Positions 1-64,000 of a DNA stretch of 64,000 nt are shown piece by piece (the stretch's first letter is position 1; every line of letters starts with the position of its first letter). The stretch is from Methylobacterium sp. NMS14P (GTDB lineage: Bacteria; Pseudomonadota; Alphaproteobacteria; Rhizobiales; Beijerinckiaceae), in assembly GCF_028583545.1 (NCBI RefSeq), contig NZ_CP087106.1:6121001-6185000 (forward strand), in the 5' to 3' direction. The notes under the pieces are model-generated. The model saw only the letters and a list, made by a program, of their open reading frames with translations, did not search any database and was not told where the DNA came from. The position numbers were made by a program, and so were the translations under genes.

Positions 1-357
1 GCTGTAGCGGGTCAGGACCGCGTCGAAACTCGCGTCCGGGAAAGGCAAGGCCTCGGCGCCGCCCTGCAGGGTCTCGATCCGGTCGAGCCCCCGCCGGGAC
101 GCCTCGGCCGCGACCGCCGCCAGCATCTCGGCCGAGAGATCGTAGGCCGTGACGGCGGCCCCGGCCGCCGCTGCCGTGAAGGCGACGTGGCCGCCGCCGC
201 AGCCGAGGTCGAGCACCCGCAGCCCCGGGCGCGCGCGGACCCGCGCGCCGATCCGGTCGAGATCGGCGCCGGCGGCGTGCACGGCGCTGGTGACGTAGGC
301 GGAGGCCTGCGCGCCGAATTGGTCGACGACGTGTCGGGTGTGGCTGCGGGCGGTCAT
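1..357 (-). CDS. SAM-dependent methyltransferase, class I (3' end outside window)
   Basis: This is the N-terminal 119 codons of a class I methyltransferase; the rest lies beyond the left edge. The start is the ATG at 357. Motif I is clear at residues 48-57 (VLDLGCGGGH), followed by the acidic loop AYDLSAEM (71-78) that would contact the SAM ribose. A post-motif segment PFPDASFD (106-113) is typical of UbiE/COQ5 and methyltransferase-11 type enzymes. The substrate cannot be told from this fragment. It is followed at the 5' side by an MFS exporter gene on the same strand, 16 bases away, so the two may be co-transcribed. Confidence 0.85.
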   Translation of the reverse strand, partial: MTARSHTRHVVDQFGAQASAYVTSAVHAAGADLDRIGARVRARPGLRVLDLGCGGGHVAFTAAAAGAAVTAYDLSAEMLAAVAAEASRRGLDRIETLQGGAEALPFPDASFDAVLTRYS

Positions 358-373
358 CGGCGGATTTCCCGGT

Positions 374-1585
374 TCAGGTCGCGAGCGGCTTCAGGCGGGA
401 CAGCCGCAGGGCGATCGTCAGCGCCAGACCGTACAGCCCGCCCACGAACAGCACCACGCCGTTCCACCCGGAATGGGCGAAGAACCAGCCGCCCGCGGTC
501 CCGAGGACCGACGAGCCCAGATAGTAGAGGCCGAGATAGATCGCCGAGGCCTGGGCCCGGTCGCGCAGGGCCCGCCGCCCGACCCAGCTGCTCGCGACCG
601 CGTGGGCGCCGAAGAAGCCCACCGTCGTCACCACGATGCCGGCGAGGATCAGCAGCAGGTGGTCCGACAGCGTCATCACGATCCCCGCCAGGCCGACGGC
701 CGTGGCGACCCAGAGGACGCGGCGGCGGCCGAAGCGGCTCGCCAGCTCGCCGGTGACCGGGCTGCTGATCATGCCGGCGAGGTAGACGGAGAAGATCAGC
801 CCGATCACCGCCTGGCTGAGCGAGTAGGGCGGGTCGAGCAGGCGGAAGCCGATATAGTTGTAGATGCAGACGAAGCCGCCCATCAGCAGGAACGCCTCGG
901 CGAAGAGCCAGGGCAGGCCGGCGTCGCGGAAATGGTGGGCGAAGCTGCCTGGCACCTCGGCCCAGGCCAGACGGCGCGGCACGAAGCGGCGCGAGGGCGG
1001 CAGCCAGCGCCAGAACGCCAGCGCGGCGGCGAGCGCGAGGCCGCCGATCACCGCGAGCCCGGCGCGCCAGCTCACGAAGTCCGCCATCACGCCGCTGATC
1101 AGGCGGCCCGACATGCCGCCCAGCGCGTTGCCGCCGACGAGCAGGCCCATCGACAGGCCGATGGCCTTGGCGTCCATCTCCTCGGCGAGATAGGCCATGG
1201 CGACGGCCGGGAGGCCGCTGGCCGTCAGTCCCGTGAGCGCGCGCAGCGCCAGGAAACCGTACCAGCCGGGGACCAGGGCAGCCACGATCGTGAGCAGCGC
1301 CGAGGCGACCAGCGAGGCCAGCATCACCGGCTTGCGCCCCCAGATCTCCGAGAGCGGGCTGACGACCAGCAGCGCCACCGCCAAAAGCCCGCAGGGCAGC
1401 GACAGCGCGAGGCTGCTCGCGGCGGGCGAGACGCCGAAATCCTCCGCGTAGATCGGCAGGAGCGGCTGGACCGCGTAGAGCACCGCGAAGGTCGAGAAGC
1501 CGGCCGCCGCCAGGGCCAGAGCCGTGCGGCGGAATACCGGTGTGCCCGACCGGATGAGCTCGCCATCCGCCTCGCTGTCCATCAT
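374..1585 (-). CDS. MFS transporter, YnfM/drug:H+ antiporter-like
   Basis: A 403-residue inner-membrane protein with about twelve hydrophobic helices in two six-helix halves, the usual size for a major facilitator permease. The N terminus is a short charged tail (MMDSEADGE), after which helix 1 begins near residue 24. The helix pattern resembles the YnfM/NepI-type drug or nucleoside exporters, but the cargo is not evident. Start: two adjacent ATG codons (1585 and 1582). The partial methyltransferase follows 16 bases downstream on the same strand, suggesting a two-gene unit. No regulator is adjacent. Confidence 0.85.
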   Translation of the reverse strand: MMDSEADGELIRSGTPVFRRTALALAAAGFSTFAVLYAVQPLLPIYAEDFGVSPAASSLALSLPCGLLAVALLVVSPLSEIWGRKPVMLASLVASALLTIVAALVPGWYGFLALRALTGLTASGLPAVAMAYLAEEMDAKAIGLSMGLLVGGNALGGMSGRLISGVMADFVSWRAGLAVIGGLALAAALAFWRWLPPSRRFVPRRLAWAEVPGSFAHHFRDAGLPWLFAEAFLLMGGFVCIYNYIGFRLLDPPYSLSQAVIGLIFSVYLAGMISSPVTGELASRFGRRRVLWVATAVGLAGIVMTLSDHLLLILAGIVVTTVGFFGAHAVASSWVGRRALRDRAQASAIYLGLYYLGSSVLGTAGGWFFAHSGWNGVVLFVGGLYGLALTIALRLSRLKPLAT

Positions 1586-1672
1586 CGTCCTGCGCCGCTG
1601 TCCTCAACCGGTGGTGAGGCGCGGAGGCCGGACGGTCAACTGCCGCGCAGGACATGCCCGCGCGGCGCCGCC

Positions 1673-3847
1673 TCACCGCGGCGGCGGCGGCGGAGGCGCT
1701 GCCTGACCCTGACCCTGGCCCTGCTGCAGCAGCGGCGTGATCCGCTGGACGACGACGCGGCGATTCTCCCGCGACGGGCCCTGCGTGTTCACCTTGAGGT
1801 ACTGCTCGCCGTAACCCTGGGTGGTCAGGTTCTCCGGCGGCACGCGGAACTGCTCGGTCAGCACGGTCGCCACCGCCTGGGCACGCCGGTCCGACAGGGA
1901 CAGGTTGTCGAGCGCGGAGCCGACGGCGTCGGTGAAGCCCTCGATCAGGAACACCTCCCGCGGGTTGGCCTGGATGGCGCGGTTCATCGCGGCGGCGATC
2001 ACCGACAGCTTGGCCGCCTGATCGGGCGTCACAGTGAACGAGCCCGTGTCGAAGGTGATCGTGTTGATGTCGACCGAGCGCAGGCGGGCGCGGAGGTCCG
2101 GGCTGTAGCGGATCTGATCGAGCGTGTACCGGCGATCGACCTGCACCACGGGCGGCGCCGTCAGCGCCTCGTAGACCTCGGCCTCGTCGGCCTGAGCGTA
2201 ATCCACGACGTAGCGGTCGCGCGGGATGCGGATCTCCGGGGGCGGCAGCACCACCACGTCCTCGTAGATCGGGCGGAGCGGGCCGGCATAGCTGTTGTCG
2301 ATCAGGATGAGCTCGCGGCCGTCGCGATAGCGGAGGTAGCGGCGCAGCATCCGCCCGTCGTCGTTCGTGACGGTGACGATCTGCTCGCCGCCGGGCCGGT
2401 CGACGTAGCTGTAGAAGTCGGCGCCCTGCCGCTCGAACCGGTAGCCGCGCGGGTCGAGGGTGCGGAAGCGCTCGTTCTCGTCGTGGCGGATCAGGTAGCC
2501 GTCGCGGTCCTGCACGATGATGCGGCCGGGCTCGCGGTAGTAGGTGCGGCCGTCCTCCCGGAACTCGCGGCGGTCGGTGCGGACCTGCTCGAAGTCGCGC
2601 ACATTGTCGTTCTGGCGGAAGCCGCCGGGGACGTAGCCCGGCTGGCCCGGCCGGTTGAAGGCGTTCGGGTCGGTCGGACGGCCGGGACCGCCCGCGGGCG
2701 GCTGGCCGGGCTGTCCCGGCGGCATCCCGGGCTGCGGCCCACCGGGCGGCGGGGCCTGTCCGGGGGTCGGCGCCTGCCCCGGCGGCACGAACGGCCGTCC
2801 CGGGATCCCGGGGGCCATGTTGGGCGGTACTGGCCGGCCGGGCTCGGCGCCGGGGGCGCCGTTCAGCTGGGCCGGCGTCCGCCCCTCGGGCTGGGCTCCC
2901 TGGGGCTGGAACGGCCGTCCGGGAACGCCCGGCGCCGCGTTGGGCGGCTGCGGCCGGCCGGGCTCGGTGCCGGGACCGGCATTCGGCTGGGCGCGGTTCT
3001 CGGGTTGGCGGTTCTCGGGCTGGCGGTTCTCGGGCTGGCGGTTCTCGGGCTGGCGGTTCTCGGGCTGCGCGTCGAGGCGCTGGACCGGCCGGCCGGGCGC
3101 GCCGGGGGTCGCGTTCGGCGGCTGCGAGCGATCGCCGGGCGCACCCGGTCCGCCGGGACGCTGGCCGGGCGGTCCGCGATCCGGCGCGGCCCGGTCGGGG
3201 GCCGCGTCGCGCTGCGCGGGACGGTTCGGCTGGTCATCCGGGCCGGGACGGTCCCGGTCGGGTGCCTGGCGCTGCTGCGGCGGGGCTGGCGGACGCTCGG
3301 GCCCGGGCCGCCCCTGGGGCGTCGGGGCCTGATCGCGATCCGGTGCCTCCTGACGCTCGGGTGCGGGCCGCCTCGAGGCCGGCCGCTCCTGCGGCCCACG
3401 GTCCGGACGGTCCGGCTGCTGATCCCGCCGGTCCTGCTGTCGGTCCTGCTGACGATCCGGCTGGCGGTCAGGCCGATCCGGCGCCGGGGGACGGGCCGCC
3501 GGCGCCTCCGGACGGTGCTCGGGCGCGCGCTCCCGCGGGGGCGGTTCGGCCTGCGGCTGGCGCTGGGCGGGCGGTTCGGGACGCTCGCGCGGGGGCGGCG
3601 GGGCACGCTCCGGCCGCGGCTCGGGGCGCTCGCGCGCGGCCGGCGGGCCCTGTGGCGGGCCGGGGCGCTCCTGCGGAGGACGCTCGGGACGCGGACCGCC
3701 GTGCGGGGGTTCGCCGCCGCGGGGACCGCGCTCGTCCGGTCCGCCCTGCGCTACCTGGATCCTTCCCGGCGCGGCGTCGGCGACCTGCACGAGGGAGAGG
3801 GCCGGCAGCACCGTGCCGGTGAGGAGGATCAGGCGGAGCAGGCGCAT
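1673..3847 (-). CDS. Proline-rich secreted protein with C-terminal OmpA domain
   Basis: A 724-residue envelope protein. Residues 1-26 are a signal peptide (MRLLRLILLTG...ADAA). Residues about 30-420 are extremely rich in Pro, Arg, Gln and Gly, with no recognisable fold, and include a tandem PENRQ repeat. A middle region (about 425-560) is more ordinary. The C-terminal approximately 120 residues match the OmpA/MotB peptidoglycan-binding domain: TITFDTGSF, EGFTDAVGS, LSLSDRRAQAV and GYGEQYL. Such proteins are exported and grip peptidoglycan non-covalently. The protein ends in a polyproline tail. The role of the long disordered region is unknown; it may span the periplasm or self-associate. Confidence 0.85.
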   Translation of the reverse strand: MRLLRLILLTGTVLPALSLVQVADAAPGRIQVAQGGPDERGPRGGEPPHGGPRPERPPQERPGPPQGPPAARERPEPRPERAPPPPRERPEPPAQRQPQAEPPPRERAPEHRPEAPAARPPAPDRPDRQPDRQQDRQQDRRDQQPDRPDRGPQERPASRRPAPERQEAPDRDQAPTPQGRPGPERPPAPPQQRQAPDRDRPGPDDQPNRPAQRDAAPDRAAPDRGPPGQRPGGPGAPGDRSQPPNATPGAPGRPVQRLDAQPENRQPENRQPENRQPENRQPENRAQPNAGPGTEPGRPQPPNAAPGVPGRPFQPQGAQPEGRTPAQLNGAPGAEPGRPVPPNMAPGIPGRPFVPPGQAPTPGQAPPPGGPQPGMPPGQPGQPPAGGPGRPTDPNAFNRPGQPGYVPGGFRQNDNVRDFEQVRTDRREFREDGRTYYREPGRIIVQDRDGYLIRHDENERFRTLDPRGYRFERQGADFYSYVDRPGGEQIVTVTNDDGRMLRRYLRYRDGRELILIDNSYAGPLRPIYEDVVVLPPPEIRIPRDRYVVDYAQADEAEVYEALTAPPVVQVDRRYTLDQIRYSPDLRARLRSVDINTITFDTGSFTVTPDQAAKLSVIAAAMNRAIQANPREVFLIEGFTDAVGSALDNLSLSDRRAQAVATVLTEQFRVPPENLTTQGYGEQYLKVNTQGPSRENRRVVVQRITPLLQQGQGQGQAAPPPPPPR
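2994..3070 (-). repeat. 15-bp tandem repeat in the OmpA-domain gene
   Basis: About five consecutive copies of a 15-base unit (cgggctggcggttct on the + strand) encode the peptide repeat PENRQ on the minus strand. Four copies are nearly identical; the first has one substitution. The unit is a multiple of three, so copy-number change keeps frame and would only lengthen or shorten the disordered region. Confidence 0.9.
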
Positions 3848-3925
3848 CGCGGTCTCGTCTCGGTTCAGGCCGAGCCGAACACGGGACGCCGCGATTGGTT
3901 CCGCGCGCTTGGACGCGGATCGGCC

Positions 3926-5017
3926 TCAGGGCATGAGGCGCTGGGGCACCGCGATCACGTCGGGCGCGATGATGCGCACGGCAACGTGATCCGGCTTGGC
4001 CTCCGCGGCCTTCGCGCCGTCGGTCGCGGCGGGATCGGCCTTCGCCGCATCGTCGCGGCCGAGTCCGGTGGCGCCCTTCGTGTCGACGCCCGCGCGGCCG
4101 GCGGCGTCGGCGGCGAGCTCCGCCGCGGTCCGGTCGGCCCGGCCGACGAGGGTGAGGCGCACCTTCGGCCGGGACAGGGCCTCGGCCTGCATCGGCGTCA
4201 CGAAGATGTCGCCCTTGTGCCGGACCAGCATGCTCTCGGCCTTCACCAGGGACTGCGCCCAGGACTTGCCCTCCGGCTTGCAGGAGCAGTTCGGCACGAA
4301 CTCCTTGCGGAATTTGAAGGCGTTCGCGAGGTTACCGTAGGCGCGGCTGCCCTTCACCGAGGCGGCGTGCTTCAGGGCATCGTCGCCGTACGGCATGGAA
4401 TAGGCCTGCGCCTCGGTCCCCGGGCAGAGCGCCTGACACATCTCGTCGGCGCCGCCGCGGCCCTCGGGCAGGTTCTTCATCGGAAAGTAGCCGCCGTCGC
4501 AGGTCCGCACGCAGACCATCTGCGGGCCGCCCCGGCCGTAGGCCTCGCCGGAGCCGGCATAGGCCTCGCGCGGCGGGCACGTGGAGGCGACCAGACCCTG
4601 GAGCTCGCGCTTCCGGGCGCCGCTGTCGTCGATCACCGCGCCGCCGTAGGTGGCCTTGAGGGCGCGGATGCGTTGCTCCACCGCGCCGCACTGGGGCGGC
4701 CGCGTGTCGAAGAACAGGAACTTGCCGCCCTCGCAGTTCAGCCCGCGGAAATAGGCCTCGAGCCGCCCGATCTCGTCGTTCAGCGCGCGCGTCGTGCTGG
4801 CGCCGCTCTGGAGCGAGGCCAGCTCCGCCCGGTAGCGCCGGCACTGCGGCGACGGCAGCTGCGGTGCCGGCCGCGCCTCGGCGGGCGGCGGACCGGACCC
4901 GGTCTCCTGCGCGCTGGCGGAGGTGGCGAGCGGATAGGACAGTCCGAGGGCCATGGCCGCGCTCAGGATGAGGCGGCCGAGCGTACGGACGATCGGGCGG
5001 TGAGGCATAGGCTGCAT
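3926..5017 (-). CDS. DUF2865 domain-containing secreted protein
   Basis: A 363-residue exported protein with an N-terminal signal peptide ending near ATSASAQ (residue 36). The rest matches my memory of the DUF2865 family of Hyphomicrobiales: paired cysteines (CRRYRAELASL, CEGGKFLFFD, CPPREAY), and the hallmark CVRTCDGGYFPM followed by CQALCPG and NCSCKPEGKSW. The even, regularly spaced cysteines suggest disulfides in the periplasm. The function is unknown. It lies 78 bases upstream of the OmpA-domain gene on the same strand, so an envelope operon is plausible. An alternative start is the ATG three codons later. Confidence 0.85.
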   Translation of the reverse strand: MQPMPHRPIVRTLGRLILSAAMALGLSYPLATSASAQETGSGPPPAEARPAPQLPSPQCRRYRAELASLQSGASTTRALNDEIGRLEAYFRGLNCEGGKFLFFDTRPPQCGAVEQRIRALKATYGGAVIDDSGARKRELQGLVASTCPPREAYAGSGEAYGRGGPQMVCVRTCDGGYFPMKNLPEGRGGADEMCQALCPGTEAQAYSMPYGDDALKHAASVKGSRAYGNLANAFKFRKEFVPNCSCKPEGKSWAQSLVKAESMLVRHKGDIFVTPMQAEALSRPKVRLTLVGRADRTAAELAADAAGRAGVDTKGATGLGRDDAAKADPAATDGAKAAEAKPDHVAVRIIAPDVIAVPQRLMP

Positions 5018-5167
5018 CGCGTTGATCGGGTGCGCGGCGATCCGGAGTATCCGGGCTCGCGCGCATCCGCGCTTCGGAACGGAAGCGGGGCCATTCTACG
5101 CCCCCTCGCAAGACCGCGACACCCCTCCTACATCCGGCCGGCAAGCGTGAGGGGGAATTGACCGGCG

Positions 5168-5680
5168 ATGTTGTTTCGGAGTCTCACCTATGTTGGGCTT
5201 CTCGCCCTGGGCCTGGCGGCGGCCGGTCCGGCCTCGGCGCAGGAGCCGGACCGGATCTTCGACAAGTCGACGGTCTGGCGCCCGCTGACGCCCAACGACA
5301 AGCTCGTGGTCTACGGCGTCGACGATCCGGCGGTCTCCGGCGTGGCCTGCTGGTACACCCAGCCCGAGAAGGGCGGGATTAAGGGCACGCTGGGGTTGGC
5401 AGAGGATGTCTCGGACATCTCGCTGGCCTGCCGGCAGACCGGGCCGATCGCCTTCAAGGGCAAGCTCAGCCAGGGCGAGGTGGTGTTCAGCGAGCGCCGG
5501 TCGCTGATCTTCAAGTCGATGCAGATCGTCCGCGGCTGCGACGCCAAGCGCAACACGCTGATTTACATGGTCTACTCGGACAAGGTCATTCAGGGCTCGC
5601 CGAAGAACTCGACGTCGGCGGTGCCGCTGGCGCCCTGGGGCACCGAACCGGCGCAGAAATGCGCCGACTTCATGAAGTGA
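5168..5680 (+). CDS. creA: CreA family periplasmic protein
   Basis: A 170-residue protein with a signal peptide (LGLAAAGPASAQ, cleavage near residue 19-20). The body fits the CreA family: a WYTQPEKGG segment, then AEDVSDISLACRQTGPI and a conserved C-terminal half with VYSDKVIQGSPKNS. E. coli CreA is a conserved but uncharacterised periplasmic protein. Start: ATG 5168 with GAGGGGGAA at 5149-5157 as ribosome-binding site. It is divergent from the DUF2865 gene, with 150 bases between the starts. No creBCD genes are nearby, so this is an isolated copy. Confidence 0.88.
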   Translation: MLFRSLTYVGLLALGLAAAGPASAQEPDRIFDKSTVWRPLTPNDKLVVYGVDDPAVSGVACWYTQPEKGGIKGTLGLAEDVSDISLACRQTGPIAFKGKLSQGEVVFSERRSLIFKSMQIVRGCDAKRNTLIYMVYSDKVIQGSPKNSTSAVPLAPWGTEPAQKCADFMK

Positions 5681-5742
5681 GCGGCGCCCGGTGACCGGGG
5701 CGATCGGCGCGGCGTCCCGGCGACGGGCCGCCCGCGGCCGGC

Positions 5743-6090
5743 TCAGTCCTGACAGGTGATCCGGATCGGGCGCTCGGACGGGGCCGGGACCGGCTGGCTG
5801 ATCGCGCCGGTGTACTCGTCGGCGGCGGCCACGCCGTAGGAGTTCGCCGCGGCGTAGCCCTGGGCCTCGCACCACGCGTTGGCGACCACCTGGCCGCAGG
5901 CGCTGTTCGGCGTCGTCAGGCACTCGCCGACGCCGTAGCCGTCGCTCGACGGGATCAGGAAGGTCTTCTCGACATGGGCCGGCGCCTTCGCGGGGGTCTC
6001 GCCGTCGGTGCCGGCCAGCGCGACGTGGGTCAGGCCCGCGCAGGCGAGAACGGTGGCGAGAGCGAGGGAACCGGCGGCCGAGCGTCGCAT
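5743..6090 (-). CDS. Small secreted cysteine-containing protein
   Basis: A 115-residue protein with a clear signal peptide (LALATVLACAGLTHVALA, cleavage near residue 27). The mature part is short, with a GECLTTPNSACGQVVANAWC segment and a C-terminal ITCQD, giving four mature cysteines that could form two disulfides. I do not recognise a named family; similar short DGYGVGEC.../CGQ proteins occur as hypothetical proteins in Hyphomicrobiales. The start is supported by AAGGA a few bases upstream. A TTAA-N7-TTAC site lies 65-79 bases upstream of the start, so control by CtrA is possible. Confidence 0.75.
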   Translation of the reverse strand: MRRSAAGSLALATVLACAGLTHVALAGTDGETPAKAPAHVEKTFLIPSSDGYGVGECLTTPNSACGQVVANAWCEAQGYAAANSYGVAAADEYTGAISQPVPAPSERPIRITCQD

Positions 6091-6400
6091 GGATTGTCCT
6101 TGGGCACAGGATCTGTGGCGTGAGGATCGTGGCCGGGACGGTCCGACGGCGCGGTTAAGGAAGCCTTACCCGCATGGCGCGCAGGCCATCTCGAATTCCT
6201 CACGCTTTTGGGTTAGCCCCATCGCACGGGCCGCGCCGTCGCCGCGATGCAACAGGGTGCCGTGCCGGGGCTGGCGGATCCGCCACGTTTCGGCCGCTCT
6301 TCGCCGCGCGGGGCCCTCAGGTCGTTGAAGGCAGGGCCGGATTTCCGGCCACGGCTCCGGGCGGGACGTCATCCGCGGCGCCGGAAGAGGGATGGGTTTC
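6091..6400. other. Intergenic region between the small secreted protein and cysS
   Basis: 310 bases between divergent genes. It holds the CtrA-like site at 6155-6169 and the cysS ribosome-binding site (AGAGGG, 6386-6391). I see no convincing small ORF, terminator or RNA element in the remainder. Confidence 0.6.
6155..6169 (-). promoter_or_regulatory. Candidate CtrA box (TTAA-N7-TTAC)
   Basis: On the + strand: TTAA, seven bases, TTAC; one mismatch from the CtrA full site TTAA-N7-TTAA. It lies 65 bases upstream of the start of the small secreted protein (minus strand) and 232 bases from cysS. The arms TAAGG/CCTTA also form an inverted repeat with a 3-base centre. Confidence 0.5.
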
Positions 6401-7798
6401 ATGGCGCCGATGTTGCGGCTCTACAACACGCTGACCGGCACCAAGGAAGCCTTCGCGCCGATCGACCCGCAGCATGTCCGCGTCTACGCCTGCGGCCCGA
6501 CGGTCTACGACGCCGCCCATATCGGCAACGCCCGGCCGATCATCGTCTTCGACCTCCTGTTCCGGCTCCTGCGCCACCTCTACGGGCCGGAGCACGTCAC
6601 CTACGCGCGCAACGTCACGGACGTGGACGACAAGATCAACGCCCGGGCGGCCGAGCGCGGTATCACCATCCGCGAGCTGACCGACGGAACGCTCGCGCAG
6701 TTCCACCGCGATGTGCGCGACCTCGGCGTGCTCACGCCGGAGGACGTGAACGTGCCGGGCGCGCGGCCGCGCTTCGTCGAGCCCCGCGCCACCGACCACA
6801 TCGCCGAGATGGTGACGATGATCGAGGGGCTGGTGCGGGCCGGCCACGCCTACGTGGCGGCGGACCACGTGCTGTTCGACGTGCCCTCGATGCCGGATTA
6901 CGGCGGCCTGTCGAAGCGGCCCCTCGACGAGATGGAGGCGGGCGCCCGGGTCGAGGTCGCCCCCTACAAGCGCTCGCCCCTCGACTTCGTCCTGTGGAAG
7001 CCCGCGAAACCCGGCGAGCCGTCCTGGCCGTCGCCCGCCGGCATCGCGGCCGCGGGGCGGCCGGGCTGGCACATCGAGTGCTCGGCCATGTCGGCCAAGC
7101 ATCTCGGCCGGACCTTCGACATCCACGCGGGCGGCATCGACCTGATCTTCCCGCACCACGAGAACGAGGTGGCGCAGTCGCGCTGCTGCTTCGGCACGCC
7201 GGTGATGGCCAACGTCTGGCTGCACAACGGCTTCCTCCAGGTGGAGGGGGAGAAGATGTCGAAGTCGCTCGGCAACTTCATCACCATCCGCGATGTCCTG
7301 AACGACTGGCCGGGCGAGGTCGTGCGCCTCACCATGCTCAAGACCCAGTACCGGCAGCCGATCGACTGGACCCTGCGCGGCCTGGAGGAATCGGCCCGCG
7401 TGCTCGACCGCTGGTACAACGCCGCCGGCGACGCGCCCGCCGCGCCCGACATACCCGTCGGGGTGGTCGAGGCGCTCTGCGACGACCTCAACACGCCGGC
7501 GGCGATCAACGAGCTGCACCGGCTCGGCAGCGGTGCGGAGGCGCAGCCCGGGGCGCTGCGCGCCGGCGCGAACCTGCTGGGCTTCCTCGCGCGCACCCGT
7601 AGCGACCGCGAGCAGGATCAGGTCGCGGCGTCCGGGGTCGACGTCGCGGCGGTCGAGGCGCTGATCGCCGAGCGCCGCGCGGCGCGGGCCGCCAGGGACT
7701 GGGCCGCTTCCGACCGGGCGCGCGACGCCCTCGCGGCGATGGGCGTCGCCGTGAAGGATAACAAGGACGGAACCACGACCTGGACGGTGTCGCGCTGA
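6401..7798 (+). CDS. cysS: Cysteinyl-tRNA synthetase
   Basis: Class I aminoacyl-tRNA synthetase that charges tRNA-Cys in the cytoplasm. The HIGH motif is HIGN at residues 40-43, preceded by the zinc-ligand Cys31 in CGPTVYD. KMSKS is at about residue 285 ([11 protein letters not shown]). Further family signatures are WHIECSAM and [13 protein letters not shown], the other zinc-site region. The length is 465 residues, normal for CysRS. I prefer ATG 6401 ([10 protein letters not shown]) because AGAGGG at 6386-6391 is nine bases upstream; ATG 6392 would sit directly against that site. The C-terminal helical region is complete. Confidence 0.97.
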
Positions 7799-7917
7799 TC
7801 GCCGGGCCGTCCACCGATGACACGGATGTCACGGCGGCCGCGTCCTCGCGCCCGCTTGCGCGGCGCGGTGCGGGCGGCATCTGTGGTCCGGGGGCTCGCC
7901 GCGGAGAAGAGCAGCAC

Positions 7918-8697
7918 GTGACCAGCTACGGGACCAATTTCGGGACCATCGGGGCGCGGTGCGCCGCCGCCGCCTCGGCCCTGGCCCTCGGTCTGGGCCT
8001 GTCGGGGCCGGCCGCCGCCATCGACGGCGGGTCGGCCGCGGGCCGGGATGCCCTGGCGCAGGCCACCGTGGCGATCGGCACGATCACCCGGCCCGAGGAG
8101 GCGCTGCAGCTCACACGCTGCTCGGGCGTCCTGATCGCCCCCGACCTCGTGCTCACGGCGGCGCACTGCGTGAACGGCGATCCCCTCGGCGCGCTGGTGG
8201 TGTTCTTCCGCGGCGCCGAGCCGGCGCGGCCGGTCTACGGGGCGCGGGTCGCCGCCCGCTACAGTCCGGATCCGGGGGAGATGCTGCCGAACGAGGCGTC
8301 GGGCGTCAGCCTCTCCGACCTCTCCCTCGACCTCGCGGTCCTGCGGCTGACCGAGCCGGTGCGCGATCGGCGGCCCGTGCCGCTGGCGGCGGATCCCGGC
8401 CGCGTCCCGAAGAGCCTGCGCATCGCCGGCGCGGGACTTTCCGGCCGGACGGTCGGGCGCCTGCGCACCGCCACGCTGACGCCGATCGCGGCGAGCAGCA
8501 CCGGGCTCACCATCGCCCGGGCCAACGGCGCCCGGGTCTGCTTCGGCGATTCGGGCGGCCCGGTCGTCGCGCAGGATCGCCGCGGCACCTACATCTGGGG
8601 TGTCGCCAGCGCGGTGATCAGCCGGGCCGCGCCCTGCGGCGGCTACGTGGTGATCGCGCCGGCCGCGCAGGTCTTCTCCGCCACCGGGACGCGGTGA
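7918..8697 (+). CDS. Secreted trypsin-like serine protease (S1 family)
   Basis: A 259-residue protein with a signal-type N terminus (ALALGLGLSGPAAA, to about residue 34), followed by AIDGG, where the mature N terminus (IDGGSAAG, like IVGG) is expected. The catalytic triad is visible: His83 in LTAAHCVNG, Asp138 in LDLAVLRL and Ser212 in CFGDSGGPVV. Start: GTG 7918 with GGAGAAGAG upstream. A bidirectional terminator follows at 8723-8756 between this gene and the convergent ctrA. The physiological substrate is unknown; the export signal points to the periplasm or medium. Confidence 0.92.
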   Translation: MTSYGTNFGTIGARCAAAASALALGLGLSGPAAAIDGGSAAGRDALAQATVAIGTITRPEEALQLTRCSGVLIAPDLVLTAAHCVNGDPLGALVVFFRGAEPARPVYGARVAARYSPDPGEMLPNEASGVSLSDLSLDLAVLRLTEPVRDRRPVPLAADPGRVPKSLRIAGAGLSGRTVGRLRTATLTPIAASSTGLTIARANGARVCFGDSGGPVVAQDRRGTYIWGVASAVISRAAPCGGYVVIAPAAQVFSATGTR

Positions 8698-8722
8698 GGT
8701 CCGCGGACACCCCCGGAACGCG

Positions 8723-8756
8723 AAAACCCCGCGCGGCCGGACCGCACGGGGTTTTT
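8723..8756. terminator. Bidirectional intrinsic terminator
   Basis: Stem AAAACCCCG (8723-8731) pairs with CGGGGTTTT (8747-8755), giving a T run in one direction and an A run in the other. It lies between the 3' ends of the protease gene (+) and ctrA (-), so it can serve both. Confidence 0.85.
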
Positions 8757-8779
8757 CACGGGATGGTGCGACCGGCGGT

Positions 8780-9481
8780 TCAGACCGCCATGCGCTCCTC
8801 GCCGTCCATCGGCTCGCGCAGCACGTAGCCGCGGCCCCAGACGGTCTCGATGTAGTTCTTGCCCTGGCTGGCGTTGGCAAGCTTCTTGCGCAGCTTGCAG
8901 ATGAAGACGTCGATGATCTTCAGCTCCGGCTCGTCCATGCCGCCGTAGAGATGGTTGAGGAACATCTCCTTGGTGAGCGTCGTGCCCTTCCGGAGCGAGA
9001 GGAGCTCCAGCATCTGGTACTCCTTGCCGGTGAGGTGCACCCGGGCGCCGCCGACCTCGACGGTCTTCTGATCGAGGTTCACGATCAGGTCGCCGGTGGT
9101 GATGACCGACTGGGCGTGGCCCTTCGAGCGGCGCACGATGGCGTGGATGCGCGCCACCAGCTCGTCCTTGTGGAACGGCTTGGTGAGGTAGTCGTCGGCG
9201 CCGAAGCCGAGGCCCTTCACCTTGTCCTCGATGCCGGCCATGCCGGACAGGATCAGGATCGGGGTCTTCACCTTCGCCACGCGCAGCGAGCGGAGCACCT
9301 CGTAGCCCGACATGTCGGGCAGGTTCAGATCGAGGAGGATGATGTCGTAATCGTAGAGCTTACCGAGATCGACACCCTCTTCCCCGAGGTCGGTGGTGTA
9401 GGTGTTGAAGTTCTCGGACTTGAGCATCAACTCGATGCTCTGCGCGGTCGCGCTGTCGTCCTCGATCAAAAGTACCCGCAT
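8780..9481 (-). CDS. ctrA: Cell-cycle response regulator CtrA
   Basis: OmpR/PhoB-type response regulator, 233 residues. The receiver domain (1-120) has acidic residues E7 D8 D9, phospho-acceptor Asp51 (IILLDLNLP) and the conserved Lys in DDYLTKPFH. The winged-helix DNA-binding domain (about 125-225) contains the CtrA hallmark KEYQMLELL and the recognition segment [19 protein letters not shown], nearly invariant across alphaproteobacteria. CtrA controls flagellar, division and cell-cycle genes and binds TTAA-N7-TTAA. The neighbouring fliI/fliJ/flhA block is the expected context. Upstream DNA has three GANTC sites and two TTAA half-sites, consistent with CcrM methylation and autoregulation. Confidence 0.97.
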
Positions 9482-9900
9482 CGTCGGTCCCCAGCCCCGC
9501 CGGCCGCATCAGCGCGCAGACACGTCCCAGCCTTCGCCCGCCACCGGCCTGTGGACGGGCGCTCCGTCGCTCTTGACGTGGAACGCTATGGATTAATCGT
9601 TAACAAAACCTGATTCCTGCCCGCAAGCGTCTCGTTCGCAGTTCCGCGAGCTTGACAGGAGAAACAGCGTTCCTCCGATCGCGCCCACGGCCCCGATTCC
9701 GTTCCGTCCACGTCCAGGCCGCTCGCCCCCTTCGGCGTAAGTACTTCCTGCGCAACGATTCGATCCCCGGTGTTGTCCGTCGGACACACCGGTACGACTT
9801 CGTCGGGCGCGACCGTGGCCGCGACCCGGATCGAGCCGCTACGAGCCCGTGACCCGCAGTGTTAAGGAGGCCGGTAAACGAAGCGTTGAGAGCCAGGCCG
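9482..9900. promoter_or_regulatory. ctrA-fliI divergent control region
   Basis: 419 bases without a gene. Three GATTC (GANTC) sites lie at 9612-9616, 9695-9699 and 9757-9761, targets of the CcrM methylase family. TTAA occurs at 9593-9596 and 9600-9603, spaced too closely for the standard CtrA box, and again at 9862-9865 just ahead of fliI. The methylation sites and half-sites are seen directly; their role in ctrA timing is inferred from Caulobacter. Confidence 0.6.
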
Positions 9901-11253
9901 ATGACACAGGATCCGGCAAGATCCGTTGCTTCCCTCGCGTCGGCGCAGGCGGCCCTGGAGCGGATCGAGGTGCTGGAGACCTTCGGGCGGGTCGTGGCGA
10001 TCCGCGGCCTGCTGGTCGAAGTCGCCGGCCCTGTGGCCGCGATGCGACTCGGCGGCCGGGTCGACGTCGAGGGGGCCAACGGCCACGGGCTCGTCCCCTG
10101 CGAGGTCATCGGCTTCCAGGGCGACCGGGCACTCGCGATGCCGTTCGGCTCGCTCGAGGGCGTGCGGCGCGGCTGCCCCGCCTATGTTCGCGACGAATCG
10201 GCCGGCGCGATCCGGCCCTCCGGCGCGTGGCTCGGCCGGGTGATCGACGCCCTCGGGCGGCCGGTCGACGGGCTCGGCCCCCTGGCGCAGGGCGGCGACG
10301 TCTACTCCCTGCGCGCGGATCCGCCCCCCGCCCATGCCCGCACCCGGGTCGGCGGCCCGCTGGATCTGGGCGTCCGGTGCATCAACACCTTCCTGACCAT
10401 GTGCGCCGGCCAGCGGATGGGCATCTTCGCCGGGTCCGGCGTCGGCAAGTCCGTGCTGCTGTCGATGCTGGCCCGCTACACCGCCGCCGACGTGGCGGTG
10501 ATCGGCCTCGTGGGCGAGCGCGGCCGCGAGGTGCAGGAATTCCTTCAGGACGATCTGGGCGCTGCCGGCCTCGCGCGCTCGGTGGTCGTGGTGGCGACCT
10601 CCGACGAGCCGGCCCTGATGCGCCGGAACGCGGCCTACGTGACCCTGTCGGTGGCCGAGCACTTCCGCGATCAGGGCGCCAAGGTCCTGTGCATGATCGA
10701 CTCGATCACGCGCTTCGCGATGGCCCAGCGCGATATCGGCCTCGCCGCCGGCGAGCCGCCGACCGCCAAGGGATACACGCCCACCGTCTTCTCGGAGCTG
10801 CCGCGGCTGCTCGAGCGGGCCGGCCCCGGGGTGGGGCAGGGGACGATCTCGGCCCTGTTCACCGTCCTGGTCGAGGGCGACGACCACAACGAGCCCGTCG
10901 CCGACGCGGTGCGGGGCATCCTCGACGGCCACATCGTGATGGAGCGCGCCATCGCGGAGCGCGGGCGCTACCCGGCGATCAACGTGCTGCGCTCGGTCTC
11001 GCGCACCATGCCGCGCTCCTGCGACCCGGCCTATCTCCCGGTCGTGCGGCGCGCGCGGCGGCTGCTGTCGACCTACGCCGACATGGAGGAGCTGATCCGC
11101 CTCGGCGCCTACCGGGCCGGCTCCTCCCAGGAGGTCGACGAGGCGGTCGCGCTCATGCCGCATCTTGAGGCTTTTCTGGGGCAGGGTAAGGAAGAAGCAA
11201 CGTCCATCGGCGATGGTTACGCACGGCTCTCCGAGATCATCGGCGGGGCCTAG
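9901..11253 (+). CDS. fliI: Flagellar export ATPase FliI
   Basis: ATPase of the flagellar type III export apparatus, homologous to F1-beta; it energises delivery of rod, hook and filament proteins with FliH/FliJ. The Walker A motif GSGVGKS is at residues 178-184, preceded by the family signature [10 protein letters not shown]. Others are [35 protein letters not shown] and [10 protein letters not shown], all FliI/YscN-type. The length is 450 residues from ATG 9901 (MTQDPARS). The frame is open upstream to a GTG at 9859, but the TTAAGGAGG there reads better as control or ribosome-binding sequence than as coding. It is followed by fliJ 149 bases later. Confidence 0.96.
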
Positions 11254-11402
11254 GCACTATGGGCCGGGGCGTTAACGCTTCGGCGCGATCATGGTGCGCG
11301 TGGGGGATCCGGGCGGGTCTGCCGTGGGCAGGCTCGCGCACAGGCACGGTCCGGGCACGGTCCCGGGCGCGGCCTCAAGCGTTGCGTGGAGTGAGCGTCC
11401 TG

Positions 11403-11810
11403 ATGAAATCGCGTGACACGCTGATCCGCCTGCGCCGCTTCCAGGTCGACGAGAAGCGCCGGCGCGTGACCCAGATCGAGATGATGATGGCCGATTTCCA
11501 GCGCATGGCGGTGGAGCTCGATCGCGAGGTCGCCGTCGAGGAGGCCCGAGCCGGAATCACCGACGTCGGTCACTTCGCCTACCCGACTTACGCCCGCGCG
11601 GCGGCGACGCGCCGGGACAACATGATCCAGTCCGCCCAGGCTCTCGAGGGCCAGCTCGCCGAGGCGAAGGCCGAGCTGGGCGAGGCGTTCGAGGAGCTCA
11701 AGAAGGTCGAGATCCTGAACGACCGCGAGCGGACCGCAGAGCGCGCGGCCGAATCGGCCCGCGACCAGGCCGCCATGGACGGGATCGGCCTCAACCGCGC
11801 CCGGGGCTGA
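11403..11810 (+). CDS. fliJ: Flagellar export protein FliJ
   Basis: A 135-residue, almost entirely helical and highly charged protein with no signal peptide or membrane segment. It is the FliJ-type coiled coil that docks on FliI and stimulates its ATPase. It begins MKSRDTLIRLRRFQVDEKRRR, typical of alphaproteobacterial FliJ, and has two long helices (about 1-60 and 75-125) joined by a HFAYPTYA turn. Position directly after fliI supports the call, because the sequence family itself is poorly conserved. Start: ATG 11403; an in-frame GTG at 11391 is an alternative. Confidence 0.85.
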   Translation: MKSRDTLIRLRRFQVDEKRRRVTQIEMMMADFQRMAVELDREVAVEEARAGITDVGHFAYPTYARAAATRRDNMIQSAQALEGQLAEAKAELGEAFEELKKVEILNDRERTAERAAESARDQAAMDGIGLNRARG

Positions 11811-11947
11811 CGCGGTCCGTCGGACCGCTCGGCCGGCTCCCGCGGCACGAAACCGTCACGATCACCTGACAAGGGGGATCGCGGCGGTGCCATGCCGCTT
11901 GCAGCGCGTCGCGTGCCGGCGCATCAGGGGCTCTCCCCAGGGCGTCG

Positions 11948-13021
11948 GTGTTCATGAAGAAGATCAGCGAGTTCATCTGGCCCTTGATCGGCCTCGCGGC
12001 CGTCGTGATATCGGGCTACTTCCTCTACCAGGAACTGAAGACGACCTCGCTCTCGGCGATCTGGGCCGCGATCCTGGCGATCCCGCCGCACCGGATCCTG
12101 CTGGCGGCCCTCTCGACCCTGGTCGCCTACGCGGCGCTCGCCTGGTACGACCGGATCGCCCTGCTGCACCTGGGCGTGCGCCACATCTCGTGGCTCTTCG
12201 TCTCGCTCTGCTCGTTCACGACCTACGCGCTCTCGCACAATATCGGCGCCTCGGTCTTCTCGGGCGCCCTGGTCCGCTACCGGGCCTACACGGCCAAGGG
12301 CCTGACGGCGGCGCAGGTCGCCGTGCTGGTGGCGCTCTGCTCGTTCACCTTCTTCCTCGGGACCATCCTGCTCGGCGGCTTCACGCTGGTGGTCGACCCG
12401 CACCTGCTGACGCGCCTCGAGGGCAAGCTGCCGAGCTTCCTCACCGATTCCAAGACCGCGCTGATCGTCGGCATCGGCATGCTGGGCTTCGTCGGCCTGT
12501 ACGTGATCGGCTCGATCCTGCACCTGCGGCCGCTGCACATCCGGTCGTTCAAGCTCGAGTATCCCCGGCCCGGCATCATGGGGCGCCAGCTGCTGGCGGC
12601 GCCGCTGGAGCTTCTGGGCGCGGCGGGCATCATCTACTTCGCCCTGCCGGAGGCGATGAATCCGGGCTTCATCCCGGTCCTGGCGATCTTCCTAGCCTCG
12701 TTCTCGGTGGCGCTGGCCTCGCACGCGCCGGGCGGCCTCGGCGTGTTCGAGATCGTGTTCATCACCGCGATGCACATCACCGACGAGGCGCAGAAGGACG
12801 CGATCATCGCGGCGGTGATCATCTTCCGGATCTTCTACTTCTGGCTGCCTGCGCTGGTCTCGGTGATCGTGGTGATCGCCTTCGAGCGCTCGCGGCTGGC
12901 CGCGGCGATCGGCACGGCCGCGCACGGGCACAAGGCAGCGGCCGTGCCGGAGCCGCCCGTCGTCGTTCCCGGTCTCGACGCGCACGAGTTGGAGCGGGAG
13001 CTCAAGCAGAAGGCGATCTGA
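11948..13021 (+). CDS. UPF0104 / lysylphosphatidylglycerol synthase-like membrane protein
   Basis: A 357-residue integral membrane protein with about eight to nine hydrophobic helices and no soluble catalytic domain. It matches the UPF0104/YbhN family, the transmembrane flippase-like half of MprF (family features include NIGASVFSGALVRYR and HAPGGLGVFEIVF). The C-terminal aminoacyltransferase domain of true LPG synthases is missing, so it cannot itself make lysyl-PG; lipid translocation is the likelier role. Start: GTG 11948 (AGGG five bases before) or ATG 11954. It lies inside the flagellar block but has no evident flagellar function. Confidence 0.85.
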   Translation: MFMKKISEFIWPLIGLAAVVISGYFLYQELKTTSLSAIWAAILAIPPHRILLAALSTLVAYAALAWYDRIALLHLGVRHISWLFVSLCSFTTYALSHNIGASVFSGALVRYRAYTAKGLTAAQVAVLVALCSFTFFLGTILLGGFTLVVDPHLLTRLEGKLPSFLTDSKTALIVGIGMLGFVGLYVIGSILHLRPLHIRSFKLEYPRPGIMGRQLLAAPLELLGAAGIIYFALPEAMNPGFIPVLAIFLASFSVALASHAPGGLGVFEIVFITAMHITDEAQKDAIIAAVIIFRIFYFWLPALVSVIVVIAFERSRLAAAIGTAAHGHKAAAVPEPPVVVPGLDAHELERELKQKAI

Positions 13022-13190
13022 GGGGGCTGGATGCCGACGCCACGAGCGGCGTCACGCCGTCGCGTCGGCCCTCGACCTTCACGCCGCACACCCGCTCGGA
13101 TCAGCCCGCCGCGCGCGCGTGACGCCGCGCGGCCCGCACCGATCCGTCGGACGACCCGCGTGACGGGTGCGGCGGCCTCCGCAGAGCGGA

Positions 13191-13214
13191 GGCGCCCGCG
13201 GCCGCGCGGGCGCC
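13191..13214. terminator. Strong GC hairpin between convergent genes
   Basis: The arms at 13191-13200 and 13205-13214 pair perfectly over ten bases around a GCCG loop. There is no clear T run. It lies just past the 3' end of flhA (-) and 170 bases past the UPF0104 gene (+), so a transcription-stop role is inferred. Confidence 0.5.
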
Positions 13215-13229
13215 GCGGCCGATCGATCC

Positions 13230-15386
13230 TCAGATCGAGTTCACCGTCCGCAGCCGCGCCCGCGGGTGGATCTCCGCCTGGCTCATCACCGGCGTCTCGC
13301 GGCGGAAGCGCTCGATGATCGAGCGCACGAACGGCCGCGTCTGGGCCGAGGTGACGAGCACCGGCATCTCGCCCTGGCGCGCCGCGGTCTCGAAGCGGTC
13401 GCGCACGGTGTTGACGAACTCGCTGAGCTTCGAGGGCTGCATCGCGAGGTAGCGCTCCTCGCGCTCGCCCACGATCGACTCCATGAACGCCTGCTCCCAG
13501 GCCGGCGACAGGGTGATGATCGGCAGCATGCCGTTCGGATCCTGATACTGGGCGCAGATCTGCCGGCCCAGGCGCGCCCGGATGTGCTCGACGACGTCGC
13601 GGGGGTTCTTCACGGCGCCCGCCACCTCGGCGATCGCCTCCACGATCGCCCCGAGATCGCGGATCGAGACCCGCTCGGAGAGCAGGAACTGCAGCACGCG
13701 CTGGATGCCGGTGGTGGAGATCTGCGACGGCACGATCTCCTTGAGCAACTCGGCGTGCTCCTTGGGCAGCTCGCGGAGCAGCTTCGAGACCTCGACGTGG
13801 TTGAGGAGCTCGGAAACGTGGGCCTTGATGACCTCGGTGAGATGCGTGGACACCACGGTGGCGGCGTCGACCACCGTGTAGCCCTTGAGCTGGGCCTGGT
13901 CGCGCAGGGCCGCGTCGATCCAGGTCGCCGGCAGGCCGAAGGTCGGCTCCAGCATGTGCTGTCCGGGCAGCTGGACCTGACCGCCCATCGGGTCCATCGC
14001 CATGAACTGGCCGGGGAAGATCCGTCCGGTGCCCGCCTCGATCTCCTTGACCCGCACGACGTAGGCGTTGGCGTCGAGCTGGACGTTGTCGAGGATGCGC
14101 ACCGACGGCATCACGAAGCCCAGCTCGGCGGCGAGCTGGCGGCGCAGGGCCTTGATCTGGTCGGTGAGCCGGTCCTGGCCCTCGCCGTTGACCAGGGCGA
14201 GGAGCGCGTAACCCATCTCGAGCTTGAGATCGTCGAGCTTCAGCAGGTCGGTGACCGTCTCCTCCTTGGCGGCGCTGGCCGCGGCGACCGCGGCCGCATC
14301 CATCGGGACGCCCTGGGCATCGAGGGGCGGCGCCAGCTTGGCGGTCTTGTTGATGCGCCACGCCGCGTAGCCGGCCCCGCCGCCCAGCAGGACGAAGGGC
14401 AGCATCGGCATGCCGGGCAGGAGGGCGATCAGCAGCATCACCGCCGCCGACATGCCCAGCGCCTTGGGGTAGTGCGCGAGCTGCTTGCCGAGCGCCTTGT
14501 CGGCGGCGCCGCGCACGCCGGCCTTGGAGACCAGCAGGCCCGCCGCCGTCGAGACGATCAGCGCCGGGACCTGGCTCGCGAGGCCGTCGCCGATGGTCAG
14601 CAGGGTGTAGCTCTTGGCGGCCTCTCCGAAGCTCAGGCCCTGCTGCGCCACCCCGATGATGATGCCGCCGACCACGTTGATGAAGGTGATCAGCAGGGCC
14701 GCCACCGCGTCGCCGCGCACGAACTTCGAGGCACCGTCCATGGCGCCGAAGAAGGAGGATTCCTCCTCCAGGGCCGCGCGCCGGGCCTTCGCGGCCTTCT
14801 CGTCGATCAGGCCGGCCGACAGGTCGGCGTCGATGGCCATCTGCTTGCCGGGCATCGCGTCGAGGGTGAAGCGCGCCGCGACCTCGGCGATGCGGCCCGA
14901 GCCCTTCGTGATGACCACGAAGTTCACGATGATCAGGATCGCGAACACGATGATCCCGATGACGAAGTTGCCGCCCATCACGAAGTGGCCGAAGGCCTCG
15001 ATGACGTGGCCGGCCGCAGCGGTGCCCTCGTGCCCGTGCCCGAGGATCAGGCGCGTCGAGGCGAGGTTGAGGGCGAGCCGCAGCATCGTGGCGATGAGCA
15101 GCAGCGTCGGGAAGACGGTGAATTCCAGCGGATTGTCGATCGACAGGCCGGTCATCATGATCAGCACCGACAGGATGATCGACACGGCCAGCAGCAGGTC
15201 GAGCAGGATCGCCGGCAGCGGGAAGATCAGGACCGCCAGGATCCCCAGCACGCCGGTCGCGAACAGCAGGTCCGACCGCTTCGACAGCGCCTGGAGGTCG
15301 CCGCGCGTCGGCAGCGCGAGCTGGCCGAGGACCGCCGCCGCCCCTGTCTGTGCCGGCGCGCTCGCCGTCTCTGCCATCGATGCCAC
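13230..15386 (-). CDS. flhA: Flagellar export gate protein FlhA
   Basis: A 718-residue inner-membrane component of the flagellar type III export gate. The N-terminal half (about 35-350) contains the eight expected membrane helices and the FHIPEP-region signature (TLDAMPGKQMAIDADL, EEESSFFGAMDGASKFVRGDA). The C-terminal half (about 370-718) is the cytoplasmic FlhA-C domain that binds chaperone-substrate complexes. Start: ATG 15386, or ATG three codons later. A CtrA-like site TTAG-N7-TTAA lies 62 bases upstream. The gene stands alone on the minus strand, convergent with the UPF0104 gene. Confidence 0.97.
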   Translation of the reverse strand: MASMAETASAPAQTGAAAVLGQLALPTRGDLQALSKRSDLLFATGVLGILAVLIFPLPAILLDLLLAVSIILSVLIMMTGLSIDNPLEFTVFPTLLLIATMLRLALNLASTRLILGHGHEGTAAAGHVIEAFGHFVMGGNFVIGIIVFAILIIVNFVVITKGSGRIAEVAARFTLDAMPGKQMAIDADLSAGLIDEKAAKARRAALEEESSFFGAMDGASKFVRGDAVAALLITFINVVGGIIIGVAQQGLSFGEAAKSYTLLTIGDGLASQVPALIVSTAAGLLVSKAGVRGAADKALGKQLAHYPKALGMSAAVMLLIALLPGMPMLPFVLLGGGAGYAAWRINKTAKLAPPLDAQGVPMDAAAVAAASAAKEETVTDLLKLDDLKLEMGYALLALVNGEGQDRLTDQIKALRRQLAAELGFVMPSVRILDNVQLDANAYVVRVKEIEAGTGRIFPGQFMAMDPMGGQVQLPGQHMLEPTFGLPATWIDAALRDQAQLKGYTVVDAATVVSTHLTEVIKAHVSELLNHVEVSKLLRELPKEHAELLKEIVPSQISTTGIQRVLQFLLSERVSIRDLGAIVEAIAEVAGAVKNPRDVVEHIRARLGRQICAQYQDPNGMLPIITLSPAWEQAFMESIVGEREERYLAMQPSKLSEFVNTVRDRFETAARQGEMPVLVTSAQTRPFVRSIIERFRRETPVMSQAEIHPRARLRTVNSI

Positions 15387-15447
15387 CCGCTGCCGTTCGT
15401 CCGGGACGGGCCCGGGACGTACCCGGCAAGATCTGCCGAGCGGATGG

Positions 15448-15462
15448 TTAGCGCGGCGTTAA
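15448..15462 (-). promoter_or_regulatory. Candidate CtrA box upstream of flhA
   Basis: TTAG, seven bases (cgcggcg), TTAA: one mismatch from TTAA-N7-TTAA. It is 62-76 bases upstream of the flhA start in otherwise very GC-rich DNA. CtrA control of flhA is established in Caulobacter; here it is inferred. Confidence 0.65.
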
Positions 15463-15614
15463 GATGCGGCCGACGGCGACGGGAACCCGGGCCGCCGCGA
15501 TCGCTTGATCGGACGGCGAGCGCGTCGATCCGGCATGTGGCCGAGCCCGCGTCCGGGCCACCCGCGCCGCCGCCACGTCTCCGGGCCCAGGCCCGCGAAT
15601 CCCGGGAGAGTTCG

Positions 15615-16211
15615 ATGGCCCTGCGCGCCCTGACCGCCCTGTTCGACGATTACGACGCCGCCGCAGGTGCGGTCGACCGGCTGGAGGCCGCCGGCATCCC
15701 CCACGCGGACATCAGCATCATCGCGAACCGCAACGAGCCCGCGGCCCCGCCGCGGGCGCCGGGGACGGCCGTTCCCCGACCGATGGACGCGGCGGATTCC
15801 GCCGGCACCGGCGCCACGGTGGGCACGGTGCTGGGCGGCGGCGCCGGCCTGCTCGCGGGCCTGGGTCTGCTGGCGATCCCGGGGCTCGGCCCGGTAGTGG
15901 CGGCGGGCTGGCTCGTCGCCACCGTGACGGGGGCGGGCGTGGGCGCCGCGGCCGGCGGCCTGATCGGCGGTCTGACGGCGGCGGGGCTCAGCGCCGACGA
16001 GGCCGCGACTTACGCCGAGGGCGTGCGCCGGGGCGGCACCCTGGTGACGGTGCGGGCCGACGAGGCCCGGGCCGAGCGCGTCCTGTCCATTCTCGACCAC
16101 GCGGGGTCGATCGATCTCGACGAGCGCGCCGAGGGCTGGCGGGCGCAGGGCTGGACCGGCGGCACGATCGGCCCGGCGGCCGACGACCGGGGAACCGGGG
16201 CCGGCCTCTGA
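15615..16211 (+). CDS. Stress-type membrane-associated protein (general stress protein 17M-like N terminus)
   Basis: A 198-residue protein. Residues 1-40 (ALFDDYDAAAGAVDRLEAAGI) resemble the heat-induced stress protein YflT / GSP17M domain. Residues about 70-120 are an extremely Gly/Ala-rich hydrophobic stretch (GTVLGGGAGLLAGLGLLAIP, then further GxxxG runs), a glycine-zipper that could insert in membrane as a hairpin. Residues 125-170 form a second small alpha/beta segment (GGTLVTVRADEARAERVLSIL). Start: ATG 15615 with GGGAGAG upstream. No neighbour suggests a specific job; a role in stress is inferred from the family only. Confidence 0.75.
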   Translation: MALRALTALFDDYDAAAGAVDRLEAAGIPHADISIIANRNEPAAPPRAPGTAVPRPMDAADSAGTGATVGTVLGGGAGLLAGLGLLAIPGLGPVVAAGWLVATVTGAGVGAAAGGLIGGLTAAGLSADEAATYAEGVRRGGTLVTVRADEARAERVLSILDHAGSIDLDERAEGWRAQGWTGGTIGPAADDRGTGAGL

Positions 16212-16251
16212 GGATCTCGGACCGTCCCGGGGAGGCCCGGCAGGGCGGTCG

Positions 16252-17493
16252 TCAGGCCATCATCTTCCGGGCGAACATCGCGGCGCCGAACAGGACGCCC
16301 GCGCCCGCGGTGATCAGCCCGATCATCAGGAGCCGCCGCGGCTCGGTGGAGGATTCCGCCTTCACCGGCTCGACGATCGGGCTGAAGAACTCGATCTGCC
16401 GGGCCGCGATGATGCGCGCGCGCTCGTGGGCGGTCAGCACCTGCTGATAGTACTTCTCGGCGTTCTTGCGGTCGTTCTCCAGGACCTCGAACCGCGTCAG
16501 CGCGTCGGAGAGCAGGCGCTTCTGCTCCGGATCCTGGCTGGCGGATTGCCGCTCGATCCGGGCGATGTTCTCGTCGATGTCCTTGATCTGCTGCTTGATG
16601 TCGATGATCCGTCGCGCGTCGGGACCGAGGTCCCGCTGCCCGATCGCGAGCTGGAGCGCGAGGTTGATTCGCGACGCCCGCAATTCGGCGACCATCTTGA
16701 CGTTGATGTCGTTCGTCTTCTGAGCGTCGAGCACGCCCTCGCGATTGCGCAGGTCGCGCGTCGCGAGCCGGATCTTGGTCATCCGCTCCTCGGCGAGCCG
16801 CAGCTCCCGCGTGCTCTCGGCGACGGCATCCTCGCGCGACTTGACCGTGAGGTCGTTCACCTTGCGCTCGGCCTCCTTCATGACGGCCTTGGCGATGGCG
16901 AGGGATTCCTCGGGATCGAAGGCCTCGACCTCCACCGACATGATGCCGGACCCGGACTCGACCTCGACGCCGACGCGCCGCTTCCAGTAGCGGAGGAACT
17001 TCTCGATCGGCTTCTCCGGATCGAACCGCGAGAAGTAGTCGATGGACTCGTTGCTGAACCACTGGCGCAGCGGCAGCTGCGCCTCGAGCAGCTCCAGCAT
17101 CGGCCGGCTCAGGATGAACTCGCGCGTGATCAGCGTATCCTGGGCCACCATCTGGTTCGCCATGCCGGAATTCGTCCCGCCGGTCTCGGAGGACGTCTTC
17201 TCGGCGGAGCCGAGCGCCGGCCGGATCGCGAACCGCGCCTCGGTGACGTAGCGGTCCGAGGCGATCAGGCCGTAATAGACTGCCCCCGCGAGCGTCGGCA
17301 GCAGGAAGCAGACGACGAACAGGACCGGGATCCAGGGATCGCTCTTGGCGTCGGCCTGGTAGGACCGGATGCCCTTCTTGCGGTCGGCGAAGCGCGACAT
17401 GCGCGCGATCTGCCGCAGGGACTCGCTGACGGCCAGCTGGCGGTCCGCGGGCGTGACCGGCTGCCCCTCGGCCTTCCGGATCTCCATGTTCAT
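16252..17493 (-). CDS. Capsule polysaccharide export inner-membrane protein (KpsE/RkpR-like, Wzz family)
   Basis: A 413-residue polysaccharide co-polymerase/export protein. It has a cytoplasmic N terminus, a membrane helix at about 54-77 (PVLFVVCFLLPTLAGAVYYG), a large periplasmic region dominated by coiled coil (about 190-370), and a C-terminal membrane helix (about 390-411), the PCP-2b/KpsE layout. With KpsM/KpsT and an outer-membrane KpsD it spans the periplasm for capsule export. Start: ATG 17493 (MNMEIRK); the frame extends 22 codons further but without a good site. It follows the kpsT-like gene by 140 bases, same strand. Confidence 0.88.
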   Translation of the reverse strand: MNMEIRKAEGQPVTPADRQLAVSESLRQIARMSRFADRKKGIRSYQADAKSDPWIPVLFVVCFLLPTLAGAVYYGLIASDRYVTEARFAIRPALGSAEKTSSETGGTNSGMANQMVAQDTLITREFILSRPMLELLEAQLPLRQWFSNESIDYFSRFDPEKPIEKFLRYWKRRVGVEVESGSGIMSVEVEAFDPEESLAIAKAVMKEAERKVNDLTVKSREDAVAESTRELRLAEERMTKIRLATRDLRNREGVLDAQKTNDINVKMVAELRASRINLALQLAIGQRDLGPDARRIIDIKQQIKDIDENIARIERQSASQDPEQKRLLSDALTRFEVLENDRKNAEKYYQQVLTAHERARIIAARQIEFFSPIVEPVKAESSTEPRRLLMIGLITAGAGVLFGAAMFARKMMA

Positions 17494-17633
17494 GGTCTGA
17501 TTCCCGGCCTCCCCGGCCTCGAAGGTCGATCCGTCACCGGGATCCCGACCGCGTCGCACGCGGCGCCACGATCGTCTCTCGCACGGCGAGGCGGCAAAAG
17601 CATGTCGTCACGGTCCGGCCGCCGCCGGCGCGA

Positions 17634-18287
17634 TCAGGCGTTGAGGCGCCGGTACACCTCGATGGCGTCGTTCACGTCCTCGTAGATGATCGCGCGCCCG
17701 TTGAGCAGGACCAAACCCTGCGTACACCACTGGCGGATCGTCTCCATGGAGTGCGAGACCATGATGATGTCGGCGTTCTTCCGCCGCTGGGAGAAGACCT
17801 CGTCGCACCGCTTGGAGAACCGCGCGTCGCCGACCGAGGTGATCTCGTCGATCAGGTAGCAGTCGAACGGGATCGCCATGCTCATGCCGAAGGCGAGCCG
17901 CGCGCCCATGCCCGACGAGTACGTGTAGATCGGCACGTCGAGGTAGCTACCGAGCTCCGAGAAGTCCTCGACGAATTCGAGTACCCGGCGCGGGTCCTCG
18001 CCGTAGATGCGCGCTACGAACGTGACGTTGTCGCGCCCGGTCATCTTGGGGTGGAAGCCGCCGGCGAAGCCGAGGGGCCAGGAGACCCTGAGGCCGCGGT
18101 GGATCCGGCCCCGCGTCGCGTCCTCGGTGCCGGCGATCAGCCGCATCGTGGTCGATTTCCCGGCGCCGTTGATGCCGAGGATCCCGTAGGAGACGCCCGG
18201 CTTCAGGGTGAACGACACCTGCTCCAGGATGGTCCGGCGGTGGCCTTCCGTGCGGTAGACCTTGCTGACTTTCTCGAAACGGATCAC
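17634..18287 (-). CDS. kpsT: Capsule polysaccharide ABC transporter ATP-binding protein (KpsT)
   Basis: A 217-residue ATPase subunit of a polysaccharide ABC exporter. Walker A is GINGAGKST (38-46), and the family-specific SWPLGFAGGFHPKMTGRDN segment distinguishes KpsT/Wzt from other ABC ATPases. The signature is YSSGMGARLAFG (in place of LSGGQ), Walker B is CYLIDEIT, and the switch region is VSHSM. I choose GTG 18287 (VIRFEKV): GGGAGA lies at the right distance and the length equals the usual KpsT (about 219), whereas the longer reading adds an unconserved Arg/Ser tail. The KpsM permease partner is absent from this window. Confidence 0.92.
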   Translation of the reverse strand: MIRFEKVSKVYRTEGHRRTILEQVSFTLKPGVSYGILGINGAGKSTTMRLIAGTEDATRGRIHRGLRVSWPLGFAGGFHPKMTGRDNVTFVARIYGEDPRRVLEFVEDFSELGSYLDVPIYTYSSGMGARLAFGMSMAIPFDCYLIDEITSVGDARFSKRCDEVFSQRRKNADIIMVSHSMETIRQWCTQGLVLLNGRAIIYEDVNDAIEVYRRLNA

Positions 18288-18683
18288 CGAAATGGTCTCC
18301 CGGGCGGTTCGCCGAACCGCCGGTCCGAGCTGCCTGACGGACGATCTCCTGCTCGCGGAAAGCGGCAATTCTGAGAAAGACATGGGCGCTCTCCCGGGCC
18401 GCGCGGCCGCCGCCGTGCAGCGCGCCGCCGCGGCTCGGCCTCACCCAGAACGCCGCCCGGCCGCTTGAAGAAAAGTTCCACCTGTCACCCCGTCGGTTGA
18501 CGCCATTCTCCATTTGGCATACCAAATACCAACCGAAGAGGGCGGGTGACAGCCCTTCAAGGATGCGGGACTGGAATTTTAGCGCCGTTCCCGCAAGCGA
18601 CGTTCAGGAAGGGCCGCCCCCATGACAAGGCGCCGGACTGCCGCGAGCCAACTCTCATCCGCGCCGCCGACCGGGTGGCGCCC
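18288..18683. promoter_or_regulatory. kpsT / PAS-gene divergent control region with GntR-like operator
   Basis: 396 bases between divergent genes. At 18512-18527 the sequence ATTTGG-cata-CCAAAT is a perfect 6-base inverted repeat, followed by an overlapping half-site ACCAAC. The TTGG...CCAA form resembles operators of FCD-type GntR regulators. No other structure is apparent in the rest. Confidence 0.45.
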
Positions 18684-19157
18684 ATGATGGCGACCGGGCC
18701 GACCCAGGCCGTGCCCGGTTCCTCCGATCTTCACGGGCTGGCCGAGGCGATCGGCGACGCCGTGGTGGTGTCCGATCCGGACGGCGCCATCACGGTCTGG
18801 AACCCGGCCGCTGAGCGGATCTTCGGGTTCGCCGCCGCCGAGGCGCTGGGACAGACGCTCGATCTGATCACGCCCGAGCGGCACCGTCGCCGCCACTGGG
18901 ACGGCTACGCCAAGACCATGCGCACCGGCGTCACCCGCTACGGGGCAGAGACCCTGAGGGTGCCGGCGCTCCACAAGGACGGCCGCCAGCTCTCCATCGC
19001 CTTCACGGTGGGAATGGTGCGGGACGCCTCCGACCGGGTGACCGGGATCGTCGCGGTGATCCGCGACGAGACCGAGCGCTGGGCCGAGGAGAAGCGCCTG
19101 CGCCAGCGCGTGGCCGAACTCGAAGCTTCCTCGGATGCGGCCCGCCGGGCGCCTTGA
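18684..19157 (+). CDS. Single-domain PAS protein
   Basis: A 157-residue protein that is essentially one PAS fold: residues about 12-130, with [23 protein letters not shown] (strands A/B and helix C) and [15 protein letters not shown] at the end, followed by a short coiled coil ([16 protein letters not shown]). There is no output domain, so it probably works by partner binding. Start: two adjacent ATGs at 18684/18687. It lies 55 bases upstream of frc on the same strand, so co-transcription with the oxalate gene is possible and a sensory link to oxalate/formate metabolism is a speculation. Confidence 0.8.
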
Positions 19158-19212
19158 GCCCGCCGGACGATCCGAAGGACCCGATCACCGAACCGCACAG
19201 GGAGAACGCCCA

Positions 19213-20463
19213 ATGAGCAAGCCGCTGGAAGGCATCAAGATCATCGACTTCACGCACGTTCAGGCCGGCCCGGCCTGCACGCAGCTGCTCGCCTGGTTCG
19301 GCGCCGACGTGATCAAGGTCGAGCGCCCCGGCGCCGGCGACGTGACCCGGACCCAGCTGCGCCACGTCGAGGACGCGGACGCGCTCTACTTCACGATGCT
19401 GAACTCCAACAAGCGCTCGCTCACCCTCGACACCAAGACCCAGGCCGGCAAGGAAGTCCTCGAGAAGCTCATCCAGGATTCCGACGTCATGGTCGAGAAT
19501 TTCGGCCCCGGCGCCCTCGACCGGATGGGCTTCTCCTGGGCCCGCATCCAGGAGCTGAACCCGGGCATGATCCTCGCCTCGGTGAAGGGCTTCTCGGACG
19601 GCCACCACTACGAGGACCTGAAGGTCTACGAGAACGTCGCCCAGTGCGCGGGCGGTGCCGCCTCGACCACGGGCTTCTGGGACGGGCCGCCCACCGTCAG
19701 CGCCGCCGCGCTGGGCGATTCCAACACCGGCATGCACCTCGCCATCGGCATCCTCACGGCGCTCCACCAGAAGAACAAGACCGGCAAGGGCCAGAAGGTC
19801 GCCGTGTCGATGCAGGACTCGGTGATCAACCTCTGCCGCGTGAAGCTGCGCGACCAGCAGCGCCTCGACGCGCTCGGCTACCTCGAGGAGTACCCGCAGT
19901 ACCCCCACGGCGAGTTCTCCGACGTGGTGCCGCGCGGCGGCAACGCGGGCGGCGGCGGCCAGCCGGGCTGGGTGCTGAAGTGCAAGGGCTGGGAGACCGA
20001 CCCGAACGCCTACATCTACTTCACGATCCAGGGCCACGCCTGGGCGCCGATCTGCAAGGCGCTCGGCAAGGAGGAGTGGATCACCGATCCGGGCTACAAC
20101 ACCCCGCGCGCCCGCCAGGACAAGATCTTCGACATCTTCAAGACGATCGAGGAGTGGCTCGCCGACAAGACCAAGTTCGAGGCGGTCGACATCCTGCGCA
20201 CCTACGACATCCCCTGCGCGCCGGTGCTGTCGATGAAGGAGATCGCCGAGGACAAGTCCCTGCGCGAGAGCGGCACCGTCGTCGAGGTGGCGCACCCGAA
20301 GCTCGGCAAGTACCTGACCGTCGGAAGCCCGATCAAGTTCTCCGACATGCAGGTCGAGGTGAAGGCGTCGCCGCTGCTGGGCGAGCACACCGATGAGGTG
20401 CTCGCAGACCTGGGTTACACGCAGGAGCAGATCCGGGCGATGCACGAGGCCCGCGCGGTCTGA
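19213..20463 (+). CDS. frc: Formyl-CoA:oxalate CoA-transferase
   Basis: Class III (CaiB/BaiF) CoA-transferase of 416 residues that moves CoA from formyl-CoA to oxalate, giving oxalyl-CoA and formate. The N-terminal Rossmann-type motif is [25 protein letters not shown]. The catalytic aspartate falls at residue 169 (ALGDSNTG), exactly where Oxalobacter FRC has Asp169, and the glycine loop GGGGQPG follows. It works with oxalyl-CoA decarboxylase (22706-24451), which regenerates formyl-CoA. Start: ATG 19213 after GGAGAACGCCCA. A strong terminator follows at 20496-20525. Confidence 0.95.
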
Positions 20464-20495
20464 TAGAGACCGCCCGACCTCAGCGTTCCTGAGAC

Positions 20496-20525
20496 AGGAC
20501 GGCGCTCCCCGGGCGCCGTCCTTTT
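20496..20525 (+). terminator. Intrinsic terminator after frc
   Basis: Ten-base arms (20496-20505 and 20513-20522) around a 7-base loop, followed by CTTTT. It ends the frc transcript 33 bases past the stop. Confidence 0.88.
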
Positions 20526-20546
20526 CATGTGCGAGCCCCGGATCCG

Positions 20547-21725
20547 ATGCGCGCATTCCTGAGCCGTTTCCTGCCGGAGCTGACCCCGGTCAGCAAGCGC
20601 GAGCGCCTGCGCTCGGCCGCCGGTGCCCTGGTGGGGATCCTGGCCACCGGCCTCCTCTGTCGGGTCTCCGTCCCGGCCGAGGCGCTGCCGGTGCTGATCG
20701 CCCCGATGGGGGCCTCGGCGGTGCTGCTCTTCGCGGTACCGGCGAGCCCCCTCGCGCAGCCCTGGTCGATCCTCGGGGGCAACATCGTGGCGGCGCTGGT
20801 CGGCGTCACGGCGGCGGCCTGGATCGGCGACCCGTTCGTGGCGGCGTCCTGCGCCATCGGGGTGGCGATCGCGCTGATGATGGCCCTGCGCTGCCTGCAC
20901 CCGCCGAGCGGGGCCGTGGCGCTGACGGCGGTGCTGGGCGGCCCGGCGATCCGGGAGCTGGGCTACGGCTTCGTGCTGTGGCCGGTCGCGGCCAACTCGC
21001 TGCTGCTGCTGACCACCGCCCTGCTGTTCAACAACCTGACCGGGCGCGCCTACCCGCACCTGCGCCCCGCCGGGCCGCGGACGGCCGATCCGCCCTCCGG
21101 CGCCCGCGTCGGCTTCCGGGCCTCGGACCTCGACGCCGCGCTGGAGGATTTCGACCAGCTGCTGGACGTCGACCGGAGCGACCTGGAGCAGATCCTCCGG
21201 CGCGTGCAGATGCGGGTCTACGGCCGCCGCTCGGGGCCGATCACTTGCGCGGCGATCATGTCGCGCGACGTGATCGCGGTGGCGCCGGACGCGCCGCTCG
21301 CCGAGGCCATGCGGCTGCTGCGCCGTCACCGGATCAAGGCGCTCCCGGTCACCGACGAGGGCGCGCGCGTCCTCGGCATCGTCACGCAGACCGACCTGCT
21401 CGACAAGGCCGCCTGGGACCGGAGCGGGCCGCGCCTCGGGCTCGGCCGCCGCCTGCGCCTCACCGCCGAGCGCGGCCGCGCGCCCCACGGCTCCGCGGCC
21501 GACATCATGAGCGCGGTCGAGCCGGTCGGTCCCGACACGCCCGTGGCCGCCCTGGTGCCGCGGATGTCGGAGGCGGGGCTTCACCACCTGCCGGTGGTCG
21601 ACGCAGACGGCCGCCTGGTCGGGATCGTCTCGCAGACGGACCTGATCCCGGCGCTCCTGTCCGAGACCGACGCCCCCGAGGCGCCGGTCCGCGGCCGCGC
21701 GCCGTCACGGGCCGCCCTGGCCTGA
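20547..21725 (+). CDS. HPP family membrane protein with two CBS domains
   Basis: A 392-residue protein. The N-terminal about 175 residues form four to five membrane helices of the HPP family, with the signature LRCLHPPSGAVALT. The C-terminal half has two CBS modules (about 235-295 and 325-385: GPITCAAIMSRDVIAV, RRHRIKALPVTDE, SAADIMSAVEPV, HHLPVVDADGRLVGIVSQTDL), which bind adenine nucleotides and regulate the membrane part. HPP proteins have been linked to nitrite transport in plastids; the bacterial cargo is unclear. Start: ATG 20547, with GTG 20529 as an alternative. It is convergent with the esterase gene, three bases apart. Confidence 0.88.
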   Translation: MRAFLSRFLPELTPVSKRERLRSAAGALVGILATGLLCRVSVPAEALPVLIAPMGASAVLLFAVPASPLAQPWSILGGNIVAALVGVTAAAWIGDPFVAASCAIGVAIALMMALRCLHPPSGAVALTAVLGGPAIRELGYGFVLWPVAANSLLLLTTALLFNNLTGRAYPHLRPAGPRTADPPSGARVGFRASDLDAALEDFDQLLDVDRSDLEQILRRVQMRVYGRRSGPITCAAIMSRDVIAVAPDAPLAEAMRLLRRHRIKALPVTDEGARVLGIVTQTDLLDKAAWDRSGPRLGLGRRLRLTAERGRAPHGSAADIMSAVEPVGPDTPVAALVPRMSEAGLHHLPVVDADGRLVGIVSQTDLIPALLSETDAPEAPVRGRAPSRAALA

Positions 21726-21728
21726 GCC

Positions 21729-22424
21729 TCAGGGGCCCGCGGGCGGATCCGCCAGGAAGAACGCGACCGCCCGCGCCACCACGGCCGGCTGGTGGGCGTG
21801 CGGGCCGTCATACTCGACATAGGTCACCGGATAGCCGGCCTCGCGCAGGGCCGGCACGTGGACCCGAGCGCTCCGGTCGATCGGGATCTGCTCGTCCTGC
21901 GTCCCGTGCGACAGGAAGATGCGCGGCGCGCCGACCTGCAGGTGCACCGACAGGAACCCGGCCGACGAGACGATCAGGTGGCGCGCCACGTCGCCGTTCG
22001 CGAGCCCCAGCGAGAGCGTGTAGCTGCCGCCGTCGGAATGCCCGGCGAAGCAGAGCCGCTGCGGATCGAGCAGGAACCGGTCGGCGACGTGCGCCAGCGC
22101 CGCCGCGACGCGCTCCCGGTCGGGCCCGTGGCCGGCGATGACGACGTCCCAGGTCGGAAACAGGGATTGCGGCACGAGGAGCAGGAAGCCCTCGGTCCGG
22201 GCGTGCGCCTCCAGCATCGGCAGGATCCGCTCGGCGCCGCCGCCGCCGCCGTGGAACAGCACCACGAGCGGGCAGGGGCGGCGCGGATCGAGGCCCTCGG
22301 GAACCACCAGCACCGCGTCCCGCTCGGCGAAGAGGCCGAGGTCGTGCCGGCCCGGGGGGAGGGGCTCCTCGGTCGGGAGACGGTGTCGGAAGTGCAGGCG
22401 GCCGGCGAGGTCTGGATCGATCAT
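21729..22424 (-). CDS. Alpha/beta-hydrolase esterase (phospholipase/carboxylesterase type)
   Basis: A 231-residue cytoplasmic serine hydrolase. The oxyanion-hole region is VVLFHGGGGG, the nucleophile elbow is GHSDGGSY, the acid lies in SHGTQDEQIP and the histidine in DGPHAHQP. This arrangement matches the LpqC/polyhydroxybutyrate-depolymerase-like and PHA-type esterases as well as carboxylesterase YpfH types; I cannot separate these. No signal peptide is seen, so it is intracellular. Start: ATG 22424 (MIDPDLAG); the frame is open 21 codons further but that part is arginine-rich and unlikely. Confidence 0.85.
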   Translation of the reverse strand: MIDPDLAGRLHFRHRLPTEEPLPPGRHDLGLFAERDAVLVVPEGLDPRRPCPLVVLFHGGGGGAERILPMLEAHARTEGFLLLVPQSLFPTWDVVIAGHGPDRERVAAALAHVADRFLLDPQRLCFAGHSDGGSYTLSLGLANGDVARHLIVSSAGFLSVHLQVGAPRIFLSHGTQDEQIPIDRSARVHVPALREAGYPVTYVEYDGPHAHQPAVVARAVAFFLADPPAGP

Positions 22425-22460
22425 GGATGCACCGTCACCGCACGGATGACGGATCCGCCG

Positions 22461-22554
22461 CCGTCTCTGCGCGCGCAGGGAAGCCATCCCGTTGCTCCGC
22501 GCGGATCGCGGCGGCGCTGCCCTGGGTCACTTCGCTTCGCCCGCGATGACGGTG
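22461..22554 (-). repeat. Dispersed hairpin repeat, copy 1
   Basis: A 94-base intergenic element whose reverse complement aligns over its whole length with 63752-63843. Its ends are near-inverted repeats (CACCGTCATCGCG... and ...TGCGCGCAGAGACGG), so it can fold as one long imperfect hairpin. It resembles the GTCAT-CGCGAGC-type repeats common between genes in Methylobacterium and Bradyrhizobium. Confidence 0.7.
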
Positions 22555-22638
22555 CGGGCGAGGAACTCCCGGTGGCCGGGAGCTCCCGCGGAACGCCATC
22601 CCGCACGGACCCGCGACGCCGTTCCGATCCAGGCAAAG

Positions 22639-22665
22639 AGCCGGGCTCGACGCGCGAGCCCGGCT
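22639..22665 (-). terminator. Intrinsic terminator after oxc
   Basis: Eleven-base arms AGCCGGGCTCG (22639-22649) and CGAGCCCGGCT (22655-22665) around ACGCG, followed on the minus strand by CTTTG. It lies 41 bases past the oxc stop. Confidence 0.8.
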
Positions 22666-22705
22666 TCGATGGTAGCGGATCAGAGATCTCGCGAGGGGTT
22701 CGGCC

Positions 22706-24451
22706 TCACTTCTTCTTCTTGATCCCGCTCTGCGGGTTCAGGCTGCCGATGTTGCCGCTCTCGCTGCCGGCGGCCGGGTCGATCACGGCGTTGACCAGGG
22801 CCGGGCGGCCCGAGTTCATCGCCTCGTTGACCGCGCGGGTCAGCTCGTCCGGCGTGGTGACGTGGTAGCCGACGCCGCCGAAGGCCTCCATCATCTTGTC
22901 GTAGCGGGAATCCGGCACGAACACCGTGGTGGCGGGGTCGCGGCCGGTCGGATCCGTGTCGGTGCCGCGGTAGATGCCGTTGTTGTTGAACACCACGATG
23001 CAGACCGGCAGGCCGTACCGGCAGATCGTCTCGACCTCCATGCCGGAGAAGCCGAAAGCGCTGTCACCCTCGACGCAGAGCACCGGCTTGCCGGTCTCGA
23101 CGGCGGCCGCGACGGCGAAGCCCATGCCGATGCCCATGATGCCCCAGGTGCCGACGTCCAGGCGCTTGCGCGGCTGGTACATGTCGATGATGCCGCGGGC
23201 GAGGTCGAGGGTGTTGGCGCCCTCGTTGACCAGGATCGCGTCCGGCCGCTCCTTGACGATGGTGCGGAGCGCCCCGAGCGCGGCGTGGAAGTTCATGGGC
23301 GAGGCGTTGCTCATGAGCTTCGGCGCCATCTTGGCGATGTTCGCCTCACGCTTGGTCTTGAGGGTCTCGATCCAGTCGGACGGGGGCTGCTGCCAGCCCT
23401 GGCCCATGCCGTCGAGCAGCGCCTGCACGCAGGAGGCGATGTCGCCGACGACCGGGGCGACGATCTCGACGTTCGAGTCCATCTCGCGCGGCTCGATGTC
23501 GATCTGGATGAACTTGGTCGAGCCCGGCTCGCCCCAGCTCTTGCCCTTGCCGTGCGACAGCAGCCAGTTCAGCCGGGCGCCGACCAGCAGCACCACGTCC
23601 GAGTCTTTCAGCGCCGTCGAGCGCGCCGCGCCGGCCGAGAGCGGGTGGGTGTCGGGCAGGAGGCCCTTGGCCATGCTCATTGGCACGTACGGAATGCCGC
23701 TGGTCTCGACCAGCGAACGGATCGCCTCGTCGGCCTGCGCGTAGGCGGCGCCCTTGCCGAGCACGATCAGCGGCCGCTTGGCGGATTTCAGGACCTCGAG
23801 CGCCCGGGCGATCGCCTCGGGGGCGGGGTGCTGGGCCGGCGCCGGGTCGATCACCTTGACCAGCGACTTCTGGCCGGCCTCGGCGTCCATGACCTGGGAG
23901 AACAGCTTGGCGGGCAGATCGAGGTAGACGCCGCCCGGACGGCCGGAGCAGGCCGCGCGGATCGCGCGGGCGACGCCGATACCGATATCCGCCGCGTGCA
24001 GCACCCGGAAGGCCGCCTTGCACAGGGGCTTGGCGATGGCGAGCTGGTCCATCTCCTCGTAGTCGCCCTGCTGCAGGTCGACGATCTCGCGCTCGGAGGA
24101 ACCCGAGATCAGGATCATCGGGAAGCAGTTGGTGGTGGCGTTGGCGAGGGCCGTCAGGCCGTTCAGGAAGCCCGGGGCCGAGACGGTGAGGCAGATGCCC
24201 GGCTTCTGGGTGAGGAAGCCCGCGATCGCGGCGGCGTTGCCGGCGTGCTGCTCGTGGCGGAACGAGACCACCCGCATCCCCTCGGCCTGGGCCATGCGGC
24301 CGAGGTCGGTGATCGGGATCCCCGGGACACCGTAGATCGTCTCGATGCCGTTGAGCTTGAGGGCGTCGATGACGAGGTGGAAGCCGTCGGTCAGCTCGGG
24401 CTCTGCCTCGACCTCGGGGGCGGTGTGGACGATCTTGGCGACTGCGGTCAT
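22706..24451 (-). CDS. oxc: Oxalyl-CoA decarboxylase
   Basis: Thiamine-diphosphate enzyme of 581 residues that converts oxalyl-CoA to formyl-CoA and CO2. The N-terminal TPP domain has the activating glutamate in [12 protein letters not shown] (near residue 67). The C-terminal TPP/Mg motif GDSAFGFSG...FNNNGIYRG starts near residue 463. The fold follows the acetolactate synthase pattern, and a C-terminal basic tail (GIKKKK) covers the CoA site as in Oxalobacter OXC. Start: ATG 24451 with GGGAG upstream; GTG 24454 is also possible. It lies downstream of oxlT on the same strand and works with frc. Confidence 0.96.
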
Positions 24452-24596
24452 CACGGTTTCTCCCGGAGGATCGGTGTGTACGGGCGGCGCTCGGCGCCGG
24501 CTGGCTGGGGGATCCCCCGCACTCCCGAAGAGAGTGAGGGCGGGAGATCCGTGACGGTCGGGCGTCGCTCGGGCGACGCCGTGGGGCGAGGGCCGG

Positions 24597-25883
24597 TCAG
24601 GCCGCCCGGATCGGCTGGGCGCCGAGCGCCGCGGGCTGCTCCTCCGTGGCGAGGTAGCGGGCGCGCATCGGGCGCAGGACGAACATCGCCATCGCCGCCG
24701 CGGTCACGTTGAGGACGATGATCAGCGTGAACACCGCCGACCAGCCGTAAGCCGCCGAGAGCAGGCTGGCGAACGGGACCAGGAAGGCGGCGGTACCCTT
24801 GGCGGTGTAGAGCAGGCCGGCGTTGCTGGCGGCGTACTTGGAGCCGAACGTGTCGCCGCAGGTCGCCGGGAACAGCGAGTAGATCTCGCCGAAGACCCCG
24901 AAATACACCGCGGTGGCCAGCACGAAGACCATCGGGATGTGGCCGTAGGTCAGCAGCACGATCACCGCCAACGCCGCCGTCGAGAAGGCGATGAACATCG
25001 TGTTCTCGCGGCCGATATGGTCGGACACGTAGCCGAAGAACGGCCGGCCGAACCCGTCGAAGATCCGGTCGAGCGAGATCGCCAGCGTCAGCGCCGCCAT
25101 CTGGAGGCCGAACAGGCTCACCGGCACGCCGGCCACCTGGAAATCGTGGGCGATCGGGGCGATCTGCGCCGCCGCCATCAGGCCGCCGGAGGCCACCATC
25201 ACGAACATCACGTACATCACCCAGAAGACCGGGGTGCGCACCGCCTCGCGGGGGCTGCGGTCGACCTTGGTCTGCGGCAGGCGGGTCTTCTTGCGCTGGA
25301 CCGGCGTGTTGGTCGACGGCTTGCGCAGCAGGAAGGCGAGGGCCAGCACCACGGCGCCCTGGCCGATACCGAAGTACAGGAAGGCGTCCTGGTAGCCGCT
25401 GGACGCGATCATCCGGGCGATCGGCACCACCGTGATGGCGGCACCGGCGCCGAAGCCGGCCGCCGTGGCGCCGGCGGCGAGACCGCGGCGATCCGGGAAC
25501 CACTTGAGCGCGTTGCCCACGCAGGTGCCGTAGACCGAGCCCGCACCGATGCCGGCGACGACGGCGCCGAGATAGAGCATCGCCAGGCTGTCGGCGTAGG
25601 CGTTGATCGTCCAGGCCAGGGCGATCATCACGCCGCCGAAGGCGACCACGATCTTCGGGCCGTAGCGGTCGACGAACCACGCCTCGACCGGAACCAGCCA
25701 AGTCTCGGTGGCGACGAACAGCGTGAACGCGAGCTGGATCGCCGCGCGGCCCCAGTGGTAGCGCTGGTCGATCGGGTCGACGAACAGTGTCCAACCGTAT
25801 TGGAGGTTGGCGATCATGGCCATGCAGATCACGCCGAAGGCGAGCTGCCACCATTTCGCCGACGGCGAATCCTGGCGTTCCAT
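24597..25883 (-). CDS. oxlT: Oxalate/formate antiporter (OxlT family MFS)
   Basis: A 428-residue MFS carrier with twelve membrane helices that exchanges oxalate for formate. Family hallmarks are [13 protein letters not shown] in helix 1, GCG-type [24 protein letters not shown] at the helix 4-5 region, and the helix-11 lysine in [13 protein letters not shown], equivalent to the Oxalobacter oxalate-binding Lys355. An arginine in [14 protein letters not shown] matches the helix-8 arginine. Start: ATG 25883 with AGAGAGG eight bases upstream; the frame continues 24 codons further without support. oxc follows after 145 bases. Confidence 0.92.
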
Positions 25884-25963
25884 CCCTGAGCCTCTCTCTT
25901 GGGCGGCGCGGCCTTGCAATGGCGGCGTCTCTCGTGCCCCGACGATCATGCACATCCGTTCTA

Positions 25964-25978
25964 GGTATGCAATATACC
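25964..25978 (-). promoter_or_regulatory. Inverted repeat upstream of oxlT
   Basis: GGTAT-gcaat-ATACC, a perfect 5-base inverted repeat in an AT-rich patch 81-95 bases upstream of the oxlT start. It could be an operator for the oxlT-oxc unit; GntR-type proteins often bind GGTAT/ATACC half-sites. The other flank is the P-loop gene's 3' end. Confidence 0.4.
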
Positions 25979-26017
25979 AGCGTGAGACGGACGGGATGAA
26001 CTGTCAGGGCGGCGATA

Positions 26018-27823
26018 TTATTCCGTTTGGCCGGCCGGAGGAATCGGGCCCCAGGCGCCGAGCGTCGGCGCCTCGGCCGGGTGCAGAGTCTCGTCGAGGG
26101 CGGGGAGCGCGGCGGGATCGGTCGGGAAGCCGATCACCGCACAGGCGGCCTCCCAGTCCGGACCCGCCTTCACCGCCGCCAGGGTGGCCGGATCCAGCGC
26201 GGTGACCCGTCCGCGATCGAGGCGCAGGAAGGCCCGGCCGGACTCCGCCTGAACGAAGCGGACGATCGCCATCTGGCGCAGGCATTCGCGCAGGAAGGTG
26301 GTGTTGGCGGATGCCGAGAGGTCGGCGCCCTTGAACACCGCCTCGGGCCCGTGGGCGAAGATGTCGACCTTCCGGAAGCGGTCGATGTCGATCAGCCCCT
26401 TCACGTCGAGGATGTTGAGGATCCCGTCCGCCCAGAACGCGATGGTGCGCGGGCGCTCGCCCAGCGGCACGCTGTTGTCGAGGAACTCGCAGACCACCTG
26501 CTTGTCCCGGGCGAGGGCCCAGTTGAAGAACAGGCGCGGCATGCCGGTATAGGCCTCGACGTTGTGGGCCAGCAGGTCCTCCACGGCCTTGTAGCGGCCG
26601 AACAGCTCGCCGCGTTTCCAGGCGCGCTCCACGGTGTCGGCCGGGGGCGTGACCATGAACTGCATGTAGACCCGGTCGCCGAACCGGGTGAGCAGCTGGC
26701 CGCCACCGTCCGAGCCCGCCTCGGCCTGGAAGCTGTCGAACCGGAACCGGTCGATCAGCAGGTTCGAGATCCGCCGCTCCGCCGCCTTGCGGGTGACGTA
26801 GCGGTCGAGCTTCATGTCGATGATCTCGACCTCGTAGCCGGTCAGCGTCCCGGCGTAGCGGGAGGCCTCGCCCAGGCTGTCGTAGTCGAGGAGGTACTTG
26901 CGCCAGACATCGGGGGTGATCACGGCGAAGTCCGACCACGCCATCCCCAGGCGCTTGGCGAGACCGAGCTGGTAGGGGCGGATCGTGCTCTTCCCGGACG
27001 CCGAGGCGCCCTTCACGTTCATCACCACCGGATGATCCTGCGGCACCAGCCGCCGGTACCGCTGCGCCTCCACGACCGCGTCGATCCAGGGCTCGATCTG
27101 CTCGCCGATGCGGCGGCTTCCGTAGCCGTTCGAGACCAGCGTCCCCGCGATGGTCCGCAGCAGGGCGGCGTCGCGGACGACCGTGTTCTGCCGGGCGATC
27201 AGGCCGGACACGACGGCGCGCAGGGCCTCGCAGGCGGCGATCTCCAAAGCGTCGCCGGTCTCGGCGGCCCGCCGCTGCCAGGTCTCCAGATGGCGTAGGG
27301 CGCGGGTCGCGAGATCCTCGCGCGGGGCCTCGACCGCCGGAGGGCGCCGTCCGAGGAGACGGTCGAGCCAGCGCGGCTCGGGCGGCGGGGCGGGCGGCCG
27401 CTCGTCCAGGATGGCGGCGACCTCGCGGGCGAGTACCGCGTCGGCCTCGGCGCGGATCCCCGCGAGGGCGGCCTCGATCTCGCCGAGGCGCGGCTCGATC
27501 CCCTCGCGCAGGATTGTGGCGACGATGGCCCGGAAGTTCACGCCGAGATCGGCGTAGACCGCGCCGACCGGCACGGACAGGTCCGACATGACCCGGATCA
27601 GGACCTCGTGAACGACGAGGCGGCCGGCCCGGAACCGGGTGAGCTGGCGGGCGGGCAGCCCGCACAGGTCGCTCAGGTCCAGGGCGTCGCGGAGCGGCGT
27701 CTCGACGTGCTCCGGCCGGTAGACGGTGACGAGGGGCAGGAACGCGGACGGCAGATCGGACCGGACGCCCGGGTTCCAGGGGCCGATCGGTGTCTCGGGG
27801 GAGTGGGCGGCCGCGTCCGTCAC
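26018..27823 (-). CDS. Uncharacterised P-loop protein, zeta-toxin-like kinase region
   Basis: A 601-residue cytoplasmic protein that I do not recognise by name. Residues 1-260 are mostly helical, with a Pro-rich linker near 143-165. A Walker A loop GASASGKST is at 272-280, followed by DFAVITPDVWRKYLLDYD and RYAGTLTGYEVEIIDMKLDRYV; this order (P-loop, then Asp-x-x-Arg, then a second substrate loop) resembles zeta-toxin/AAA_33 type small-molecule kinases. The remaining 220 residues have no clear domain. Start: GTG 27823 with a weak site. It lies between oxlT and ilvE on the same strand. No antitoxin is visible, so a toxin role is not supported. Confidence 0.7.
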   Translation of the reverse strand: MTDAAAHSPETPIGPWNPGVRSDLPSAFLPLVTVYRPEHVETPLRDALDLSDLCGLPARQLTRFRAGRLVVHEVLIRVMSDLSVPVGAVYADLGVNFRAIVATILREGIEPRLGEIEAALAGIRAEADAVLAREVAAILDERPPAPPPEPRWLDRLLGRRPPAVEAPREDLATRALRHLETWQRRAAETGDALEIAACEALRAVVSGLIARQNTVVRDAALLRTIAGTLVSNGYGSRRIGEQIEPWIDAVVEAQRYRRLVPQDHPVVMNVKGASASGKSTIRPYQLGLAKRLGMAWSDFAVITPDVWRKYLLDYDSLGEASRYAGTLTGYEVEIIDMKLDRYVTRKAAERRISNLLIDRFRFDSFQAEAGSDGGGQLLTRFGDRVYMQFMVTPPADTVERAWKRGELFGRYKAVEDLLAHNVEAYTGMPRLFFNWALARDKQVVCEFLDNSVPLGERPRTIAFWADGILNILDVKGLIDIDRFRKVDIFAHGPEAVFKGADLSASANTTFLRECLRQMAIVRFVQAESGRAFLRLDRGRVTALDPATLAAVKAGPDWEAACAVIGFPTDPAALPALDETLHPAEAPTLGAWGPIPPAGQTE

Positions 27824-27997
27824 GCGCGCGGCCGCCGTATCGCGGGCCGGACGCTCCGGTCGGATCGCCTCAGGCCGCGGGGCCGCACGGTGGGCCCGAG
27901 GAGCTCAGGACAAGAGCCGGACGGGCGCCCGCCGGGTCCGAGAGGCGAACCCGGACGTCCCGACGCCGTCCGCACCGCCGCGGGCGCGCGAAGATCC

Positions 27998-29086
27998 CTA
28001 GAAGATCTTCTGGAACCAGCCATGGGCGTCATTGGAATTGCCCCGCTGGATGTCCACCAGCAGGCTCCGCAGCCGCTGGGCCACGGGTCCGGCCTTGCCG
28101 GTCCCGATGGTGAAGCTCTCCTCACGGCCCTTCACGGTGCCGATCGGCGTGATCACCGCGGCGGTGCCGCAGGCGAACGCCTCGGTGAGGCGTCCCTCGC
28201 GCACGTCGGCGCGCCACGCGTCGATCGTGTAGGGCTCCTCCTTCACGGTCAGGCCGGCCTCCCGGGCGAGCGTGATCACCGAGTCGCGGGTGATGCCGGG
28301 CAGGATGCTGTCCGAGAGCGGCGGTGTCACCAGCGTGCCGTCCTCGAAGACGAAGAACACGTTCATGCCGCCGAGCTCCTCGACGTAGCGGCGCTCGGCC
28401 GCGTCGAGGAACACCACCTGCTCGCAGCCCTGGGAGGCGGCTTCCGACTGCGCCGCGAGGCTCGCCGCGTAGTTGCCGCCGCACTTGGCCGCGCCGGTGC
28501 CGCCCGGGGCCGCGCGGGTGAAGTGCTCCGAGACCCACACGGTGACGGTCCCGGTCGGGTCCTTGAAGTACGAGCCGACCGCCGAGGCGATCGTCACGAA
28601 CAGGTATTCCGAGGCCGGCTTGACCCCGAGGAAGGCCTCGCTGGCGATCATGAACGGGCGCAGGTAGAGGCTGCCGTCCGGCGTGTCGGGGATCCAGGCG
28701 CGGTCGATCTCGACGAGCTTGCGCATGGCCTCCACGAAGGCGTCCTCGGGGAAGGGCGCCATCGCCATGCGCTCGGCCGAGCGGCGGAAGCGCAGGGCGT
28801 TGGCCTCGGGCCGGAACAGGGCCGCGCCGCCGTCGGCGGTGCGGTAGGCCTTGAGCCCCTCGAAGATCTCCTGCGCGTAGTGCAGCACCGCGGCGGCGGG
28901 ATCGAGCGGGATGGCCTCGCGCGCCTGGATCCGCGCGTCGTGCCAGCCGCGGCCGGCCGTGTACCGCGCCACCACCATGTGGTCTGTGAACACCTTGCCG
29001 AAGCCAGGATTCGCCATCAGCGCGGCCCGCTCCTCGGCGGTGCGCGGGGCGTGGTGACTTTGGATCTCGAACGTCAGGTCGCTCAC
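27998..29086 (-). CDS. ilvE: Branched-chain amino acid aminotransferase
   Basis: PLP-dependent fold-type IV transaminase of 362 residues, the last step of Val/Leu/Ile synthesis and the first of their breakdown. The Schiff-base lysine is in GGTGAAKCGGNYAASL. Other signatures are LHYAQEIFEGLKAYR (phosphate/substrate loop) and ERRYVEELGGMNVFFV, in which Glu anchors the pyridine nitrogen. The length fits the longer eukaryote-like BCAT-II subgroup common in alphaproteobacteria. Start: GTG 29086 after GAGGACC. Neighbours on the minus strand show no pathway link. Confidence 0.95.
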   Translation of the reverse strand: MSDLTFEIQSHHAPRTAEERAALMANPGFGKVFTDHMVVARYTAGRGWHDARIQAREAIPLDPAAAVLHYAQEIFEGLKAYRTADGGAALFRPEANALRFRRSAERMAMAPFPEDAFVEAMRKLVEIDRAWIPDTPDGSLYLRPFMIASEAFLGVKPASEYLFVTIASAVGSYFKDPTGTVTVWVSEHFTRAAPGGTGAAKCGGNYAASLAAQSEAASQGCEQVVFLDAAERRYVEELGGMNVFFVFEDGTLVTPPLSDSILPGITRDSVITLAREAGLTVKEEPYTIDAWRADVREGRLTEAFACGTAAVITPIGTVKGREESFTIGTGKAGPVAQRLRSLLVDIQRGNSNDAHGWFQKIF

Positions 29087-29189
29087 GGTGTGGTCCTCAT
29101 CGACTGAGGCCCTTATGGCGCGCTCCGGCGCGCGAATCTACGGAGCCGGCGCATGACGGAGCCGCCGCACATGCGAGGCGCTACGCGAC

Positions 29190-30950
29190 TCACTCGGCGG
29201 TGGCCGGCTCCGACAGCTGCAACCGGTGGAGGCGCGCGTAGGGGCCGCCGGCCGCGAGCAGGTCGTCGTGCCGCCCGATCTCGAGCACGCGGCCGGCGTC
29301 CATCACGGCGATCTGATCGGCCTCGCGCACCGTCGACAGCCGGTGGGCGATCACCAGGGTCGTGCGGCCGCGCATCAGCCGGGTCAGCGCCTCCTGGACC
29401 AGGCGCTCCGATTCGGAATCGAGGGCCGAGGTCGCCTCGTCGAGGAGGAGGATCGGCGCGTCCTTGAGGAAGGCGCGGGCCAGCGCCACCCGCTGCCGCT
29501 CGCCGCCGGAGAGCCGCCCGCCGCCCGATCCGACCCGGAACGCGTAGCCCTCCGGCAGGGCCGAGACGAAGCCGTGGGCCGCGGCGGCTTCGGCCGCCGC
29601 CTCGATCTCCGCGCGCGTGGCCCCGGGCCGGCCGAAGCCGATATTGGCGGCGATCGTGTCGTCGAACAGCACGACCTCCTGCGAGACCACCGCGACCGCG
29701 GCGCGCAGCGAGGCCAGCGTCACGGCCCGGACGTCCTGGCCGTCGATGGTCACGGCGCCGCCGGTGACGTCGTAGAGGCGCGGAACGAGGTTGAGCAGCG
29801 AGGACTTGCCCGAGCCCGAGCGCCCGACGAGCGCCGTCACGGAGCCGGCGGGGACCGCGAGGTCGATGCCCTCCAGCGCCGGCGCGTCCGGCCGGTAGCG
29901 GAACCGGACGTCCGCGAACCGTAAGGCGCCGCCCGTGATCGCCAGCGGCCGGGCGTCCGGCGCCTCGCGGATCGTGGGGACCTCGTCCATGACGTCGAAG
30001 TAGCGCCGCAGCGCGGCGGCGGCCTCCTGCAGGATGGCGTTGAGGTTGCCGAGTGCCCGCGCCGGCTGCGCGGCGAGCAGCAGCGCCGCCACGTAGCCGG
30101 TGAAGTCACCGACCGTCTTCTCCCCGGCCAGGACCCGCTGCCCGACCAGCACCAGCACGCCCGCCACCGCGATGCCGCCGCCGATCTCCAGGAGCGGGTC
30201 GAGACGGCCGCGGGCGTTGGCGGCCTTCATCTTCAGGCGGCGCACCTCGTCGAGGGCGGCGGCGGCACGGCCCTTGAGGTAGCTCTCCATGGCGAAGGTC
30301 TTGGCGACCCGGGCCCCCTGCAGGCTCTCGGAGATCAGGCTGGCGGTGGCGCCCATCTGCTCCTGCGTCGAGGTCGAGACCCGCCGGAGCTTCCGGCCGA
30401 TCCGACCGATCGGTCCGGCGACGAACGGGACCGTGACGCCGGCCACCAGGGTCAGCACCGGATCCATCCAGATCAGCGCCCCGACGAGCCCGATCAGCAT
30501 CGCGATGTCGCGGAGGAGGACCGTCGAGATGCGGGTCAGCGCCTCCTTGATGAAGGCGAAGTCGGTGGTGAAGCGCTGGGTGAGCGCCGCCGGGCTCTCG
30601 CGGCCGAGCTGGGCGAGATCCGAATCGATGAGATGCCCGTAGAGCGCCGCCTGCATGTCGGCCTCGACCCGGGTCACCACGCGGTTGGTCAGGACCGTCT
30701 GGCCGTAGAGGGCGAAGCCGCGCGTGGCCGTGACCACGATCACCACCAGCGGTCCGTACGCGATGGCGGCGGCGTCCTTGCGGTCGAAGGCGTCGAAGGC
30801 GGCCTTGATCAGCGCCGGGTAGAGCCCCGTCGAGGCGCCGACCAGAGCGATCAGCACCAGCACCACCGCCAGGGTGGCCCGGTGCGGGGAGAGCCAGGTG
30901 CGCCAGAGCCGGGCGAGGAGGGGAGCCGTGTCGCCGGGAAGGCGCGCCAT
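29190..30950 (-). CDS. ABC exporter, MsbA/lipid A type half-transporter
   Basis: A 586-residue fusion of an ABC transmembrane domain (six helices, about 20-310) and a nucleotide-binding domain (about 340-575). Walker A is GRSGSGKSS, the Q-loop is VSQEVVLFDD, the signature is LSGGERQ, Walker B is ILLLDEATSALD and the H-loop is VIAHRLST. The order and length fit MsbA-like lipid flippases working as homodimers in the inner membrane. Which lipid or drug it carries cannot be read from sequence. Start: ATG 30950. The LTxxQ protein gene lies upstream on the same strand, 92 bases away. Confidence 0.9.
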   Translation of the reverse strand: MARLPGDTAPLLARLWRTWLSPHRATLAVVLVLIALVGASTGLYPALIKAAFDAFDRKDAAAIAYGPLVVIVVTATRGFALYGQTVLTNRVVTRVEADMQAALYGHLIDSDLAQLGRESPAALTQRFTTDFAFIKEALTRISTVLLRDIAMLIGLVGALIWMDPVLTLVAGVTVPFVAGPIGRIGRKLRRVSTSTQEQMGATASLISESLQGARVAKTFAMESYLKGRAAAALDEVRRLKMKAANARGRLDPLLEIGGGIAVAGVLVLVGQRVLAGEKTVGDFTGYVAALLLAAQPARALGNLNAILQEAAAALRRYFDVMDEVPTIREAPDARPLAITGGALRFADVRFRYRPDAPALEGIDLAVPAGSVTALVGRSGSGKSSLLNLVPRLYDVTGGAVTIDGQDVRAVTLASLRAAVAVVSQEVVLFDDTIAANIGFGRPGATRAEIEAAAEAAAAHGFVSALPEGYAFRVGSGGGRLSGGERQRVALARAFLKDAPILLLDEATSALDSESERLVQEALTRLMRGRTTLVIAHRLSTVREADQIAVMDAGRVLEIGRHDDLLAAGGPYARLHRLQLSEPATAE

Positions 30951-31042
30951 GAAACCTACCGGGTCGGATCAGTGCCGCCCTCGGGCAGGATGCGCGGCGG
31001 CAGCGGTTTGCCGCCGCCGCCGCCGCGGATCAAGGCTTTTGC

Positions 31043-31588
31043 TCAGCGGTCGCCGCCGCGCGGCCCGCGATCGTCGCCGCGATCGTCGCCGCCGTCACGG
31101 TGCCAGCCGCCCCGCATGCCGTGGCCGCCCATCGGGCCCATGGGCCGGGCGAGGATCATGGCGCGCCGCTTCTGATCCGGGTCGAGGCTGGCGTAGAGCG
31201 GCTGCGACGCGTCGGCGAGCTTGCGCAGGGCGTCGCCCCGCGCGCTCGCCGCGTCCGCCATCGCCCGCAGCGCCGCCGGGGCGTCGTCGCCGAACTTCGG
31301 CCGGTCCCGCATCGCCTCGCGGCGCTGCTGGCGCAGCTTGGCCATGTCGCGGATCGCCGTCTCCACCGGCGGCCACAGCTTCTCCTGGTCGGGCGTCAGC
31401 TTCAGGCCGGCATGCAGGGCGGCGATGCGGGCATCCGTGAAGGCCGCGCGGTCCTCGGGGGTCAGCGCGCTCCAGCGCCCGTGCCCGCGGAAACCGTCGG
31501 CCCCGTGATCGCGCGCAACGGCCGCGCCGGCGAGCCCCAGGCCGAGGGCCCCGCTCACCAGTATGGCCGTCGTCAAACGTCGGGACAT
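31043..31588 (-). CDS. Periplasmic LTxxQ (Spy/CpxP-like) protein
   Basis: A 181-residue protein with a signal peptide (ILVSGALGLGLAGAAVA, cleavage near residue 25). The mature part is helical and carries two LTxxQ-type motifs (LKLTPDQEKLWPPVE and LDPDQKRRAM), the mark of the Spy/CpxP/ZraP family of periplasmic chaperones. The C terminus is rich in His, Gly, Arg and Asp (HGMRGGWHRDGGDD), which could bind metal. Start: ATG 31588 with GGAGA just upstream; the frame is open 21 further codons without support. A zinc-uptake gene lies divergently 148 bases away, which makes a metal link worth noting. Confidence 0.85.
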   Translation of the reverse strand: MSRRLTTAILVSGALGLGLAGAAVARDHGADGFRGHGRWSALTPEDRAAFTDARIAALHAGLKLTPDQEKLWPPVETAIRDMAKLRQQRREAMRDRPKFGDDAPAALRAMADAASARGDALRKLADASQPLYASLDPDQKRRAMILARPMGPMGGHGMRGGWHRDGGDDRGDDRGPRGGDR

Positions 31589-31680
31589 GGAAATCTCCGT
31601 CTTACGCTCGGGACGTCGCCGCGGCCCGCGCCGGCGCCCAACGCCGCGCATAGAGCGCCTGCCGTGTATCCCGCTTGTGT

Positions 31681-31697
31681 ATGTAACAATGTTACAT
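31681..31697 (+). promoter_or_regulatory. Zur-like palindrome upstream of znuA
   Basis: ATGTAAC-aat-GTTACAT: perfect 7-base arms with a 3-base centre, in a locally AT-rich spot 39 bases before the znuA start. It resembles Fur-family Zur boxes, which have paired GTTAC/GTAAC arms. The neighbouring product binds zinc, which supports the reading. Confidence 0.7.
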
Positions 31698-31735
31698 TAG
31701 TGGCAGGCGCGACAAGGATTCGGGCAGGTGGAGCG

Positions 31736-32683
31736 GTGCGGCGCGTGGCGAGAACATTCCGGATCGCGGCGCTCGCGATCCTGTCCCTGTGGTTCGGATC
31801 GGCGGGGCCGGCCTCGGCCGCACCGCAGGACCGGCCGGTGCGGGCGGTCGCGACCTTCTCGATCCTGGGCGACCTCGTCCGGCAGGTCGGCGGATCGCGC
31901 GTGACGGTGGCGACACTGGTCGGGCCGGACTCCGACGCGCACGGCCTGAGCCCGTCCCCGGCCGACGCGCGCAAACTCGCCGAGGCCGACATCGTGTTCG
32001 TCAACGGCCTCGGGCTGGAGGGCTGGTTCGACCGGCTGATCCGGGCCTCCGGGACGCGCGCGCCTGTCGTGGTGGCCTCCGCGGGCGTGAAGCCGATCCC
32101 CGCGCAGGACGAGCACGCCCACGGCGACGGCGACCACGGACACGGCGACCACGCCGTGGACCCGCATGCCTGGCAGGACGTCGCCAACGTGCGGATCTAC
32201 GTGGCGAACATCCGGGACGGACTCGCCGAGGTCGATCCGGCCCATGCCGACGCCTACCGTGCCGCGGCGGCCGCCTACCTCGCCGAGCTCGACGCGCTCG
32301 AGCGGGACGTCCGGGCGGCGATCGCCCGCATCCCGCCGGAGCGGCGGCGGATCATCACGACCCACGACGCCTTCGGCTACTTCGCGGCGGCCTACGGCCT
32401 GCGCTTCATCGCGCCGCAGGGCGTGTCGACGGACAGCGAGGCGAGCCCGCGGGACGTGGCGGCGATCATCCGCCAGATCCGGAAGGAGCGCGTGCCCGCT
32501 GTGTTCCTCGAGAACATCAGCGACCCGCGCCAGATGCAGCAGATCGCCCGCGAGAGCGGCGCCCGCGTCGGCGGCAAGGTCTATTCCGACGCGCTCTCGG
32601 CGCCGGACGGCCCGGCCGCGACGTATCTCGATCTGATGCGGTCCAACCTGAAGGCCTTCGACGCCGCGCTGATGCCGGGCTAG
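31736..32683 (+). CDS. znuA: Zinc ABC transporter substrate-binding protein (ZnuA/AztC-like)
   Basis: A 315-residue cluster A-I solute-binding protein. It has a signal peptide (LAILSLWFGSAGPASA, to about residue 26). Candidate metal ligands: His in DSDAHGLSPS, His in VDPHAWQDV, His in TTHDAFGYF and the C-terminal Asp in KVYSDAL. A His/Asp loop (DEHAHGDGDHGHGDH) precedes the second ligand, as in zinc-specific members. The STDSEASPRD segment points to the AztC-like branch. Start: GTG 31736; GTG 31745 is possible. No permease or ATPase gene is adjacent, so partners must be encoded elsewhere. Confidence 0.9.
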   Translation: MRRVARTFRIAALAILSLWFGSAGPASAAPQDRPVRAVATFSILGDLVRQVGGSRVTVATLVGPDSDAHGLSPSPADARKLAEADIVFVNGLGLEGWFDRLIRASGTRAPVVVASAGVKPIPAQDEHAHGDGDHGHGDHAVDPHAWQDVANVRIYVANIRDGLAEVDPAHADAYRAAAAAYLAELDALERDVRAAIARIPPERRRIITTHDAFGYFAAAYGLRFIAPQGVSTDSEASPRDVAAIIRQIRKERVPAVFLENISDPRQMQQIARESGARVGGKVYSDALSAPDGPAATYLDLMRSNLKAFDAALMPG

Positions 32684-32744
32684 CCCCTCGCGCAGGCGGG
32701 CCGCCGCGGTCGTTCGCCTTCACGGCGTCGGACATGACATAGCG

Positions 32745-32759
32745 TAAACCGCCGGTTAA
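32745..32759 (+). promoter_or_regulatory. Candidate CtrA box (TAAA-N7-TTAA)
   Basis: TAAA, seven bases (ccgccgg), TTAA: one mismatch from the CtrA site, 100-114 bases upstream of the heparinase start. The flanks are GC-rich. Confidence 0.4.
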
Positions 32760-32858
32760 GAGGCCCCCACTAGCCTTACGAAACGGGTGCCAGCCGATCC
32801 TCGTGCGCGAGGGCTCAAGGCCTTGGGGCCTTGTCAGATCGCGTAGCTCGGAGATCGC

Positions 32859-34607
32859 GTGGCTTGGGGGCCTGACCGCTGGCGCTTCTATCGGCTCGTC
32901 GCGCGCGAGGCGGCGCGCGCGGCGCGCGCCGCCGGCGCCAGCGTCACCGCCCCGCCCGACATCCTCGCCCGGATGCGGGTGGCCGGGCTGGTGATCGCGC
33001 CGCAGGATCTGCGCACCTCCGACGCGACCTTCGCGGACGACATCTATGCCGGGCTGTTCGTCTTCGCCGGCCGGTCGCTCGCGGCGAGCGGCGGCTCGCC
33101 CTTCGACTACGCGGCGCCGTCGCCGGAATGGGCCGACGAGCTCTACGGCTTCGGCTGGCTGCGCCACCTGCGCGCCGCCGACACCGCGCTCGCCCGGGCC
33201 AATGCCCGCGCCTTCGTGGGCGATTTCATCGCCGGCCGCGGCGACGCGGCGCTCGCCCGGCAGACGCCGGTGGCGGCGCGCCGGCTGATCTCGTTCCTGT
33301 GCCAGTCGCCCCTCGTGCTGGAGGGCGCCGACCACGGCTTCTACCAGAACTTCCTGAGGGCGATCGGCCGCAACGCGCAGCAGCTCGAACGCGACCTCCG
33401 GCGCGGCGTGCCGCCGCAATGGCGCCTGAACGCCGCGGTGGCGCTCTGCTACGCCGGCCTGTGCTGCGACGGTATCCAGCCGATCCTGCGCCGGGCGACC
33501 CGCATCCTGACGCGTGAGCTCGACCGGCAGATCCTGACCGACGGCGGCCACCGCTCCCGCGATCCGCGATACGCCATGGAGCTGCTCCTCGACCTCTTGC
33601 CGCTGCGCCAGAGCTATCTGAGCCGCAGCGTCGAGCCGCCGCTGGCGCTCCTGCGCGCCATCGACCGGATGCTGCCGCTGCTGCGGCTCCTGCGCCACCC
33701 GGACGCCTCGCTGAGCCACTTCAATGGCATGGGCGCGACGGACGCGGACCACCTCGCGACCCTGCTGGTCTACGACGGCGCGCTCGCCCGCCCGCTGATG
33801 CACGCACCGAATTCGGGCTACGAGCGCCTCGAGGGCGGCCGGGTCGTGATCGTGGCCGATGTCGGCGCCAGCCCGCCGCTGCCCTACTCGGTGAATGCCG
33901 GTGCCGGCTGCCTCGCCTTCGAGATGTCGAGCGGGCCGCAGCGCATCGTGGTCAATTGCGGCCTGCCGGCCAGCGGGGCGGATCTGCGCCTCCTCGCCCG
34001 CTCGACACCGGCCCATTCCACGGCCGCGGTGGCCCACGCCTCGTCCTGCCGGTTCCTCACCCGCACCGGATGGTGGGGGGAGCGGCTCCTGGCCGACTGG
34101 CTGATCCGCCGGCGCGGGCCGGTGGTGCTGAGCGGTCCGTCGGCGGTGGCCGCCGAGCGGGCCGAGGAGGCCGACAGCGTCGTCCTCGCGGCCCGGCACA
34201 ACGGCTACGCCCCCGATTTCGGCATCGTGCACGAGCGCCGCTGGCAGCTCTTCCACGCGACGGCCTGCCTGGAGGGCCGCGACGCCTTCCTGCGCCAGGG
34301 GAAGGGGCTGAGCCGCGGGCGGCGGCTGCGCCCGCAGGACGTGGCGGTCCGTTTCCACCTCCATCCCGCCATCGCGGTGCGCAGCATCCCCGAGGGGCTG
34401 GAACTCGCCTCGGCGCTCGGGGAGATCTGGACGTTCCGCGCCGAGAACGCCGAGATCGCCATCGAGGAGAGCGTCTACTTCTCGGGGCTGACCGGACCGC
34501 GCCGGACCGACCAGATCGTCCTCCATCTGCGGGTGTCCGACGACGTCGAGGTCCGCTGGACCTTCGAGCGCCAGGCCTCCGCGCCCCTGCGCGGCGTGGC
34601 GCCCTGA
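32859..34607 (+). CDS. Heparinase II/III family protein
   Basis: A 582-residue protein with an alpha/alpha-toroid N-terminal half (about 90-330; helical repeats such as [29 protein letters not shown]) and a C-terminal beta-rich heparinase II/III domain (about 340-575; [47 protein letters not shown]). The family consists of polysaccharide lyases, but the true substrate of these alphaproteobacterial members is unknown. No signal peptide is seen. Start: GTG 32859 with GGAG six bases before. Sitting directly upstream of purH (83 bases) is a conserved arrangement in Hyphomicrobiales. Confidence 0.88.
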
Positions 34608-34690
34608 CCGGTCCCCGACAGGGCCGGCTGGCCGGGGTCACCGTTTCCATGCTACCGCGCCGGAAAATCTCGAACTTTCGGCACGAAGCT

Positions 34691-36289
34691 ATGGCGCACG
34701 ATCAGGTGCGGGTCTCCCGCGCGCTCCTCTCGGTCTCGGACAAGACCGGCCTCGTCGACTTCGCCCGGGCGCTCCACGCCCGCGGCATCGCGCTGGTCTC
34801 GACCGGGGGCACCCACCGGGCCCTGCAGGAGGCCGGCTTGCCGGTCACCGAGGTCGCCGACCTGACGGGATTCCCGGAGATGATGGACGGCCGGGTCAAG
34901 ACGCTGCACCCGGCGGTCCACGGCGGCCTGCTCGCCATCCGCGACAACCCGGAGCATCAGGCCGCACTCGCCGCCCACGGGATCGGGGCCATCGATCTCC
35001 TCGTGGTCAATCTGTACCCGTTCGAGGCCACCATCGCGGCCGAGCGGTCGGACGCCGACTGCATCGAGAACATCGATATCGGCGGCCCGGCCATGATCCG
35101 CGCGGCGGCCAAGAACCACGCGGACGTCGCCGTCGTCACCGACGTGTCGGACTATGCCGGCGTGCTCGCCGCCCTGGAGGCGCAGGACGGGACGCTCGGC
35201 GCGGACCTGCGCCGGAGCCTGGCGCAGAAGGCGTTCGCCCGCACAGCGTCCTACGATGCCGCCATCGCCAACTGGATGGCCGAACGACTCGGCGCCGACC
35301 GGCCGGCCCGGTTCCGCGCCTTCGGCGGCGCCCTGGGCCAGGAGCTGCGCTACGGTGAGAACCCCCACCAGTCGGCCGCCTTCTACCGCGCGCCCGGCAA
35401 GGTCCGGGCCGGCGTGGCCACCGCCCGCCAGCTCCAGGGCAAGGAGCTGTCCTACAACAATTTCAACGACACGGACGCCGCCTACGAGTGCGTGGCCGAG
35501 TTCGACCCGGCCCGGACCGCCGCGGTGGCGATCATCAAGCACGCCAATCCCTGCGGCGTCGCCGAAGGGGGGAGCCTGCTGGAGGCCTACGAGCGGGCTC
35601 TGAGCTGCGACCCGACCTCGGCCTTCGGCGGCATCGTCGCCCTGAACCGGACCCTCGACGCCGAGGCGGCCCGGCGGATCGTCGAGATCTTCACCGAGGT
35701 GATCATCGCCCCCGACGCCACGCCCGAGGCGGCGGCTATCGTGGCCGGCAAGAAGAACCTGCGCCTGCTGCTGGCCGGCAGCGTGCCCGACCCGCGCGCC
35801 GGCGGCGAGACCGTGCGCACCCTCGCGGGCGGGTTGCTGGTCCAGAGCCGGGACGCGGCGGTCGTCGACGACATGCCGCTCACGGTCGTGACCAAGCGCG
35901 CGCCGAGCGAGGCCGAACTGGCCGATCTCCGGTTCGCCTACCGGGTGGCCAAGCACGTGAAGTCGAACGCCATCGTGTACGCGAAGGCCGGCGCCACGGT
36001 CGGCGTCGGCGCGGGTCAGATGTCGCGGGTCGATTCCTCGCGCATCGCCGCCTGGAAGGCCGCCGAGGGCGCGAAGCGGCTCGGGCTCTCGGAGAGCCTC
36101 GCGGTCGGCTCGGTCGTGGCGTCGGACGCGTTCTTCCCGTTCGCGGACGGGCTGATGGCCGCCGCCGAGGCGGGCGCCACCGCGGTGATCCAGCCCGGCG
36201 GCTCGATGCGCGACGCGGACGTGATCGCGGCGGCCGACGAGGCCGGTCTCGCCATGGTGCTGACGGGGCACCGCCACTTCCGGCACTGA
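34691..36289 (+). CDS. purH: Bifunctional AICAR formyltransferase / IMP cyclohydrolase
   Basis: Two-domain enzyme of 532 residues that carries out the last two steps of IMP synthesis. The N-terminal domain (1-200) is IMP cyclohydrolase ([41 protein letters not shown]). The C-terminal AICAR transformylase has the catalytic Lys-His pair in [11 protein letters not shown] and the [10 protein letters not shown] and [25 protein letters not shown] motifs. Start: ATG 34691; an in-frame ATG at 34649 would add 14 residues. It follows the heparinase gene by 83 bases and is followed by a perfect 36-base palindrome. Confidence 0.97.
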
Positions 36290-36330
36290 GACGGCGGGCC
36301 GTTCTCCGGCCCTCCGAGAAGGCCCGCAAT

Positions 36331-36366
36331 CTCCGCGGCGTCCGGACCGGTCCGGACGCCGCGGAG
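36331..36366. repeat. Perfect 36-bp palindrome after purH
   Basis: The left half (36331-36348) is the exact reverse complement of the right half (36349-36366), with no spacer. It lies 42 bases past the purH stop. It lacks a T run, so it may act as an RNA-stabilising hairpin, a weak terminator or a protein-binding site. Confidence 0.9.
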
Positions 36367-36679
36367 GTCGCGCCGTCGCGCTCCGTTAACGATCCGCCGC
36401 GATCGGATCGGACGGGTTGATTTTCCGCCGAGCGCGCGACTCCGCCCAGCATTGCCGTGAACAGGTTCGGATCCGGCCGAAGCTCAGCAATGGATATCCG
36501 GCATCCGAGAACGCTATTTTTTGAGCATTATTACCGGTGTAATATTTCGGTCTTTGCGAATATGTGCCGCATCTGCCGCCCGGGTTGAAATTTTCTCGAC
36601 CGCACGCCATCATCACACGGATATGCGCCGGAAGCTCGTGTGAAGAACTTCCTGGAACGAGTCCGGGTCGGGTGACGAG
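36367..36679. other. AT-richer intergenic region ahead of a small membrane ORF
   Basis: 313 bases of clearly lower GC than the neighbours, with TATTAC-cggt-GTAATA (36529-36544), a 6-base inverted repeat, in the centre and a run of T upstream (36516-36522). It may contain the promoter for the 36680 gene. No ORF is convincing. Confidence 0.5.
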
Positions 36680-36919
36680 ATGGTGGTCGCAGCGCTCTTG
36701 TTTCTCGTGGGATGGCTGATCGGCCGATCCTACTCGGTGATCGTCGTCGCCATGACCTCGTCGGTGATCCTGTTCACGGCCATGACGATCTTCATGTCCG
36801 TCTACGGGATCGACCTGCTGCGCGTGCTGCTCGTGATGGGATATCTGACCGCACACCAGGCGGGATATCTCCTCGGCGCCTATCTCAGCGGCTACCCCGA
36901 GAGCAACGAGGGGCGTTGA
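36680..36919 (+). CDS. Small hydrophobic membrane protein
   Basis: A 79-residue protein with two strongly hydrophobic stretches (AALLFLVGWLIG and VIVVAMTSSVILFTAMTIFM) and a third weaker one (LLRVLLVMGYLTAHQAGYLLGAY), so two to three membrane helices. The size and layout recall small exopolysaccharide-repressor (ExoX-like) proteins, but I cannot establish homology. Start: ATG 36680. It lies in an AT-richer patch with no partner gene on the same strand. Confidence 0.6.
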   Translation: MVVAALLFLVGWLIGRSYSVIVVAMTSSVILFTAMTIFMSVYGIDLLRVLLVMGYLTAHQAGYLLGAYLSGYPESNEGR

Positions 36920-36925
36920 GGCGGA

Positions 36926-37123
36926 TCACCACCACCAGACGGGGCGTCCGGCGAGACTGTTGATCAGGATCCACATCCCCACAGCCACGAGGCACCACGT
37001 AATCACAAGTCGAAGCGGTGGCTTCGTGCCGGGCTGACGGCGCAAATGTGCCAGGACGGTGTTCACGTTCGAGATCCCAGGAGCCCGGAGCGGAGGGAAA
37101 TCTGATACGGACTTGTACCGCAT
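36926..37123 (-). CDS. Possible small single-pass membrane protein
   Basis: A 65-residue ORF with a basic N-terminal half (LAHLRRQPGTKPPLRL) and one hydrophobic segment (VITWCLVAVGMWILINSLAG), ending RPVWWW. The positive-inside layout fits a single-pass membrane peptide. No recognised family; the ribosome-binding site is weak and the region is atypical, so this could be non-coding. It is convergent with the gene at 36680, six bases apart. Confidence 0.4.
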   Translation of the reverse strand: MRYKSVSDFPPLRAPGISNVNTVLAHLRRQPGTKPPLRLVITWCLVAVGMWILINSLAGRPVWWW

Positions 37124-37521
37124 AGGGTTCCGGCGGGCCGATTGTCGGCAGGTTAAATTTCGTACAGGCTCATGTGGTTGGCGCGCCGCTCGGTAAGTCC
37201 GGGGCCGTCCGCTAATTTACTTCCAGTTTCAATAGGGCGTCTCTTACAGCGTCGAGACTTCGCTCGAAGACAGTTGGCGCAACGGCGCCATCCGACAGAG
37301 CCCCGTTGCCGCCGGGCCTCGATACTGGTCACCTCTGTATAGGATCCGACGAAACGCAATCCGTGAGGAACCGCACCGGTCGCTATTTCGCCGCGGCGTT
37401 GCCGGCTCGACACAAGCGGGACGGCCGCGGGGCGCCGGCCCGAACGGAAACGCCCAGGCAGCGTGTGCTGCCTGGGCGCCGTTGACGCGGGTCTGACCGC
37501 GATCCGGTCGGCTCGCGCCGA
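37124..37521. other. Intergenic region downstream of the MHS transporter
   Basis: 398 bases. The left part (to about 37260) is AT-richer than its surroundings and has no convincing ORF. The terminator for the MHS gene is at 37446-37478. Confidence 0.5.
37446..37478 (-). terminator. Intrinsic terminator after the MHS transporter
   Basis: Eleven-base arms CGCCCAGGCAG (37451-37461) and CTGCCTGGGCG (37468-37478) around CGTGTG, with a short T run (TTTCC) on the minus strand. It lies 44 bases past the gene's stop. Confidence 0.8.
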
Positions 37522-39204
37522 TCAGGTGTCCGCGAAGATGTCGCGATCCTTGGTCTCCGGCACGAAGAACACGCCGATGATCACCGTCGCGACCGCGATG
37601 ACGATCGGGTACCAGAGGCCGAAATAGATGTCGCCGGTCTGGGCCACCATGGCGAAGGCGGTCGCCGGCAGGAGGCCGCCGAACCAGCCGTTGCCGATAT
37701 GGTAGGGCAGCGACATCGAGCTGTAGCGGATCCGGGTCGGGAACAGCTCCACCAGCATGGCGGCGATCGGGCCGTAGACCATCGTGACGAAGAGCACGAG
37801 GATGAACAGCAGGCCGATCACCTGCGCGACCTGCGGCCGGAAGATGTCGAACGGGTTCGACATCTTGACGATCTCGGGGTCGCCGGCCTTCGGGTAGCCC
37901 GCGGCCTGGAGCGCGGCGGCCGTGGCCTTGTTGGCCTCGGCGTTGCCGCCCTGCGGGTACGGGATCTCGGTGTCGTTGACCCGGATCGTGGTGGGCTGGC
38001 CGGCCGCGCCGGGAGCGGTCGAGTAGCGGACCGACGACTTCGACAGGAAGTCGCGGGCGAGGTCGCAGGGCTGGGTGAACACCCGGGTGCCGACCGGGTT
38101 GAACAGGGTTCCGCAGGCGGCCGGATCGGCCGTCACCGTCACCTTCACGTTCTCGATCGCCGCCTCGAGCTTCGGGTTGGCCGTGGAGGTGATCCCCTTG
38201 AAGATGGGGAAGAACGTCGCCGCCGCGATCGCGCAGCCCGCCAGGATGATGACCTTGCGGCCGATCTTGTCGGACAGCCAACCGAAGACCACGAAGAACC
38301 CGGTGCCGAAGAGCAGCGACCACGCGATCAGCAGGTTGGCCGTGTAGCCGTCGACCTTCAGGATCGATTGCAGGAAGAACAGCGCGTAGAACTGGCCCGT
38401 GTACCAGACCACGCCCTGGCCGGCGACGAGCCCGAACAGCGCGATGATCGCGAACTTCGCGTTCCGCCACTGGCCGAACGCCTCCGTGAGCGGCGCCTTC
38501 GAGGTCTTGCCCTCCTCCTTCATCTTCTGGAAGGCCGGGGATTCGGACAGCTGAAGGCGGATCCAGACCGAGATGCCGAGCAGCAGCACCGAGACCAGGA
38601 ACGGGATGCGCCAGCCCCACTCGGCGAATGCGGCCTCGCCCGTGATGGTCCGGGTCGCCAGGATCACCATCAGCGACAGGAACAGGCCCAGAGTCGCGGT
38701 CGTCTGGATCCAGCTCGTGTAGAAGCCGCGCCGGCCGTTGGGGGCGTGCTCGGCCACGTAGGTGGCGGCGCCGCCGTACTCGCCGCCCAGCGCGAGGCCC
38801 TGAGCGAGGCGCAGGACGATCAGGATGATCGGGGCCGCGATGCCGATGGTCGCCGCGTTGGGCAGGATGCCGACGATGAAGGTCGACAGGCCCATGATCA
38901 GGATCGTGACCAGGAAGGTGTACTTGCGCCCGACGAGGTCGCCGACGCGGCCGAATACCAGGGCGCCGAACGGCCGGACGATGAAGCCTGCCGCGAAGGC
39001 CAGCAAAGCGAAGATGTCGCGCGTGGCCGGCGGGTAGGCCGAGAAGAACTGCGCGCCGATGATCGCCGCCAGCGAGCCGTAGAGGTAGAAATCGTACCAC
39101 TCGAACACGGTGCCGAGCGAGGATGCGAAGATCACCCGCTTCTCGGCCGACGTCATCGGCCTCGCGGCGTCTCCCGCTCGCGGGATCGCGGTTGCCACAG
39201 GCAT
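37522..39204 (-). CDS. MHS family MFS transporter (metabolite:H+ symporter)
   Basis: A 560-residue permease of the MHS family, related to ProP, ShiA and KgtP. Signatures: ASSLGTVFEWYDFYLYG in helix 1, GRVGDLVGRKYTF loop, RLAQGLALGGEYGGAATYVAEHAP and RGFYTSWIQTTA. It is longer than E. coli members because of a roughly 100-residue soluble insert between helices (about 335-435, containing paired Cys near AACGTLFNPVG and FTQPCDLARDFL), seen in a subset of alphaproteobacterial members. The substrate is unknown. Start: ATG 39204. It is 246 bases downstream of actP, behind a terminator. Confidence 0.9.
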   Translation of the reverse strand: MPVATAIPRAGDAARPMTSAEKRVIFASSLGTVFEWYDFYLYGSLAAIIGAQFFSAYPPATRDIFALLAFAAGFIVRPFGALVFGRVGDLVGRKYTFLVTILIMGLSTFIVGILPNAATIGIAAPIILIVLRLAQGLALGGEYGGAATYVAEHAPNGRRGFYTSWIQTTATLGLFLSLMVILATRTITGEAAFAEWGWRIPFLVSVLLLGISVWIRLQLSESPAFQKMKEEGKTSKAPLTEAFGQWRNAKFAIIALFGLVAGQGVVWYTGQFYALFFLQSILKVDGYTANLLIAWSLLFGTGFFVVFGWLSDKIGRKVIILAGCAIAAATFFPIFKGITSTANPKLEAAIENVKVTVTADPAACGTLFNPVGTRVFTQPCDLARDFLSKSSVRYSTAPGAAGQPTTIRVNDTEIPYPQGGNAEANKATAAALQAAGYPKAGDPEIVKMSNPFDIFRPQVAQVIGLLFILVLFVTMVYGPIAAMLVELFPTRIRYSSMSLPYHIGNGWFGGLLPATAFAMVAQTGDIYFGLWYPIVIAVATVIIGVFFVPETKDRDIFADT

Positions 39205-39396
39205 GAAACAGGTCCTCCCAGACGCACATGGGCGGCCCGAGACCTGGATCGCCCGCTCACCGGCCCGTTTCCCGGGCGGTTCTGCGCAAGGCGCAGATCA
39301 CCTATGCGTTATCGCACGCGCCGGGGCGGTCAACCGGTAAAGCGATTGTGAAGACCCTCATCAACATGGGCGCGTACCGAGTTGTCACCGGAACGA

Positions 39397-39426
39397 CGGA
39401 GGGCGCGGCTCGCGCCGCGCCCTCCG
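39397..39426 (-). terminator. Hairpin terminator after actP
   Basis: Thirteen-base perfect arms (39397-39409 and 39414-39426) around a TCGC tetraloop, 25 bases beyond the actP stop. No long T run is present. Confidence 0.7.
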
Positions 39427-39450
39427 CCTGTCCGACATGTCGGGTCGCTG

Positions 39451-41133
39451 TCAGTGCGCGTGCGCGCCGTCCGCCCCGATGCCCGTCTCGGAGCGCACGT
39501 ACTGCGCCTCGAAGGCGGCCCGCTCGCGCTGGGCCCGGCGGGTCTTGTCCATGAGGGACACGACCCAGATCGTCGCGAAGGCCAGCGGCATCGAGAACAG
39601 CGCCGGGTTGTCGTAGGGGAAGAGCGGGGCGGGGTTGCCCAGCGTCGTGACCCACACGGCCTTCGACAGAACCACCATGACGACCGCGGTGAGCAGGCCG
39701 ACGAGGCCGCCGGCGAGCGCGCCCCAGGTGGTGGTGCCGCGCCACAGGATCGACATGGCCAGCACCGGGAAGTTGCAGCTCGCCGCCACCGCGAAAGCGA
39801 GGCCGACCATGAAGGCGACGTTCTGGTTCTCGAACACGTAGCCGAGGTAGATCGCCACGATGCCGATCACCACGGCCGAGATCTTCGACAGGTTGACCTC
39901 GTGCTTCTCGGTGGTCCGCCCGCGGGCGATCACCTGGGCGTAGAGGTCGTGGCTGATGGCCGAGGCGCCGGCGAGCGTCAGGCCGGCGACGACCGCGAGG
40001 ATCGTCGCGAAGGCCACGGCGGAGATGAAGCCCAGGAAGTACGGGCCGCCCACCGCGTTGGCGAGGTTCACCGCCACCATGTTGGTGCCGCCGATCATGT
40101 CCTTCAGCTTGTCGAACGCGCCGGCCGGTCCGAGCTTGAAGTAGACCGGATCCGACATGAGCAGGGCGATGCCGCCGAACCCGATGATGAAGGTCAGGAT
40201 GTAGAAGTAGCCGATCAGGCCGGTGGCGTAGAACACCGACTTGCGCGCGGCCTGGGCGTCCGAGACCGTGAAGAACCGCATCAGGATGTGCGGCAGGCCG
40301 GCGGTGCCGAACATCAGGCCGACGCCGAGCGAGATCGCCTCGACCGGGTTCGACACGAGGCCGCCCGGCGCCATGATGGCGTCGCCCTTCGGGTGGACCT
40401 GCACGGCGCTGGCGAACAGCAGCTCCGGATTGAAGCCGTACTTGTACAGTACCGCGCCGGCCATGAAGGTCGCGCCGCCGAGCAGCAGGCAGGCCTTGAT
40501 CACCTGCACCCAGGTGGTCGCCTTCATGCCGCCGAAGGCGACGTAGACGATCATCAGCACGCCGACGATGATCACCGCGTAGAGGTAGGGCAGGCCGAAC
40601 AGGAGCTGGATCAGCTTCCCCGCGCCGACCATCTGGGCGATCAGGTAGAAGGCCACCACCACCAGGGTGCCCACCGCCGAGATGATGCGGATCGCGGTCT
40701 GATCGAGGCGGAAGCTCGCCACGTCGGCGAAGGTGAACTTGCCGAGGTTGCGCAGGCGCTCGGCGATCAGGAACAGCACGATCGGCCAGCCGACCAGGAA
40801 GCCCGTCGAGTAGATCAGCCCGTCGAAGCCCGAGGTGTAGACGAGGCCCGAGATGCCGAGGAACGAGGCCGCCGACATGTAGTCGCCGGCGATCGCCAGC
40901 GAGTTCGTGCCGGCCGAGATGCCGCCGCCCGCCGCGTAGAAGTCGGAAGCCGATTTGGTGCCCTTGGCCGCCTTGTAGGTGATGCCGAGCGTCAGCAGCA
41001 CGAAGAACAGGAACATCAGGATGGCCGGCCAGTTCGTGGCCGATTGCGCCACGGCGCCGAGATCCGGGCCGGCGGCGTAGGCGGCGCTCGCCGCGATCAC
41101 GGCGAGCGTCAGGCCGAGGAGGAGGCGGTTCAT
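39451..41133 (-). CDS. actP: Cation/acetate symporter
   Basis: A 560-residue sodium:solute symporter (SSS family) with about thirteen helices; the ActP branch imports acetate and other short acids. Signatures: [31 protein letters not shown] near the N terminus, [22 protein letters not shown], and [15 protein letters not shown]. An apparent signal-like N terminus ([17 protein letters not shown]) is usual for ActP. The start overlaps the stop of the DUF485 gene by four bases, the classic yjcH-actP coupling. It forms an operon with acs, so acetate is taken up and activated together. Confidence 0.95.
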
Positions 41134-41501
41134 CGGGCCACGCTCCGCTTCAGGGCGTCGCTCAGCGCGTCGAACCGGGTGTTGGCCCGGGCTACGTAGA
41201 CGCCCGTGAGCGCGAAGGCGAACAGGATCACGAACACGCCCGCGAACAGCCCGAGGGAGGCGGTACCGCCGACCTTCACGGCCAGGAGCGACTTGTCGAA
41301 GGCGATCAGGCCGATGAAGCCGAAATAGACCACCAGCATCAGGCCGGTCAGGATCCAGGCGAACCGCGTGCGCTCGCCGACGAGCTGCTGGAATTCCGGA
41401 GTCCGGGCGATCCGCTCGACCTGCGGGTCGACGCCGGTCCCGAGTGGGCGTGTTCCCGGGGGCGCCGTGCGCCCTCGGGTGTCGAGTGTCGTGCCGCTCA
41501 T
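41130..41501 (-). CDS. DUF485 (YjcH-like) membrane protein
   Basis: A 123-residue protein with two membrane helices ([21 protein letters not shown] and [22 protein letters not shown]) and a charged N-terminal tail. DUF485 proteins sit next to actP in most genomes and are thought to assist the symporter. The preceding motif [15 protein letters not shown] is typical. It overlaps actP by four bases and lies 136 bases after acs on the same strand, completing the acs-yjcH-actP layout. Confidence 0.92.
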
Positions 41502-41610
41502 GGCTGTTCCTCCCGCGAGGGCATGCTCTCGGCCCCCCGGTTCGTCGCGTTGAAGTTCGTGGTTCTTGTTGGAGGCGGGCGCCGTCCCGGCACCCGCCCC
41601 GGTCCGGACC

Positions 41611-41630
41611 CGCGCCGCCGCGGCGGCGCG
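41611..41630. repeat. Perfect 20-bp GC palindrome between acs and the DUF485 gene
   Basis: CGCGCCGCCG followed directly by its reverse complement, immediately after the acs stop. It could be an RNA hairpin that protects or attenuates the acs message. Confidence 0.6.
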
Positions 41631-41637
41631 GATGCGA

Positions 41638-43584
<1,947 letters not shown>

Positions 43585-43671
43585 GGCGTCCCATCCCTGT
43601 TTTGGTGCCCGATCGTATCGCGGTCTCCGCCGCGCAGCCAGGACTTCCAAAGTAACGTAGCCGACAATCTA

Positions 43672-43688
43672 CGATGACGATATCATCG
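43672..43688 (-). promoter_or_regulatory. Inverted repeat upstream of acs
   Basis: CGATGA-cgata-TCATCG, a perfect 6-base inverted repeat 88-104 bases upstream of the acs start within an AT-richer stretch. A candidate operator or activator site; no specific regulator is implied by the sequence. Confidence 0.4.
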
Positions 43689-43845
43689 CAGTTTGGCGCG
43701 CACCTGCGCAGCACAATTCCCGTGAATAGATTGGGCACAATGTAAGCGCTGCTTGAGGCTTCGATGCTGCGCTGTCAAGCGCGCCGGCACGAGGCGGCTG
43801 TCACCGGCAGCCCTCTGTTTCCGCCTCCCGCGGCCGCGATCGACC

Positions 43846-46398
43846 CTAGCCGTTGGCCGCCCGGCGGGTGGGCATGATGATCTCCACGAGCGTGCCGTCC
43901 TCCGGCCGAGCGGAGAGCTGCAGGCGGCCGCCGTTGGCCTCCACCAGCGCCCGTGGCAGCGCCAGCCCGTCCTCGACATCGCTCCGCGGAGCCTCAGGCC
44001 GCGGAGCGTGGCCGGCGCCGGTCTCCCGCACCCGCACGGCGATCCCCGCCCGCTCGGCGGATCCGGTGGACACGATGATCTGGCTGCCTGCCGTCGACCG
44101 CCGGATCGCGTTCTCGATCACCAAGCTGGCCGCACGGCTGACCGAAGGCTCGTCGGCCTCCAGGTCGCCGATATCGGTTGAGAAGCTCGTCCGCACGACG
44201 ATGCGGCCCCGTGCCGCCTCGCCCTGGAGGCGGGCGACGCAGCTCGCCACGACGTCGTTGAGGTCGAGGGCGCGGGGCTCCAGGTGGAGCGAGCCGGCCT
44301 CGACGGCGGCGAGGTCCAGCAGCTTCCCGACGCGCTCCAGCATCGCCTCGCCCGAGGCCTTGATCTCGGCGAGGCAGCCTCTGTAGCGCGCGTCCCCGAG
44401 GGGGCCGAACGGCTCCTTCAGCATCGCGCCGGCGAGGTCGATGATCCCGGTCAGGGGCTCGCGGACGGCGCCGTCGAGCCGGCCGAGGGCATCGGCCCGA
44501 CCCGGCGCGGGATCCGGGCTGACGTCGACGCTCCGCTCCGCGGCCTGGCTCTCGGCCCGCGCGATCTGGACCACACGTCGGCCCTGCGCCGCCGCCACGG
44601 TCAGCGACACGGGCCCGCCCGCGAGGCGCGCGATGCGCCGGCCAGGGGGCGTGCCCGTCAGGGCATCGGCGACCGTCAGGACGCTGTCCCCGTCGAACAG
44701 GGTGACGAAGCTGCTCCCGACGATCTCGCGGGGATCGCAGCCGAACAGGCCGGACGCGGCGCGGTTCAGCGCGACGATGCGCCCGGCCTCGTCGATCGTG
44801 ACGACGCCCGTCTCCAGCGCGTCCAGCGTCGCCTCGGCGCTGGCCGTCCGCTCGGTCTCGGCGGCGCGGGCGAGGCGCTCGGCCGTGAGCGCGTCCGCGA
44901 CGTCGGCGTCCTCGACCGGGCGCACGACCAGGCACGTGGCGGTCGCGCCCGCCCAGGGCAGGGCGCCCGCCAGCAGTTCCACGGGGCGGGCCCCGCCGTC
45001 GACCGTCGCGACGGTCGTCCGGCGCGCGGACGGCTCGGGGGACTGCGTCGCGGGAAGACCCGGCAGCAATCTCGAGAGACCGATGCGCACGAGGCTCGGC
45101 AGGTCAGGATGGCCGGTCAGGTCCAGGAAGGCGCCGTTCGCCGCGACGATCGTGCCGTCCCGATGGACCAGCACCGGCAACGGCAATCCGCCGAGGAGAT
45201 CGGTCGCGGGCGGCGGTGCCGCGTCGGCGAGCGGCCCGACGTCCGCCGCGTCCGCGTCGGGACCGACATCGTCGGAGGCCGCCCGGGTCTCCGCCGGAGC
45301 GGCCTGCGGCGCGGGGAACGGCATCACCGCGCCGCTCTCGGTCCTGGGCGACCCGGGTTCGGCCTCGTCACCGGCGTAGCGGGCGCCCAGCGCCCGGGCG
45401 ATCTCGCGGAACGCGGCGTGCTCGTCGTTCGACAGCGGCGCGGCGACGGGGTCCGCGTCGACGGCGACAGGATCCGCGACGGCGCCGGTCTCGGCCGGGC
45501 CAAGGGCGGGCCCGGCATCCTCGCAGGCTGCCGGCACCGGCGTCGCATTCGGCTCCGGTACCGCCTCCGGGGTCGGCTCCGGCGACGCGGACGGCATCTG
45601 GCTCCCGGCCGGGACGCTCCGGATCAGCCCGAAGCCGCCGAAGCCCGAGAAGGCCGCGTCGTCCCGCCCCAGCGGGGCACCCGACAGGTCGACCCGGAAC
45701 GCCCCGGTGCCGGCATCGAGCACCGCCTGTTCGCCGCGGAAGGTGCGCCGGTCGCGCAGGGCCGCCAGCACGGCGTCGGCGCCGGAGAGGCGCCCGCTCG
45801 CCGCCAGGTCCTGCCAGCGCTGCCCGACCAGTCCGGCGAGGGCCTCCGGGCCGGTCAGAGTGGTCAGGACCCCCGCGGCATCGAGGCGCCACAGGAAGCG
45901 GTCGTCGCGCCGCAGCGGCGCGGCCGGGGGCGATCGCGGATCATGGGGCGGCGCGCGCTCCGCCACGGGTCGTTCGGCGTGGACGTCGGGCGGCGCATCG
46001 GCCGGGCGGACGGGGCGGGCGCGGCCCGCCGCCACCGGCGCGGTCGGAATGATGAGGATCGCGGGCCGGCCGTCGGCCTGCGCGCCGCGCGCCAGCCAGC
46101 ACAGAACCGGCGGCGCGATCCGGCGGGCATCGAGGCGCAGGCGCGCGAGGCGGGGCGTGGCGTCGCCCGCCGCCGCCGTCACGATCTGCCGGATCACACT
46201 GGCGAGGGCGGGGCCGGCCAGCGCCGCCGCGAGACCCGCCGCCGCCTCGGACGCGGACAGGATCCGCGCGTCCGACGGGTCGACCACGAGATGCACGGCG
46301 TCGCGCGCGGCCAGCGCGGCCGCCAGGACGGGCAGCCGCTCCCAGGTCGCGAAGGCACTCGCCAGCCCGGGCGGGGCTGCAGCGGCCGTCGGTGTCAC
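43846..46398 (-). CDS. PAS sensor kinase lacking the acceptor histidine (PdhS/DivL-like)
   Basis: An 850-residue soluble protein. The N-terminal half (to about 330) has no firm domain. Residues about 335-355 (EHAAFREIARALGARYAG) resemble a segment of Hyphomicrobiales cell-cycle kinases of the PdhS/PleC group. Two PAS domains begin near 400 and 523. In the dimerisation domain the H-box reads DGAVREPLTGI: glycine (residue 643) stands where the phosphorylated His normally lies. The ATPase domain keeps the N-box Asn (ENAIRRS) but has RETGAGH for D-x-G-x-G. It may act as a signalling scaffold, as DivL does. Start: GTG 46398 with GGAGA; TTG 46431 is weaker. Confidence 0.8.
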   Translation of the reverse strand: MTPTAAAAPPGLASAFATWERLPVLAAALAARDAVHLVVDPSDARILSASEAAAGLAAALAGPALASVIRQIVTAAAGDATPRLARLRLDARRIAPPVLCWLARGAQADGRPAILIIPTAPVAAGRARPVRPADAPPDVHAERPVAERAPPHDPRSPPAAPLRRDDRFLWRLDAAGVLTTLTGPEALAGLVGQRWQDLAASGRLSGADAVLAALRDRRTFRGEQAVLDAGTGAFRVDLSGAPLGRDDAAFSGFGGFGLIRSVPAGSQMPSASPEPTPEAVPEPNATPVPAACEDAGPALGPAETGAVADPVAVDADPVAAPLSNDEHAAFREIARALGARYAGDEAEPGSPRTESGAVMPFPAPQAAPAETRAASDDVGPDADAADVGPLADAAPPPATDLLGGLPLPVLVHRDGTIVAANGAFLDLTGHPDLPSLVRIGLSRLLPGLPATQSPEPSARRTTVATVDGGARPVELLAGALPWAGATATCLVVRPVEDADVADALTAERLARAAETERTASAEATLDALETGVVTIDEAGRIVALNRAASGLFGCDPREIVGSSFVTLFDGDSVLTVADALTGTPPGRRIARLAGGPVSLTVAAAQGRRVVQIARAESQAAERSVDVSPDPAPGRADALGRLDGAVREPLTGIIDLAGAMLKEPFGPLGDARYRGCLAEIKASGEAMLERVGKLLDLAAVEAGSLHLEPRALDLNDVVASCVARLQGEAARGRIVVRTSFSTDIGDLEADEPSVSRAASLVIENAIRRSTAGSQIIVSTGSAERAGIAVRVRETGAGHAPRPEAPRSDVEDGLALPRALVEANGGRLQLSARPEDGTLVEIIMPTRRAANG

Positions 46399-46550
46399 TG
46401 TCGTCTCCAAAGCCCGCGACCTCGAACCCAAACGCGATCCAGACGCTCCGCGGTCCCGCTTTGCCCGAGAAACGCCCGCGACCGTAGCCCTATTGTAAAC
46501 TCCCTCGCGCCGCGACGCTGGACTCTCGGCGCAACCGTCACACGTTTACG

Positions 46551-46565
46551 TTATGTCAACCTTAA
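46551..46565. promoter_or_regulatory. Candidate CtrA box between kinase and phasin genes
   Basis: TTAT, seven bases (gtcaacc), TTAA: one mismatch from TTAA-N7-TTAA. It is 153 bases upstream of the kinase start (minus) and 93 bases upstream of the phasin start (+), so either could be the target. Confidence 0.5.
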
Positions 46566-46604
46566 CGCCCCGGGCGCGGGTGGCATATGGCGGCGAATCA
46601 GTTA

Positions 46605-46619
46605 TTGTGCACCGCACAA
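46605..46619 (+). promoter_or_regulatory. PhaR-type operator upstream of the phasin
   Basis: TTGTGC-acc-GCACAA, a perfect 6-base inverted repeat 39 bases before the phasin start. The core TGC-N3-GCA followed by CAA fits the TGC-rich motif described for the PHB regulator PhaR in Bradyrhizobium and Rhodobacter. PhaR usually represses phasin genes until PHB is present. Confidence 0.65.
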
Positions 46620-46657
46620 AGCGCCATCCACAGGCTAATCAAGAGAGGAGACGACGT

Positions 46658-47146
46658 ATGAGCAACCCCCCGAACTACGAAGTTCCGGCCGAGATGCGCG
46701 ACTTCGCCGAGAAGAGCGTCGAACAGGCCCGCAAGGCTTTCGACAGCTTCATCGGCGCCGCTCGCCGCACTGCCGACACCGTGCAGGGTTCGGCCGAGCT
46801 GGCCCGCTCGAACGCGCTGGACGCCTCGTCGCGCGGCTTCGAGTATGCCGAGCAGAACGTGAACGCGGCCTTCGACCTCGCCCAGAAGCTCGTTCGCTCC
46901 AGGGACGTGCAGGAGGCGATGCAGCATCAGGCCGAGTTCGTCCGCAGCCAGTTCGCCGCCATCCAGGCTCAGGCGAAGGAGTTCAGCGGCCTCGCGCAGA
47001 GCGCGATGCAGCAGGGCGCCGAGCGCGCGAAGTCGGCGATGCAGCAGGGCGCCGACGAGGCCCGCAAGGCCATGGAGCAGGGCCAGGACGCCGCCAAGCA
47101 GACGGCTCAGAACGCTCAGGACGCCGCCGAGCGCGCGTCGCACTGA
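46658..47146 (+). CDS. Phasin (polyhydroxyalkanoate granule protein)
   Basis: A 162-residue, all-helical amphipathic protein of the phasin_2 type that coats polyhydroxyalkanoate granules. The core PAEMRDFAEKSVEQARKAFDSFI...AARRTADTVQGSAELARS matches the family. The C-terminal half is a repetitive AMQQGAERAKS / AMQQGADEARK / AMEQGQDAAK helix of three near-repeats. No signal peptide. Start: ATG 46658 with AGAGAGGAG nearby. The PhaR-type operator and strong terminator suggest an abundant, PHA-regulated transcript. Confidence 0.9.
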   Translation: MSNPPNYEVPAEMRDFAEKSVEQARKAFDSFIGAARRTADTVQGSAELARSNALDASSRGFEYAEQNVNAAFDLAQKLVRSRDVQEAMQHQAEFVRSQFAAIQAQAKEFSGLAQSAMQQGAERAKSAMQQGADEARKAMEQGQDAAKQTAQNAQDAAERASH

Positions 47147-47169
47147 GGCCGGCACCGACCAACGGGGCT

Positions 47170-47209
47170 GCGGCCCGCTCCCGTCTCCGGGGGCGGGCCG
47201 TCTCGTTTT
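47170..47209 (+). terminator. Intrinsic terminator after the phasin
   Basis: GCGGCCCGCTCCC pairs with GGGGGCGGGCCGT around GTCTCC with one bulge, followed by CTCGTTTT. It lies 24 bases past the phasin stop. Confidence 0.82.
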
Positions 47210-47276
47210 CGCCGGTATTGCCGCCGAGAGCCGCCGAGCGGACGCGTTCGGTCCGCGCCGAGTGAAGGGTTCAGGG

Positions 47277-47612
47277 ATGCGCCTCACTGTTTCCGGCCGG
47301 TCCGGCCTGCGTGGACCTCTCCGCCTGGCGATCGCCGCCCTGGCGCTCGCCGCCGTCCTTCCGGGCAGCGCGGCCTGGGCGCAGTACTACGACGATCCGG
47401 GCTACGACGGCGGATACCGGCCGGTCCCGCGCCGGGCGCAGCGCGCACCCGTCGGCTACAACTGCGACGCCGTCCAGCAGGGGATCACGGGGCCGAAGCC
47501 GTTCTCCTGCCCGCTGCCGGGGCCGCGTCCCCTCGGCGTGCGCTGTTTCTGCGACATGCCGATCGCCTCGTTCAGCCCGCCGCAGACCGCCGTCGGCCGC
47601 GTCGTTCCCTAG
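47277..47612 (+). CDS. Small secreted protein of unknown function
   Basis: A 111-residue protein with a signal peptide (IAALALAAVLPGSAAWAQ, cleavage near residue 35). The mature part begins YYDDPGYDGGYR and contains four cysteines (YNCDAV, FSCPLP and RCFCDM), likely two disulfides. I recognise no family. Start: ATG 47277, with AGGG just upstream; an in-frame GTG 15 bases earlier is unlikely. It is followed by a hairpin at 47634-47669 and is convergent with the L,D-transpeptidase. Confidence 0.7.
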   Translation: MRLTVSGRSGLRGPLRLAIAALALAAVLPGSAAWAQYYDDPGYDGGYRPVPRRAQRAPVGYNCDAVQQGITGPKPFSCPLPGPRPLGVRCFCDMPIASFSPPQTAVGRVVP

Positions 47613-47633
47613 AGGCTCAGGTTCCCAAAGGCG

Positions 47634-47669
47634 ACGGGCCGCGTTCCCAAGTGGGATGACGCGGCCCGT
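47634..47669. terminator. Hairpin between convergent genes
   Basis: Arms ACGGGCCGCG (47634-47643) and CGCGGCCCGT (47660-47669) with an inner TCCCA/TGGGA stem. It separates the small secreted protein (+) from the L,D-transpeptidase (-). Confidence 0.65.
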
Positions 47670-47714
47670 GCGGCACAGCCGGGCTAGGGGCGCGGGCGAT
47701 CCCGCGCCGCGCCC

Positions 47715-48362
47715 TCAGTTCAGGACGACGACCTTGGCGCCGACCTTCACGCGGTCGTACAGGTCGGTGACGTCGTCGTTGGTCATCCGGATGCAGCCCG
47801 ACGACACCGCTTGACCGATCGTGTCCGGCTCGTTGGAGCCGTGGATGCGGTACTCGGTGCTGCCGATATACATGGCCCGGGCGCCGAGGGGGTTCTCGAT
47901 GCCGCCCGCCATGTAGCGCGGCAGGTCGGGACGACGGGCGATCATGGCCTTCGGGGGCGTCCACGACGGCCACTCGCGCTTGGCGGTGATCTTGTTGGTG
48001 CCGCTCCAGCTGAAGCCCGGGCGGCCGACGCCGACGCCGTAACGGATCGCCTCGCCGTTGCCGAGCACGTAGTACAGGCGCCGCTCGGCCGTGGACACCA
48101 CGATCGTGCCGGGCGCGTAGGGCGCGTTGAACGCCACGATCTCGCGGGGGATCGGCTGGACCTGCGCCTGCGGCGCGGCCTGCACGCCCTGGCCGTAGCC
48201 CGGTGCGTAAGTGCCCTGGTAACCGTACTGCCCCTGATCGGAGTAGTACTCGTCGGCATTGTCCGTGCCGAAGGGATCGTACGACGAGGCGGCGAGGACG
48301 GGCGTCGCGGCAAGAACAGACACGCCCAGGAGCGCGGCGAGTGCGGTGACCGTGGTCTTCAT
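47715..48362 (-). CDS. L,D-transpeptidase (YkuD domain)
   Basis: A 215-residue exported enzyme that makes 3-3 peptidoglycan cross-links or attaches proteins to the wall. The signal peptide is MKTTVTALAALLGVSVLAATPVLA. The catalytic domain (about 85-215) begins GTIVVSTAERRLYYVL and carries the YkuD signature HGSNEPDTIGQAVSSGCIRM, with the cysteine nucleophile in SGCIRM. The start is ATG 48362: the open frame continues 44 codons but that part has no signal sequence. The Tyr/Gln-rich linker (about 30-60) is typical of Hyphomicrobiales members. Confidence 0.94.
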   Translation of the reverse strand: MKTTVTALAALLGVSVLAATPVLAASSYDPFGTDNADEYYSDQGQYGYQGTYAPGYGQGVQAAPQAQVQPIPREIVAFNAPYAPGTIVVSTAERRLYYVLGNGEAIRYGVGVGRPGFSWSGTNKITAKREWPSWTPPKAMIARRPDLPRYMAGGIENPLGARAMYIGSTEYRIHGSNEPDTIGQAVSSGCIRMTNDDVTDLYDRVKVGAKVVVLN

Positions 48363-48509
48363 GAGTGGCCTACCTGTGCAATAACCTTTGCCATTACAAG
48401 CGTGAGCATAGGCAAGCAGTTCCATACACCCGCCCGGAATTTGCTGTCCGGCGGAATACGCAGGCCGGCTCGGCCGTGCGGTGCGCGAGATCACGCAGGC
48501 GTGCGCGAC

Positions 48510-49328
48510 TCAGGTCACCTCGTCCGTGTGGACGTCGAACCGCGCGAGGTGGGCGTAGCCGAAATTCGTCGAGATGGCGCAGTCGGTGGCGTCGCGCCCG
48601 CGGGCCATGACGATGCGGCCGATGCGGGGCCGGTTGTGGCGGGCGTCGAACGTGTACCAGCGCGGCCCCTCGGGCCCCGCGAGGAAGACCTCGAACCACG
48701 CGGAGAAGTCCATCGGCGCCGGGTCCTTCGGCACGCCGATATCGCCCAGGTAGCCGGTGGCGTAGCGCGCCGGGATGTTCATGCACCGGCACAGGGTGAT
48801 CGCCAGATGCGCGAAGTCCCGGCACACGCCCTCGCGCTGCATGAAGGCGTCGTGCGCGCTCCGGGTGGCGTCGGCGCGCTGATAGTCGAAGCGGATCCGC
48901 TCGTGCGTGTAGTCGACGATCGCCTGCACGCGGGCCCAGCCCTCCGGGGTGCCGCCGAACAGGGACCACGCGGTCTGCGAGAGCTTGTCGGTATCGCAGT
49001 AGCGTGAGCCCAGGAGGAAGATCAGGACGTCGTCGGGCAGGTCCTGGACCGGGATCTGCCGCGCCTCCGGCACGACCGGGTCGGGCTGACCCGAATCCTG
49101 AACCGTGAAATCGGCCGCGATCGTCAGCTGGCCGGGCGGCGCGACGATGCGGTGGCAGATGTTGTCGAAGGCGTCGCGGTACTCGCGCGTCTCGAGCGGC
49201 GGATCGAACTCGATCGAGTGCGGGGTCAGCACGTCCCCGATCCGCGCGGGATGGACGCTCAGCATCAGGATCATCGGCGTCGGCTGCGACAGCGTGAAGG
49301 CGATATCGAAACCGGTCCTGATCTTCAT
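48510..49328 (-). CDS. Transglutaminase-like protein, DFSAWFE subtype
   Basis: A 272-residue protein with an N-terminal beta domain (about 1-110; MKIRTGFDIAFTLSQPTPMILML) and a transglutaminase-like core (about 130-255). The nucleophile cysteine is in REGVCRDFAHLAI and the acid lies in WYTFDARHNRPRIGR. The usual histidine site (HAW) reads SAW (MDFSAWFEVF), a change I recall as common in this subtype, so activity may use another residue or be absent. Start: ATG 49328. It pairs with a second transglutaminase-like gene just upstream (77 bases). Confidence 0.88.
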   Translation of the reverse strand: MKIRTGFDIAFTLSQPTPMILMLSVHPARIGDVLTPHSIEFDPPLETREYRDAFDNICHRIVAPPGQLTIAADFTVQDSGQPDPVVPEARQIPVQDLPDDVLIFLLGSRYCDTDKLSQTAWSLFGGTPEGWARVQAIVDYTHERIRFDYQRADATRSAHDAFMQREGVCRDFAHLAITLCRCMNIPARYATGYLGDIGVPKDPAPMDFSAWFEVFLAGPEGPRWYTFDARHNRPRIGRIVMARGRDATDCAISTNFGYAHLARFDVHTDEVT

Positions 49329-49405
49329 CGCGGCCACCTTGCTCTGTCGCCTTCCGCGCGGAGTCGCCACGCACGCTCGTTCCGGGTCCCGGTCCTCGAG
49401 GACAC

Positions 49406-50335
49406 TCAACGCGCCGGGGACGTGTGCGGCCCCTGCACGGTTCGGGCCGCCGGCCCGTCGGCGGGCAGCTCCACCACGTCGACGTCGACGCGCATGCCGA
49501 GATCGTCGCTGGCGAGGCCGAAGAAGGAGCCGTGCAGCGGCACGGCCTGCGCGGGGTCGCGGGTCACCGCCACGCGGATCAGGTCGCGATTGCCCACGAT
49601 GCCGTTGGTCGGGTCGAACTCGACCCAGCCGGCGCCCGGGAGGTAGACCTGCAGCCACGCGTGGGTGGAGCCGCCGCCGACGTGGCGCGCCCGGTCGTTC
49701 CGCGGGTTGTACAGGTATCCGGACACGAAGCGGGCGGCCATGCCGAGCGCCCGGACGCCCTCCATCATCAGCACCGCGAAGTCCCGGCAAGAGCCGAGCT
49801 TCGTGCGCAGGGTCGTCAGCGGGTCCTGCACGCCCTTCTCGGAACGGGCCAGGTAGGTGAAGTTCGCCCGCACGCTGCGCGTCATGGCGGCCAGCAGCTC
49901 CTGCGTCGGGACGCGGCCCTGGGGCGGCAGGAAGCTCCGCGCCCAGGCATCGACCTCGTGCCGCGGGTCCGGCCACTGCCGCTCGATGGAGCGGGCGAGG
50001 TCCGGCATGTCCTCGGCCCCGTAGCCGAACGGGTAGTGGGTCGCGTGCGGCGCCAGCGGGAAGACCGGCGCGTGCTCCGGGGTGTGGTCGAGGGTGATGC
50101 CGCAGTCGAAGGTCAGGGTCTCGGCACGCGTGTCGAAGGTCGCGACCGCCACGCAGTTGCCGAACACGTCGAACAGCCAGCGCAGCGACGCCGGTTCCGG
50201 CGCGATGTCGACGGTCGCCGCGATCAGCCGCTGATCGTAGCTGTCGCGCGGCCGGAACATGATCCGGTGCTCGCCGAAGGCGACCGGACGCCGGTAGCGG
50301 TAGACCGTACGATGGCGGACGGAGAGGATCGGCAA
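49406..50335 (-). CDS. Transglutaminase-like protein with complete triad
   Basis: A 309-residue protein: an N-terminal bacterial transglutaminase-like beta domain (about 1-85; SVRHRTVYRYRRPVAFGEHRIMFRPR) and a core with Cys in KLGSCRDFAVLMM, His in STHAWLQVYLPG and Asp in VEFDPTNGI. The triad is intact, so a thiol peptidase or transpeptidase activity is plausible. The start codon is TTG at 50335, with GGAG nine bases upstream. It lies 73 bases downstream of the NepR-receiver gene on the same strand and 77 bases upstream of the second transglutaminase. Confidence 0.9.
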   Translation of the reverse strand: MPILSVRHRTVYRYRRPVAFGEHRIMFRPRDSYDQRLIAATVDIAPEPASLRWLFDVFGNCVAVATFDTRAETLTFDCGITLDHTPEHAPVFPLAPHATHYPFGYGAEDMPDLARSIERQWPDPRHEVDAWARSFLPPQGRVPTQELLAAMTRSVRANFTYLARSEKGVQDPLTTLRTKLGSCRDFAVLMMEGVRALGMAARFVSGYLYNPRNDRARHVGGGSTHAWLQVYLPGAGWVEFDPTNGIVGNRDLIRVAVTRDPAQAVPLHGSFFGLASDDLGMRVDVDVVELPADGPAARTVQGPHTSPAR

Positions 50336-50408
50336 CTTCGCAGGCTCCGGGCTCGCGCCGACACGGTCACCGGCGATGCAAGGGCCGGGCGCGCCTGCGC
50401 GGTGCGCC

Positions 50409-51005
50409 TCAGACCACCGGCGGAGCCGGATCGGCGGCGGCGCGCTCGGCCTCGACGAGCACGTCGAGGGGGCGCCAGGGCTTGGCGATGAAGACGGCCT
50501 CGGTCGGCAGCTCGGGCCGCGGCAGGCCGTGGCCGGAGGTGATCACCAGCCGGGCGCGGGGCCACAGGGTCGCCACCGCGCGGGCGAGCTGGAGGCCGTC
50601 CATCTCACCGGCCAGCCGGACGTCGGCGAAGACCAGCGCGACGTCGCCGCCGCGCGCCTGAAGGACCGACAGGGCGGCCTCGGCGCTGTCGCAGCCGACC
50701 ACGTCGAGCTCGGTCTCCTCCAGCAGGGTCTCGGCTAGGGCGCGGATCTCGGGGTCGTCCTCGACGACGAGGGCGAGGCGCGGCGGATCGGCCTCGGCCG
50801 CCACGACATCCGGCCCGCTCCGGGCGATCGCGTCGCCCTCGCTCTGCCGGACGCGGCGGACCAGGGCGGCGAGGTGTTCCGGCAGGCCCTCGGTGACGAG
50901 ATTATCGTAGAACGACGCCAGTGTCTGACCGATCTGGTCGAGCGGAATACCCGGTGACAGCGTATCGGTGAGCGGCAGGGGTGCGCTCGTCTGGTGCTTT
51001 TTCAA
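50409..51005 (-). CDS. NepR-like domain fused to a response-regulator receiver
   Basis: A 198-residue protein. Residues about 22-52 (DQIGQTLASFYDNLVTEGLPEHLAALV) follow the NepR anti-sigma pattern IGxxLxxxYDxLxxExxPExxxxLL. Residues 76-190 are a receiver: acidic pair in VEDDPE, phospho-acceptor Asp128 (FADVRL), switch residue in TSGHG and Lys175 (IAKPW). In the general stress response, NepR binds EcfG and is removed by phospho-PhyR; here both functions sit in one chain. Start: TTG 51005 with GGGGGAG five bases before. Adjacent transglutaminase genes give no functional clue. Confidence 0.8.
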   Translation of the reverse strand: MKKHQTSAPLPLTDTLSPGIPLDQIGQTLASFYDNLVTEGLPEHLAALVRRVRQSEGDAIARSGPDVVAAEADPPRLALVVEDDPEIRALAETLLEETELDVVGCDSAEAALSVLQARGGDVALVFADVRLAGEMDGLQLARAVATLWPRARLVITSGHGLPRPELPTEAVFIAKPWRPLDVLVEAERAAADPAPPVV

Positions 51006-51125
51006 GGACTCCCCCCGAAGTCGACTTCCGCGCCGCTCGAGGACGCGGCGCTCACAGGAGGAAAGTCGGCAATCCGCCGCTGGTTGCGCCGGGCGCTCGG
51101 AATCCCGTCCGGCGTCACAGAGCCG

Positions 51126-52292
51126 TTACTGCGTGGCGAGGCCGGCTTCGGCGTCGGCATACGCCATGATCCCGGAGACTGCGCGGACGTTCTGGTAGCG
51201 CGTCCCGCGGGTGCTCATCATCGCCTCGAACTTCTCGTGCACCTGCGCGACCGACAGGCTCAGGGGCTTGCGGTGGCGGCCGCGCCCGACGAAGCGCCCG
51301 GCGGCGAAGAAGATCGAGCGGTTGGCGCGGGCCGGGCCCGGCAGCAGGGTCGCCGCGGCGGCGGCCGGCTTGTTCACGACGTTGGTGAGGAACTCCTGGG
51401 CATCGTCCGGCCCGAGGAAGTGGGCGAGGTAGACCTCGCCGAGGGTCAGCTCGCGGCCGATGCGCAGGGCGATGCGGGCCGCGTCACGCTTCAGCATCTC
51501 GCCGGCCATCAGGGCCGACAGGTACGGGTCGCGGCGCAGTTCCAGAACCCGGGCGCGCTCCGCCGGGTCGGTGATCACCGGCCGGTCGTTGGCGTCGGAC
51601 GTGATCAGCGCGGCGTCCTTCTCCAGCCCGTACTTGGCGCCGAAGTCGCGCACCACGCCGAGCCAGGTCCGCTCGATGAACTGGTAGAGGCCCGTCGCCG
51701 AGGAGGTCTTGGCCTGGACCGCCGTGACGAAGCTGGATTCCTTGTCGGCCACCGCCATCAGGAGCACCGGATCGGTCTGGACGGCCTGGGCCGCCCGGAC
51801 GATCGTCTGAACGAGGTGGCGCCGGATCTTCATCGGGCCGAATTCGAGGATGTCGTTCGGGTCGCCGACGGCGCTCTCGGACAGCAGGAAGTCGTACGAC
51901 ACCCGGTCGACCGTGTTGGAGCCGAGCTCGGTGTCGAGGTCGTGCACCGCGGCGAAGCTGGCGGCGGCGCGCAGCGGCGTCTGATCGAGCGGCGTGCTGA
52001 GGGCGACGGTGTGGATCCGCGGGCGCGGCATCGGGATCTCGGTGGCGGCCTCCGCCACCGACACGGCGGGCGACAGGCCGACCTTGGCGAGGTCCACGCC
52101 CGATCCGATCAGCGCGGCGCTGAGCCCGCCGGCGATCATCGAGACGGTGAGCAGCGAGCGGAACAGCGCGGGGCGGCTGCCATGGGCACGGCCCAGCATG
52201 GGCTGCGCGGCGATCACGTCGGCGCGGCCCGAGCCGAAATGGCCCTGCTTACCGGTGATGGTCCTCGGCGATCCGACCGTGCGGCCCTGCAT
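51126..52292 (-). CDS. Lytic transglycosylase (SLT domain), membrane-anchored or secreted
   Basis: A 388-residue protein. The N terminus is cytoplasmic and basic, then a hydrophobic segment (LLTVSMIAGGLSAALIGSGV, about 48-70) that acts as anchor or signal. The C-terminal catalytic region (about 180-280) carries an SLT-type motif: the catalytic glutamate in VADKESSFVTAVQ, and the SSATGLYQFIERTWLGVV segment that follows. It would cleave peptidoglycan glycan strands. Start: ATG 52292 (MQGRTVG), with the frame seven codons longer. It lies divergently opposite alaS and convergently with nothing close. Confidence 0.87.
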   Translation of the reverse strand: MQGRTVGSPRTITGKQGHFGSGRADVIAAQPMLGRAHGSRPALFRSLLTVSMIAGGLSAALIGSGVDLAKVGLSPAVSVAEAATEIPMPRPRIHTVALSTPLDQTPLRAAASFAAVHDLDTELGSNTVDRVSYDFLLSESAVGDPNDILEFGPMKIRRHLVQTIVRAAQAVQTDPVLLMAVADKESSFVTAVQAKTSSATGLYQFIERTWLGVVRDFGAKYGLEKDAALITSDANDRPVITDPAERARVLELRRDPYLSALMAGEMLKRDAARIALRIGRELTLGEVYLAHFLGPDDAQEFLTNVVNKPAAAAATLLPGPARANRSIFFAAGRFVGRGRHRKPLSLSVAQVHEKFEAMMSTRGTRYQNVRAVSGIMAYADAEAGLATQ

Positions 52293-52521
52293 CGTTATCC
52301 CGACTCTCCACACGCCGTTGTGGCGCTACGGACTCACCATCGCTTGACAGATGTGGCGACAACACGGCCGCGCTTGTGGCCGAGTTGCGGCGTCCCGAGG
52401 AGATTTCGGGGCAGGCCGCCCGTGACTCGCGCGGCATCCCTCCTTAAGAGGGCGCCATGCGGGCGCCGGGCGGATGACGCGCGGCCGCCCTTTCCCGTCC
52501 GTACTGCCAGAGTCAGCCCCG

Positions 52522-55200
52522 ATGAGCGGCGTCAACGAGATCCGGTCGACCTTCCTCGACTACTTCGCCAAGGCGGGCCACGAGGTCGTGCCCTCCTCGA
52601 GCCTCGTGCCGAAGAACGACCCGACGCTGATGTTCACGAACGCCGGCATGGTGCAGTTCAAGAACGTCTTCACCGGGATGGAGAAGCGCGCCTACGACCG
52701 GGCGACGACGGCGCAGAAATGCGTGCGGGCCGGCGGCAAGCACAACGACCTCGACAATGTCGGGTACACGGCGCGCCACCACACGTTCTTCGAGATGCTC
52801 GGCAACTTCTCGTTCGGCGACTACTTCAAGGACCGGGCGATCGAGCTGGCCTGGACGCTGATCACCAAGGAGTTCGGCCTCAAGCCCGACAAGCTCCTCG
52901 TCACCGTCTACGCCGACGACGACGAGGCCGCCGGCCTGTGGAAGAAGATCGCCGGCTTCTCCGACGACAAGATCATCCGGATCGGGACCTCCGACAATTT
53001 CTGGCAGATGGGCGATACCGGCCCCTGCGGCCCCTGCTCGGAGATCTTCATCGACCAGGGCCCCGCGCTGCAGGGCGGCCCGCCCGGCTCCCCGGACGAG
53101 GACGGCGACCGCTTCCTCGAGTTCTGGAACCTCGTGTTCATGCAGTACGAGCAGCTGGAGCCGGGCGTCCGGAACCCGCTGCCGCGGCCGTCGATCGACA
53201 CCGGCATGGGCCTGGAGCGCATGGCGGCGATCCTCCAGGGCGTCCACTCGAACTACGACACCGACCTGTTCCGCGCCCTGATCGACGCCGTGGCCCACGC
53301 GGTCTCGCGCGCGCCGGAGCCGGCCACGATGGCGTCCTACCGGGTGATCGCCGACCACCTGCGGGCGGCCTCCTTCCTGGTGGCCGACGGCGTGCTGCCG
53401 GGCAACGAGGGCCGCGGCTACGTGCTGCGCCGGATCATGCGCCGGGCCATGCGCCACGCCGAGATCCTGGGGGCCCGCGAACCCACCATGTTCCGCCTCG
53501 TGCCGACCCTCGTGCGCGAGATGGGCCAGGCCTACCCGGAGCTGATGCGGGCCGAGAGCCTGATCGCCGAGACCCTGAAGCTGGAGGAGAGCCGCTTCCG
53601 CCGCACCCTGGAGCGGGGCCTGTCGATCCTCGACGCCGAGAGCCGCGAGCTCAAGGAAGGTGACAAGCTCTCCGGCGACACCGCCTTCACCCTCTACGAC
53701 ACCTACGGCTTCCCCCTCGACCTGACGCAGGACGCCCTCAAGGCCCGCGGCATCGGCGTGGATACGGACGCCTTCGCGGCCGCGATGCAGCGCCAGAAGC
53801 AGGCGGCCCGCGAGGCCTGGAAGGGCTCGGGCGAGGCGGCCACCGAGACGGTGTGGTTCGGCCTGCGCGAGCGCGTCGGCGCCACCGAGTTCCTGGGCTA
53901 CGAGACCGAGACCGCCGAGGGCATCGTGACCGCGCTCCTGCGCGACGGCGCCGAGGTGAACACCCTCGAGGCGGGCCAGACCGGCCTCGTGCTCGTCAAC
54001 CAGACGCCGTTCTACGGGGAGTCGGGCGGCCAGGTCGGCGATACCGGCCTGATCCTGGCGCCGGGCGTTCGGGCGCGGGTGACCGACACCCAGAAGAAGC
54101 TCGGCGACGTGTTCGTCCACCACGTGACCGTGGAGGAGGGGACGGTGAGCCTCGACCAGCCGGTCGAGCTCAAGGTCGACAACGCCCGCCGGAAGGCGAT
54201 CCGGGCCAACCACTCGGCCACCCATCTGCTCCACGAGGCCCTGCGGCAGGTGCTCGGCGACCACGTCGCCCAGAAGGGCTCGCTGGTCAGCCCCGAGCGT
54301 CTGCGCTTCGACATCAGCCATCCGAAGCCGATCGAGGCCGACGAACTCGCCCGCGTCGAGGACATCGCCAACGCGGTGCTGCTCCAGAACGCGCCCGTCG
54401 TGACCAAGCTGATGGCGGTGGACGACGCCATCGCGTCGGGCGCCCGGGCGCTGTTCGGCGAGAAGTACGGCGACGAGGTCCGGGTGGTCTCCATGGGCCT
54501 GCCGGTCGACGACGCGACCGGCCCAGGGAAGCCGAAGAGCTTCTCCGTCGAGCTCTGCGGCGGCACCCACGCCGCGCGCACCGGCGACATCGGGGCGATC
54601 ACCGTCGTGGCGGAGAGCGCGGTGGGCGCGGGCGTGCGCCGGATCGAGGCGCTGACGGCCGACGCGGCGCGCCGCCACCGGGCCGAGGAGGCCCGGACGC
54701 TGGCCGCGCTCGCCGGCATCCTGAAGGCGCCGGTCTCGGAAGCGCCCGACCGCCTGACCGCGCTGATGGAGGACCGGCGGCGCCTGGAGCGCGAGCTGGC
54801 CGAGACCCGCCGCAAGCTCGCGATGGGCGGCGAGGGCGGCCCGGGCACGGGCGCGCAGCAGACCGAGATCGGCGGGGTGGCCTTCCGCCGCTCCGTCATC
54901 GAGGGGCTCGACATGCGCGACCTCAAGCCGATCGTCGACGAGGAGAAGAAGCGCCTGGGCTCCGGCATCGTGGCGGTGGTCGGCGTCGGACCGGACGGCA
55001 AGGCGGGTCTGGTGGTCGGCGTCACCGACGATCTGACCGAGCGCTACGACGCGGTCGGGCTGGTCCGGGCCGGCGCCGGCGCGCTCGGCGGGAAGGGCGG
55101 CGGCGGCCGCCGCGACATGGCGCAGGCCGGCGGCCCGAACGGGGCCGGGGCGGAGGCCGCCCTCGACGCCGTCGCGCAGGCCCTCACCGAGGCCGCCTGA
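52522..55200 (+). CDS. alaS: Alanyl-tRNA synthetase
   Basis: Class II synthetase of 892 residues that charges tRNA-Ala, with an editing domain. The catalytic core (about 1-240) starts [24 protein letters not shown] and contains [19 protein letters not shown]. The editing domain has [13 protein letters not shown] and [13 protein letters not shown], the HxxxH and CxxxH zinc-binding motifs. The C-terminal oligomerisation region is intact and ends AQALTEAA. Start: ATG 52522 (MSGVNEIRS); the frame is open 16 codons further. It is a stand-alone gene here. Confidence 0.97.
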
Positions 55201-55368
55201 GACGCGCCGAGACGCGGACAGGCCGCACCGTCGCCGGTGCGGGCCGAGCGTGCTCCGCGGGATCTGTGCGGTCTCGCCGGACTCGCGTATCGTCCCCGCC
55301 GAGGAGCCCCGTGCCGCTCAAGTTACGGCGGATCGCGCCTGATCATCCGGCGCGATCGTGGGCGAGAG

Positions 55369-55638
55369 TCACCGACTGCCGCCCCCGCCACTGCCCTGCG
55401 GCGCGACCCGCGACGGCTGGTTGGCATTGCCCGCCGCCGCCGAGTTGTTGGAGATCGTGTCGGCGGGCCGTCCGGTGGGGGAATAGGTCACCGCGGCATC
55501 GTTCCCGGTCGTGTCGCTCTGCTGGCTCACGACGCCCGGCACGCCGGGCGCCGGGCCGCCGGGCCGGGTCTCGACCTGGGCGCTCACCGGCGCGACGGTG
55601 GTGAGGGCGAGGAGGCCGGCGAGTAGTGTCCGAGTCAT
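55369..55638 (-). CDS. Small secreted Gly/Ser-rich protein
   Basis: An 89-residue protein with a signal peptide (LLAGLLALTTVAPVSAQ, cleavage near residue 20). The mature part is low-complexity: PGGPAPGVPGVV then QQSDTTGNDAAVTYSPTG and a Ser/Gly tail (GSGGGGSR). No domain is recognised. The start ATG 55638 is plausible. It is one of three short exported proteins in a row on the minus strand (55.4-56.8 kb), spaced 104-36 bases, possibly a single transcript. Confidence 0.6.
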   Translation of the reverse strand: MTRTLLAGLLALTTVAPVSAQVETRPGGPAPGVPGVVSQQSDTTGNDAAVTYSPTGRPADTISNNSAAAGNANQPSRVAPQGSGGGGSR

Positions 55639-55742
55639 GAGAATCCTTGTCGGTTGCAGACCCGGGCAACCTCAGGCGCGCGCGTTCGATCCCGCGCTGT
55701 TCCGACGCGGCCGCGAGGCCGGACGGATGGCGAGGCCGAAGC

Positions 55743-56153
55743 CTACTTCACGCGCGTCCAGGTCTGCCGCTTGCAGAACACGCTCATGACGCAGCCGGAA
55801 ACCTCGAGCGCGTCGGGCCCCGTGAGCTTCAGCGAGCCGGAATAGGTCTTGCCGTCGTTCGGGTTGTACAGGGAGCCCGAGAAGCCGCCGCCTTCGGGCT
55901 GGCGCGCGTCGAGGATCTGGACGCCGACGACGCTGCGGCCGCGCAGGGCCGGGTCCGGGTTCTTCGCGTCGAGCCCCTTCCCGGGCGCGCTGATGATCGT
56001 GCCGCAATAGCCGCCGCCGCAGGGCGCGACGCGGACCCGGGAGCTGCCCGTCTCCGTCAACCACACGCCGGCCGGGTCGGCCGCCAGGGCCGGTCCGCAG
56101 GCCGCGCCCGTCGCGAGCAGAGCCAGAATCGTGCGACGAAGCCTCGAACCCAT
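55743..56153 (-). CDS. DUF2147 secreted protein
   Basis: A 136-residue protein with a signal peptide (ILALLATGAACGPALA, cleavage near residue 25). The mature part begins ADPAGVWLTETGSSRVRV, then CGGGYCGTII, and has the FCKRQTWTRV end. This is the DUF2147 pattern (GVW..., YCGTI... and a beta-rich core). It is exported; the function is unknown. Start: ATG 56153, with GGGAGGAACAGGA directly upstream. It follows the chorismate-lyase-like gene by 35 bases on the same strand. Confidence 0.85.
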   Translation of the reverse strand: MGSRLRRTILALLATGAACGPALAADPAGVWLTETGSSRVRVAPCGGGYCGTIISAPGKGLDAKNPDPALRGRSVVGVQILDARQPEGGGFSGSLYNPNDGKTYSGSLKLTGPDALEVSGCVMSVFCKRQTWTRVK

Positions 56154-56188
56154 TCCTGTTCCTCCCAACCGAGAACGCGGCCGGGTTC

Positions 56189-56809
56189 TTACCGCGATGC
56201 CTGCGGCAGCGCACCGCCCAGATACGTCTCGACGACCTCGCAGAACGGCTGCCCCGCACCGGTCGACAGCACGGCGTCGATCTCGAAGAGCGGGTCGTTC
56301 GGTCCGGGGACGGCGCTCTGGACCGGGGCGCGCACCTCGACGGTGTTGCGCACCGGCGCGAGCGGGCGGACGACCCGGCCGAACGGCGTGCGGGTGCTGT
56401 CCAGCGTCGCGTTCATCTCCGGCGTGAGGCGGGCCGGCACGTACCAGTTGTCCGCCTCGGACAGGACGCGGTCCCCGCAGGCGAGGCGGACCCGGCGGTA
56501 GCGGACCGGCTCGTCCGGGCCGATCGCCAGGCGCGCGCGCTGCGCGGCCGTCAGCGGCTTGTCGGCGACGGACACGCGCTCCGCCACGAGGTGCGGATCC
56601 CCGGCGAGCTTGTAGTCGGCGCACCAGCTCTCGAGAGCGAAGGTTGCGCTGTGCGCCGCCAGGATGCGGCTGCGCAGCGAGGCGATGAGCGCCTGCGGTC
56701 CCTCGGCGGGTGACGGCGCATCGGCCGGCTTCGGCGCAACGGCGGCATCGCGTGCCCGGGCCGGCGATCCGGTCACCGCGACCGATCCCAGCAGCACCGC
56801 GAGGGCCAT
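56189..56809 (-). CDS. Exported protein with chorismate-lyase-like region
   Basis: A 206-residue protein with a hydrophobic leader (ALAVLLGSVAVTGSPARA), then a segment (about 75-200) resembling the UbiC/UTRA fold: RVSVADKPLTAAQRARLAIGP, VRYRRVRLACGDRVLSEADNWYVP and FGRVVRPL. UbiC is cytosolic, so an exported copy would be unusual; these may share a fold with no chorismate activity. Start: ATG 56809; the frame is open 42 codons further but without a good start. It is the first of a cluster of secreted proteins. Confidence 0.6.
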   Translation of the reverse strand: MALAVLLGSVAVTGSPARARDAAVAPKPADAPSPAEGPQALIASLRSRILAAHSATFALESWCADYKLAGDPHLVAERVSVADKPLTAAQRARLAIGPDEPVRYRRVRLACGDRVLSEADNWYVPARLTPEMNATLDSTRTPFGRVVRPLAPVRNTVEVRAPVQSAVPGPNDPLFEIDAVLSTGAGQPFCEVVETYLGGALPQASR

Positions 56810-57125
56810 GGGCGGCAGGCGGAACCCCGCTGCGGGCCTCGTGCGCCGCGGGTCCTCGCGCGTTGATCGATCCCGCGCCAGTAGCGGCACAATGCGGACG
56901 GCATGGCGGAAAGACTTCCCGGTGTGCCACAGCATCTCGGGCCATATCCTCGCAGCTGAACCACCAGATCTTCGCCAAGTGCCGCAGCATCGAGGCCCGG
57001 CAGAGCGCGCCGACCGGGCCGCTTCCCGGCCGAGTCGGCGACGCGGGGCGAGATCTAGACAAGACGCGGCGATCCGTCGAGCCGGCCGCGCGACGGGCCG
57101 ACCGAATCCGGGCCCGACGCGGCAC

Positions 57126-58862
57126 CTACCGACGGGTCACCGGCGGCAGGTCGGTGCAGACGCCGAGGCCGGCTTCCGCGGCGAGCCCGATCGTCTCGCC
57201 GAGTGTCGGGTGGGGGTGGATCGTCCGCCCGATATCGGTGGCGTCGGCGCCCATCTCGATCGCCAGCGCGACCTCGCCGATCATGTCGCCGGCGCTCGGG
57301 CCGACGATGGCGCCGCCGACGACGCGCCGGGTCTGCGCGTCGAACAGCAGCTTCGTCAGGCCGTAATCGGCGCCGTTGGCGATGGCCCGACCCGACGCGG
57401 CCCAGGGGAAGCGCGCCACCTCCACGGCCCGCCCGGCCGCCTTCGCGGCCGTCTCGGTGAGCCCGGCCCAGGCAATCTCCGGGTCGGTGTAGGCGACGGA
57501 GGGGATGACGGCGGCGTCGAACCCGGCCTTGTGGCCGGCGGCCGCCTCGGCGGCGACGTGGCCCTGGTGCACTGCCTTGTGGGCGAGCATTGGCTGGCCG
57601 ACGCAATCGCCGATGGCGAAGATATGCGGCACGCTCGTGCGCATCTGGGCGTCCACCGGCACGAAGCCGCCGTCCAGCTTCACGCCGGCCTCGTCGAGAC
57701 CCAGCGTCGCGCCGTTCGGGCGGCGGCCGGCGGCCTGGAGCACGAGGTCGTAGGTCCGGGGCTCGGACGCGTCCGAGAGGGTCACGGCGATGCCGTCCGG
57801 ATTCGCCTCGGCCGACACGACCTCGACCCCCGTCAGGATCCGGTCGAAGCGGTGCGCGTTGCGCTTCGTCCAGACGCTCACGAGATCCCGGTCGACGCCC
57901 TCCAGCAGGCCGGGCAGGCGCTCCACCACGTCCACCCGCGCGCCGAGCGCGCTGTAGACGGTCGCCATCTCCAGGCCGATGATGCCGCCGCCGATCACCA
58001 GAAGCCGGCGCGGCACGGCGGGCAGTTCCAGCGCCCCCGTGGAATCCATGATCCTCGGATCGTCCGGCAGCATCGGCAGGGCCACCGGCGACGAGCCCGC
58101 CGCCACGACGGCGGCGGCGAAGGTAAGGTCCCGCGTGCCGCCCTTGTGCAGCGCCACCGAGACCGTGTCGGGGCCGGTGAAGCGCGCGGTCCCGCGGACC
58201 ACCTCGACCTTGCGCTGGCGCGCCATCTGGGCGAGCCCGTCGGTGAGGCGGCGGACGGTGCCGGCCTTGAAGGTCCGGAGCTTCTCCAGATCGACCGTCG
58301 GCGCGCCGAAGCTGATCCCGTGCGCGGCCAGCCGGACGGCCTCCTCGGTCACCGCGGCCACGTGGAGCAGCGCCTTCGAGGGGATGCAGCCTACGTTGAG
58401 GCAGACGCCGCCGAGGGTCGCGTGGCGCTCCACCAGGACCACCCGCTGCCCGAGATCGGCGGCCCGGAACGCGGCCGAGTAGCCGCCCGGTCCGCCGCCG
58501 ATCACCAGGAGGTCGCAGCCCGCCTCCGCCCGCGGCCTCGGCGGCGGCGCGGTCGGAACTGGCGCGGCGGCCGGCGCGGGAGCCGGCTCGGCGCGCGCCT
58601 CGGGCGCCTCGACCGCGAGGCGGGCGACCAGGGTTCCGGCCGAGACGGTGTCGCCGAGGCCGACTAGCATCTCCACGAGGCGGCCCGCCGCCGGCGAGGG
58701 GATGTCTAGCGTCGCCTTGTCGGACTCGACCACCAGCAGGGTCTGGTCCCGGGCGACCGGCTGGCCGGGCGCCACCGGGATCTCGATGACGGGCACGTCG
58801 GCGTAGTCGCCGAGGTCGGGGACGCGGATGTCGAGCGTCTCGGGCATGGCGGCGGCGGTCAC
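57126..58862 (-). CDS. lpdA: Dihydrolipoyl dehydrogenase with N-terminal lipoyl domain (PDH E3)
   Basis: A 578-residue flavoprotein, the E3 of the pyruvate dehydrogenase complex. Residues 6-85 form a lipoyl domain with modified Lys49 (ESDKATLDIP), unlike the usual free E3. A Pro/Ala linker (about 90-112) leads to the FAD domain (GGGPGGYSA), the redox disulfide Cys154/Cys159 (GGVCLNVGC) and the C-terminal HPHPTLGE active-site His/Glu. The start is GTG 58862, overlapping the aceF stop (TGA) by four bases; ATG 58847 is possible. It is the last gene of aceE-aceF-lpd. Confidence 0.95.
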   Translation of the reverse strand: MTAAAMPETLDIRVPDLGDYADVPVIEIPVAPGQPVARDQTLLVVESDKATLDIPSPAAGRLVEMLVGLGDTVSAGTLVARLAVEAPEARAEPAPAPAAAPVPTAPPPRPRAEAGCDLLVIGGGPGGYSAAFRAADLGQRVVLVERHATLGGVCLNVGCIPSKALLHVAAVTEEAVRLAAHGISFGAPTVDLEKLRTFKAGTVRRLTDGLAQMARQRKVEVVRGTARFTGPDTVSVALHKGGTRDLTFAAAVVAAGSSPVALPMLPDDPRIMDSTGALELPAVPRRLLVIGGGIIGLEMATVYSALGARVDVVERLPGLLEGVDRDLVSVWTKRNAHRFDRILTGVEVVSAEANPDGIAVTLSDASEPRTYDLVLQAAGRRPNGATLGLDEAGVKLDGGFVPVDAQMRTSVPHIFAIGDCVGQPMLAHKAVHQGHVAAEAAAGHKAGFDAAVIPSVAYTDPEIAWAGLTETAAKAAGRAVEVARFPWAASGRAIANGADYGLTKLLFDAQTRRVVGGAIVGPSAGDMIGEVALAIEMGADATDIGRTIHPHPTLGETIGLAAEAGLGVCTDLPPVTRR

Positions 58863-60235
58863 AGGAGGGCGCGGCGCAGGTCCGACAGGACCGACGCCAC
58901 GTGGCCGAGGAAGCGGGCGGCGGCGACGCCGTCCACGACGCGGTGGTCCCAGGAGAGGCTGAGCGGCAGGATCAGGCGCGGCTGGAAGGCCTCGCCGTCC
59001 CAGACCGCCTCGGTGCGGGAGCGCGCCGCGCCCAGGATGGCGACCTCGGGGGCGTTGATGATCGGGGTGAAGCCGTCGCCACCGATGCCGCCGAGCGACG
59101 AGACCGAGAAGCAGCCGCCCTGCATGTCGGAACCCGGGAGGGTTCCGGCCCGGGCCTTCTCGGCCATCGCGGCCATCTCGGTGGCGATCTCGATCAGGCC
59201 CTTGCGGTCGCAGTCGCGCACCACCGGCACCATCAGGCCCTTCGGCGTGTCCACCGCGAAGCCGACATGGACGTAGTCCTTGAGGACGAGGTCGCCGCCC
59301 TCCAGCGAGGAGTTGAACCGCGGGTAGGCGCGGAGCGCCGAGGCCGCCGCCTTGATCAGGAAGGCCACCATGGTGACCCGGGCGGGCGGGGTGCGCGTCT
59401 CCTTGTTGAGTCCGACCCGGAACGACTCGATCTCGGTGACGTCGGCCCGGTCGAAGTTGGTGACGTGCGGGATCGTCAGCCAGTTGCGGCTCAGATTGGC
59501 GCCCGACAGCGTCTGGATCCGCGACAGCGGCTCGCGCCGGACCGGCCCGTACTTGGCGAAGTCGACCTCAGGCCAGGGCGGCAGGCCGGCGCCGATGCCG
59601 GACGCGGCGGCGGGCGCCTGGGCCGGCGCGCCGAGGGCCGCCTTGACGAAGGCGTGCACGTCCTCGCGCAGGATCCGCCCCTTCGGCCCGGTCGCGGCAA
59701 CGCGGTCGAGTCCCACGCCGAGCTCGCGGGCGAGCTGGCGGACGGACGGGCTGGCATGCACGTCGCCGCTTGTCGCCTGGATCGGATCGGCCTGAACCGG
59801 CTCCGGCGAGGCGCGACCGGCGCCCTCTCCCGTGCGGGAGTGGGTTGGGGTGAGGGGGGCGCCGTCTCCGGAAAACTCCGATCCCTCACCCTGTCCCTCT
59901 CCCGCTCGGGAGAGGGGATCGGCGCTCTGCCCGGAAGCCGACACCGTTGCGGCCGGGGCAGACGGCTCTGCCGCGGTCTCGGCCCCGCCGCCCTCCGCGG
60001 GCTCCACCGTCAGGATCGGCGTGCCCTCGGAGACCTTCGACCCCACCGACACCAGCAACTCGCGCACGACGCCGGCGACCGGGGACGGGACCTCCATGGT
60101 CGCCTTGTCGGACTCGATGCTGAGGATCAGGTCGTCCACCGCGAGGCGGTCGCCGGGCTTCACCAGAAGCTCGATGACCGGCACGTCCCGGTAGTCGCCG
60201 ATATCCGGAAGGGCGATCTGCAGCGCGGCGCTCAT
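58859..60235 (-). CDS. aceF: Dihydrolipoyllysine-residue acetyltransferase (PDH E2)
   Basis: A 458-residue E2 of the pyruvate dehydrogenase complex. A single lipoyl domain (1-80) has Lys44 (ESDKATMEVP). A linker (about 81-158) leads to the E1/E3-binding domain (161-197; ASPSVRQLARELGV) and a catalytic domain from about 230, with the CoA-transferase motif SWDHRVVDG near the C terminus. Only one lipoyl domain is present; the E. coli E2 has three. Linker residues about 106-139 come from a palindromic repeat pair. Stop overlaps lpd start; aceE lies 75 bases upstream. Confidence 0.95.
   Translation of the reverse strand: MSAALQIALPDIGDYRDVPVIELLVKPGDRLAVDDLILSIESDKATMEVPSPVAGVVRELLVSVGSKVSEGTPILTVEPAEGGGAETAAEPSAPAATVSASGQSADPLSRAGEGQGEGSEFSGDGAPLTPTHSRTGEGAGRASPEPVQADPIQATSGDVHASPSVRQLARELGVGLDRVAATGPKGRILREDVHAFVKAALGAPAQAPAAASGIGAGLPPWPEVDFAKYGPVRREPLSRIQTLSGANLSRNWLTIPHVTNFDRADVTEIESFRVGLNKETRTPPARVTMVAFLIKAAASALRAYPRFNSSLEGGDLVLKDYVHVGFAVDTPKGLMVPVVRDCDRKGLIEIATEMAAMAEKARAGTLPGSDMQGGCFSVSSLGGIGGDGFTPIINAPEVAILGAARSRTEAVWDGEAFQPRLILPLSLSWDHRVVDGVAAARFLGHVASVLSDLRRALL
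59823..59917. repeat. Inverted pair of REP-like elements inside aceF
   Basis: Two copies of a palindromic element: 59823-59856 (CCCTCTCCCG...GGTGAGGG) and, in the opposite orientation, 59882-59917. Each contains a CTCTCCCG/CGGGAGAG hairpin. Read in frame they give SRAGEGQGEG and LTPTHSRTGEGA in the AceF linker, the peptide often produced when such repeats are translated. Confidence 0.8.
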
Positions 60236-60310
60236 GCGGGCGGATATCCGTAGGTCGGGCGTTCGGAGAGGGGGTGGGACGGGCGGCGCCCCTTGAGGGG
60301 GCGCGCGGCC

Positions 60311-62986
60311 TCAGATCGTCCAGGGCGCCGGCGCGTCCGCCGCGATGCCGTAGCGGCGGATGGCGTCTGCCACGGTGGCGCGCGGCACGCTGCCGGCCTC
60401 GGCGAGGGCGTGCAGGGCGGCGATGACGACGTGCTGCCGGTCGACCTCGAAGAACCGACGGAGCGCGTTGCGGGTGTCGCTGCGGCCGAACCCGTCGGTG
60501 CCGAGGGCGACGAAGCGCGCGCCGACATAGGAGGCGATCAGCTGCGGGTAGGCCCGGACGTAGTCGCTCGCCGCGACGATCGGCGCCGTGCCCGGCAGCA
60601 GCGCCGCCACGTGGCTGACCGGCGCCTCGGCCTCCGGGTTGAGCATCGCCTGCCGCTCGACCTCGCGGGCGTCGCGGGCCAGCTCGCTGAAGCTCGTCAC
60701 GCTGAACACCTCGGCCGCGACGCCGAAATCCTGCGCGAGCAGCGCCGCCGCGGCGATCACCTCTGGCAGGATCGCCCCGGAGCCGAGGAGCCGCACGGCG
60801 GCGCTCCCCGCCTCAGGCCCCGACAGCCGGTACATGCCCTTCAGGATCCCGGCCTCCGCCCCGTGCGGCATGGAGGGCTGGGCGTAGTTCTCGTTCATCG
60901 CCGTGAGGTAGTAGAAGGCGTCCTCGCCCTCCTCCATCATCGCCCGGGCGCCCCGGTCGACGATCACCGCCATCTCGTACGCGAAGGCCGGGTCGTAGGC
61001 CCGGCAGTTCGGGATCGCGGCCGCCTGCATGTGGCTCGACCCGTCCTGGTGCTGCAGGCCCTCGCCGCCGAGCGTCGTGCGGCCGGCCGTGGCGCCGATC
61101 AGGAAGCCGCGGGCCCGCTGGTCGGCCGCCGCCCAGATCAGGTCGCCGACCCGCTGGAAGCCGAACATCGAGTAGTAGATGTAGAACGGCAGCATCGAGA
61201 GGCCGTGGACGCTGTAGGACGTGGCCGCCGCCGTCCAGGACGAAATCGCCCCGGCCTCGGTGATGCCTTCCTCCAGAAGCTGTCCGTCCCGGGCCTCGCG
61301 GTAGTAGAGCATCGAGCCGGCATCCTCGGGCTCGTAGAGCTGCCCCTGCGGCGCGTAGATCCCGACCTGCCGGAACAGGTTGGCCATGCCGAAGGTCCGC
61401 GCCTCGTCGGCGACGATCGGCACGATGCGCGGCCCGAGATCCTTGTGCTTCAGGAGATTGCCGAACAGGCGCACCACCGCGGTGGTGGTCGACATCTCCT
61501 TGCCGCCGGCCTCGAGGGCGAAGCCCGCGTAGGTCGAGAGCGCCGGAACCGCGACGGTCGGCGCCGTGCGGCGGCGGGCCGGCAGGACGCCGCCGAGCAT
61601 CTCGCGGCGCTCGCGCAGGTAGCGCATCTCGGCGCCGTCCTCGGCCGGCTTGTAGAAGGCCAGGCCCTCCACCTGGGCGTCCGACAGCGGCAGGGCGAAC
61701 CGGTCGCGGAAGGCGCGCAGCGCGTCGACGTCGAGCTTCTTGGCCTGGTGGGCGGTCATGCGCGACTCACCCGCGCCGCCCATGCCGTAGCCCTTCTTGG
61801 TCTTGGCCAGGATCACCGTGGGCCGGCCCTTGGTGGCCTTGGCGGCCGCGAAGGCCGCGTAGAGCTTGCGGAAGTCGTGGCCGCCGCGCTTCAGCCGGTC
61901 GACGTCGGCGTCCGACATGTGGGCGACGAGCTCGCGCACCTCCGGATCCTCGCCGAAGAAGTGGGCGAGGTTGTAGGCGCCGTCCTTGGCGCCCAGCGTC
62001 TGGTACTTGCCGTCGACCGTCTCGGCGAAGCGGCGCAGCAGGGCGTGGTTGGTGTCGCGGGCGAAGATCCCGTCCCACTCCGAGCCCCAGAGCACCTTGA
62101 TGACGTTCCAGCCGGCGCCGCGGAACAGGCTCTCCAGCTCCTGGATGATCTGGCCGTTGCCGCGCACCGGCCCGTCGAGCCGCTGCAGGTTGCAGTTGAT
62201 CACGAAGGTCAGGTTGTCGAGGTTCTCGCGCGCCGCCAGGGCGAGGCCGCCGATCGATTCGGGCTCGTCCATCTCGCCGTCGCCGAACACGCCCCAGACG
62301 TGGCGGCCGCCGGTGTCGGCGAGGCCCCGGTCGCCGAGGTAGCGCATGAACCGCGCCTGGTAGACCGCGTGGATCGGGCCGATGCCCATGGAGCCGGTCG
62401 GGACCTGCCAGAAATCCGGCATCAGCCAGGGATGCGGGTAGGAGCACAGCCCGTCGCCGGCGATCTCCTGGCGGTAGTGCTTCAGCTGCTCCTCGGAGAG
62501 GCGGCCCTCGAGGAAGGCCCGCGCGTAGACGCCCGGCGCCGAGTGCGGCTGGAAATAGACGAGGTCGCCGTCCGCGCCGCCCTTGAAGAAGTGGTTGAAC
62601 CCGACCTCGAACAGCTCCGCCGCCGAGGCGTAGCTCGCCACGTGGCCGCCGAGCTCGCCGTAGGCCATGTTGGCGCGCACCACCATGGCGAGCGCGTTCC
62701 AGCGCATGATCGAGGTCAGGCGCTCCTCGATGTCGAGGTCGCCGGGGTAGCGCGGCTGCTTCTCCAGCGCGATCGTGTTCCGGTAAGGCGAGTAGGGCAG
62801 GGCCTCGTCGAGGATGCCAATCTCCTTCGAGCGCCGCTCCAGGCGGTCGAGGATGAAGCGGGCCCGGGCCGCGCCCTCGGTGCGGAAGACCGATTCCAGC
62901 GCGGCGAGCCAGTCCTGGGTCTCGGCCGGGTCGTGATCGACCTCGGCGGACCGCGCGATCGTGGCTTTCGGCGGTATGGCGTTCAT
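60311..62986 (-). CDS. aceE: Pyruvate dehydrogenase E1, homodimeric type
   Basis: An 891-residue, E. coli-type AceE that decarboxylates pyruvate and transfers the acetyl group to E2. Thiamine motif: GDGEMDEPESIGGLALAAREN...NCNLQRLDG. Substrate-site signatures are HQDGSSH, GMGGAGESR and LLGSGAILPEVIAAA. The length equals E. coli AceE (887). Most alphaproteobacterial PDHs use the two-subunit PdhA/PdhB type, so this is a distinct, perhaps second, complex. Start: ATG 62986 with GGGAGG upstream. An Lrp-type regulator lies divergently. Confidence 0.96.
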   Translation of the reverse strand: MNAIPPKATIARSAEVDHDPAETQDWLAALESVFRTEGAARARFILDRLERRSKEIGILDEALPYSPYRNTIALEKQPRYPGDLDIEERLTSIMRWNALAMVVRANMAYGELGGHVASYASAAELFEVGFNHFFKGGADGDLVYFQPHSAPGVYARAFLEGRLSEEQLKHYRQEIAGDGLCSYPHPWLMPDFWQVPTGSMGIGPIHAVYQARFMRYLGDRGLADTGGRHVWGVFGDGEMDEPESIGGLALAARENLDNLTFVINCNLQRLDGPVRGNGQIIQELESLFRGAGWNVIKVLWGSEWDGIFARDTNHALLRRFAETVDGKYQTLGAKDGAYNLAHFFGEDPEVRELVAHMSDADVDRLKRGGHDFRKLYAAFAAAKATKGRPTVILAKTKKGYGMGGAGESRMTAHQAKKLDVDALRAFRDRFALPLSDAQVEGLAFYKPAEDGAEMRYLRERREMLGGVLPARRRTAPTVAVPALSTYAGFALEAGGKEMSTTTAVVRLFGNLLKHKDLGPRIVPIVADEARTFGMANLFRQVGIYAPQGQLYEPEDAGSMLYYREARDGQLLEEGITEAGAISSWTAAATSYSVHGLSMLPFYIYYSMFGFQRVGDLIWAAADQRARGFLIGATAGRTTLGGEGLQHQDGSSHMQAAAIPNCRAYDPAFAYEMAVIVDRGARAMMEEGEDAFYYLTAMNENYAQPSMPHGAEAGILKGMYRLSGPEAGSAAVRLLGSGAILPEVIAAAALLAQDFGVAAEVFSVTSFSELARDAREVERQAMLNPEAEAPVSHVAALLPGTAPIVAASDYVRAYPQLIASYVGARFVALGTDGFGRSDTRNALRRFFEVDRQHVVIAALHALAEAGSVPRATVADAIRRYGIAADAPAPWTI

Positions 62987-63043
62987 CGGCGCGGCCTCCC
63001 TGGCTGGCGCGATCATACGGGGATCGCTGCGGCGGGACATGCC

Positions 63044-63083
63044 GAATATTTGCTGCAATGCCCCAGCAGGCGGATTGATATTC
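63044..63083. promoter_or_regulatory. Inverted repeat in the aceE / Lrp intergenic region
   Basis: GAATAT (63044-63049) and ATATTC (63078-63083) form outer inverted-repeat arms, with TTGCTG...CAGCAG arms between them. AT-rich in context. Typical of Lrp/AsnC wrapping or dimer sites, and placed between aceE and the divergent regulator gene. Confidence 0.5.
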
Positions 63084-63183
63084 CGCGACGCCGACGATAG
63101 GCGGCAAATCATGCCGGGTCGTGGCGGTGGCTGTCGGATCTCGCGAGGCTGCGCGAAGCGGCTCGAGACCGGAGACAGAACCC

Positions 63184-63672
63184 ATGCCCGCACGTCCGGC
63201 CACCCTCGACGCCGCGAGCCTGCGCATCCTCGAATGCCTGCAGCAGGACAGCGAGATCAGCATCGCGGACCTCGCCGAGCGGGTGGGCCTGTCGACGTCG
63301 CCGTGCTGGCGGCGCGTCAACGACCTGAAGGAGGCGGGGGTGATCCGCGGCTGCGTGGCGGTGGTCGACCCGCTGAGTCTCGGGCTCGCGGTCAACGTGT
63401 TCGTCCACGTGTCGCTGGAGAAGCAGACCCAGGCCGCGCTCCGGGCGTTCGACGAGGCGGTGCGCGGCCGCCCGGAGGTGATGGAGTGCTACCTGATGAG
63501 CGGCGAGGCCGACTACATGCTCCGGGTCGTGGTCGAGGATCTGGGCCAGTACCAGAAGCTCGTCCTCGATCACCTCACACGCATCCCCGGCGTGGCCAAC
63601 ATCCGCTCGAGCTTCGCCCTGGGGCAGGTGAAGTACACCACCGCCCTGCCGCTGGGGCATCTGACCCGCTGA
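63184..63672 (+). CDS. Lrp/AsnC family transcriptional regulator
   Basis: A 162-residue regulator: N-terminal winged helix (about 8-60, ISIADLAERVGLSTSPCWRRVNDLKEAGVI) and C-terminal RAM domain (about 75-150, VNVFVHVSLEKQTQ, MSGEADYMLRVVVEDL) that binds small effectors. It is divergent from aceE across a 197-base intergenic region with inverted repeats, so it most likely controls the aceE-aceF-lpd operon. The effector may be an amino or keto acid. Start: ATG 63184; the frame is open 21 codons earlier. Confidence 0.95.
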   Translation: MPARPATLDAASLRILECLQQDSEISIADLAERVGLSTSPCWRRVNDLKEAGVIRGCVAVVDPLSLGLAVNVFVHVSLEKQTQAALRAFDEAVRGRPEVMECYLMSGEADYMLRVVVEDLGQYQKLVLDHLTRIPGVANIRSSFALGQVKYTTALPLGHLTR

Positions 63673-63751
63673 GCCGGATCGGTACAGCGTGTCCGGATGC
63701 GGGCCCGATCGGCCAAGACGGTTTCCGCTTGAAGCCCTCGGGCGGTGTCCT

Positions 63752-63843
63752 CACCGTCATCACGAGCACAGCGAGGTGACCCGGGACCGCGCGATCTCGG
63801 TCGTCGCGCCGACTGGATGGCTTCGCTCCGCTCGCAAGGACGG
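63752..63843 (+). repeat. Dispersed hairpin repeat, copy 2
   Basis: The 92-base partner of 22461-22554 in the opposite orientation. It begins CACCGTCATCACGAGC and ends GCTCGCAAGGACGG, giving near-complementary ends; the middle is more divergent. It lies between the Lrp gene and the tRNA. Confidence 0.7.
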
Positions 63844-63903
63844 TGCTGTGGGGACTTGCCTCAAAGTGCGGAAGGCCGGGATGGCCGCGTCGCGCGAGAG
63901 GAA

Positions 63904-63979
63904 TGGTGGAGCCTAACGGGATCGAACCGATGACCTCTTCCATGCCATGGAAGCGCTCTCCCAGCTGAGCTAAGGCCCC
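63904..63979 (-). tRNA. tRNA-Ala (anticodon GGC)
   Basis: A 76-base cloverleaf including an encoded CCA. Acceptor arms GGGGCCT/AGGCTCC pair (one G-U); the D arm (AGCTCAGCTGGGAGAGC) is standard. The anticodon stem CTTCC/GGAAG encloses ATGGCAT, giving GGC for alanine codon GCC. The T loop is TTCGATC. One T-stem pair is U-U. Confidence 0.95.
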
Positions 63980-64000
63980 ATATTTTTAACAGCGGTTCGC

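Follow-up and report, generated by a model that had tools for sequence, protein, structure and literature searches.

A NepR-like module fused to the receiver domain of a response regulator looks like a real and conserved arrangement in many Methylobacterium species. In the window, i.e., the whole stretch of 64,000 nucleotides from Methylobacterium sp. NMS14P that was analysed, the open reading frame 50409-51005 on the minus strand codes for a single chain made up of a NepR-like module of two helices, a linker of variable sequence and a complete receiver domain, here referred to as the NepR-REC protein. In descriptions of the alphaproteobacterial stress switch, NepR is captured by a single receiver protein, PhyR. 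We favour the reading, with a probability of about 45%, that the NepR-REC protein is a response regulator with a NepR-like output that would be gated by Asp128, its module competing for PhyR and so tuning the stress response. The NepR-like output most likely acts on PhyR or, with lower likelihood, on an EcfG sigma factor; the partner, the direction of switching and the kinase are what we infer. The gene, its parts and its neighbours in the window are as follows.

50409..51005, minus strand: NepR-REC response regulator gene (open reading frame and translation; 198 codons, TTG start)
50844..50966, minus strand: NepR-like module (residues 14-54; predicted helices at about 22-38 and about 43-57)
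50781..50837, minus strand: variable Ala/Pro-rich linker (residues 57-75; by dN/dS, low identity and low pLDDT)
50436..50780, minus strand: receiver domain (residues 76-190; Pfam Response_reg; modelled without a regular alpha4 helix)
50622..50624, minus strand: Asp128, predicted phosphoacceptor (identical in 57 of 57 proteins)
50916..50918, minus strand: Ala30, at the position of Arg/Lys in most NepRs (Ala in 57 of 57 proteins)
51126..52313, minus strand: SLT lytic transglycosylase, upstream neighbour (Pfam SLT; context only)
49406..50335, minus strand: transglutaminase-like protein, downstream neighbour (Pfam Transglut_core; context only)

Domain architecture and selection

Residues are numbered with the TTG-encoded residue as 1, and the query for the Pfam scan, the listing of relatives and the structure model was the sequence of 197 amino acids starting at residue 2. 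The receiver belongs to PF00072 with 44.9 bits against a Pfam cut-off of 30.2. Asp83, Asp128, Thr156 and Lys175 are identical in all 57 proteins compared, and residue 84 is variable (D in 35, E in 21 and N in one). The original prediction had placed a NepR helix at residues 22-52 and a complete receiver with Asp128 at residues 76-190; these boundaries were correct, the complete receiver is confirmed by its score and its invariant phosphosite residues, and the constrained NepR-like module is wider than first drawn, spanning about residues 14 to 54. The protein does not belong to the PhyR family (NF006623), for which it scores 26 against a cut-off of 240 bits, and its Pfam scan listing holds no sigma domain.

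Purifying selection acts on module and receiver but not on the linker. The median pairwise dN/dS is 0.17 for the module (residues 14-54) and 0.22 for the receiver, so that the module is constrained at least as strongly as the receiver; it is about 1.26 for the linker (residues 57-74) and 0.89 for the N-terminal tail, the alignment of both being uncertain. Pairs were kept at a dS of 0.1-2, i.e., 1526 for the module, 1590 for the receiver, 1189 for the linker and 820 for the tail out of 1596, and the median identity of linker residues 57-74 to the window copy is 0.17. This constraint on the module speaks against a role as phosphate shuttle or sink, in which the receiver would matter most and the module would merely tether it to PhyR or to a kinase complex. 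Such a role has a precedent in Caulobacter, where a single-domain receiver is a phosphorylation hub in the general stress response pathway (PMC5964349), and receiver-only relatives (classes C and D, see below) would fit it as well; we consider it very improbable.

In the structure prediction, the two NepR-like helices are modelled at low confidence (pLDDT block means of 45-55), the linker pLDDT is also low, and the five models spread widely in mean pLDDT, from 69.6 to 46.9.

NepR likeness of the N-terminal module

The N-terminal module of the window copy matches the Pfam NepR model PF18557 with 20.5 bits (E = 3.6e-4) in the protein scan and with 23.5 bits at the same site in the genome search, both below the cut-off of 25.7, and it is therefore called NepR-like. 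At least three proteins of the same genome (loci L002, L005 and L008, one of them on the second contig) are EcfG sigma factors with sigma regions 2 and 4 and a NepR-type extension; since PF18557 gives these extensions 35.7, 25.2 and 19.8 bits, the value of 20.5 bits falls within the range of fused modules. At family level, NepR matches at E ≤ 0.01 were found in 25 of the 25 members of one alignment (best 5.1e-6). PF18557 and PF00072 are both precomputed in 38 of the 120 relatives listed, out of 496 found, and the other 82 carry PF00072 alone; one relative (P0036) is already named a NepR family anti-sigma factor by one source. The claim that a NepR-like module is fused to a receiver is hence supported for both domains, with the reservation that the NepR match of the window copy lies under the Pfam cut-off; a family lacking any NepR-profile hit, which would have spoken against the original prediction, was not what was found. 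The two roles that the original prediction gave the chain, a self-contained phospho-switch or a decoy, are conjectural.

Profile methods agree with this assignment. Comparing the N-terminus of the family with 106 distinct NepR domains by hhalign (profile against profile) gave a probability of 95.5% over 31 columns with 26% identity. A NepR HMM built from 22 NepR domains without receiver fusions scores 22.6-32.9 bits on all 57 modules (the window copy and its 56 syntenic orthologues), against a maximum of 13.4 in 5700 shuffles. Searched against 11478 frames of 88 loci, the same HMM recovers the N-terminus of 56 of the 56 orthologues with independent E-values of 1e-6 to 2e-3. There were 63 matches with E below 2, these 56 included; of the remaining seven, four are small NepR-like proteins, two are N-termini of class B proteins and one is an unexplained small open reading frame. 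In M. terricola, a small open reading frame near a class B receiver (L064:3076-3306, minus strand) has a weak NepR-like match (E = 0.13). A chance likeness between NepR and a pair of amphipathic helices could account for the sub-threshold score of the window copy and for the 82 relatives in which PF18557 is not precomputed. It was nevertheless rejected on the distance between real and shuffled scores, on the complete recovery of the orthologues in the frame-wide search and on the hhalign result, and is strongly disfavoured to the point of being scarcely credible.

The module departs from NepR at one position throughout the family. Where NepR has a basic residue in the L[RK]..Y motif, all 57 NepR-REC proteins have Ala; the position is R or K in 19 of the 22 NepRs and R in each of the 106 distinct NepR domains, and judging from these two sets a basic residue would seem to be a defining feature of NepR. 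By inspection, helix 2 of the NepR-REC module is more basic than that of NepR. As the basic residue of LR/LK is lost family-wide and helix 2 is more basic, the partner of the module may differ from that of NepR.

Distribution and genomic context

All 111 genomes of the genus contain a match at E ≤ 1e-40, and 90 of them a full-length match, defined by E ≤ 2.2e-69 and a start no later than model position 14. The best matches in the other 21 genomes, one of which is 70% complete, range from 2.1e-49 to 8.0e-42; two of these matches span positions 12-198 and belong to class B or resemble it. The order was searched with 297 genomes, six of them in the genus, and ten candidates scored per genome. Among the 291 genomes outside the genus, the search for a full-length match returned the receiver side only; 26 match at E ≤ 1e-18, with an earliest start at position 41 of 198. 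Conversely, an in-frame receiver was sought beside the NepR matches listed outside the genus (open frames of at least 150 amino acids), with a receiver HMM made mainly from the NepR-REC receiver family, and was found in none of 22.

The best 80 of 160 loci were surveyed, and 56 of them have a same-strand gene for an SLT transglycosylase no more than 1.5 kb upstream; these constitute the 56 syntenic orthologues, which come from Methylobacterium and Methylorubrum plus two MAGs assigned to family level. Each of the 56 keeps the NepR-like module. A NepR-free orthologue set, which would have weakened the original prediction, is thus not what the loci contain, yet receiver paralogues without the module exist and 21 of the 111 genomes have no full-length match.

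In an unrooted tree of 51 receivers, several of whose branches are long, the NepR-REC fusions (class A), proteins with a diverged N-terminus (class B) and receiver-only proteins (class C) are each set apart from all others by a single branch; these branches have support values of 91-93 from a bootstrap that had not settled. Pfam finds a weak NepR match (E = 0.012) in one of five class B proteins and none in the other four. Class B was also considered as a set of decayed orthologues and this was rejected: because none of its members is syntenic and three records contain both class B and the fusion (M. dankookense, M. crusticola and Methylobacterium sp. R2-1), its members are treated as paralogues. 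One relative in the genome under study (L098, C1:5071644-5072009, minus strand) groups with class B at the end of a very long branch, has a diverged N-terminus and carries VVVGRCP in place of the VVVEDDP of the others.

The NepR-REC gene adjoins the lytic transglycosylase gene, and one of two transglutaminase genes follows downstream in 43 of the 56 orthologue loci. It lies about 0.5 Mb from phyR and thus not at the phyR locus; the genome has a single PhyR that passes the family cut-off, and a canonical NepR is encoded next to it. EcfG-type promoters are present on each strand of the nepR-phyR intergenic region. Upstream of the 57 NepR-REC genes, such a motif was found in one case at a shuffle rate of 0.9%; the two promoter patterns used each match once in 57, at different loci and near or at the shuffle rate, and a scan of the whole window gave four matches against 2.5 expected. 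Also in the window, a PAS protein (43846-46431, minus strand) matches HATPase weakly (22.3 bits, under the cut-off) and has no HisKA among the hits listed, so that it is perhaps a degenerate histidine kinase.

Ala30, the basic helix 2, the absence of an EcfG-type promoter and the cell-wall neighbour count against a plain NepR role. Together with the diverged class B, whose N-terminus is barely recognisable, they would suit helices that were repurposed and now pack on the receiver, self-associate or interact with a partner that is not part of the general stress response. Set against this are the NepR pattern that is still recognisable in 56 of 56 orthologues at a median dN/dS of 0.17 and a structure model that lends no support to a tight packing of module and receiver; repurposing is unlikely in our judgement.

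Candidate partners and comparison with known systems

Further links between receivers and NepR-like sequences were found in the same genome and are listed here.

C1 about 2465748-2468138 (L089:4749-7139), minus strand: hybrid kinase with NepR-like tail (tail residues 758-791)
C1 about 3077.4-3078.2 kb (L148:2147-2653), minus strand: class D receiver-only gene, a relative of the NepR-REC receiver
L148 about 1868-2086, minus strand: small gene downstream of class D (same C1 region, about 3077.4-3078.2 kb)

The hybrid kinase combines PAS, HisKA and HATPase domains and two receiver stretches with a NepR-like C-terminal tail, whose PF18557 score exceeds the cut-off in the genome search (28.5 bits) but not in the protein scan (23.4 bits). 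Among the 120 homologues listed, 68 reach at least 15 bits in the tail with the NepR HMM and eight have a precomputed PF18557; the listed relatives named from other phyla (for example Desulfobacterales and Armatimonadetes) lack the NepR-like tail. As the first half of the tail coincides, by inspection, with the last receiver helix, part of its NepR likeness could be receiver-derived.

The class D gene is represented by one match at E ≤ 1e-45 in each of the 111 genomes of the genus. Fifty of its loci were examined (the 30 best and 20 picked lower in the list), and in 33 of them a small protein of one family is encoded downstream on the same strand, its gene beginning 78-379 nt past the receiver stop; the HMM for this family was built from nine proteins of the family itself, and six of these nine originate from the same loci or genomes. 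The NepR HMM reaches E below 1 for the small downstream gene in 13 of the 50 loci. When six of the small proteins were scanned with the Pfam NepR model, one was above the cut-off, two just under it, one weak and two without a match, and Pfam finds no NepR in the small class D neighbour protein of the window genome itself. Since links between a receiver and a NepR-like sequence recur in this way, as hybrid-kinase tail and as adjacent gene pair, they support the reading of the NepR-REC protein as a regulator with a NepR-like output acting on PhyR.

The genus is known for its numerous EcfG and NepR paralogues, the control of which has been explained only in part (PMC4814048). Of the three extra NepR homologues of M. 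extorquens AM1, two co-precipitate PhyR and one fails to do so. Two-hybrid tests showed no EcfG binding for any of them, although interactions may have been missed according to the authors, and overexpression of one of them led to higher methylglyoxal sensitivity (PMC4814048). Phosphorylation of PhyR in vitro is strongly enhanced by NepR (PMC5964349). PhyR is favoured as the partner because AM1 homologues co-precipitate it and none bound an EcfG, and because NepR enhances its phosphorylation; by analogy, the one homologue that does not bind PhyR would count against it.

The module might instead bind an EcfG paralogue directly, with the receiver gating this binding, which would make the protein a phospho-controlled anti-sigma factor. 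Its Pfam family bears the NepR name and is an anti-sigma family, the genome offers the NepR-EcfG proteins described above as candidate targets, and NepR of AM1 bound only two of six EcfG proteins (PMC4814048). The negative two-hybrid results and the lost basic residue of LR/LK weigh against it, and we regard this as quite unlikely.

Under the preferred reading, with PhyR as partner, a histidine kinase would phosphorylate Asp128 of the NepR-REC protein, and this would alter the availability of the tethered NepR-like module. The module may then bind the sigma-like domain of PhyR in competition with NepR, a less certain step; alternatively, it might alter the phosphorylation of PhyR, which NepR reportedly promotes. 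As the outcome, the general stress response would be tuned by a second, independent phosphorylation input.

Among known systems, NepR (PF18557) shares the two-helix pattern IG..L...YD..V.E..P..L..LV with the NepR-REC module; in contrast to NepR, the latter is fused to a receiver, has Ala at LR/LK and is encoded away from phyR without an EcfG-type promoter. A Methylobacterium EcfG with a NepR-like N-terminal extension has been described (PMC4814048), and such extensions resemble the NepR-REC protein in placing a NepR-like module at the N-terminus of a regulator, in the same genus and with similar Pfam scores; their fusion partner is a sigma factor instead of a receiver, and the extensions examined keep R/K. 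The NepR-like module on a receiver appears to be undescribed in the literature searched: no description of a NepR-receiver fusion was found in the titles and abstract openings searched, a search outside of which most subscription papers lie, and the word "receiver" is absent from the main text of PMC4814048. The FATGUY receivers MrrA, SdrG and Mext_0407 are likewise small receiver proteins of the same pathway; as described in PMC5964349, they lack an output domain, which sets them apart from the NepR-REC protein. The hybrid kinase of the same genome also has a receiver covalently linked to a NepR-like stretch, but there the stretch is a tail at the C-terminus that retains LR, shares residues, by inspection, with the last receiver helix and is on the same chain as the histidine kinase. 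PhyR, finally, joins a receiver to a module of the general stress response as the NepR-REC protein does; its sigma-like domain binds NepR, whereas the NepR-REC protein carries the NepR-like module itself, so that the roles are reversed.

It is a tentative and somewhat doubtful generalization that the NepR helix in Methylobacterium is a portable receiver output, present as N-terminal fusion, as C-terminus of a hybrid kinase and as paired neighbour gene, through which several phosphorylation inputs would bypass or compete with PhyR. If it holds, the NepR-REC protein would be a reversed PhyR, with the anti-sigma helix on the receiver in place of the sigma mimic. A receiver bearing its own NepR-like helix would offer phosphorylation a second route to the stress switch.
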